Assembly (NCBI GenBank): GCA_021846165.1 | Contig: JAJZCL010000006.1 | Location: 1 to 37,944 of the forward strand | DNA length: 37,944 nt | DNA from: Bacillota bacterium | GTDB taxonomy: Bacteria; Bacillota; Bacilli; Alicyclobacillales; SLC66 | Reading direction: 5' to 3' | Shown: positions 1-37,944 of the stretch, in pieces | Layout of the letters: the number at the start of each line of letters is the position of its first letter | Numbering within the stretch: position 1 is the first letter of the stretch | The notes under the pieces: generated by a model | Told to the model about the DNA's origin: nothing | The model's database searches: none | What the model saw: the letters and a program-made list of their open reading frames with translations, nothing else | Program-made: the position numbers and the translations under genes

Positions 1-824
1 ATCGGAATCACACCGGCCGCGTTCACCTTGATCGGAATGTGCGTGGTCTGTCCGCCATACACCTTCATGCCTATCTGTTGGCGCGTGTACTGCACTGGAA
101 TTCGACGCACCGCCTGTTGCACATATACGATGAATGTCGTGATTAAGAGCAACGCGACCAACAGCAATACCACCTTGACAATGTTCAGAAACCACTGATC
201 TGGGTGCGCATAAAACCAGTTGCTGTAAATCTGTGGAATGATTACTTCGACACGAGACAGGATGCTGAGAAAAATGATCACCGATATTCCATTGCCGACC
301 CCTTTATCGGTAATCTGTTCCCCCATCCACATCAGCAACGTCGTTCCCGCTGTCATCGTAATGGCGATCACGGCATAAGTCCAAAGGCTTGGATTCGTGA
401 TAAACCCGGTGCCAAGTTCACGACTGAACGAAACGGTCAACGCGATCGACTGAACAAGACCAAGCGCGATCGTCAAGTAGCGAGTCCATTGATTTAGCTT
501 GACGCGTCCCGTTTCGCCTTCTTTAGACCAGTCTTCCCACTGCTTAATCACGCCCATTTGCAACAGTTGCACCACAATGGATGCCGTCACATACGGATAG
601 ATGCTCATGGAGAAAATGGAGAAGTTATAAAGAGCTCCGCCAGAAAAAGTGTTCAATATGCCAATCAACGGGCTTTTTCCTGCCATCGACTGCAACAACT
701 GCGCGTTGACCCCCGGAACCGGTATGACCGCACCGATGCGGTATATGGCAAGGAACACCAGCGTAAAAAACACTCTTTTGCGAAGATCCTTAGCTCGCCA
801 GAGCTTCCCCAACGAATAGAGCAT
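1..824 (-). CDS. secY: Preprotein translocase subunit SecY (partial, C-terminus beyond window)
   Basis: SecY is the channel-forming subunit of the SecYEG translocon in the cytoplasmic membrane. The reading frame is open from an ATG at 824 to the window edge (274 codons plus two bases). It starts MLYSLGKLWRAKDLRKR and runs through several hydrophobic membrane segments, including one with the motif RIGAVIPVPG near residue 29 that is typical of SecY. About 155 C-terminal residues are missing compared with the usual length near 430. Its start lies one base after the rplO stop, and the rplO tail supplies a strong Shine-Dalgarno (GAGGTGATCT). It is the last visible gene of the S10-spc cluster, so it is made together with the ribosomal proteins. 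Confidence 0.97.
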   Translation of the reverse strand, partial: MLYSLGKLWRAKDLRKRVFFTLVFLAIYRIGAVIPVPGVNAQLLQSMAGKSPLIGILNTFSGGALYNFSIFSMSIYPYVTASIVVQLLQMGVIKQWEDWSKEGETGRVKLNQWTRYLTIALGLVQSIALTVSFSRELGTGFITNPSLWTYAVIAITMTAGTTLLMWMGEQITDKGVGNGISVIIFLSILSRVEVIIPQIYSNWFYAHPDQWFLNIVKVVLLLVALLLITTFIVYVQQAVRRIPVQYTRQQIGMKVYGGQTTHIPIKVNAAGVIP

Positions 825-825
825 C

Positions 826-1269
826 TCAGATCACCTCGGCAGTTCCGCCGGCAGCCGCGATTTTTTCTTTCGCTGCGCCTGAAAACGCGTGAGCCTTCAC
901 GTTCAACGCTACCGTAAGCTCTCCGTTGCCCAAAATTTTGACTCCGTCTTTTACCTGTTTGACAATGCCCATTTCCAGCAGCGTGTCTGGCGTCACATCA
1001 GTTCCAGCCGCAAACTGATCAAGTTGCCCCAGATTGATGATGCTCCACTCTTTCTTAAATGGGTAATTAGAAAATCCGCGTTTTGGCAGGCGACGGAATA
1101 GCGGCGTTTGTCCGCCTTCAAACCCCGGCCTTACCCCACCGCCGGCGCGTGCCCATTGCCCCTTATGCCCGCGTCCTGACGTCTTCCCTAACCCTGAGCC
1201 GATTCCGCGCCCCAGTCGTTTGCGACTCTTTCGCGATCCTAAAGCGGGTCGCAATTCGTCCAGTTTCAT
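826..1269 (-). CDS. rplO: 50S ribosomal protein L15
   Basis: L15 is a late-assembling 23S rRNA-binding protein of the large subunit. The 147-residue product begins [14 protein letters not shown] and has the long glycine- and arginine-rich N-terminal extension typical of L15 ([19 protein letters not shown], residues about 20-38). A globular C-terminal domain ends in GGTAEVI. The ATG at 1269 was chosen over an in-frame start five codons upstream because GGAGG sits eight bases before it and because L15 proteins start MKL. It lies between rpmD and secY, the normal spc-operon order. Confidence 0.97.
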
Positions 1270-1290
1270 ATGAAATCCCTCCAACTCGCC

Positions 1291-1479
1291 TTACCCTTCG
1301 ACTTCTGTGCAAGTGACGAGGTGATTGATCTTTGCCACCATGCCACGAATGCTTGGATTGTCCTCGTGCATCACGCTTTGATGCATTTTATGGAGGCCAA
1401 GCGCGCGAACGGTAGCCCGTTGCTTTTCGTTACGCCCGATCAGGCTACGCACGAGCGTAATTTGCAGTTGCTTCACCAT
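1291..1479 (-). CDS. rpmD: 50S ribosomal protein L30
   Basis: L30 is a small 23S rRNA-binding protein. The 62-residue product starts [16 protein letters not shown] and contains the L30 pattern of an early beta strand followed by [18 protein letters not shown]. Two adjacent ATG codons (1482 and 1479) are possible starts. The second is preferred because the AGGAGG at 1485-1490 is five bases from it and only two from the first. That Shine-Dalgarno overlaps the rpsE stop codon, so translation of the two genes is probably coupled. Confidence 0.95.
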
Positions 1480-1488
1480 CATGCCCTC

Positions 1489-1992
1489 CTAGTGACGCAG
1501 TTCTTCTAATGGAATCCCACGAAGCACAGCAACGTCTTCCGGGCGCTTTAACAATTTCAGACCCGCAATCGTCGCTTGCACCATATTGATCGCGTTCGCC
1601 GATCCCAATGATTTGGTGACGATGTCCTTCACACCAGCGAGTTCAAGCACGGCGCGGGCAGGACCCCCGGCAATCACGCCAGTCCCTTCACGGGCGGGGC
1701 GGATCAACACCTTGCCAGCACCAAAGCGCCCCACAATCGCATGGGGAACCGTTGTGCCTTCCATTGGGATCTTGATCAGATTTTTCTTTGCGTCGGCCAC
1801 ACCTTTGCGCACCGCTTCTTGAACCTCTGACGCCTTACCGAGTCCGGCTCCCACATGACCGTTTTCGTCTCCAACCACGACCAGCGCGCTGAAACTAAAA
1901 CGACGTCCGCCTTTGACCACTTTCGCCACGCGGTTGATGGAAACCACGCGCTCTGACAACTCCAAGTTTGATGGATCAATTAGCACAGGCAC
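1489..1992 (-). CDS. rpsE: 30S ribosomal protein S5
   Basis: S5 binds 16S rRNA near the decoding site and supports translational accuracy. The 167-residue protein has the double-stranded RNA-binding-like S5 domain in its first half, with the loop [13 protein letters not shown] (about residues 23-35) that lines the spectinomycin site. The C-terminal half contains the glycine-rich [17 protein letters not shown]. The start is GTG, preceded by AAAGGAGGG. It lies between rplR and rpmD in the spc segment. No deletion is seen in the spectinomycin loop. Confidence 0.97.
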
Positions 1993-2013
1993 ATTTCCCT
2001 CCTTTGACGGTGA

Positions 2014-2382
2014 TTAGAATACAAGTCCAACTTCCCGAGCCGCATCGGCCAGTGCCTGAATGCGCCCGTGATACAGATAGCCGCCGCGATCAAATACGAC
2101 GGATTGAATGCCTTTTTCCATTGCCCGTTCCGCCACCAGTTTGCCAATCAACTGCGCCGCTTCGACCGTGTTGCCGTGAACAATCTGGCTGCGAACGCCT
2201 TTCTCCACCGTAGATGCCGAGACGATGGTTCGTCCTGCCGCATCATCGATCAACTGAGCGTAAATATGCTGTTCCGAGCGGAACACGTTAAGGCGCGGCC
2301 GTACCTGAGTGCCTGATAGGCGACGGCGGATTCTGAAGTGGCGGCGCTTGCGCACTGCCTCTTTGTCCGGTTTCGTAATCAC
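2014..2382 (-). CDS. rplR: 50S ribosomal protein L18
   Basis: L18 binds 5S rRNA and helps join the 5S particle (with L5) to the large subunit. The 122-residue protein has a strongly basic N-terminus ([15 protein letters not shown]) followed by the conserved [20 protein letters not shown] segment. It ends with [23 protein letters not shown], the L18 signature with Gly-Tyr-x-Tyr-His-Gly-Arg. The start is GTG behind AGGAGCGTGGAACT. It lies between rplF and rpsE, as expected. Confidence 0.97.
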
Positions 2383-2398
2383 AGTTCCACGCTCCTAC

Positions 2399-2938
2399 CT
2401 ACTTCTTGCCGGTCTTACCGACTTTTTGACGGACTTTTTCTTTCTCATAACGAACGCCTTTGCCCTTATATGGCTCCGGTTTGCGAATGTCGCGAATCTT
2501 CGCAGCGAATGTTCCGACTTTTTCCTTATCAATCCCTTTTACGATCAAGCGATTGTTGGCGGGCACTTCAAGTTCTATGCCCTCTGTCGGAATGATCTCC
2601 ACAGGATGGGAAAATCCAAGCGACATCGTGACTTTATCGCCAGACTTCGCGGCGCGATAGCCGACGCCCACCAGTTCCAACGTCTTCTGGTATCCGTTTG
2701 AAACGCCTTCGACCATGTTAAATACAACGCTGCGTGTGGTGCCGTGCAGACTGCGGTGTGTTTTCGAATCTGACGGTCGTTCTACGACGACCTGATCGCT
2801 TTCCACGCGCACGATCATTTCCGGATGCAACTCACGTTGCAGTTGTCCTTTAGGCCCATTCACCGTGATCAAGTTGCCGTCAAGTTTTACCTCAACGCCT
2901 TGCGGCACGGCAATGGGTTTTTTACCGATTCGGGACAC
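2399..2938 (-). CDS. rplF: 50S ribosomal protein L6
   Basis: L6 sits at the base of the L7/L12 stalk near the sarcin-ricin loop, where elongation factors bind. The 179-residue protein begins [15 protein letters not shown] and carries two tandem L6 folds. The C-terminal signature region ends [19 protein letters not shown]. The length matches the family. The start is GTG, with GTAGGAGGTG upstream. It lies between rpsH and rplR. Confidence 0.97.
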
Positions 2939-2968
2939 CAGTTACACCTCCTACCTACCAATTCGATA

Positions 2969-3367
2969 CTACCAGACGTAGCAGATGACCTCTCCGCCCA
3001 CCCTGCTTTGCCTTGCTCTGCGATCCGTCATAATTCCCTTGGAAGTCGACACAATCGCAATCCCCAAACCACCAAGCACGCGCGGCAATTCCTCCGCCTG
3101 CGCATAAATGCGCAGCCCAGGCTTGCTGATGCGCTTAAGACCTGTGATCACCCGCTCATTGTTGGGACCGTACTTCAAGTACACACGGATCGTGCCCTGC
3201 TTATTGTCCGGGATAAACTCTGTGTCGCGCACGTACCCCTCATCTTTAAGGATTTGCGCTATCGCCAACTTGATCTTTGAACCCGGTATATCCACTTTTT
3301 CATGTCCGACCATATTGCCGTTGCGAATGCGCGTCAGCATGTCGGCAATCGGATCTGTCATCACCAT
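2969..3367 (-). CDS. rpsH: 30S ribosomal protein S8
   Basis: S8 is a primary 16S rRNA binder in the central domain and, in enterobacteria, a translational repressor of the spc operon. The 132-residue protein starts [18 protein letters not shown] and ends with the S8 signature, [18 protein letters not shown] followed by [10 protein letters not shown]. The ATG at 3367 has AGGAGG nine bases upstream. I saw no obvious S8-binding mimic near rplE, but this was not tested by folding. Confidence 0.97.
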
Positions 3368-3394
3368 CGCGAGAACCCTCCTTTCAAAAAAACC

Positions 3395-3580
3395 TTACCA
3401 GCTTGCCTTTGTAATGCCGGGCAATTGGCCTTGATGCGCCAGTTCGCGGAAGCAAATCCGGCAGATCCCGTACTTCCTAAGCACTGAGTGCGGGCGTCCG
3501 CAACGCTTGCAGCGCGTATACGCGCGGGTACTAAACTTGGGGGCGCGTTGCGATTTAATGATCATCGACTTTTTGGCCAC
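3395..3580 (-). CDS. rpsZ: 30S ribosomal protein S14, zinc-binding type Z
   Basis: S14 is a late-assembling protein of the 30S head. This 61-residue form is the short zinc-binding type: it carries CKRC (residues about 23-26) and CRIC (about 39-42), giving a four-cysteine ribbon. The longer zinc-free paralogue would be about 89 residues. The start is GTG after GGACAGGAGGTAACGTT. It lies between rplE and rpsH, the standard position for the zinc form in Bacilli. Confidence 0.97.
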
Positions 3581-3598
3581 AACGTTACCTCCTGTCCG

Positions 3599-4141
3599 TT
3601 AAGATTGACGAAATGGCATTCCCAGTTCAAAGAGCAGCGCACGCGCTTCCTCGTCTGTCGGGGCCGTCGTCACGACAACGACATCCATTCCGCGAATTTT
3701 GTCGATTTTGTCGTACTCCACTTCAGGGAAAATCAGTTGCTCGCGCAAACCCAGCGTATAATTGCCGCGACCGTCGAACGATTTCGGGGATACGCCGCGA
3801 AAATCGCGCACCCGTGGGAGCGCCACGTTGAACAGCTTATCGAGAAAGTGATACATTCTCTCCCCGCGCAGCGTCACCTTGACACCGATCTTCTGACCGG
3901 CGCGCAGTTTGAATCCTGCAATCGATTTTTTCGCTTTTGTGACAACCGGTTTTTGACCGGCAATCAGGGTTAGATCACTCACCGCAAAATCGATGATTTT
4001 TTCGTTCTGCGCCGCTTCGCCTACCCCCATGTTGATGACCACTTTCTCCACACGCGGCACTTGCATGACGCTCTTGTAGTTAAACTGTTTCATCATGGAT
4101 GAAACGACTTTTTCATCGTATTGCTCACGAAGCCTCGTCAT
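3599..4141 (-). CDS. rplE: 50S ribosomal protein L5
   Basis: L5 binds 5S rRNA and contacts the P-site tRNA in the central protuberance. The 180-residue protein starts [17 protein letters not shown]. It contains [13 protein letters not shown] near residue 30, the conserved [19 protein letters not shown] near residue 68, and [17 protein letters not shown] near residue 113. The ATG at 4141 follows GAGGTGAGAAG. The gene is complete and of normal length. Confidence 0.97.
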
Positions 4142-4165
4142 CTTCTCACCTCAATCCTGACCTGG

Positions 4166-4495
4166 CTACTTGTCAAGCACTTCGCCAGATTTTTTTGCAA
4201 AACGCACTTTGGTTCCGTCGTTCAGAAATTTGTACCCCACTCGCGTCGGCGTGCCGGTTTTTGGATCGACGATCATGACGTTAGAGGCCGCAATCGACGC
4301 CTCGCGCTCGATAATTCCGCCGTCCGGGTATTTAAGGCTCGGCTTCGTGTGCCGCTTAATCACGTTCACGTCTTCGACGACCACGCGGTTCTTTTTTGGC
4401 AACACAGCGATGACCTTGCCCTTTGTGCCTTTATCCTTGCCAGCTATAACGATCACTTGATCGCCAGTCTTAATTTTTAACTTCGGCTGTGTCAT
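4166..4495 (-). CDS. rplX: 50S ribosomal protein L24
   Basis: L24 starts assembly of the large subunit by binding domain I of 23S rRNA. The 109-residue product has the KOW motif near the N-terminus ([18 protein letters not shown], about residues 11-28). The [14 protein letters not shown] segment and a lysine-rich C-terminus follow. The ATG at 4495 follows GGGAGGTGGTAAA. It lies between rplN and rplE. Confidence 0.96.
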
Positions 4496-4521
4496 TTTAC
4501 CACCTCCCGCTCGTCCGTCAG

Positions 4522-4890
4522 TTACAGCACTTCCGGCGCCAGCGATATGATCTTCATAAAATCCCGTTCGCGCAACTCTCTTGCCACAGGTCCAAAAATA
4601 CGGGTGCCCCTCGGACTCTTGTCTTCGCGGATGATCACTGCGGCATTCTCGTCAAAACGGATATAAGATCCGTCATCCCTGCGCACGCCTCGTTTCGTCC
4701 GAACGATCACCGCTTTCACCACGTCGCCTTTCTTGACAACGCCTCCTGGTGTAGCGCTCTTCACTGAAGCCACAATAACATCGCCGATGTTGGCCGTTTT
4801 CCGATTCGATCCGCCGAGGACACGAAAACACATGATTTCTTTGGCGCCTGAGTTATCTGCCACGACCAACCTGGTTTGTGGTTGAATCAC
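4522..4890 (-). CDS. rplN: 50S ribosomal protein L14
   Basis: L14 forms part of the intersubunit bridge with the 30S and is the docking site for the silencing factor RsfS. The 122-residue protein starts [18 protein letters not shown] and contains the family signature [17 protein letters not shown] (about residues 50-66), followed by FDENAAVII. The start codon is GTG after CGAGGGGAGGCAAGGATT. Normal length, between rpsQ and rplX. Confidence 0.97.
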
Positions 4891-4923
4891 AATCCTTGCC
4901 TCCCCTCGCTAACCCCGCTCGGC

Positions 4924-5190
4924 TTAGAGAATTTCCGCGCGCTTTACGATTTCCACCAAGCGCCACCGCTTATCCTTGCTGAGTGGGCGAGTTTCCATGA
5001 TTTTTACCGTATCACCAATTTTCGCATCGTTCAGTTCGTCGTGGGCTTTGTACTTTTTCGAGTACTTGACCCGCTTGCCGTAAAGAGGATGCGGCTTGAC
5101 GGTTTCCACCGACACGACAATCGTCTTTTGCATCTTATCGCTTACCACCGTGCCTGTACGCACCTTGCGGTAATTGCGGTCTTCACTCAC
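4924..5190 (-). CDS. rpsQ: 30S ribosomal protein S17
   Basis: S17 is a primary 16S rRNA-binding OB-fold protein. The 88-residue product contains [17 protein letters not shown] (about residues 13-29) and the signature [17 protein letters not shown] (about 49-65), followed by [17 protein letters not shown]. The start is GTG behind GGACAGGAGGGAAGCGCA. It lies between rpmC and rplN. Confidence 0.97.
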
Positions 5191-5208
5191 TGCGCTTCCC
5201 TCCTGTCC

Positions 5209-5406
5209 TTAGCTGATCCCCAGTTCCCGCTCGCGCAGGATCGTCTTGCACCTAGCGATCGCCTTGCGCACTTCGCGAATCCGCATGGGGTTCTCCAGTT
5301 GGCCGGTCGCCAGTTGAAAGCGCAAGTTGAACAACTCCGTCTTCAGATCGCCAATTTCGTCTTGCAATTCCGTATCCGACTTCTCGCGGAGATCACTCAC
5401 CTTCAC
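5209..5406 (-). CDS. rpmC: 50S ribosomal protein L29
   Basis: L29 lies at the exit of the polypeptide tunnel, close to the docking site of trigger factor and SRP. The 65-residue, largely helical protein starts [18 protein letters not shown] and contains the L29 signature [21 protein letters not shown] in its middle. The start is the GTG at 5406, eight bases after GGGAGG. It lies 14 bases inside the 3' end of rplP, so the two genes overlap and are probably coupled. A longer open frame upstream belongs to the rplP shadow. Confidence 0.95.
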
Positions 5407-5824
5407 TTGGCGCACCTCCCGCACGTTCCACAATTTTCGTCTTGATCGGCAGCTTGTGCGATGCCAGTCGCAGCGCTTCCCGAGCCACTTCCTCCGGTAC
5501 GCCCGCCAGTTCAAACAAAATCCGTCCTGGCTTCACAACGGCCACCCATTGCTCAGGTGAGCCTTTTCCGCTCCCCATGCGGGTTTCCGCTGGTTTTGCG
5601 GTCACTGGCTTGCTTGGAAAAATTTTGATCCACACCTTGCCGCCGCGGCGAATGTAACGGGTCATCGCAATACGGGCAGCTTCGATTTGACGGTTGGTCA
5701 CCCACGCCGGCTCTAACGCCTGCAGCCCGTATTCACCGAATGTGACTTCGTTGCCGCCTTTACTCATGCCCTTCATGCGACCGCGATGCTCTTTCCGGTG
5801 TAACACGCGTTTTGGCATTAACAT
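5393..5824 (-). CDS. rplP: 50S ribosomal protein L16
   Basis: L16 helps position the aminoacyl-tRNA acceptor arm at the A site. The 143-residue protein starts [19 protein letters not shown], which matches the family N-terminus, and contains [18 protein letters not shown] (about 57-74) and [19 protein letters not shown] (about 84-102). The ATG at 5824 has AGGAGG nine bases upstream; a start 30 codons upstream was rejected as lying in the rpsC coding region. The 3' end overlaps rpmC by 14 bases. Confidence 0.96.
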
Positions 5825-5837
5825 TGTTCGTAACCTC

Positions 5838-6491
5838 CTATTCGGCGCCCTTCTTCGCTTTAACAGGAAGGATTTCGCCGCGGTAAATCCACACTTTGAC
5901 GCCGATGCGCCCATACGTGGTGTGCGCTTCGGCTAACGCGTAATCGATGTCCGCGCGCAGCGTGTGTAGCGGCACCGTGCCTTCGGCATACCCTTCGGAA
6001 CGGGCGATGTCCGCGCCACCGAGACGCCCCGACACCTGCACCTTGATCCCTTTCGCGCCCGCACGCAGCGTACGTTGAATGCCTTGCCTCATCGCACGGC
6101 GAAACGCGACGCGCCGTTCCAGTTGCAGCGCGATGTTCTCGGCAACCAGTTTGGCGTCGAGATCAGGACTCTTGATTTCCGAGATGTTGATGTGGACGCG
6201 CTTGCCGGTCAAATCATTGAGTTGATTGCGCAGATTGTCCACTTCGGTACCGCCCTTACCGATCACCATGCCTGGTTTGGCGGTATGAATGGTGATGTTG
6301 ACGCGATTAGCGGCCCGTTCGATTTGAACGCGGGCAATTGCCGCATCCTTCAGGCGTTTTCCCAAGAAACCGCGAATCACAAGGTCTTCATGCAACAAGT
6401 TCTTGTAGTCCTTCTTACCGGCATACCACTTCGATTCCCAATCGCGGATAATGCCAATGCGCATGCCAATCGGGTGAACCTTTTGCCCCAT
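5838..6491 (-). CDS. rpsC: 30S ribosomal protein S3
   Basis: S3 lines the mRNA entry channel and contributes to mRNA unwinding. The 217-residue protein starts [20 protein letters not shown]. It has a type 2 KH domain with the GxxG loop in [14 protein letters not shown] (about residues 74-87). The C-terminal S3 domain contains [20 protein letters not shown] and [17 protein letters not shown]. The ATG at 6491 follows AGGGAGGGATCGACTGG. It is complete, between rplV and rplP. Confidence 0.97.
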
Positions 6492-6506
6492 CCAGTCGAT
6501 CCCTCC

Positions 6507-6839
6507 CTACTTTTCGCTCACATACACAGTCACGTGACTGGTACGCTTCATAATGCTGTACGCCCTGCCCTGAGCACGTGGGTGAAACCTCTTCAACGTC
6601 GTGCCTTCATCCACAAAAATTTTGCTGATAAACAGTTCCTCAGCATCCATGTTAAAATTGTGTTCCGCATTCGCAATCGCGGACTTCAGCACCTTTTCCA
6701 CAACCGGCGAACCGGCCTTTGGCGTGTGCTTCAGTATGGCGATCGCCTCGCCGACTCTTTTCCCGCGAATCAGATCGACCACCAGTCGCATCTTGCGCGG
6801 CGCTATACGGATGTGCTTGGCCACCGCCTTCACTTCCAC
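6507..6839 (-). CDS. rplV: 50S ribosomal protein L22
   Basis: L22 spans the large subunit, and its hairpin loop forms part of the peptide tunnel constriction, where macrolides bind nearby. The 110-residue protein begins [19 protein letters not shown]. It carries the loop region [20 protein letters not shown] near residues 82-101 without visible insertion or deletion. The start codon is GTG, preceded by AAAGGAGGGCGCGCAAG. It lies between rpsS and rpsC. Confidence 0.97.
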
Positions 6840-6885
6840 CTTGCGCGCCCTCCTTTATCCACCAGATACACTCCGTTCACGGGCG

Positions 6886-7167
6886 TTACCGTGAACGCGA
6901 TGACTTTTCGTCGCCCGCATGCCCTTTAAAGGTTCTTGTCGGCGCGAACTCGCCGAGCTTATGCCCCACCATGTCTTCGCTGATGTACACCGGAACATGC
7001 TTGCGTCCGTCGTGCACCGCGATGGTATGGCCAACGAATTGGGGGAAAATCGTCGAGCGTCGTGACCATGTTTTGATCACCTTTTTCTCGTTGACACTAT
7101 TCAGCGTTTCGATTTTTTTCATCAGATGATCATCTGCAAACGGTCCTTTTTTGAGTGAACGACCCAT
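6886..7167 (-). CDS. rpsS: 30S ribosomal protein S19
   Basis: S19 is in the head of the small subunit and forms a complex with S13. The 93-residue protein starts [18 protein letters not shown]. It contains the family signature in [20 protein letters not shown] and [19 protein letters not shown]. The ATG at 7167 follows AAGGGAGGACGGGGAC. A longer in-frame extension upstream runs back into rplB and is not coding. Normal length. Confidence 0.97.
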
Positions 7168-7186
7168 GTCCCCGTCCTCCCTTCCA

Positions 7187-8017
7187 CTACTTTTTCCGCC
7201 GACGCACAATATACTTGTCGGTCGTGTGGTTCTTCTTGCGCGTCTTCTTGCCAAGCGTCGGCTTGCCCCAAGGGGACATCGGCGACTTGCGACCAACGGG
7301 TGCACGCCCTTCACCGCCGCCGTGCGGGTGATCGTTCGGGTTCATGACGACACCACGAACAGTCGGGCGAATTCCCTTCCAGCGCGAGCGACCCGCCTTA
7401 CCGACATTGACATTCTCATGATCGAGATTGCCGACCTGTCCCACGGTTGCCCTGCACTCCTTACGCACCATGCGTACCTCGCCCGACGCAAGACGCAGGG
7501 TGACGTAATCGCCTTCCTTGCCAAGAAGTTGTGCTTCTGCGCCCGCCGCGCGCGCCATTTGGCCGCCCTTGCCCGGATGCAATTCCACGTTATGGACAAC
7601 GGTACCAACCGGAATGTTGACAAGCGGCAACGCATTGCCCGGCTTGATGTCGGCGTCGGAGCCCGACACGACGTTATCGCCGACCTTCAACCCATTCGGC
7701 GCGAGGATGTAGCGCTTCTCGCCATCGACATAATGAATCAGCGCAATCCTCGCGGATCGGTTTGGATCGTACTCAATCGTGGCAACACGCCCTGGTATGC
7801 CATCTTTGTCGCGCTTAAAATCGATCAAACGATACTGGCGCTTGTGACCGCCGCCTTGATGGCGTGTGGTGATTTTCCCTTGATTGTTGCGCCCAGCCTT
7901 TTTCGGCAAGGGCCTAAGCAGCGACTTTTCCGGCTCATCGGTCGTGATTTCCTCGAACGCTGACACAGACATAAAACGACGGCCAGGTGAAGTCGGTTTG
8001 TATTTTTTGATCGCCAC
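7187..8017 (-). CDS. rplB: 50S ribosomal protein L2
   Basis: L2 is one of the most conserved ribosomal proteins and is needed for subunit joining and peptidyl transferase activity. The 276-residue protein starts [17 protein letters not shown]. It has the [14 protein letters not shown]-like segment (here [19 protein letters not shown]) and a C-terminal loop [18 protein letters not shown] that carries the conserved histidine. The basic tail is [21 protein letters not shown]. The start is GTG, with AGGAGGGAAT upstream. Complete. Confidence 0.98.
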
Positions 8018-8046
8018 TTGATTCCCTCCTTTACACTAACCGCCTG

Positions 8047-8337
8047 TTACGAATAATACTCGGGCAGCGTCGAATCCTCGCTAAACTTAACCATCGCCTT
8101 TTTCCATTTCGACGTGAATCCATACTGCTTGCCGAACCTTTTGCGCTTTGCAGGCACCCACATCGTATTCACGCGAACCACTTTTACGCCGTCAAACACC
8201 GCCTCCACCGCTTTGGCGATTTCGATCTTGTTCGCTTTGCCGTCGACCTCGAACACATACACGCGGTCTTCCATCAACTTGGTCGCCGCTTCCGTAATGA
8301 TCGGGCGCCTAATAATATCGTGAGGGTCTTTCATCAT
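8047..8337 (-). CDS. rplW: 50S ribosomal protein L23
   Basis: L23 lies at the tunnel exit and is the main docking point for trigger factor and SRP. The 96-residue protein contains DIIRRPIITEAATKLMEDR at the N-terminus, followed by KIEIAKAVEAVFDGVKVVRVNTM. The ATG at 8337 overlaps the rplD stop codon (ATGATGA arrangement), so translation is coupled. Its Shine-Dalgarno GAGGAGG lies inside the rplD tail. Confidence 0.96.
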   Translation of the reverse strand: MMKDPHDIIRRPIITEAATKLMEDRVYVFEVDGKANKIEIAKAVEAVFDGVKVVRVNTMWVPAKRKRFGKQYGFTSKWKKAMVKFSEDSTLPEYYS

Positions 8338-8960
8338 TTCGCAAACACCTCCTCAACGCGGGCGACACCTGCTTTGGTAATGACAAGACGGTCATGCCAG
8401 AGCAAATCGTAGACGTTGATGGTCTCTGCGGCGCTGTAAGACACGCCTTGCAAATTGCGCAATGAACGATAGATGGTATCGCTCTTGGTCACGTCGACAA
8501 GCAGTGCTTTTTTCTGGATGCCAAGAACTTTCAATGCGGCAACCATATGTCGCGTCTTCGCTTCCGGCAACGAAAGCTCATCGAGCACAATCAGCCCGCC
8601 TTCCGCCACCTTGCTGCTGAGAACAGAGCGAAGCGCGATTCGGCGCACCTTTTTCGGCAGTTGGTACGCATAACTTCTCGGCGCCGGACCATGCACCGTA
8701 CCGCCACCGACCCACTGCGGTGAGCGAATACTGCCTTGGCGCGCCCGCCCAGTGCCTTTCTGCCGCCACGGCTTGCGACCGCCGCCGCGCACTTCCGCCC
8801 GGGTTTTGACCTTGTGCGTACCCGCCCTGCGGCTGGCAAGCTGGCTTTGTACCACATCATGTACGATCGATTCGTGAATTTCCGCATTCCAAACTTGCTC
8901 GGAGAGTTCCAATTCTCCCACTTGTTCACCTTGCAAATTATATACAGGCACCACTAGCAC
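8334..8960 (-). CDS. rplD: 50S ribosomal protein L4
   Basis: L4 forms part of the peptide tunnel constriction with L22. In E. coli it also represses the S10 operon. The 208-residue protein contains [30 protein letters not shown] (about residues 47-76, shown as a continuous extended loop) and [21 protein letters not shown]. The start is GTG behind GAAAGGAGGGGTAACAC. No loop deletion suggestive of macrolide resistance is visible. It overlaps rplW by four bases. Confidence 0.96.
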
Positions 8961-8975
8961 GTGTTACCCCTCCTT

Positions 8976-9602
8976 TCATTTGGATTGTTTCTTAACGGCC
9001 GCACGCAGTGTCACAAATGAGTTTTTCGGTCCAGGAACGGCTCCTTTGACAAGGATCAAGTTCCTCTCCACGTCCACTTTTACCACTTGTAAATTCTGCA
9101 CCGTCACACGCTCGTGACCCATGCGGCCATGCATGCTTTGCCCTTTAAAAACGCGGTTGGCCGCGATGGAGCCAAGTGAGCCAACGCCACGATGGTATTT
9201 CGAGCCGTGCGCCATCGGACCACGCGACTGGTTGTGGCGTTTGATCGGACCCGCCGTGCCTTTGCCCTTCGATACGCCAATCACGTCCACATACTCGCCG
9301 TCCGAAAAGATTGAAGCGACGACTTCTTCTCCCACCCCGTACTCACGATCGAGAGAACCGCGGATCTCGCGTACGTAGCGCTTGGCAACGGTATTCGCTT
9401 TTGCGGCGTGACCAGCCTCCGGCTTGTTGGGTCGCTTTTGGTCAGCGAACCCAAGTTGCACGCTGCTGTACCCGTCAATGGACGGAGTCTTCACCTGCAA
9501 AACAACGCAAGGACCGGCTTCGATGACCGTCACCGGAACGACGTTCCCGCTTTCGAGAAACACTTGCGTCATGCCAAGTTTGCGTCCAAGAATCCCTTTC
9601 AT
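8976..9602 (-). CDS. rplC: 50S ribosomal protein L3
   Basis: L3 begins large-subunit assembly, and its long extension reaches towards the peptidyl transferase centre. The 208-residue protein starts [15 protein letters not shown]. It contains the signature region [20 protein letters not shown] (about residues 118-137), with the conserved Gln. The ATG at 9602 follows CGCAGGAGGTGTACAC. It lies between rpsJ and rplD. Confidence 0.97.
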
Positions 9603-9629
9603 GTGTACACCTCCTGCGACACCTTAAAA

Positions 9630-10066
<437 letters not shown>

Positions 10067-10095
10067 ATTATACTGAATTGCATCGGCAAACTCAA
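10067..10095 (-). promoter_or_regulatory. Sigma-A type promoter of the S10-spc operon
   Basis: On the minus strand TTGAGT (10090-10095) and TATAAT (10067-10072) are separated by exactly 17 bases. This is a near-consensus housekeeping promoter with a perfect -10. The -35 box begins only two bases after the lepB stop codon, so the S10 cluster has its own start site just at the end of lepB. Transcription should begin near 10060. Confidence 0.75.
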
Positions 10096-10097
10096 GA

Positions 10098-10700
10098 CTA
10101 TTTTGCCGTATTTGTCGTTTGCGGCAAATATTTTTCTTGAGTGGTGCCGATCACCTTAAAGTCATTCAACGGCCAGAACACCAAATCAACGCGGCCAATC
10201 ACTTTCGAGATCGGAATCGGGCCGATGATGCGACTGTCCTCACTAATGTTGCGGTTGTCGCCCATCACAAACAAATCCCCTTTTGGCACGGTCGTCGGTC
10301 CGTAGTTGTTGTAGGGATTCATCGGTTGGTTGATGTACGGTTCGTTGATCACCTTCCCGTCGAGAATCAGTTTGCCGTCTTTGACGGCAACCGTGTTCCC
10401 CGGCAAACCAATGACGCGTTTGACCCAGTCCTCTCCGTCTGGAGCGTGAAACACAATGATGTCGCCGCGCTTCGGAGTTTCAAAGTAATACGGCACCTTA
10501 TCGACGATCAGGTGTTCGCCATTCGCAAGGGTTCGATCCATCGAATGCCCGTCCACCACAAACTGTTGCAAGATGAAAAGGTGAATCCCTTCAGCAATAA
10601 TGAGCGCGACAATGATAGCTTTCAACCAGTCCCACACTTCGGACCAACGTTTGCGTTTTTCCGTCGACTGCTCACTTGTGCTTTCCATATTATCTACCAT
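10098..10700 (-). CDS. lepB: Signal peptidase I (type I, membrane-anchored)
   Basis: Signal peptidase I cuts signal peptides from exported preproteins on the outer face of the membrane by a Ser-Lys dyad. The 200-residue protein has one N-terminal membrane segment (about residues 26-46). The catalytic Ser53 is in GHSMDRTL and the catalytic Lys94 in DWVKRVIGLPG. Box E is GDNRNISEDSR at 147-157. Box B is usually SMxPTL; here the proline is replaced by Arg. The ATG at 10700 is six bases after AGGGGG; ATG 10688 is an alternative. A longer in-frame extension covers the tuf terminator and is not coding. In B. subtilis this position, between tuf and rpsJ, is held by ybaC, not lepB. Confidence 0.93.
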   Translation of the reverse strand: MVDNMESTSEQSTEKRKRWSEVWDWLKAIIVALIIAEGIHLFILQQFVVDGHSMDRTLANGEHLIVDKVPYYFETPKRGDIIVFHAPDGEDWVKRVIGLPGNTVAVKDGKLILDGKVINEPYINQPMNPYNNYGPTTVPKGDLFVMGDNRNISEDSRIIGPIPISKVIGRVDLVFWPLNDFKVIGTTQEKYLPQTTNTAK

Positions 10701-10716
10701 GTTTGTCCCCCTGCAT
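10690..10716 (-). other. Possible short upstream ORF overlapping the lepB start
   Basis: An ATG at 10716 lies five bases after GGAGG and opens an 8-codon frame (MQGDKHGR) that ends in TAA at 10690. It overlaps the lepB ATG at 10700 in a different frame. Its stop codon is one base upstream of the second lepB ATG at 10688, so a terminating ribosome could restart there. The Shine-Dalgarno is itself inside a hairpin (10721-10737). This is a candidate regulatory ORF only; no protein evidence exists. Confidence 0.3.
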
Positions 10717-10720
10717 ACCA

Positions 10721-10737
10721 TCCTCCAGTTTGGAGGA
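10721..10737 (-). promoter_or_regulatory. Hairpin in lepB leader sequestering a GGAGG sequence
   Basis: TCCTCCA and TGGAGGA form a perfect 7-bp stem around a 3-base loop (AAC). The downstream arm holds the best Shine-Dalgarno-like sequence in the leader. It lies about 15 bases after the expected transcription start and about 20 bases before the lepB ATG. No U-run follows, so it is not a terminator. Confidence 0.5.
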
Positions 10738-10758
10738 CGTTTTGTGCCCATAAACTGC

Positions 10759-10787
10759 ATTATACAGACTTGTCTTAGTCGTCGCCA
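10759..10787 (-). promoter_or_regulatory. Candidate promoter of lepB
   Basis: A perfect TATAAT is present at 10759-10764 on the minus strand, 17 bases after a poor -35 (TGGCGA, 10782-10787). It lies between the tuf terminator and lepB, where a separate promoter is needed. The weak -35 suggests modest or activator-dependent use. Confidence 0.5.
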
Positions 10788-10808
10788 TTGGTGATTCTTT
10801 TGAACCAT

Positions 10809-10844
10809 AAAAAAAGTCGGGCACAGATCTGCGCCCGACTTTTT
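10809..10844 (-). terminator. Intrinsic terminator after tuf
   Basis: The minus strand reads AAAAAGTCGGGC, a 10-base loop, then GCCCGACTTTTTTT. This gives a 7-bp GC-rich stem that can be extended by A-U pairs, with a run of seven T. It starts 15 bases after the tuf stop codon and closes the str operon. The symmetrical A and T runs mean it could also stop transcription from the other strand. Confidence 0.9.
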
Positions 10845-10858
10845 GACCATCACTTCGC

Positions 10859-12049
10859 TTATTTCGTAATCTCAACCACGACTCCGGCGCCGACCGTGCG
10901 GCCACCTTCGCGAATGGCAAAGCGCGTGCCGTCCTCAATGGCGATCGGCGAAATCAATTCGACGGCCAGCGTCACGTTGTCGCCAGGCATGACCATTTCT
11001 GTGCCGTCCGGAAGTCCGATCACACCCGTCACGTCGGTGGTGCGAAAATAAAACTGTGGGCGATAGTTATTGAAAAAGGGTGTGTGGCGTCCGCCTTCTT
11101 CTTTTTTCAATACGTACACTTGCGCCTTAAACTTGGTGTGGGGTTTGATCGAACCCGGCTTACAAATAACCTGACCGCGCTCGATGTCTTTGCGATCCAC
11201 GCCGCGCAGCAGCGCACCGATGTTGTCGCCCGCTTGCGCAAAGTCGAGCAGCTTGCGGAACATTTCAATGCCCGTGGCCACCGTTTTGCGCGGCATTTCC
11301 TCAAAACCGACAATCTCCACTTCGTCGCCAACCTTAAGCTGTCCGCGTTCCACACGACCCGTCGCCACAGTGCCGCGACCGGTGATGGTGAACACGTCTT
11401 CAACTGGCATCAGGAACGGCTTTTCTGTATCGCGTTCCGGCGTCGGGATGAAGCTGTCCACCGATTCCATCAACTCGTCGATCTTTTTGGCCCAGTCGCC
11501 GTTCGGGTCTTCCAGCGCCTTGAGGGCGGAGCCGCGAATGACCGGCGTGTCATCACCGGGGAATTCGTACTCGCTTAACAGGTCGCGCACTTCCATCTCC
11601 ACGAGTTCCAGCAGTTCTTCGTCATCGACCATGTCGCACTTGTTCATGAACACGACAATGTAGGGAACGCCAACTTGACGCGCGAGCAGAATGTGTTCAC
11701 GCGTTTGCGGCATCGGACCGTCGGTCGCCGACACGACAAGGATCGAACCATCCATTTGCGCGGCGCCGGTAATCATGTTTTTTACATAATCGGCGTGACC
11801 AGGGCAGTCCACGTGGGCATAGTGCCGATTGGGCGTTTCGTATTCCACGTGCGCAGTGTTAATCGTTATGCCACGTTCGCGTTCTTCCGGCGCTTTGTCA
11901 ATCGCGTCGTACGCCATCGCCTGTGCGCCGCCGCGCAAGGAAAGCACCGTGGTAATCGCCGCAGTCAACGTGGTTTTACCGTGGTCGACGTGACCGATCG
12001 TGCCGATGTTTACGTGCGGTTTGTTGCGTTCAAATTTGGCCTTTGCCAA
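10859..12049 (-). CDS. tuf: Translation elongation factor Tu
   Basis: EF-Tu carries aminoacyl-tRNA to the ribosomal A site as a GTP complex. The 396-residue protein has the P-loop GHVDHGKT (residues 19-26), DCPGH (about 81-85), NKCD (about 136-139) and SALK (about 174-177). The tRNA-binding beta-barrel domains 2 and 3 follow, and the protein ends [10 protein letters not shown]. The start is TTG at 12049, ten bases after AAGGAG. No other start codon fits the conserved N-terminus [19 protein letters not shown]. Last gene of the str operon. Confidence 0.98.
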
Positions 12050-12080
12050 GTGAATTCAACTCCTTTTTTAGTATAAAAAC

Positions 12081-14156
12081 TTAATCCCCTTTGTTTTTTG
12101 CCACAATTTCGGTACTGACGCTCTTTGGCACCTCTTCATAGTTGTGAAACTCCATGCTGTACGTGCCCCGACCTTGCGTGCGCGAGCGCAGTGATGTCGC
12201 GTAACCGAACATTTCAGACAGGGGAACAAAGCCGCGAATCACCTGGGCGCCTGCCCGCGCTTCCATGCCTTCGATGCGACCGCGACGGGAGTTGATGTCA
12301 CCCATGATATCGCCCATGTACTCTTCTGGGACGGTGACTTCCACCTTCATGATCGGTTCAAGCAAAAACGCGTCCGCTTTATGAGCGCCAGCCTTCAGTG
12401 CCATGGAACCGGCGATATGGAACGCCATTTCTGAAGAGTCCACCTCGTGATACGACCCGTCGACGATCGTTGCTTTGACGTCAATCATCGGATACCCTGC
12501 AATCACGCCGTTGGCCATGGCTTCCTGTATGCCTTCGTCGACCGCGGGGATGTATTCCCTTGGCACCACGCCGCCCACAATTTTGTTCTCAAACGCATAG
12601 CCTACGCCACGCTCCAGCGGCTCGAATTCCACCCAGACGTGACCGTACTGCCCGCGACCGCCAGACTGCCGAACAAAACGCCCCTCCGCGCGCACCTTGT
12701 TGCGGATGGTTTCCTTGTACGCCACTTGCGGTTTGCCGACGTTGGCTTCCACCTTAAACTCGCGGAACAGGCGATCAACGATGATCTCCAAGTGAAGTTC
12801 ACCCATACCGGCGATGATTGTCTGACCCGTTTCCTGGTTCGTTGACGTCTTGAAGGTGGGGTCTTCTTCTGCCAGCTTGTTCAGGGCAATTCCCATCTTG
12901 TCTTGGTCGGCCTTGGTCTTTGGCTCAATCGCGACGGAGATCACGGGATCTGGGAATTCCATCGACTCCAGCACGATCGGGTTCTTCTCATCACATAGCG
13001 TGTCCCCCGTCGTCGTGTCTTTCAAGCCCACCGCTGCGGCAATATCGCCAGCGTACACGACAGGAATCTCTTCCCGGTGGTTGGCGTGCATCTGCAAGAC
13101 ACGGCCAATGCGTTCCCGCTTGCCTTTTGTAGAATTGAGTACATAGGATCCGGCGTTCATGACGCCCGAGTACACACGGAAAAACGCAAGTTTTCCGACA
13201 AATGGGTCGGTCATGATCTTAAACGCAAGCGCCGAAAACGATTCTTCGTCACTCGCATTGCGGTGCGCTTCCTCGCCATCTTGGGTTTGCCCTTTGACTG
13301 GAGGAATATCGAGTGGCGACGGCAGGTAGTCGACCACCGCATCCAGCATTGGCTGCACGCCTTTGTTGCGATACGACGAACCAGCCATCACCGGAACCAG
13401 CTTCGACTCGATCGTCCCCTTGCGTATGGCACGCTTGATCTCGTCAGTCGTGATGTCCTCGCCATCAAGGTACTTTATCATCAGTTCTTCATCAAATTCC
13501 GCTGCCGCCTCAAGTAGCACCGTGCGGTACTCCTCGACCTGATCCAAGTACTCGGCAGGGATGTCGCGCGCTTCTGATGTTGTGCCAAGGTCGTCGGTGT
13601 AGATAATCGCGCGCTGTTCCACGAGATCGATGACACCGAGGAACTGATCCTCAGCGCCCACCGGTACCTGGATTGCCACGGGGTTCGCTTTTAATTTGGT
13701 TTTGATCTGGTTCAAAGTCATGAAAAAGTCCGCACCGACAATGTCCATCTTATTGACATACGCCACCCGCGGTACTCCGTACTTATCCGCTTGCCGCCAT
13801 ACGGTTTCCGACTGCGGCTCCACGCCGTTCTTCGCGTCAAATACCGCCACGGCACCGTCCAGCACGCGCAGTGAGCGTTCCACTTCCACCGTGAAATCGA
13901 CGTGTCCCGGCGTATCGATGATGTTGATGCGATGCCCGCGCCACTGCGCGGTCGTCGCCGCAGAGGTGATGGTAATGCCACGCTCTTGCTCTTGCACCAT
14001 CCAGTCCATCGTCGCGGCACCTTCATGAACCTCGCCAATCTTATGCACCCGACCCGTGTAAAACAGGACGCGTTCCGTCGTGGTTGTTTTCCCCGCATCG
14101 ATGTGCGCCATGATCCCAATGTTGCGAGTTTTCTCTAGCGGGAATTGCCTAGGCAT
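12081..14156 (-). CDS. fusA: Translation elongation factor G
   Basis: EF-G is the GTPase that moves tRNAs and mRNA through the ribosome after peptide bond formation. The 691-residue protein starts [20 protein letters not shown]. It has the P-loop AHIDAGKT (about 17-24), DTPGH (about 81-85) and NKMD (about 135-138). Domains II to V follow, with the domain IV segment [18 protein letters not shown] near residue 495. The ATG at 14156 follows AAGGGGGATGAATTC. It is the single-form length, with no sign of an FusB- or tetM-like paralogue. Confidence 0.98.
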
Positions 14157-14194
14157 GAATTCATCCCCCTTCCTTTTCCAAATAAAGAAAGAAA

Positions 14195-14665
14195 CTACCA
14201 GCGGTAATGAGCGAACGCGCGGTTCGCTTCCGCCATGCGGTGCGTCTCCTCGCGCTTCTTGACACTTCCGCCAACGTTGTTGGAGGCGTCAATAATCTCA
14301 CCGGCGAGCCTGTCGTCCATTCCCTTTTCGTGGCGTTGACGGGCATAGTTAACCAGCCAGCGCACGCCCAGCGTGAACCTGCGCTCAGGGCGCACTTCAA
14401 TCGGTACTTGATAGTTGGCACCGCCCACACGGCGCGGCTTCACCTCAAGCACGGGCATGATGTTGTTCATCGCTGTGTCAAACACTTCCTTGGGATCCTT
14501 CCCCGTGCGTTCCCTCACCTTATCAAATGCGGTATAGACAATCTGTTGCGCAATCCCGCGCTTGCCATCCAGCATCACTTTGTTGATCAGCCGCGTGACC
14601 TCTTTACTTGAATAAATCGGATCTTCCAGTACGTCTCTGCGCGGCACAGGGCCTTTACGTGGCAT
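14195..14665 (-). CDS. rpsG: 30S ribosomal protein S7
   Basis: S7 starts assembly of the 30S head and contacts the E-site tRNA. The 156-residue protein starts [20 protein letters not shown]. It contains [25 protein letters not shown] (the S7 signature, about residues 67-91, named by its ends) and ends RAFAHYRW. The ATG at 14665 is preceded by GGAAAGGAGGTTGCAAG. Normal length, between rpsL and fusA. Confidence 0.97.
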
Positions 14666-14716
14666 CTTGCAACCTCCTTTCCAAAATCACCTGTTCATGA
14701 AACCTTCTTATGCACA

Positions 14717-15136
14717 TTACGCCTTCTTCTTCGGACGCTTTGCGCCGTACTTGGATCGCGCCTGCTTCCGATCCTTGACACCAGCAGTATCGAGCGCGCC
14801 GCGCACAATGTGATAACGAACGCCTGGCAGGTCTTTGACGCGACCGCCGCGCACCAGCACGACGGAGTGTTCTTGCAAGTTATGGCCGATTCCCGGAATG
14901 TACGCGGTCACCTCAATGCCATTGGTCAAGCGAACACGAGCGTATTTACGCAAAGCGGAGTTTGGCTTTTTCGGCGTCATTGTTCCTACGCGTGTACACA
15001 CCCCGCGCTTCTGCGGCGAAGGAAGGTCGATCTGCTCTTTCTGGTAGCTGTTGTACCCTTTCTGCAAAGCCGGCGCCTTGGACTTTTCTTCCAATGCCAT
15101 GCGACCCTTACGCACGAGTTGGTTGATCGTCGGCAT
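14717..15136 (-). CDS. rpsL: 30S ribosomal protein S12
   Basis: S12 is at the decoding centre and controls accuracy. The 139-residue protein contains [18 protein letters not shown] (about 51-68) and [20 protein letters not shown] (about 96-115). The lysines changed in streptomycin-resistant mutants (Lys of TPKKPNS and of RVKDLPG) are both wild type. The ATG at 15136 follows AAGGAGGTGTAATT. Second gene of the str operon. Confidence 0.98.
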
Positions 15137-15159
15137 AATTACACCTCCTTACTTCTTTC

Positions 15160-15175
15160 GGCCTTTCTCAAGGCC
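15160..15175 (-). promoter_or_regulatory. Small stem-loop upstream of rpsL
   Basis: GGCCTT-GAGA-AAGGCC forms a 6-bp hairpin in the 77-base gap between the L7Ae-like gene and rpsL. It has no U-run. It could be a processing or regulatory site, or chance. Confidence 0.3.
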
Positions 15176-15213
15176 ACTGATCCTGGTGGTTCACTTACAG
15201 ATAAAGAAAAGTA

Positions 15214-15459
15214 TCATTCAATGATGCCCACTGTCGACGCCCCGACCGAAAGCCCGCAGGCTTTCCCCAAAAGCGCCTGGCTGTCCACATGGCTGACGGG
15301 AATGCCTACCGCGGCGCACGCTTGCACGACGGCTTTCAAAACATGCACATCCGCGTCGTCCGCTACGACGACCTCTGATAATCTTCCTCTTTGTAGCGCC
15401 CGCAATGTGGAGGATAGACCCACAGTTCGCTGCCGATGAGCCTTCACCCTTTGATACAC
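15214..15459 (-). CDS. rplGB: L7Ae-family ribosomal protein-like RNA-binding protein (YbxF-like)
   Basis: Proteins of this family bind kink-turn RNA; the B. subtilis member YbxF is encoded at the same place before rpsL. The 81-residue product contains STLRALQRGRLSEVVVADDAD in its first half and LLGKACGLSVGASTVGII at the end, both L7Ae-type patterns. The GTG at 15459 was chosen because it is eight bases after AGGGGG and gives a family-like length. A TTG six codons upstream (15477) is possible. First gene of the str operon. Confidence 0.9.
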   Translation of the reverse strand: MYQRVKAHRQRTVGLSSTLRALQRGRLSEVVVADDADVHVLKAVVQACAAVGIPVSHVDSQALLGKACGLSVGASTVGIIE

Positions 15460-15488
15460 TGCACTGCCCCCCTGCAATTGCGCATAGG

Positions 15489-15534
15489 CGCACTTGTGAA
15501 TATTACCACCCAGATGGAAGCCATGTCAAGTGCG
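15489..15534. repeat. 8-bp inverted repeat flanking the str promoter
   Basis: CGCACTTG (plus strand 15489-15496) and CAAGTGCG (15527-15534) are perfect inverted copies, 30 bases apart. One arm covers the first half of the -35 box; the other lies near the expected start of transcription. It may be an operator or may be chance. Confidence 0.4.
15500..15529 (-). promoter_or_regulatory. Promoter of the str operon
   Basis: A perfect TTGACA (15524-15529) is followed after 18 bases by TAATAT (15500-15505). It lies just downstream of the rpoC terminator and about 40 bases before the L7Ae-like gene. It lets the str operon be transcribed separately from rpoBC. Confidence 0.68.
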
Positions 15535-15540
15535 ACCCTT

Positions 15541-15586
15541 AAAAAAAAAAAAAACCGGACACTCGCGCACTGCGACGAGCATCCGG
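15541..15586 (-). terminator. Intrinsic terminator after rpoC
   Basis: The minus strand has a hairpin with outer arms CCGGA and TCCGG and inner arms GCTCG and CGAG(T), interrupted by a small internal mismatch. It is followed directly by 14 T. It starts about 12 bases after the rpoC stop and is the strongest terminator of the window. Confidence 0.93.
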
Positions 15587-15597
15587 CCATCTTCTGA

Positions 15598-18500
15598 TCA
15601 TTCGGAGTCAGCACCGACTGCCTCTAACGCTGAGTTGCTGCCTTGCACGACGGTGACGTTCATTTCATCGGCCTCCGTGTCGATCACTTCAATGTTGCGA
15701 TAGCGCGACATGCCGGTGCCAGCGGGAATCAGCTTGCCGATGATAACGTTCTCCTTCAGTCCGAGCAGGCGATCCACCTTGCCTTTAATCGCCGCCTCCG
15801 TCAACACGCGCGTGGTTTCTTGAAAGGATGCGGCAGACAAGAAGGAATCGGTCTCCAGCGACGCTTTCGTGATGCCAAGCAGCGCCGCCTTTGCGACCGC
15901 TGGCTCACCGTTCGAAAGCAACGCCTTGCGGTTGGCCTCCTCAAATTCATACAGATCCGAGTAAGTGCCTGGAAGCAAATCAGTGGACCCACTGTCAACA
16001 ATACGCACCTTGCGCATCATCTGCCGGATCATCACCTCTACGTGCTTGTCGTTGATGTCGACACCCTGAATCCGGTACACGCGCTGCACTTCGCGCAACA
16101 GGTAATTTTGGACACCGCGCAACCCCTTTACGCGCAGCAGTTCCTTCGGATCGATCGACCCTTCCGTGAGTTCGTCGCCCGCCTCGACTTCCATCCCCAC
16201 TTCCACATGCAACCGGGAACCAAACGGTACGGTGTACACCTTGGTTTCCGATTCACTCGTCACTTCGATCTCGCGCTTGTCCTTGACCTCGCGGACATCT
16301 GTGATCTTACCGCCGATTTCCGTGATCATCGCCTGCCCTTTCGGGTTACGCGCCTCAAACAACTCCTGGATCCGCGGTAAACCTTGCGTGATGTCGTCAC
16401 CCGCAACGCCGCCCGTATGGAACGTGCGCATCGTGAGTTGCGTTCCCGGCTCCCCGATCGACTGCGCGGCAATGATCCCCACCGCTTCGCCGATTTCCAC
16501 CATTTTACCGGTGGCCAGGTTGCGACCATAACAACGAATGCATACCCCGTGCCTAGCACGACAACTGAGAACGGAGCGAATCGTCACTTTTTTGATGCCC
16601 GCCTCGACGATGATGCGCGCCTTGGTATCGTCGATCAGATCGTTTTTGTTGACAATCACCTCTCCCGTTTCTGGGTGAGATATGATTGCAAACGCAACCC
16701 TGCCCGTAATGCGATCATACAATTCCTCAATGATTTCTTTGCCATCTCGCATTTGATCCACCGTAATGCCGCGATCCGTGCCACAGTCCTCAATGCGCAC
16801 AATCGTGTCCTGCGCAACGTCCACTAACCGCCGCGTCAAGTACCCCGAGTCTGCCGTGCGCAGTGCAGTGTCCGCCAGACCTTTACGAGCGCCGTGCGTG
16901 GAGATGAAGTATTCGAGAACGGACAATCCCTCGCGGAAATTCGACTTGATCGGCAACTCGATAATGCGTCCCGAAGGATTGGCCATCAGACCGCGCATCC
17001 CCGCCAACTGTGTGATTTGCGACACAGAACCGCGGGCGCCGGAATTGGCCATCATATATATCGAGTTAAAACGATCCAGCGTGCCCATCAATTGATTGGT
17101 CAAATCATCCTTGGCCTGGCTCCAAATGTTGATAAATCGGTTGTAGCGTTCCTCTTCGGTAATTAAACCGCGCCGGTACTGCCGTATCACCTTGTCTTCT
17201 TGCTGTTCCGCTTCGGCAAGGATTTTTTCCTTTTGCTCCGGGACGTAGATGTCCGCCACGGAGATCGTGATCCCCGCGAGCGTCGAGTAGGAAAAACCCA
17301 GCTTCTTCACCCGGTCAAGGATCTCGGCTGTCTGCGTTGTTCCGTAGCGGTTAAAGCAGTCTCCAATGATCGACCCTAGAAAAGACTTGACGACCGCGCC
17401 TTTTCGAGGTAGCTTGGCCACTGCCTCGCGAATGTCCGCGCCCTTATCAAACAGAAAATACTCGTTCGGCGTTCCATTCAACAAATTATGGCGATCCGCC
17501 ACGTTGATATACGGAAAATCGGAAGGAAAAATTTCGTTGAAAAGGATTTTTCCGGGCGTCGTGATGATGAGCGCCTCTTGCTGTTCCTTAGTAAAAGACT
17601 TCTTGTTCAACGTGTGCGCTGGAATCACGATCCGGGTGTGCAGCGAAACACGTTCGTAGTGATACGCGATGAACACTTCTTCCGGTCCGCTGAAAATTTT
17701 GCCTTCGCCCGGTTCGCCCTCTTTTTCGATCGTGAGGTAATAAGAGCCGAGTACCATGTCCTGCGTCGGGGTCACGACCGGCTTGCCGTCTTTTGGATTC
17801 AAAATATTGTGCGCCGCCAGCATGAGCAGACGCGCTTCCGCCTGCGCTTCCGCAGACAGCGGCACGTGTATCGCCATTTGGTCGCCGTCAAAGTCGGCAT
17901 TGTACGCAGTACAAACGAGCGGATGCAGCTTGATCGCGCGCCCTGCCACGAGTATCGGTTCAAACGCCTGAATCCCCAACCTATGCAATGTAGGAGCGCG
18001 ATTCAGCAGCACAGGGTGTTCGGTAATCACCTGTTCGAGTACGTCCCACACGTCGGAAGACACCCGTTCCACCTTGCGCTTCGCGCTCTTGATGTTGTGC
18101 GCGTACCCCTGCGCGACGAGTTCCTTCATCACGAATGGTTTGAACAGTTCCAACGCCATCTCTTTCGGCAGCCCGCACTGGTACATCTTCAACTCCGGTC
18201 CGACGACGATCACGGAGCGGCCCGAGTAGTCGACACGCTTGCCAAGCAGGTTTTGACGGAAGCGCCCCTGCTTGCCTTTCAGCATATGAGACAAAGACTT
18301 TAGTGGTCGATTTCCGGGTCCCGTCACGGGACGACCGCGACGACCGTTGTCGATGAGCGCGTCCACCGCCTCTTGCAGCATGCGCTTTTCGTTCTGCACA
18401 ATGATGTCTGGCGCGCCCAGGTCGAGCAGGCGCTTCAGGCGATTGTTGCGGTTGATGACGCGGCGGTACAGGTCGTTCAGGTCGGAGGTGGCAAACCGCC

Positions 18501-19239
18501 CGCCATCCAATTGCACCATGGGACGCAGATCGGGAGGGATCACCGGCAACACGTCAAGGATCATCCAGCTCGGGTGATTGCCCGACTGCTTGAATGCGTC
18601 CAGTACCTCCAACCGCTTAATCGCGCGATTGCGTCGCTGTCCCTGCACCGTCCGCAACTCTTCGCGCAGCGTGTCAATTTCGCGATCAAGGTCAATGTCG
18701 AGCAGAAGCTTCTTGATCGATTCCGCGCCCATGCCCGCCTCAAACGCAAGCCCGTACTTTTCGCGGTAGCTGCGGTACTCTTTTTCCGATAAAAGCTGTT
18801 TTTTCTCAAGCGGCGTATCGCCCGGTTCGGTGACGACGTAGGAGGCAAAGTAAATCACTTCTTCCAGCGAGCGTGGCGACATATCTAGCACCAGGCCCAT
18901 GCGGCTCGGAATGCCCTTAAAATACCATATATGCGAAACGGGTGCCGCCAACTCAATATGCCCCATGCGATCGCGCCGCACCTTGGAGCGCGTCACCTCA
19001 ACCCCGCAGCGGTCACACACCACGCCTTTGTAACGCACGCGCTTGTACTTGCCGCAGTGACACTCCCAGTCACGCGTCGGACCAAAGATCTTTTCGCAGA
19101 ACAGCCCTTCCTTTTCCGGCTTTAACGTGCGGTAGTTGATCGTTTCTGGTTTTTTTACCTCTCCGTGCGACCACGAACGAATCATGTCTGGCGAAGCCAA
19201 CCCGATTTTCATAAACTCAAAGTTGTTGACGTCAAGCAT
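15598..19239 (-). CDS. rpoC: RNA polymerase subunit beta'
   Basis: Beta' holds the catalytic centre of RNA polymerase. The 1213-residue protein has the N-terminal zinc site Cys60, Cys62, Cys75, Cys78. The catalytic loop NADFDGD at 447-453 has the three Mg-binding aspartates at 449, 451 and 453. The bridge helix and trigger loop region follow ([17 protein letters not shown] near residue 730). A second zinc site is in [11 protein letters not shown]. The ATG at 19239 follows GGGAGGAACCCCA. The length fits Bacilli, without the large lineage insert of proteobacteria. It lies 48 bases after rpoB. Confidence 0.98.
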
Positions 19240-19287
19240 TGGGGTTCCTCCCTCGTTTGATCAGGTTCCTTGCACCGAATTCGGGGC

Positions 19288-22821
<3,534 letters not shown>

Positions 22822-23000
22822 ATCGGTCACCCCTCATACCAAATCACTGCTTAGCCAAAAAAGAAAACGAAGACAAACGAACCCCCAATGAGCTCATTTC
22901 TCCCCTAAAAATCACACTCAATATCCTTTTATTGCCGTATCATACGCGAAATATTCATTCTCGGAGTACAGACCCCCAATTTAGACTTTCGCAATTATAT
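22822..23000 (-). promoter_or_regulatory. rpoB leader (5' untranslated region)
   Basis: About 170 bases lie between the rpoB promoter and start codon. The leader holds a perfect 12-bp palindrome AATGAGCTCATT at 22887-22898. ATTGGGGGT occurs twice (22881-22889 and 22972-22980), and a T-rich stretch lies near 22855-22880. I cannot match it to a known RNA family, and no terminator-like hairpin is evident. Confidence 0.4.
22887..22898. repeat. Perfect 12-bp palindrome in the rpoB leader
   Basis: AATGAGCTCATT is identical on both strands. It lies about 65 bases before the rpoB start and about 95 after the expected transcription start. It could be a protein site or a weak RNA stem, but a loopless stem would need a few unpaired bases. 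Confidence 0.4.
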
Positions 23001-23029
23001 ATTTTATCATTTGCATAAAATTGAGTCAA
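23001..23029 (-). promoter_or_regulatory. Promoter of rpoB-rpoC (extended -10)
   Basis: TTGACT (23024-23029) and TAAAAT (23001-23006) are separated by 17 bases on the minus strand, and TGA directly before the -10 makes it an extended -10 promoter. The -35 overlaps the stop codon of the methyltransferase gene. It gives rpoBC its own start site. Confidence 0.78.
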
Positions 23030-23643
23030 TCGGAAATATGCTGTTTGGAGCAAGAAAACACGCGATACCCCTTGTCTTTCGCCACCACGTTGACGGCGAA
23101 CCCAATTTCACGCAAACGCTTCTCACTAGATTCAGCGCCTTGTTGTTTCCGAATCACGACGAACAACCGACCGACCCCTCGCAAGCGCGCGTACGCTTCT
23201 TCGTACAAACGAAAAATCACCTGTTTGCCCGCGCGAATCGGCGGATTCAAGGCAATCGTATCAAACAAAGCGGACGCGGGGAGGGCGTCAAACCCGTCGC
23301 CTTGCGCCGCGTCAACACGGCGCTCGACCCGGTTCAGCACCGCATTGCGCAAAGCCAATTCCACCGCGCGCGCGTTGATATCGACCATCGAGACGCGCAG
23401 ATCCGGCGAGGCGACCGCCAAAGCGATGCCGATCGCGCCGTAACCGCAACCAAGATCCAGCAGTGTCCCCGTCGCAAGACTAGGCATGCTTTCAATCAAA
23501 AGCCTTGTGCCTTCGTCAATTCCCCTGCGGCTGAACACGCCGTGATCCGTGAAGAAGGTCAACTCGCGCCCGCGAAGGATCGCGTGCAACGAGTGCGGTT
23601 CCGACTGGCTTTGCGGATGCTCACTAAAATAATGCTCGCTCAC
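23026..23643 (-). CDS. Class I SAM-dependent methyltransferase, RsmC-like (YbxB family)
   Basis: The 205-residue protein has the methyltransferase small domain: the SAM-binding motif LLDLGCGYGAIGIALA (about residues 61-76), the acidic strand VSMVDINARA, and the catalytic motif NPPIRAGK (about 133-140). The NPP-type motif is shared with exocyclic-amine methyltransferases such as RsmC, which modifies 16S rRNA. The exact target here is inferred. The start is GTG behind ACGGAGAAGCAGC. It lies between rplL and rpoB, as ybxB does in B. subtilis, after a terminator-like hairpin. Confidence 0.88.
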   Translation of the reverse strand: MSEHYFSEHPQSQSEPHSLHAILRGRELTFFTDHGVFSRRGIDEGTRLLIESMPSLATGTLLDLGCGYGAIGIALAVASPDLRVSMVDINARAVELALRNAVLNRVERRVDAAQGDGFDALPASALFDTIALNPPIRAGKQVIFRLYEEAYARLRGVGRLFVVIRKQQGAESSEKRLREIGFAVNVVAKDKGYRVFSCSKQHISD

Positions 23644-23660
23644 GCTGCTTCTCCGTCATG

Positions 23661-23687
23661 AAAAGGAGGAGCTATCCCCGCTCCTCC
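23661..23687 (-). terminator. Terminator or attenuator between rplL and the methyltransferase gene
   Basis: GGAGGAGC and GCTCCTCC form a perfect 8-bp stem around a 7-base loop, followed by TTTT. It starts about 20 bases after the rplL stop. The short T-run suggests partial termination, which would lower expression of the downstream gene relative to rplJL. Confidence 0.75.
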
Positions 23688-23708
23688 CCGATTCTCATCT
23701 TCCGAACT

Positions 23709-24080
23709 TTACTTAATCTCGACTTCGCCGCCCGCTTCGACGATTTTCGCCTTCACTGCTTCGGCGTCTTCCCTGCTGACTTTCTCTTTCAGCGGCCTCG
23801 GCGCATTGTCGACCAGTTCCTTCGCTTCCTTCAGGCCGAGACCAGTGATCTCGCGCACCGCTTTAATGACGTTGATCTTGGCACCGCCCGCGCTCGTGAG
23901 GATGGCGTCAAATTCCGTTTGCTCCGCCTCTTCAGCGACAGCGGCACCCGCGCCGCCGCCCATCATGGCGACAGGCGCTGCGGCAGATACGCCAAACTCT
24001 TCTTCAATCGCCTTCACCAGATCGTTCAGTTCAAGAACCGTCATGCCTTTAATCGCTTCAACAAAATCTTCTTTTGTCAT
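23709..24080 (-). CDS. rplL: 50S ribosomal protein L7/L12
   Basis: L7/L12 is the multi-copy stalk protein that recruits translational GTPases. The 123-residue protein has an N-terminal dimer domain ([20 protein letters not shown]), an alanine- and glycine-rich hinge (about 36-55), and the conserved C-terminal domain with [20 protein letters not shown]. It ends AGGEVEIK. The ATG at 24080 follows GGGAGGTTATCCACA; an upstream in-frame ATG seven codons earlier lacks a ribosome site. It lies 27 bases after rplJ. Confidence 0.98.
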
Positions 24081-24107
24081 TGTGGATAACCTCCCATTCA
24101 AATGGTC

Positions 24108-24605
24108 TTACGATGCACTCTCTTCGTTTTGCTCGGCGATCTGTTTGATCGCGTAAGCCAAATTGCGCAGCGGTGCCTGCATGACGCTGAGCAGCATGGA
24201 CAGCAGCCCTTCGCGCGACGGCAGGTTCGCCAGTTCCTTCACGCCGTCCGCATCGACCAGCTTGCCTTCGACGAGTCCACCTTTGATTTCCAACGCTTTG
24301 GCCTTGACGGCAAAATCGTTGATGATCTTGGCTGGCGCGACCGCGTCTTCAATCCCAAACGCGATCGCCGTTGGCCCTTTCAAGTACACATCCAACTCTG
24401 TGGTGTTGGACTTCGCCGTCGCGAGGCGCGTCAGCGTGTTCTTCAACACCCGGTACTCGATGCCCGCCTCGCGCAGTTGCTTGCGCAGTGCGGTCACCTC
24501 CGCAACGGTGAGGCCGCGGTAGTCTGTCACAATCGCGCTTTTGCTCTGGCTCAACTTGCCCGCCACTTCTTCTACCAGTGCCGCCTTCTCTTCTCGCACA
24601 CCCAT
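24108..24605 (-). CDS. rplJ: 50S ribosomal protein L10
   Basis: L10 anchors the L7/L12 dimers to the ribosome and represses its own operon through the leader RNA. The 165-residue protein starts [18 protein letters not shown]. It contains [26 protein letters not shown] (about residues 23-48, named by its ends) and a C-terminal helix for L12 binding, [13 protein letters not shown]. The ATG at 24605 follows AAGGAGGTGTACGA. It is preceded by the L10 leader. Confidence 0.97.
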
Positions 24606-24621
24606 TCGTACACCTCCTTAC

Positions 24622-24660
24622 AAAAATCGACCGACCTTCGCCGCAGGCGAAGACCGGCCG
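24622..24660 (-). terminator. Attenuator hairpin in the rplJ leader
   Basis: The minus strand reads CGGCCGGTCTTCGCC, TGC, then GGCGAAGGTCGGTCG and ATTTTT. The long stem and T-run make an intrinsic terminator between the L10-binding region and the rplJ ribosome site. This is the arrangement of Bacillus L10 leaders, where transcription attenuation is expected. Confidence 0.8.
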
Positions 24661-24775
24661 TTTGACAGTTAGACACTAACGCTCCAACGTTCATTCCGTT
24701 CCGTGTCGTCTACCTCGGCAGGTCAACTTGAATTAAGCCGTTACCGGCACCTGCTGTCTACAGTATCGAAACATA
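24661..24775 (-). ncRNA. L10 leader (ribosomal protein L10-binding element)
   Basis: The leader contains the conserved pieces of the L10 leader family in order: CTGTAGACAGCAGGTGCC, then GGCTTAATTCAAG, then CCTGCCGAGGTA (24708-24763 in total). L10, with L12, binds this RNA when in excess and lowers expression of rplJL. The neighbouring attenuator supports this. Assigned by motif recognition only, without a covariance search. Confidence 0.85.
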
Positions 24776-24783
24776 CCTTATGC

Positions 24784-24812
24784 AGTTTAGCAAAACGCGC
24801 CTCCAAACACAA
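24784..24812 (-). promoter_or_regulatory. Weak candidate promoter for rplJL
   Basis: TTGTGT (24807-24812) and TAAACT (24784-24789) are separated by 17 bases, just upstream of the L10 leader. Both boxes are poor. A promoter here would fit the leader position, but read-through from rplA is equally possible. Confidence 0.28.
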
Positions 24813-24830
24813 ACATCCGACGCCGCGACC

Positions 24831-25505
24831 TCAGACCGTCAGCGGAATGCCCGGTCCCATCGTGCTGCTGATCGCCACGCCGCGCACGTACTGCCCCTTC
24901 GCCGCCGCAGGCTTCGCCTTTTGCAGCGCGTCCAATACCGCGTGATAGTTTTCCAACAGTTTGTCCGTAGGAAATGACACCTTGCCAAGCACGGCGTGAA
25001 CGTTCGCACCCTTATCAAGGCGGTATTCCACCTTACCAGCCTTGACCTCCTCAACCGCTCGCTTGACGTCAAACGTCACGGTGCCTGTCTTAGGATTGGG
25101 CATCAGACCGCGCGGACCGAGAATCCGACCCAGCTTACCAACGCTTGCCATCATGTCCGGCGTGGCCACTGCGGCGTCAAAATCCAGCCAACCGCCTGCG
25201 ATGCGGCCGACCAGATCTTCATCGCCGACCACGTCAGCGCCCGCCTGCTCCGCTTCCTTCGCCTTGTCGCCCTTCGCAAACACGATCAGGCGAACCGCCC
25301 TGCCCGTGCCGTTTGGCAGCACGACCGCGCCGCGAATCTGCTGGTCGTTTTTGCGCGGGTCGAGACCGAGCCGAAACGCCACCTCGACCGTCGCGTCAAA
25401 CTTGACGACCGAAGTCTTCTTCAAAAGCTCAAACGCTTCTTCGGGAGCGTACAGCTTGTCTTTCTCAATCAACTTGACGGCTTCCAAGTACTTCTTGCCA
25501 GCCAT
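24831..25505 (-). CDS. rplA: 50S ribosomal protein L1
   Basis: L1 forms the mobile stalk that helps release the E-site tRNA. The 224-residue protein starts [20 protein letters not shown]. It contains [33 protein letters not shown] (about residues 35-67, named by its ends) and [19 protein letters not shown] (about 124-142). The ATG at 25505 has AGGAGG seven bases upstream; a TTG two codons earlier falls too close to it. It lies 78 bases after rplK. Confidence 0.97.
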
Positions 25506-25583
25506 GTACAATCCTCCTCATTGGTGGTCTGCGAAGCGACTTCCTCCGCCGCCTCTCCCACGTGTTAAGGCCACACCCGACCC

Positions 25584-26006
25584 TTACTCGACAGTAATTC
25601 CCATCGAGCGCGCCGTGCCTTCAATCATGCGCATCGCCGCTTCGACACTGGCCGCGTTCAAATCGACCATTTTCGTTTCCGCGATTTCGCGTACCTTCTC
25701 TCGGGAAATCTTGCCAACCTTCTTCTTGTTCGGCTCGCCGGAACCCGACTCTATGCCAATTGCTTTCTTCAACAGCACGGACGCCGGCGGAGTCTTCAGT
25801 TCAAACGTGAACGAGCGGTCTTCGTAAACCGTGATGACGACCGGGATCACTGTGCCCGCCTGGTCTGCCGTTCTGGCGTTGAACTCTTTGCAAAACTGCA
25901 TGATATTCACACCCGCTTGACCTAATGCGGGACCAATCGGCGGTGCCGGAGTGGCCTTGCCCCCCAAAACCTGGAGTTTGACAAGCTTCATGATTCTTTT
26001 CGCCAC
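25584..26006 (-). CDS. rplK: 50S ribosomal protein L11
   Basis: L11 binds the GTPase-associated centre of 23S rRNA and is needed for the stringent response and thiostrepton binding. The 140-residue protein contains [20 protein letters not shown] (about 17-36), with the conserved prolines, and [13 protein letters not shown]. The start is GTG at 26006 after GAGGTGTGTCTA. An 18-codon extension upstream has no family support. It lies 80 bases after nusG. Confidence 0.97.
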
Positions 26007-26085
26007 TAGACACACCTCACTTTCCTCAAAATGTGGTAGACGGGCGCAGGGTTCCCCCACGACCTCCCACTATACAGCAATACGT

Positions 26086-26115
26086 ATTATAATTTCTCGA
26101 TCTGATCAAAATCAA
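26086..26115 (-). promoter_or_regulatory. Candidate promoter for rplK-rplA
   Basis: TTGATT (26110-26115) and a perfect TATAAT (26086-26091) are separated by 18 bases. They lie across the last codons of nusG, about 80 bases before rplK. A separate rplK promoter is plausible in this cluster, but it is not proven here. Confidence 0.5.
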
Positions 26116-26632
26116 GCTCAACCGGGGTATCCCTGCCAAACATGGACACAAGCACGCGCAGCTTTTGCTTTTCCTGATCAATCTCGTCGATGGTGCCGAC
26201 AAAGTCCGCAAACGGCCCCGCCACAATGCGCACCGGCTCCTTCAACTCAAAGTCCACACGCAGCTTCACTTCTTCATCGCCCATGTGCCGCATGATCGAG
26301 AGAACCTCGCTCGAATGCAGCGGGATCGGCTTGGATCCTGCCCCGCTCGATCCGACAAACCCCGTGACGCCGGGCGTGTTGCGCACCACATACCAAGAGT
26401 CGTCGGTCATGATCATCTCCACCATCACATAACCGGGAAACACCTTGCGTTTGACTGAACGCCGCTTGCCGTTCTTGACCTCCATCTCTTCCTCGGTGGG
26501 CACGATGACGCGAAAAATCTTGTCAGACATGTCCATCGAGGCGACCCGACGCTCAAGATTTTCCTTGACCTTGTTCTCATATCCCGAATACGTATGCACT
26601 ACGTACCAGCTTCGTTCCAGTTGATTGTCCAT
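26087..26632 (-). CDS. nusG: Transcription elongation/antitermination factor NusG
   Basis: NusG binds RNA polymerase and affects pausing, termination and coupling with the ribosome through S10. The 181-residue protein has the NGN domain from MDNQLERSWYVVHTYSGYEN through RKVFPGYVMVEMIMTDDSWY. A C-terminal KOW domain follows (VRIVAGPFADFVGTIDEI, about 130-147). The ATG at 26632 is required by the conserved N-terminus. Its Shine-Dalgarno GGGAGGT is 23 bases away, but a 5-bp hairpin lies between and can bring the two together. It follows secE by 38 bases. Confidence 0.97.
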   Translation of the reverse strand: MDNQLERSWYVVHTYSGYENKVKENLERRVASMDMSDKIFRVIVPTEEEMEVKNGKRRSVKRKVFPGYVMVEMIMTDDSWYVVRNTPGVTGFVGSSGAGSKPIPLHSSEVLSIMRHMGDEEVKLRVDFELKEPVRIVAGPFADFVGTIDEIDQEKQKLRVLVSMFGRDTPVELDFDQIEKL

Positions 26633-26661
26633 AGCACGACGGGCAAAAACCCGTACCTCCC
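26633..26661 (-). promoter_or_regulatory. Hairpin-separated ribosome binding site of nusG
   Basis: The Shine-Dalgarno GGGAGGT (26655-26661) is followed by a stem-loop ACGGG-TTTTTG-CCCGT (26639-26654), then CGTGCT and the ATG. With the hairpin folded, the effective spacing is about seven bases, which is normal. Unfolded it is far too long. No nearer Shine-Dalgarno is visible. Confidence 0.6.
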
Positions 26662-26670
26662 GACTTATTC

Positions 26671-26904
26671 TCAGCCGCCCGCGATGCCGATCAACTGCAT
26701 CCCGCGAGTCACTAAAACATCGAAACCATAGGTCAACAAAAAGAGAACCACAGACAACACAACCACCGTGATCGTGTCTGCAATCAGTTCCTTGCGCGTC
26801 GGCCAACGCACTTTTCGCATTTCCACGTAAACATCCCGAAAATACGTAAAAACGGAACCGTTGACCGCGGTCCCTTTACTTACTTGTTCAGAAGATTCCT
26901 TCAC
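26671..26904 (-). CDS. secE: Preprotein translocase subunit SecE
   Basis: SecE clamps the SecY channel in the membrane. The 77-residue protein has a polar N-terminus, the amphipathic SecE motif RKVRWPTRKELIADTITVVV (about residues 31-50), and one C-terminal membrane segment (about 44-65). This is the single-spanning form typical of Gram-positives. The start is GTG at 26904 behind AGGTGTTGGGAAC. It lies between rpmG and nusG, as usual. Confidence 0.95.
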   Translation of the reverse strand: MKESSEQVSKGTAVNGSVFTYFRDVYVEMRKVRWPTRKELIADTITVVVLSVVLFLLTYGFDVLVTRGMQLIGIAGG

Positions 26905-26943
26905 GTTCCCAACACCTGCCCTTGTCCATTCGCACCGTACCGG

Positions 26944-27093
26944 TTAACGCGTTTCGCGATGAAGGGTATGGGTATTGCAGTGCCGACAGAACTTCTTGAA
27001 CTCCATACGATCCGGATGATTCTTCTTGTTCTTGATGGATGTGTAATTCCGTTGTTTGCATTCCGTACAAGCCAGTGTGATGGTCACACGCAT
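26944..27093 (-). CDS. rpmG: 50S ribosomal protein L33, zinc-binding type
   Basis: L33 is a small protein near the E site of the large subunit. The 49-residue product starts [17 protein letters not shown] and ends [18 protein letters not shown] and CRHC give four cysteines for a zinc ribbon, so this is the zinc (C+) form. The ATG at 27093 is preceded by AAGGAGGTGTTCCGC. It is the first gene before secE-nusG, the usual place in Bacilli. Confidence 0.95.
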
Positions 27094-27132
27094 GCGGAAC
27101 ACCTCCTTCCGCAATCGAAAAATTCCCCGAAT

Positions 27133-27162
27133 ACTTTATCACATGAACGTTTGTAAAGTCAA
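27133..27162 (-). promoter_or_regulatory. Promoter of rpmG-secE-nusG
   Basis: TTGACT (27157-27162) and TAAAGT (27133-27138) are 18 bases apart, and TGA precedes the -10, giving an extended -10. It lies 40 bases before rpmG. It separates this group from sigH upstream, although no terminator is visible after sigH. Confidence 0.6.
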
Positions 27163-27226
27163 CGAACATTCTCCAGATTCGCTAGTGTAGACAAGTTTGA
27201 CCGCCTTTAACCAAACACCACCCGGC

Positions 27227-27871
27227 TTACGCCAGACGATCCTCCAGGTACTTCTCCAGCTTGCGTTTGACACGCTGCAAGGCGTTGTCAATCGACTTCA
27301 CGTGCCGACACAAATCGACCGCAATCTCCTGGTAAGAGCGACCATCCAAGTACAGCATCAACACCTTGCGTTCCAGTTCGCTCAAAAGTTCACGCATCTT
27401 GTACTCAATATCAGCAAACTCTTCTTGATGAATGATCAACTCTTCAGGGTCTGCGACACGCACACCGCCGATCACGTCCAGCAGCGTACGATCAGAATCC
27501 TCGTCATAGATCGGCTTATCCAGCGAGATATAGGAATTGAGCGGCACATGCTTCTGTCTCGTCGCCGTCTTGATAGCCGTAATAATCTGGCGCGTGATGC
27601 AGAGTTCCGCAAACGCCTTGAATGACGCCAGCTTATCGTCCCGGTAGTCGCGAATGGCCTTATATAAGCCAATCATCCCTTCCTGAACAATGTCCTCGCG
27701 ATCCGCCCCGATCAGAAAATACGACCGCGCCTTGCCCCTGACAAAACTCTTGTACTTGTGAATCAAATACTCCAATGCTTCCCCGTTACCTACCCGTACG
27801 AATTCAACTAAATCTTCATCCGGGACGTCTTCCAGACCTTGCTCGTACTGAGGTGAAATTTCCACAGACAC
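27227..27871 (-). CDS. sigH: RNA polymerase sigma factor SigH (Spo0H)
   Basis: SigH directs transcription of early stationary-phase, competence and sporulation genes in Bacilli. The 214-residue protein has the region 2 core with DIVQEGMIGLYKAIRDYR (about 61-78) and region 4 with the helix-turn-helix SYQEIAVDLCRHVKSIDNAL (about 180-199). The N-terminus SPQYEQGLEDVPDEDLVEFV is typical of SigH. The start is GTG behind a GGGGG stretch. It has its own promoter with a perfect inverted repeat. It marks the organism as a likely spore former. Confidence 0.95.
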   Translation of the reverse strand: MSVEISPQYEQGLEDVPDEDLVEFVRVGNGEALEYLIHKYKSFVRGKARSYFLIGADREDIVQEGMIGLYKAIRDYRDDKLASFKAFAELCITRQIITAIKTATRQKHVPLNSYISLDKPIYDEDSDRTLLDVIGGVRVADPEELIIHQEEFADIEYKMRELLSELERKVLMLYLDGRSYQEIAVDLCRHVKSIDNALQRVKRKLEKYLEDRLA

Positions 27872-27889
27872 CGCTATCCCCCCGGAAGT

Positions 27890-27925
27890 AAATCTAGTAA
27901 CCGATAACGTCAGTATACTAGATTT
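27890..27925. repeat. Perfect 10-bp inverted repeat at the sigH promoter
   Basis: AAATCTAGTA (27890-27899) and TACTAGATTT (27916-27925) are exact inverted copies, with 16 bases between. One arm overlaps the end of the -10 box and the promoter spacer; the other lies just downstream of the expected start site. Because the upstream arm is largely not transcribed, it looks like a protein-binding operator and not an RNA hairpin. Confidence 0.75.
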
Positions 27926-27941
27926 CTTCCAGCAGGGTCAA
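27912..27941 (-). promoter_or_regulatory. Promoter of sigH
   Basis: TTGACC (27936-27941) and TATACT (27912-27917) are separated by 18 bases. Both are five-of-six matches to the vegetative consensus. The start of transcription should be near 27905. An inverted repeat straddles the -10, so repression of this promoter is likely. Confidence 0.75.
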
Positions 27942-27976
27942 TTGAGGAAACGGTGACATAAGGACGGACGATTTAA

Positions 27977-28903
27977 TTAGACACTCTGCTGGCGCACCGC
28001 TTCATACAACAAAACAGCCGCCGCAACACTCGCATTTAAAGACTGAATTTGACCACGCATTGGCAGCTTAACTAAAAAATCGCATTTTTCTGCTACCAAA
28101 CGACTGATTCCATTTCCCTCGCTGCCGATGACGAATACAAGCGGCCCTGTCATATCCATTTGCCAGTACTGTTCCTTGGCCGACGCATCAGCGCCGATCA
28201 CCCAGTAACCGTACTCCTTGAGTTCCGCAATCGCCTGCGTCAGATTCGCCACCCGCGCGACCGGCACGTGTTCCATCGCACCTGCCGATGACTTGGCGAC
28301 CGTCCCCGTCAGCGGCACCGCTCTGCGTTTCGGGATGACGACCCCCGCCGCGCCTGCGCCGTCCGCCGAGCGCAGAATCGCACCGAAATTTTGCGGATCA
28401 ACGATCCCGTCAAGCAGGAGAATGATGCTGTTTTTCTTCGCTTTTGCGCACGCGATCAACTCGTCCAATTCCACATACTCTTTCGCTGCCATATACGCAA
28501 GTAGACCCTGGTGCGCGGAGCGGTTTGACAACTCGTCCAGTTTCGCCTTCGAAACCGTTTGCACAAACGCCCCCTGCGCTTTCACGTCGTTGATGATTTC
28601 TCCGACCGAACCGTGAATCAGCCCCTCTTGCACCAACAGCTTGTTGATCGGGCGTTTGCTTTTGATTGCCTCAATGATGGCGCGTCGACCCACAACATAC
28701 TCAATCGGTGGCGCCTCTTTGGCCGCTTCCTCGCGCCGCGGGGCGCCGCGCCCCACCCGTACAGCACGCTTGCCGTCACTGCGTTTCGGCATGCCGTCAC
28801 GTCGGCGCCGTGCGCCACTCCGTTCTCGTTCCCCGCCTTCGGACGATCCGCCCACTGTCCCCCTGCTCCTGCGGCCTTGCGGCTTTCCTAGCGAACGATT
28901 CAA
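27977..28903 (-). CDS. rlmB: 23S rRNA 2'-O-methyltransferase RlmB-like (SpoU/TrmH family)
   Basis: RlmB methylates the ribose of a guanosine in 23S rRNA. The 308-residue protein has about 65 basic, low-complexity N-terminal residues, then a substrate-binding domain (EYVVGRRAIIEAIKSKRP). The SPOUT knot motifs follow: DPQNFGAILRSADGAGAAG (about 163-181), FVIGSEGNGISRL (about 247-259) and the C-terminal SLNASVAAAVLLYEAVRQ. The TTG at 28903 is seven bases after GGAGG and overlaps the mrnC stop (TTGA). The B. subtilis homologue is shorter, near 249 residues. Unlike B. subtilis, no yacP gene follows. Confidence 0.93.
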   Translation of the reverse strand: MNRSLGKPQGRRSRGTVGGSSEGGERERSGARRRRDGMPKRSDGKRAVRVGRGAPRREEAAKEAPPIEYVVGRRAIIEAIKSKRPINKLLVQEGLIHGSVGEIINDVKAQGAFVQTVSKAKLDELSNRSAHQGLLAYMAAKEYVELDELIACAKAKKNSIILLLDGIVDPQNFGAILRSADGAGAAGVVIPKRRAVPLTGTVAKSSAGAMEHVPVARVANLTQAIAELKEYGYWVIGADASAKEQYWQMDMTGPLVFVIGSEGNGISRLVAEKCDFLVKLPMRGQIQSLNASVAAAVLLYEAVRQQSV

Positions 28904-29292
28904 TCCATTCCCTCCTCCATGTACATTTTTGTGACAATTTCCCGCAACCGCTCCTCACGGCCACTGAGGTACAAATACCCCAACAGCGCCTCGATCCCTG
29001 TGCTTGCCCGGTAATCTGTCACCTTCGCGTGATGGCGCACAGACCCCGACTTGGCGTTGCGCCCGCGCCTGACAATCGCCTGCTCACGTTCCGTCAGATC
29101 ACCCATGATCGCATGCAGGCGATCCGCCTGATTCTCCGCACGCACCTTCCCCACCGCCAGCTTGTGCAACCGCTGCATTTTTCGCTCACCGGCAAGCACC
29201 AGACGCGTGCGCACCGCAATCTCCCAAACCGCGTCGCCCACATACGCGAGGACGAGCGGCGAGAGCAAAAACGCCTCTTCGTCGCTGATCAT
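28900..29292 (-). CDS. mrnC: Mini-ribonuclease III
   Basis: Mini-III lacks the double-stranded RNA-binding domain of RNase III and matures the 3' and 5' ends of 23S rRNA. The 130-residue protein has the catalytic helix AYVGDAVWEIAVRTRLV with Asp20, and a second half SVRHHAKVTDYRASTGIEALLGYLYL. The ATG at 29292 starts one base after the cysS stop. Its Shine-Dalgarno is weak, so coupling to cysS is likely. A GTG three codons upstream (29301) is an alternative. It overlaps rlmB by four bases. Confidence 0.93.
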   Translation of the reverse strand: MISDEEAFLLSPLVLAYVGDAVWEIAVRTRLVLAGERKMQRLHKLAVGKVRAENQADRLHAIMGDLTEREQAIVRRGRNAKSGSVRHHAKVTDYRASTGIEALLGYLYLSGREERLREIVTKMYMEEGMD

Positions 29293-29293
29293 C

Positions 29294-30688
29294 TCAGTCA
29301 CGCCACCAGCGCGTCCCCTGCGCCGCATCCTCCAAGTGAACGCCCATTTCCTCAAGTTTGACGCGGATCGCGTCAGCAATGGCGAAGTTCCGCTCCTTAC
29401 GCGCCTCCTCCCGCTCCTTTACCAAGCTCTCGATTTTTTCCTTGTCCTCTACCTTTTCCAATTGCAACAAACCGTAGAGTTCCAGCCATGCATCGAGTTT
29501 TTCCAGATACGAACCCAAACCTTGCCGAGTAAGGTCGTCACTGCGCATGTACAGGTTGATCTCCCGAACAAGATCGAACAACACCCCTGTCGCAATTGCC
29601 GAGTTAAAGTCGTCATCCATCGCCTCCAGCAGTCGGCTTTCAAACATCGACAGATCGAACGGATCTCCTTCCGGCAAATACGACGACTGCAAGCGCAGCA
29701 TCAGGTGTTCCCGACTGGCATCGATGCGCTGAATCGCCGCCATCATCTGCTGCATCACCTCATCCGAAAAGTTGATCGGACTCCTGTAGTGCGCCGAGAT
29801 CAAAAACAGCCGCAACGCGCGCGGATCGTACTGTTGCGCCAAATCGCGCACGTTCACGCTGTTGCCGAGCGATTTCGACATTTTTTCATTGTTGATATTA
29901 ATATACCCATTGTGCATAAAATACTTGGCAAGCGGCGAGCCAAGCAGCGCCTCGCTCTGCGCGATTTCATTCTCGTGGTGAGGAAAAATCAGATCGTGCC
30001 CACCGCCGTGAATGTCGATGTGATCGCCAAGGTGTTTCTGAATCATCGCCGAACACTCGATGTGCCACCCCGGACGCCCCTTGCCCCAAGGACTGTCCCA
30101 CGACGGTTCCCCAGGCTTCGCCGCTTTCCACAGCGTGAAGTCTGTCGGATGGCGCTTGTAATCGGACACCTCCACTCGGCTGCCGGACAGAAGCTCATCC
30201 AGCGATTGCTTGGAGAGTTTGCCGTACTCTGCAAACTTGGGCGTTTCAAACAGCACGTCACCGCCCGCGACGTAGGCGTAACCCGTCATGACGAGGCGAT
30301 CGATAAACAAGATGATGTCTTCCATCGTGTCGGTCACGCGCGGGTGCGCATCCGCTTTCTCAATGCCAATCGTGTTCGCGTCGATAAAATACTCCTCGAT
30401 AAACCGGTTCGCCACGGTTTCCACCGTGGTGTTCAGTTCGTTCGCCTTGTTGATCAGCTTGTCGTCGACATCCGTAAAGTTTTGCACAAACTTTACTTGA
30501 TACCCCCGATAAATCAGGTAGCGCCGCACCATATCGAACGTGACGAACGCGCGCGCGTTGCCGATGTGAAAAAAGTTATACACCGTCGGACCGCACGAGT
30601 ACATCTTGACAACACCCGGTTTGTTCGTGACAAGCGGTTCCTTTTTCCCCGATAACGAGTTATACAGTTGGATCGCCAGTTTGTCCAC
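29294..30688 (-). CDS. cysS: Cysteinyl-tRNA synthetase
   Basis: CysRS charges tRNA-Cys. The 464-residue class I enzyme has HIGN at 41-44, KMSKS at 269-273, and the zinc ligands Cys32, Cys212, His237 and Glu241 (in SCGPT, IECSAM and FPHHENE). A C-terminal helical domain follows. The start is a GTG at 30688 that lies 29 bases inside cysE, with AAGGAA only a few bases upstream. Translation is probably coupled to cysE. It is under the Cys T-box. Confidence 0.97.
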
Positions 30689-31343
30689 CTTCCTTCATTT
30701 GCCCCCGTCCTTCCTGCGTATCCACCAAGAGCCGCTCCAGAGCCTTGACGCGCTCCTCCAACCGCCTGCACTCTTCTCCGATCACATCCGGCAGATCAGT
30801 CTGGTTCAGGTCGTCATCGACGCGCTTGCCGTCCTGTACGATGACACGCGCCGGAATTCCCACCACCGTCGAATTGGGCGGAACAGAACGCAGGACGATG
30901 GAACCCGCCCCAACCTTCGCGTAGTCGCCCACGGTCAGTGAACCAAGCACCTTCGCGCCGGTCGCAACCAAGACGTGATCGCCGAGCGTCGGGTGACGCT
31001 TGCCTTTTTCCTTGCCCGTCCCCCCCAGCGTGACCCCCTGGTAAAGGACGACATAATCGCCCACCTCTGCCGTTTCCCCGATCACCACCCCCATGCCGTG
31101 ATCGATGAACAGGCAGTGGCCGATGGTGGCGCCGGGGTGAATCTCAATGCCCGTCAGAAACCTGGCAAACTGCGAAACGATGCGGGCAAGCGTAAAGAAC
31201 TTGCACCGATACAGCCGGTGCGACAGGCGGTAGAACCACACCGCGTGTAGCCCGGAATACGTCAAAAACACTTCAAAACTCGATCGAGCCGCCGGATCCA
31301 TTTCCTTTGCGAAAGCAATATCCTCTCGAATGCGCCGGAACAA
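30660..31343 (-). CDS. cysE: Serine O-acetyltransferase
   Basis: CysE makes O-acetylserine, the carbon skeleton for cysteine. The 227-residue protein has an N-terminal helical part and a left-handed beta-helix of hexapeptide repeats. The active-site segment is [18 protein letters not shown] (Asp81 and His82), followed by [20 protein letters not shown]. The start is TTG at 31343 behind AAGGGGGTCGGCACCA. The C-terminus is longer than the catalytic core and overlaps cysS by 29 bases. It is directly downstream of the T-box leader. Confidence 0.96.
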
Positions 31344-31370
31344 TGGTGCCGACCCCCTTCATTCGCAAAA

Positions 31371-31420
31371 TAAAAAACCGCCCCGACATGTCAGAAACGG
31401 TGTCCCGCGGTTCCACTCTG
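31371..31420 (-). terminator. T-box terminator/antiterminator
   Basis: The T-box sequence AGAGTGGAACCGCGGG (31404-31419) is followed by a hairpin with arms CCGC-GGACA and TGTC-GCGG, then TTTTTTATTTT. The same bases can form the antiterminator when uncharged tRNA is bound, or this terminator when it is not. This is the switch of the cysE-cysS leader. Confidence 0.92.
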
Positions 31421-31640
31421 CTTTGCGCCGCGTTTGCGCGTAACATGACGCGCGGCGTGCGCACACTCGACTAGGCTGTAACGGGCCGCCGTCGGGTTTT
31501 ACTGAAGGAGCGGCGCTCCTCGTTCTTCCCGCTCGCGCGAGGGGCATTCTGCCGTACACCGCCATCCCCGCTTCCAGCCTGCCTGATCGCAGAGGGGACT
31601 CTCTGGCGCGGTGCGCACCGCATACTCTTCCTCGCGTTCG
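31371..31640 (-). ncRNA. T-box leader, cysteine-specific, of cysE-cysS
   Basis: The 312-base gap between gltX and cysE holds a T-box riboswitch. The base of stem I pairs CGCGAGG (about 31630-31636) with CCTCGCG (31536-31542). In between are the AGTA motif (AAGAGTATG) on the 5' side and GAA-TGC-C on the 3' side. The specifier codon is TGC (31544-31546), which reads cysteine, and CTGGAAGC is the distal-loop-type sequence. Uncharged tRNA-Cys therefore turns on cysE, cysS and probably mrnC and rlmB. The short open frames here are not genes. I see no convincing promoter at its 5' end. Confidence 0.92.
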
Positions 31641-31655
31641 ATTGATGATCCAGTT

Positions 31656-33110
31656 TTATGATGATGATAACGCGTTCTGCAAGCGTTCCCGCAGCCGTCC
31701 TTTGCCCAAAAGCAGGAGCGAACGGTGCAGGTCGGGACCCTGCAACTGCCCTAGCGCCGCCGCGCGAATCGGCATAAAGAGATCCTTCCCCTTACTGCCC
31801 GTGTCGATTTGCACCGCCTTAAAGAGCGGCTTGATCGTCTCCTTCGTCCATGACGGCACGCTCTCCACATGACGCAAAAACGCGCGTACCACAGCTTGTG
31901 CTGTCTCCTGATTTAACATCGATTTTGCCTCATCGTCAAGCTCTGGCAGTCGAATCAGGAACGTCCGCCCCGCGACGGGCAATTCGCCGAGGGATGAGAT
32001 CCTGTCCTGGTACAGCGACAGCCACTCGGCTAGCCATACATCATCGATGTGATCTGGTAAGTCGCGGACAAACCTCTCGACAAGCGGTCGCAAAACGAGC
32101 AACAGGTTCGCGACGGATTGCGACTTCAAGTACTGAGCGTTGATCCACGCAAGCTTCGCTGGATCGAAGTAAGCACCGCTTTTATGTACCCGCTCCAAAG
32201 CGAACTCGCGCACCAGTTCCGCCTTGTCGTAAAGCTCCCGCTCCCCGCCCGGCGACCACCCAAGCAGCGCCAGGTAGTTGAACAGCGCCTCTGGCAAGTA
32301 CCCCATGTTCCGGTACTGCTCGACAAACTGCACGATCGACTCGTCCCGCTTACTGAGTTTTTTCCCGTTCGGGCCAAGGATCAGGGACACGTGCCCAAAC
32401 AACGGCGGTTCCCAACCGAACGCACGATACAAAAACAACTGCCGCGGCGTGTTGGAAATGTGTTCCTCGCCGCGCATCACGTGCGTGATCGCCATCAGGT
32501 GATCGTCCACCACACAGGCAAAGTTATAGGTGGGGATGCCGCTTGACTTCACGATCACAAAATCCCCGCCCATGCTCCCAGGTTCAAAATTCAACTCGCC
32601 GCGAATCAGATCGCGAAAGCTCACAACCGCATCATCTGGCACCCGGAATCGGATCGCGGGCTTGCGTCCCTGCGCCTCGTAATCCATCACCTCTGCTTCG
32701 GTCAAATGCCGACAGTGGCCGGAGTAGCGCGGCATTTCCTCTTTGGCAACACGCGCGTCCCGCTCTGCCGCCAGCTCTTCCTCGCTGCAATAGCAAGCAT
32801 ACGCGAGGCCGCGTTGGCGCAAAACACTTACGTATTCGCCGTAGATCTCCAGCCGTTCGGTCGAGATGTACGGCTCACACGTACCGCCCACGTCCGGCCC
32901 CTCGTCCCACTCCAGCCCAAGCCAGCGCAGATTGTCCGCAAACTTGTCCGCTGCGTCGTCGACGTTGCGCTCTAGGTCGGTGTCCTCAATGCGCAGGATA
33001 AATTCGCCGCCCATGTGCTTTGCATATAAATAATTAAATAACGCCGTCCGCGCACCGCCAATGTGCAGGTGCCCCGTTGGACTCGGCGCATAGCGCAACC
33101 TGACCGTCAT
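31656..33110 (-). CDS. gltX: Glutamyl-tRNA synthetase
   Basis: GluRS charges tRNA-Glu and, in bacteria without GlnRS, also mischarges tRNA-Gln for later amidation; which type this is cannot be told here. The 484-residue class I enzyme has the HIGG motif at 16-19 and KLSKR at 251-255. A zinc-type cluster CYC at 106-108 with Cys133 follows the catalytic N-terminus. The ATG at 33110 starts four bases after the ispF stop and uses GGAAGGTGA from the ispF tail. A longer frame upstream lies inside ispF and is not coding. Confidence 0.97.
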   Translation of the reverse strand: MTVRLRYAPSPTGHLHIGGARTALFNYLYAKHMGGEFILRIEDTDLERNVDDAADKFADNLRWLGLEWDEGPDVGGTCEPYISTERLEIYGEYVSVLRQRGLAYACYCSEEELAAERDARVAKEEMPRYSGHCRHLTEAEVMDYEAQGRKPAIRFRVPDDAVVSFRDLIRGELNFEPGSMGGDFVIVKSSGIPTYNFACVVDDHLMAITHVMRGEEHISNTPRQLFLYRAFGWEPPLFGHVSLILGPNGKKLSKRDESIVQFVEQYRNMGYLPEALFNYLALLGWSPGGERELYDKAELVREFALERVHKSGAYFDPAKLAWINAQYLKSQSVANLLLVLRPLVERFVRDLPDHIDDVWLAEWLSLYQDRISSLGELPVAGRTFLIRLPELDDEAKSMLNQETAQAVVRAFLRHVESVPSWTKETIKPLFKAVQIDTGSKGKDLFMPIRAAALGQLQGPDLHRSLLLLGKGRLRERLQNALSSS

Positions 33111-33114
33111 TCGC

Positions 33115-33600
33115 TCACCTTCCTTCTGCCACGGACGCAAGCAGCGCGACCGCTTGCACAGCGATCCCTTCTTCGCGCCCGATGAACCCCATTTTCTCCA
33201 TCGTCGTCGCCTTGATGCTAATGTCTTCTGACGACACACCCAGTTCACGCGCGAGCAAGCGCGCCATGCCAGCCTTGTGCGGTGCTAGTTTGGGCTTTTC
33301 TGCCATCACCATGACGTCAACGTTGACGACCCGGTAGCCTTTTTGCGTGATCAGCGCGACGACCTCTCGCATCAGGAGCATACTAGAAATTCCCCGGTAG
33401 CGCTCCTCCGTGTTGGGAAAGTGATCGCCGATGTCGCCCAGCGCCAGCGCCCCAAGGAGCGCGTCCATCAGCGCATGGATCAGAACGTCTGCATCGGAGT
33501 GTCCTATGAGACCCACTGCAGACGGAATCTCCACCCCGCCCAACACCAGTTTTTTTCCGGCTTCAAAGCGGTGAACATCAAACCCAAGCCCTACTCGCAC
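33115..33600 (-). CDS. ispF: 2-C-methyl-D-erythritol 2,4-cyclodiphosphate synthase
   Basis: IspF carries out the cyclisation step of the MEP pathway to isoprenoids. The 161-residue protein starts MRVGLGFDVHRFEAGKK, with the metal ligands Asp8, His10 and His42 (in LIHALMDALLGA). It ends with MGFIGREEGIAVQAVALL. The GTG at 33600 is eight bases after GGGAG and overlaps the ispD end by ten bases. A longer frame upstream is an ispD shadow. Coupled with ispD and gltX. Confidence 0.97.
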   Translation of the reverse strand: MRVGLGFDVHRFEAGKKLVLGGVEIPSAVGLIGHSDADVLIHALMDALLGALALGDIGDHFPNTEERYRGISSMLLMREVVALITQKGYRVVNVDVMVMAEKPKLAPHKAGMARLLARELGVSSEDISIKATTMEKMGFIGREEGIAVQAVALLASVAEGR

Positions 33601-34289
33601 ATCGCCATCTCCCACAACCGGATCCACTGCAAGTCCGCGCGTTCCGTGACCTTCACATTCCACGGCGCCCCTTCCACCACTGCAACCGCACGACCAACCC
33701 GCTCCAGCAGCACCGTGTCGTCCGTTCCCGTAAAGCCGTCCGCCGCCGCCACTTCGTGCGCATAAAGCAACCATTCGCGCAAAAACACCTGCGGCGTCGC
33801 CACCGCCCACAGCCTGTCCCGATCAACATTCGTCACGATCTTGCCACCCTCGTCCACGCGCTTTAGCGTGTCCCGCACGCGCCAGCCAATCGTCGCCGCG
33901 CCGCACGCAATCGCCGCCTCAAGCACGCGCAAAAAGTCCGTGCGCGTCAAGAACGGACGCGCCCCGTCGTGAACGGCAACATACTCACGACTCGTTTCCG
34001 TAAGTCCGCGCCGCACCGATTCCTGGCGAGTGTCGCCACCCACCACCACGCGCACATCCGCAAGATTCGCCATCGCGAGCGCTTCCACCACTCGCAGTTC
34101 ATCGTCCGGATGAATGACCGCAATCAACGAATCTGCGTCATATTCGCGCAGTCTTCGCAACGTATACACAAACAAAGGAAGACCGCAGAGCGACAGCCAC
34201 TGCTTTCGCTCCGCCATCCCCATTCGACTGCCCGTTCCGGCCGCCATCACCAACACGTCGACCCGTTTCAGGCGGTTCTCCTCGATCAC
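33591..34289 (-). CDS. ispD: 2-C-methyl-D-erythritol 4-phosphate cytidylyltransferase
   Basis: IspD joins CTP to methylerythritol phosphate in the MEP pathway. The 232-residue protein has the nucleotide-binding loop VLVMAAGTGSRMG (about 12-24), VVVGGDTRQESVRRGL, and the active-site segment VAVHDGARPFL. The start is uncertain. The GTG at 34289 gives the family length, but its Shine-Dalgarno (GGAGG) is 12 bases away. A CTG at 34271, six bases after GAGGAG, would give MKRVDVLVMAAG, also plausible. It follows yacL by 37 bases. Confidence 0.94.
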   Translation of the reverse strand: MIEENRLKRVDVLVMAAGTGSRMGMAERKQWLSLCGLPLFVYTLRRLREYDADSLIAVIHPDDELRVVEALAMANLADVRVVVGGDTRQESVRRGLTETSREYVAVHDGARPFLTRTDFLRVLEAAIACGAATIGWRVRDTLKRVDEGGKIVTNVDRDRLWAVATPQVFLREWLLYAHEVAAADGFTGTDDTVLLERVGRAVAVVEGAPWNVKVTERADLQWIRLWEMAMCE

Positions 34290-34326
34290 TTGCCTTACGC
34301 TCCTCCATTGCCCATCAATTCCAACT

Positions 34327-35421
34327 TTATAGCGCTCGCTCCAGCAACTTCGGTTTTGCAAAAATCATCCGCCCAGCCGATGTTTGCAACACACTAGTCA
34401 CTAACACATCAATGCGGGTACCGATATACTCGCGACCGCCTTCAATCACAATCATGGTGCCATCGTCCAAGTAGCCAATGCCCTGGTTGTGTTCCTTACC
34501 GTCCTTGATCACCTGTACCTTAATCTCCTCGCCCGGCAAAACGACGGGCTTAACCGCATTGGCCAGGTCATTGATGTTCAAGACCGCCACACCCTGCAAT
34601 TCGCACACCTTGTTCAGATTATAGTCGTTGGTGACTACCTTGCCATCAAGTTGCTTTGCCAGCTTGACCAGCTTGCTGTCTACCTCGCTAATCTCTTCGA
34701 AGTCAATCTCCAGCACCTGCACCTTGACCTTCAGTTCTTTCTGAACGCGGTTCAGAATATCCAATCCCCTGCGACCACGGTTGCGCTTCAGCACATCGGA
34801 ACTGTCAGCAATGTGCTGCAACTCCTCTAACACAAACGACGGAATGACGATGACACCGTCAAGAAAACCAGTTTCGACGATATCGGCAATCCGACCGTCG
34901 ATGATCACGCTGGTATCGAGCAGCTTTGCCTCACCCGCCCGGTTCATCGGCACAACCCCAGACTGTTGCAATTTACCAGAGCGATCCCCACGCGTGCGAA
35001 TAATGGCCGGAATCAGCGAAAAGATCTCTTCACGTCTGGAAAAAAAGATGCTAAACCCAAGATAGGCAAACAGTATGGACACGAAAAACTGAATCAGAAC
35101 ACCGACAACAGGAATGTGTTCCAGCGCGGGCGTGATCAAGAACGCGACCACCAAGCCGACAATCATGCCCACCACGCCAGAGAGCAAGTCAACAAGCGGC
35201 GTGTGGATCAAACGCTCCTCCAGCCAGTGAAACCAACGCATAAACGGTTCCACCAGAAGCGTACCTATCAAAAGCGCGATGAGTCCACCAAGTACGGAAG
35301 TCAAAATCGACTCCCAAGTAAAATTAGGAATATGAATGAGTGCCAATAATTGCGTGCCGTACGCGCCACCCAAGGTAACCCCGACGGCAAAAAAGAAAAT
35401 CTGCAAAATCAACTTGATCAA
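34327..35421 (-). CDS. yacL: Membrane protein with PIN and TRAM domains (YacL-like)
   Basis: The 364-residue protein has four predicted membrane segments (about 1-22, 38-58, 79-98 and 105-127). A PIN nuclease-like domain follows with [11 protein letters not shown] (Asp169, Asp175), then a C-terminal TRAM domain (about 300-362) that may bind RNA. Its cellular role is not established. The TTG at 35421 was chosen because GGAGG lies eight bases upstream and the length then matches B. subtilis YacL; an in-frame ATG 30 codons earlier has no ribosome site. It lies between pssA and ispD. Confidence 0.92.
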
Positions 35422-35457
35422 GCGACCCACCTCCTTTCCCCAGTATTGTCTAGATTG

Positions 35458-35463
35458 ATTATA
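35458..35463 (-). promoter_or_regulatory. Candidate -10 box upstream of yacL
   Basis: A perfect TATAAT lies 36 bases before the yacL start in the 109-base pssA-yacL gap. No good -35 is found 16-18 bases upstream, although TTGACC and TTGACG occur farther up. A start site here is possible but unproven. Confidence 0.3.
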
Positions 35464-35530
35464 AATTAAACGATTCCCATTCAGCTTAACATTCGTCAAT
35501 TCAGGGGTCAATTTTAAATGAAGGAGTCGA

Positions 35531-36112
35531 TTAAGCTTTCATCTTTTTGGTCGACAAGTTTCTCAGTTTTTCGACTCTGCGCCAAGTCCCCCGCGGCATA
35601 CCGATTTTTTTCAAGTTGGGGTAACGGGTCTGACTAATCATCAGGTAACTCAGCACCACCGTCAAAACCGGTGCGAGTACGCCCGGCAACCGTCCGTGGT
35701 AGAGCGAGAATGCGGCTAGCGTGCCGCCTGCCGCCGTGGTCGGCAATCCCACAAAGTAATTCGTATGGTCTGTTTGCGTGTTGAACCGCGCCAGCCGGAG
35801 CGCCCCGGCAAGCGGAAACATCGCCGCCACCGCGACCCCCACCCAACCGAGCGTTCGCAAATCGTCCACGTACAAGATGACCGCAGGCGCCACCCCAAAG
35901 ATCAACAGATCGGACAACGAATCCAGTTCGCGACCAAAATCACTCTGCGTACCAAGCGCCCGCGCGACCCACCCGTCCAACCCGTCAATCACCATTCCCA
36001 CGATTACCAATATCGCAGCAAGCTGAAATTCACCTTGCACGGTTAAAAACAGTGCCACCATGCCCAGCAACACATTGGTTGAAGTTAACAAATTCGCCCA
36101 AATTTTACGCAC
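35531..36112 (-). CDS. pssA: CDP-diacylglycerol--serine O-phosphatidyltransferase
   Basis: This membrane enzyme transfers phosphatidyl from CDP-diacylglycerol to serine, the first step towards phosphatidylethanolamine. The 193-residue protein has several hydrophobic segments and a perfect CDP-alcohol phosphotransferase motif: Asp43, Asp46, Gly47, Ala50, Arg51, Gly60, Asp64 and Asp68. The serine substrate is inferred from overall similarity; another alcohol is possible. The start is GTG behind AGAGGAAAGC. It lies between disA and yacL, which are adjacent in B. subtilis. Confidence 0.85.
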
Positions 36113-36132
36113 GCTTTCCTCTCCCTCACGAT

Positions 36133-37209
36133 TTACAAATTGCGTTCGAGAAACACCTGCTCCTGCATGCGACGAAGCCCGTCTTTAATCGCCCTGGCGC
36201 GGATTGCGCCGATGCCTTCCACATCGTCCAACTCCTCCACAGAGGCGTTGACAATTTTGCCGAGGGTATTAAATTCTTCTGTCAGATTATCGATAATCGG
36301 TTGCGGCAATCGCGGAATTTTGTGCAAAATTCGATACCCTCTCGACGAAACGCCCATTTCCGCTAAATTTCCCGTACCTGAATAACCAAGCGCATGCGCG
36401 ATCACTGCCGAGTTAAGCACCTCGTCCTGCTTCAGAGCGTGTACGGCAGACAAGATTTGGTGCGGCGTCAGTTCGTGCCCGTCCGCCGAATAGTCCTTGA
36501 CGAGCAGGTACGCCTCCTCGTCCACCCTCGCCACCAACTCGTCGAGTTGCATCGCGACCAACCGCCCTTCTGACCCCAACTCGGTAATGTAGCGCTTGAT
36601 CTCCGCCTTGATCCGCAACACCATCTCAAAACGCTGCAAGACGTGCACCACATCCTGAAGCGACACCATTTCATCCATTTCCAGCGCCGACAGACTCGTC
36701 AGCGCCGTGTCGAGTACGGTTTTGTAGCGCTCCAGCGTCTGAATGGCCTGATTCGCCTTCGTGATGATCACGCTGATTTCTTTTAAAGAATAGCGGATGT
36801 CACCCTGATACAGCGTGATCACGTTGCGCCGCTGCGACACGCATACCACGAGTCGCTTGGTCTGAATGGCCACCCGCTCCGCCGTGCGATGCCGGGTGCC
36901 CGTCTCGTTGCTAGGGATTGCAGGATCGGGATTCAATTGTGTATTGGCGTACAAAATGCGCTTCGCATCCTCGCTGAGAATGATCGCGCCGTCCATTTTT
37001 GCCAGTTCGTACAGTCCAGCGGGCGTAAAGTCGCAATTGATCGAAAACCCGCCGTCCGCCATCGCCGCCACCTCATCATCATACCCGATCAAGATCAAAC
37101 CGCCGGTCTTCGCCCGCAGCACATTGTCCACACCCTCGCGAATCGGGGTTCCCGGCGCCACCATGCGCAGCATTTTCATCATCATCGATTCGCGTTTTGA
37201 TTCGTCCAC
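36133..37209 (-). CDS. disA: Diadenylate cyclase DisA (DNA integrity scanning protein)
   Basis: DisA joins two ATP into cyclic di-AMP and stops doing so at branched DNA, reporting damage before sporulation. The 358-residue protein has the DAC domain with the DGA motif at 73-75 (MDGAIILSED) and the RHR motif at 106-108 (GTRHRTAER). A helical middle and a C-terminal helix-hairpin-helix DNA-binding domain follow (VEELDDVEGIGAIRARAIKD). The start is GTG at 37209, with GGAGGGG supplied by the radA end. It is separated from radA by three bases. Confidence 0.97.
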   Translation of the reverse strand: MDESKRESMMMKMLRMVAPGTPIREGVDNVLRAKTGGLILIGYDDEVAAMADGGFSINCDFTPAGLYELAKMDGAIILSEDAKRILYANTQLNPDPAIPSNETGTRHRTAERVAIQTKRLVVCVSQRRNVITLYQGDIRYSLKEISVIITKANQAIQTLERYKTVLDTALTSLSALEMDEMVSLQDVVHVLQRFEMVLRIKAEIKRYITELGSEGRLVAMQLDELVARVDEEAYLLVKDYSADGHELTPHQILSAVHALKQDEVLNSAVIAHALGYSGTGNLAEMGVSSRGYRILHKIPRLPQPIIDNLTEEFNTLGKIVNASVEELDDVEGIGAIRARAIKDGLRRMQEQVFLERNL

Positions 37210-37212
37210 TCG

Positions 37213-37944
37213 TTACTTCCCCTCCATGACCGTACGGATCGCCTCGTCCAGCGTCCTCACTCCGATGAGATCAATCCCGCTGACGCTCTCCTTTAATCGC
37301 TCGACGTTACCGTAGGGCGCGACCAGTTTCGTAAACCCCAGCTTTTTTGCCTCCTGCAAGCGCTGATCCAATCGCGTGACCGCCCGCACCTCGCCCGTCA
37401 GTCCCACCTCACCCGCCGCCACCGTCCCAGACGAAATCGGCGCATCGCGATAGCTCGACACCAGGCTGAGCGCAAGGCCAAGGTCGATCGCCGGTTCCTC
37501 AATCCGTATGCCGCCCGCCACGTTCACGTATGCGTCATAGTTTTGCAGGTACAGCCCGATGCGCTTTTCCAGTACCGCCATCAGGAGCGTGACTCGCTGG
37601 TAATCGATCCCCGACGCCGTCCGGCGCGGATTCCCATACGCCGTCGGCGCGACGAGCGCTTGAACCTCAGCCAGCACTGGCCGCGACCCCTCCATGCTGG
37701 CGACCACAATCGAGCCAGATGCGCCCTCCGCGCGTTCTGCCAGAAACAACTCCGAAGGACTTAAGACATCGACTAGTCCCATTCCTTGCATATCAAAAAC
37801 ACCCAGCTCACTGGTCGAACCAAAGCGGTTTTTGACCGTTCTGAGGACTCGATAGCGGTGATGACGGTCACCCTCAAAGTACAGCACCGCGTCCACCATG
37901 TGTTCGAGCAGCCGCGGCCCTGCGAGGTTGCCGTCTTTGGTGAC
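37213..37944 (-). CDS. radA: DNA repair protein RadA (partial, N-terminus beyond window)
   Basis: RadA is a RecA-like helicase that helps branch migration in recombinational repair. The window holds the last 243 residues, starting inside [18 protein letters not shown]. The RadA-specific KNRFG motif is present ([13 protein letters not shown]), followed by the Lon protease-like C-terminal domain with [18 protein letters not shown]. The Walker A and zinc finger parts (about 215 residues) are outside the window. It is directly upstream of disA, with which it interacts in B. subtilis. Confidence 0.96.

Follow-up and report, generated by a model that had tools for sequence, protein, structure and literature searches.

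What is a perfect 10-bp inverted repeat doing across the promoter of sigH, the gene for a sporulation sigma factor? An earlier note on this DNA suggested that a regulator of sporulation entry other than AbrB might act there. Our analysis points instead to an RNA hairpin that the promoter itself would cut in two, with consequences for which sigH messages are translated. We use "the window" for the whole stretch of 37,944 nucleotides that was analysed.

The repeat and its surroundings

The gene is identified as sigH by two NCBIfam models, NF006148 (392.8 bits) and TIGR02859 (368.3 bits), both above cut-off. Its start, -10 and -35 elements and 18-base spacer are as the earlier note implied, and the features on which the argument depends are these:

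27227..27871, minus strand: sigH coding sequence (sporulation sigma factor), with a GTG start at 27871
27878..27883, minus strand: Shine-Dalgarno (SD) run GGGGGG, five of its six bases paired in the predicted read-through fold
27890-27899, minus strand: 3' arm core, TACTAGATTT as read on this strand, within the sigH leader
about 27905, minus strand: transcription start expected from the -10 element, at the edge of the hairpin loop
27912..27917, minus strand: -10 element TATACT, 18 bases from the -35 element
27916-27925, minus strand: 5' arm core, AAATCTAGTA as read on this strand, in the promoter spacer and the first two -10 bases
27936..27941, minus strand: -35 element TTGACC, whose last C pairs, with the next two bases, with the SD in the predicted fold
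27878..27936, minus strand: whole predicted hairpin, with its 5' side at 27936-27910, loop at 27909-27905 and 3' side at 27904-27878
27977..28903, minus strand: rlmB, the gene upstream of sigH (TIGR00186, 260 bits), its stop 35 bases from the -35 element

On the forward strand, AAATCTAGTA lies at 27890-27899 and TACTAGATTT at 27916-27925, two exact arms of 10 bases with a gap of 16, so that the repeat at 27890-27925 is precisely the one that had been claimed. The claimed placement of the arms is also correct, one of them taking up the -10-proximal spacer and two -10 bases and the other lying past the expected start. The further claim that such a repeat is unlikely by chance does not hold. The window contains four perfect inverted repeats with arms of at least 10 bases and gaps of 3-40, whereas 20 dinucleotide-shuffled versions of it hold 1.65 on average (range 0-4), and we therefore reject the rarity of the 10-base repeat by itself as an argument. 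What goes beyond chance is the larger structure around the repeat, not the 10-base repeat alone. The other perfect repeats of the window are at 10811-10844 (arms of 12), 11068-11112 (10) and 36765-36821 (11).

A predicted hairpin split by the promoter

The RNA of the sigH strand from 27945 to 27860 is predicted to fold at -33.6 kcal/mol (z -4.19), and none of 200 shuffles was as stable. In this fold the repeat is the core of a longer stem. On the inner side the stem continues with ACUGA paired to UCGGU; on the outer side, past one-base bulges, GGAAG pairs with CUUCC and then CCU at the -35 end with the SD. The promoter itself supplies the 5' strand (the last -35 base, most of the spacer and five of the six -10 bases), and the sigH leader as far as the SD run supplies the 3' strand. 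When 37 ORF starts of the window, picked by a simple rule, were ranked against single-base shuffles, the sigH start had the most negative structure z (-4.59). The second strongest value, -4.02, belongs to the start of the ORF at 23026-23643; just upstream of it, at 23650-23700 on the minus strand, a GC-rich hairpin is followed by a T run and looks like an ordinary terminator after the preceding gene, which from gene order we take to be rplL. Rfam covariance models matched nothing in 27600-28200 at E values up to 1, and in the window as a whole they matched only RF00557, the leader of ribosomal protein L10, at 24613-24781 (minus strand, 49 bits).

Since the expected start lies in the loop, both arms would be present only in RNA that reads through from rlmB, and RNA from the sigH promoter would carry the 3' arm alone. 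The promoter falls within or beside the 5' strand, and its RNA, begun at the start expected from the -10 element, would lack that strand. The earlier note had contrasted its operator with a plain RNA hairpin holding both arms in the transcript; this description fits the read-through RNA and, with the start placed as above, does not fit the promoter RNA. We also considered an intrinsic terminator and rejected it, as the stem has no U run, ends in the SD followed by AUAGCG and is absent from the terminator scan. Between the rlmB stop and the -35 element, the scan listed no terminator-like site on the minus strand, and no U-tailed hairpin was found there.

On balance we favour, with some reserve, the reading in which the sigH promoter cuts an RNA hairpin in two, with the repeat forming its stem, and this hairpin would act as a translational insulator of the T4 lysozyme type. 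Upstream of rlmB on the same strand are a 159-aa ORF, cysS and cysE; the ORF is by position probably mrnC, and it has no NCBIfam match at E 1e-5. RNA running in from cysE, cysS, the probable mrnC and rlmB would hold both arms and fold, pairing the SD with bases beside the -35 element, and little SigH would be made from it. RNA from the sigH promoter would start in the loop and, without the 5' arm, would leave the SD more open, so that SigH would be made mainly when its own promoter fires. That read-through RNA is present in useful amounts, that transcription starts where expected and that the pairing lowers translation are the parts of this mechanism that we infer.

The predicted exposure of the SD agrees with such a difference, its mean unpaired probability in the window rising from 0.07 in read-through RNA to 0.52 in promoter RNA (from 0.06 to 0.39 with shorter flanks). 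Shuffling gives a less favourable picture. With the window spacer shuffled the mean SD exposure was 0.13, and 35% of the shuffles were as low as the observed 0.07; with the leader shuffled it was 0.10, and 38% were as low. As the SD stays nearly as hidden after shuffling, the perfect repeat of the window adds stability more than it adds hiding of the SD, and this result counts against the insulator reading.

Leaders with the predicted hairpin in related genomes

The window's family (f1) comprises 18 genomes, and a SigH search at E 1e-70 found the protein in 16 of them and not in G001 or G004. The second of these is 92% complete, and either loss of sigH or an assembly gap could account for its result. 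Nine short sigH leaders are predicted to fold alike, three each from the window's genus (g1), from Sulfoacidibacillus (g3) and from a third genus (g7). All nine aligned leaders have TTGACC-N18-TATACT, and in all nine the lowest-energy read-through fold pairs bases of the -35 end with the SD. These leaders were picked after the sequences had been seen and are related to one another, and the statistics on them are not blind.

The earlier note had proposed an alignment of the sigH upstream region of relatives, and in that alignment the pairing is retained in three genera with differing arm sequences and gaps. The core of S. thermotolerans is TCTATCAT/ATGATAGA with a gap of 24, compared with AAATCTAGTA/TACTAGATTT and a gap of 16 in the window, and the g7 core is GAATCCATCA/TGATAGATTC, with one C-A mismatch in 10 bases and a gap of 21. 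The core of G002 contains a mismatch, and in G005 one pair is broken. We scored the pairing on a MAFFT alignment (A1) that was not fitted to the structure and has nine rows, eight of them distinct, using shuffles that ignore kinship. Four of the ten core pairs have changed on both sides, a count reached by 15 of 500 shuffles, and the core pairing (78.4% of cells) and covariation score (0.264) were each reached by none of the 500; registers slid by 1-3 bases give at most one both-sided pair. For the 20-pair structure there are again four both-sided pairs (19 of 500 shuffles), with 81.8% pairing and a score reached by one of 500, and here the register slid by one still has three both-sided pairs against four. 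Because the rows are related, the both-sided change events are few. Among the kept pairs are several G-U pairs, a kind that can form only in RNA of sigH sense, and the sense strand outfolds the antisense strand in eight of the nine leaders; both observations suit a transcript of the sigH strand more than a site in the DNA.

A covariance model built from the nine leaders finds those nine and a weak match at sigH in G008 (25.6 bits, E 0.01), and no other match at E 0.1 in 61 genomes under strict filters; it has one match in the window. In a tree of SigH and RlmB, g3 groups with g7 (94/98, just below the mark for firm support) and g1 is unplaced, so that one origin of the hairpin and two are both compatible with the tree.

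For comparison, 98 of 111 sigH loci across Bacilli were scored by a single rule; the 13 dropped comprised seven in which the 260 bases searched gave no promoter match, three duplicates and three identical loci. The SD is predicted to be less exposed in read-through RNA in every one of the nine hairpin leaders (for example 0.07 against 0.67, or 0.01 against 0.18), although in the g7 leaders it is poorly exposed already in promoter RNA (0.17-0.23). A read-through exposure of at most 0.15 together with a difference of at least 0.15 occurs in all nine, compared with 6 of the 89 other leaders, and a drop of at least 0.3 in six of the nine and 12 of the 89. When the spacer was shuffled, the mean z was -2.5 for the hairpin leaders against -0.44 for the others, and fold energy reached p<=0.02 in three of nine and four of 89. 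Mann-Whitney comparisons of the nine with the 89 gave p 4e-5 and 7e-5, values that take account neither of kinship nor of how the nine were chosen. A second run used 300 shuffles and longer flanks on eight of the nine leaders, L009 being left out as identical to L008: spacer shuffles gave an energy fraction of at most 0.01 in five of the eight, and leader shuffles a fraction of at most 0.013 in four, with 0.27 for S. thermotolerans. The shuffle tests of single leaders are mixed. What computation shows is the anatomy of the site, the fold predicted for it, the persistence of this fold through compensating changes in three genera and, by prediction, an SD that is less exposed in read-through than in promoter RNA.

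The sequence between rlmB and sigH also varies in the family. The distance from the rlmB stop to the -35 element is 35-43 bases in the six genomes of g1 and g3, where no U-tailed hairpin is stronger than -10.9 kcal/mol; the g7 genomes are intermediate, with 95-421 bases and hairpins of -11.9 to -13.5. Four of the six family genomes that have rlmB upstream and no promoter-split hairpin carry a U-tailed hairpin of -12.9 to -21.4; at a threshold of -12 kcal/mol or lower, L005, L006, L015 and L016 have one and L032 and L007 do not, compared with one of the nine hairpin genomes (L010, -13.5; the best in L008 and L009 is -11.9 and in L013 -10.9). G010, whose 1,500 upstream bases showed no rlmB, was left unscored. 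The data fit the replacement of a terminator by a promoter-split hairpin, and a trade-off between terminator and hairpin is only partly upheld in the family. In the Alicyclobacillaceae L017, L020 and L025 the preceding gene, which from gene order we take to be yacP, ends 3-8 bases before the -35 element; no terminator was found there, and these loci lack the predicted exposure difference of the hairpin leaders. These loci, with neither hairpin nor terminator, indicate that insulation is not a general need.

A separate observation concerns the promoter spacer of other relatives. Of 57 sigH genes, 38 have a near-invariant spacer, TTACATAATGTATAMT, in the 400 bases before them when up to one mismatch is allowed; it is usually present as one copy per genome and contains the dyad TACAT-A-ATGTA. 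Loci that have it include L005, L015-L022 and L024-L027; it is also present in G055 and G058, on contigs with no placed full sigH, and in six further matches elsewhere. It is absent at sigH from all nine hairpin genomes and from ten others. Among 80 named loci, a set that includes two duplicating hairpin genomes, 35 have the strict form near sigH, and it occurs nowhere else in 513,888 strand-bases. In L007 (G011) the spacer motif and -35 element lie about 300 bases upstream of sigH, much farther than in sister genera. Apart from the hairpin, TTACATAATGTATAMT is a candidate for the site of a dedicated conserved regulator or for a promoter of unusual type.

Competing explanations and known systems

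The insulator reading has to be weighed against the possibility that the pairing is a functionless accident of conserved promoter and leader sequence. We consider this unlikely, though it is the most probable of the alternatives: about 1.65 perfect repeats with arms of at least 10 bases are expected per window, a G-rich SD and the C run past the -35 element pair easily, the SD of the window remains hidden after either spacer or leader is shuffled, and spacer shuffling reached p<=0.02 in just three of nine leaders. Against it are the compensating changes in the alignment, the retention of pairing in nine leaders despite different arms, the top rank of the sigH start for structure z in the window, and the difference between the nine and the 89 other sigH leaders (Mann-Whitney, kinship uncorrected).

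A protein operator, as the earlier note had in mind, would have a dimeric repressor bind both arms and block the sigH promoter at transcription. That repressor would be one other than AbrB, which is not known to have a strict palindrome. Repressor sites typically span the -10 element and the start, as this repeat does, and its arms are perfect in the window genome. But the suggested genome search for the same palindrome returned one place only, both for the arms with up to three mismatches at a gap of 16 and for exact arms with gaps of 10-22 (own assembly, 1.79 Mb, 83.3% complete), and half-site sequence and gap (16, 21, 24) drift between genera with pairing kept. The pairing moreover runs through bulges into the SD, and G-U pairs are kept. 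Conserved half-sites and further genomic copies were thus both lacking, and the operator is not supported; a repressor dedicated to one site is possible, and overall we regard this explanation as improbable. Of the earlier proposal, the regulatory role gains support from retention in three genera, while the protein operator does not agree with a single site whose arms and gaps drift. Least probable, in our judgement, is that the hairpin serves chiefly in the processing or decay of read-through RNA, as an RNase III or Mini-III site at which the incoming message is cut or destroyed. Some 20 base pairs with small bulges would suit such a site, yet the SD is paired in all nine leaders, which cutting alone does not need.

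The translational insulator that we favour has precedents. For T4 gene e (lysozyme) and I-TevI, the available text of two papers describes a long RNA that hides the SD and an RNA, begun at a late promoter a short way upstream, that has no 5' strand and is translated, with about 100-fold less lysozyme made from the long e transcripts (PMC3014915, PMC2988022). As predicted here, RNA started upstream hides the SD and RNA from a nearby promoter lacks the 5' strand; unlike those cases, the present one concerns a sporulation sigma gene on a bacterial chromosome, has a promoter of the usual -35/-10 kind and is a computational prediction. In Staphylococcus aureus, according to the part of the report available to us, a 13-base perfect inverted repeat immediately before the sigH start codon is proposed to hide the ribosome site, and plasmid experiments showed that it limits translation of SigH; with half of the repeat deleted on a plasmid, SigH was on in every cell while the mRNA level stayed similar (PMC3486894). 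The sigma-factor gene has the same name there and a perfect repeat also lies near its ribosome site, but that repeat is described as 5' UTR, and the same part of the report does not describe a promoter split. Together, the T4 and S. aureus cases mean that the design, and the hiding of the SD at a sigH, were already known; our search of open-licence papers found no report of the present element or of a promoter split at a sigH. In B. subtilis, as far as the accessible portion of the source tells, AbrB controls sigH at entry into stationary phase (PMC9931155), which is control of the same gene by a DNA-binding repressor.

More tentatively, and at less than even confidence, a chromosomal version of the T4 lysozyme design may silence a sporulation sigma factor in housekeeping read-through RNA, in a lineage that would have rewritten a spacer almost fixed in most related Bacilli and exchanged an upstream terminator for a promoter-split hairpin. 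The S. aureus repeat and the present hairpin also raise the question of whether hiding of the sigH ribosome site arose more than once. In this genome and in its relatives sigH lies directly behind housekeeping genes, and cells may therefore need some means of keeping run-on transcription from yielding a sporulation sigma factor. If the insulator reading is true, this would be terminator-free insulation on a bacterial chromosome, and it would follow a simple rule, in which the message from sigH's own promoter is translated and the run-on message is silent.
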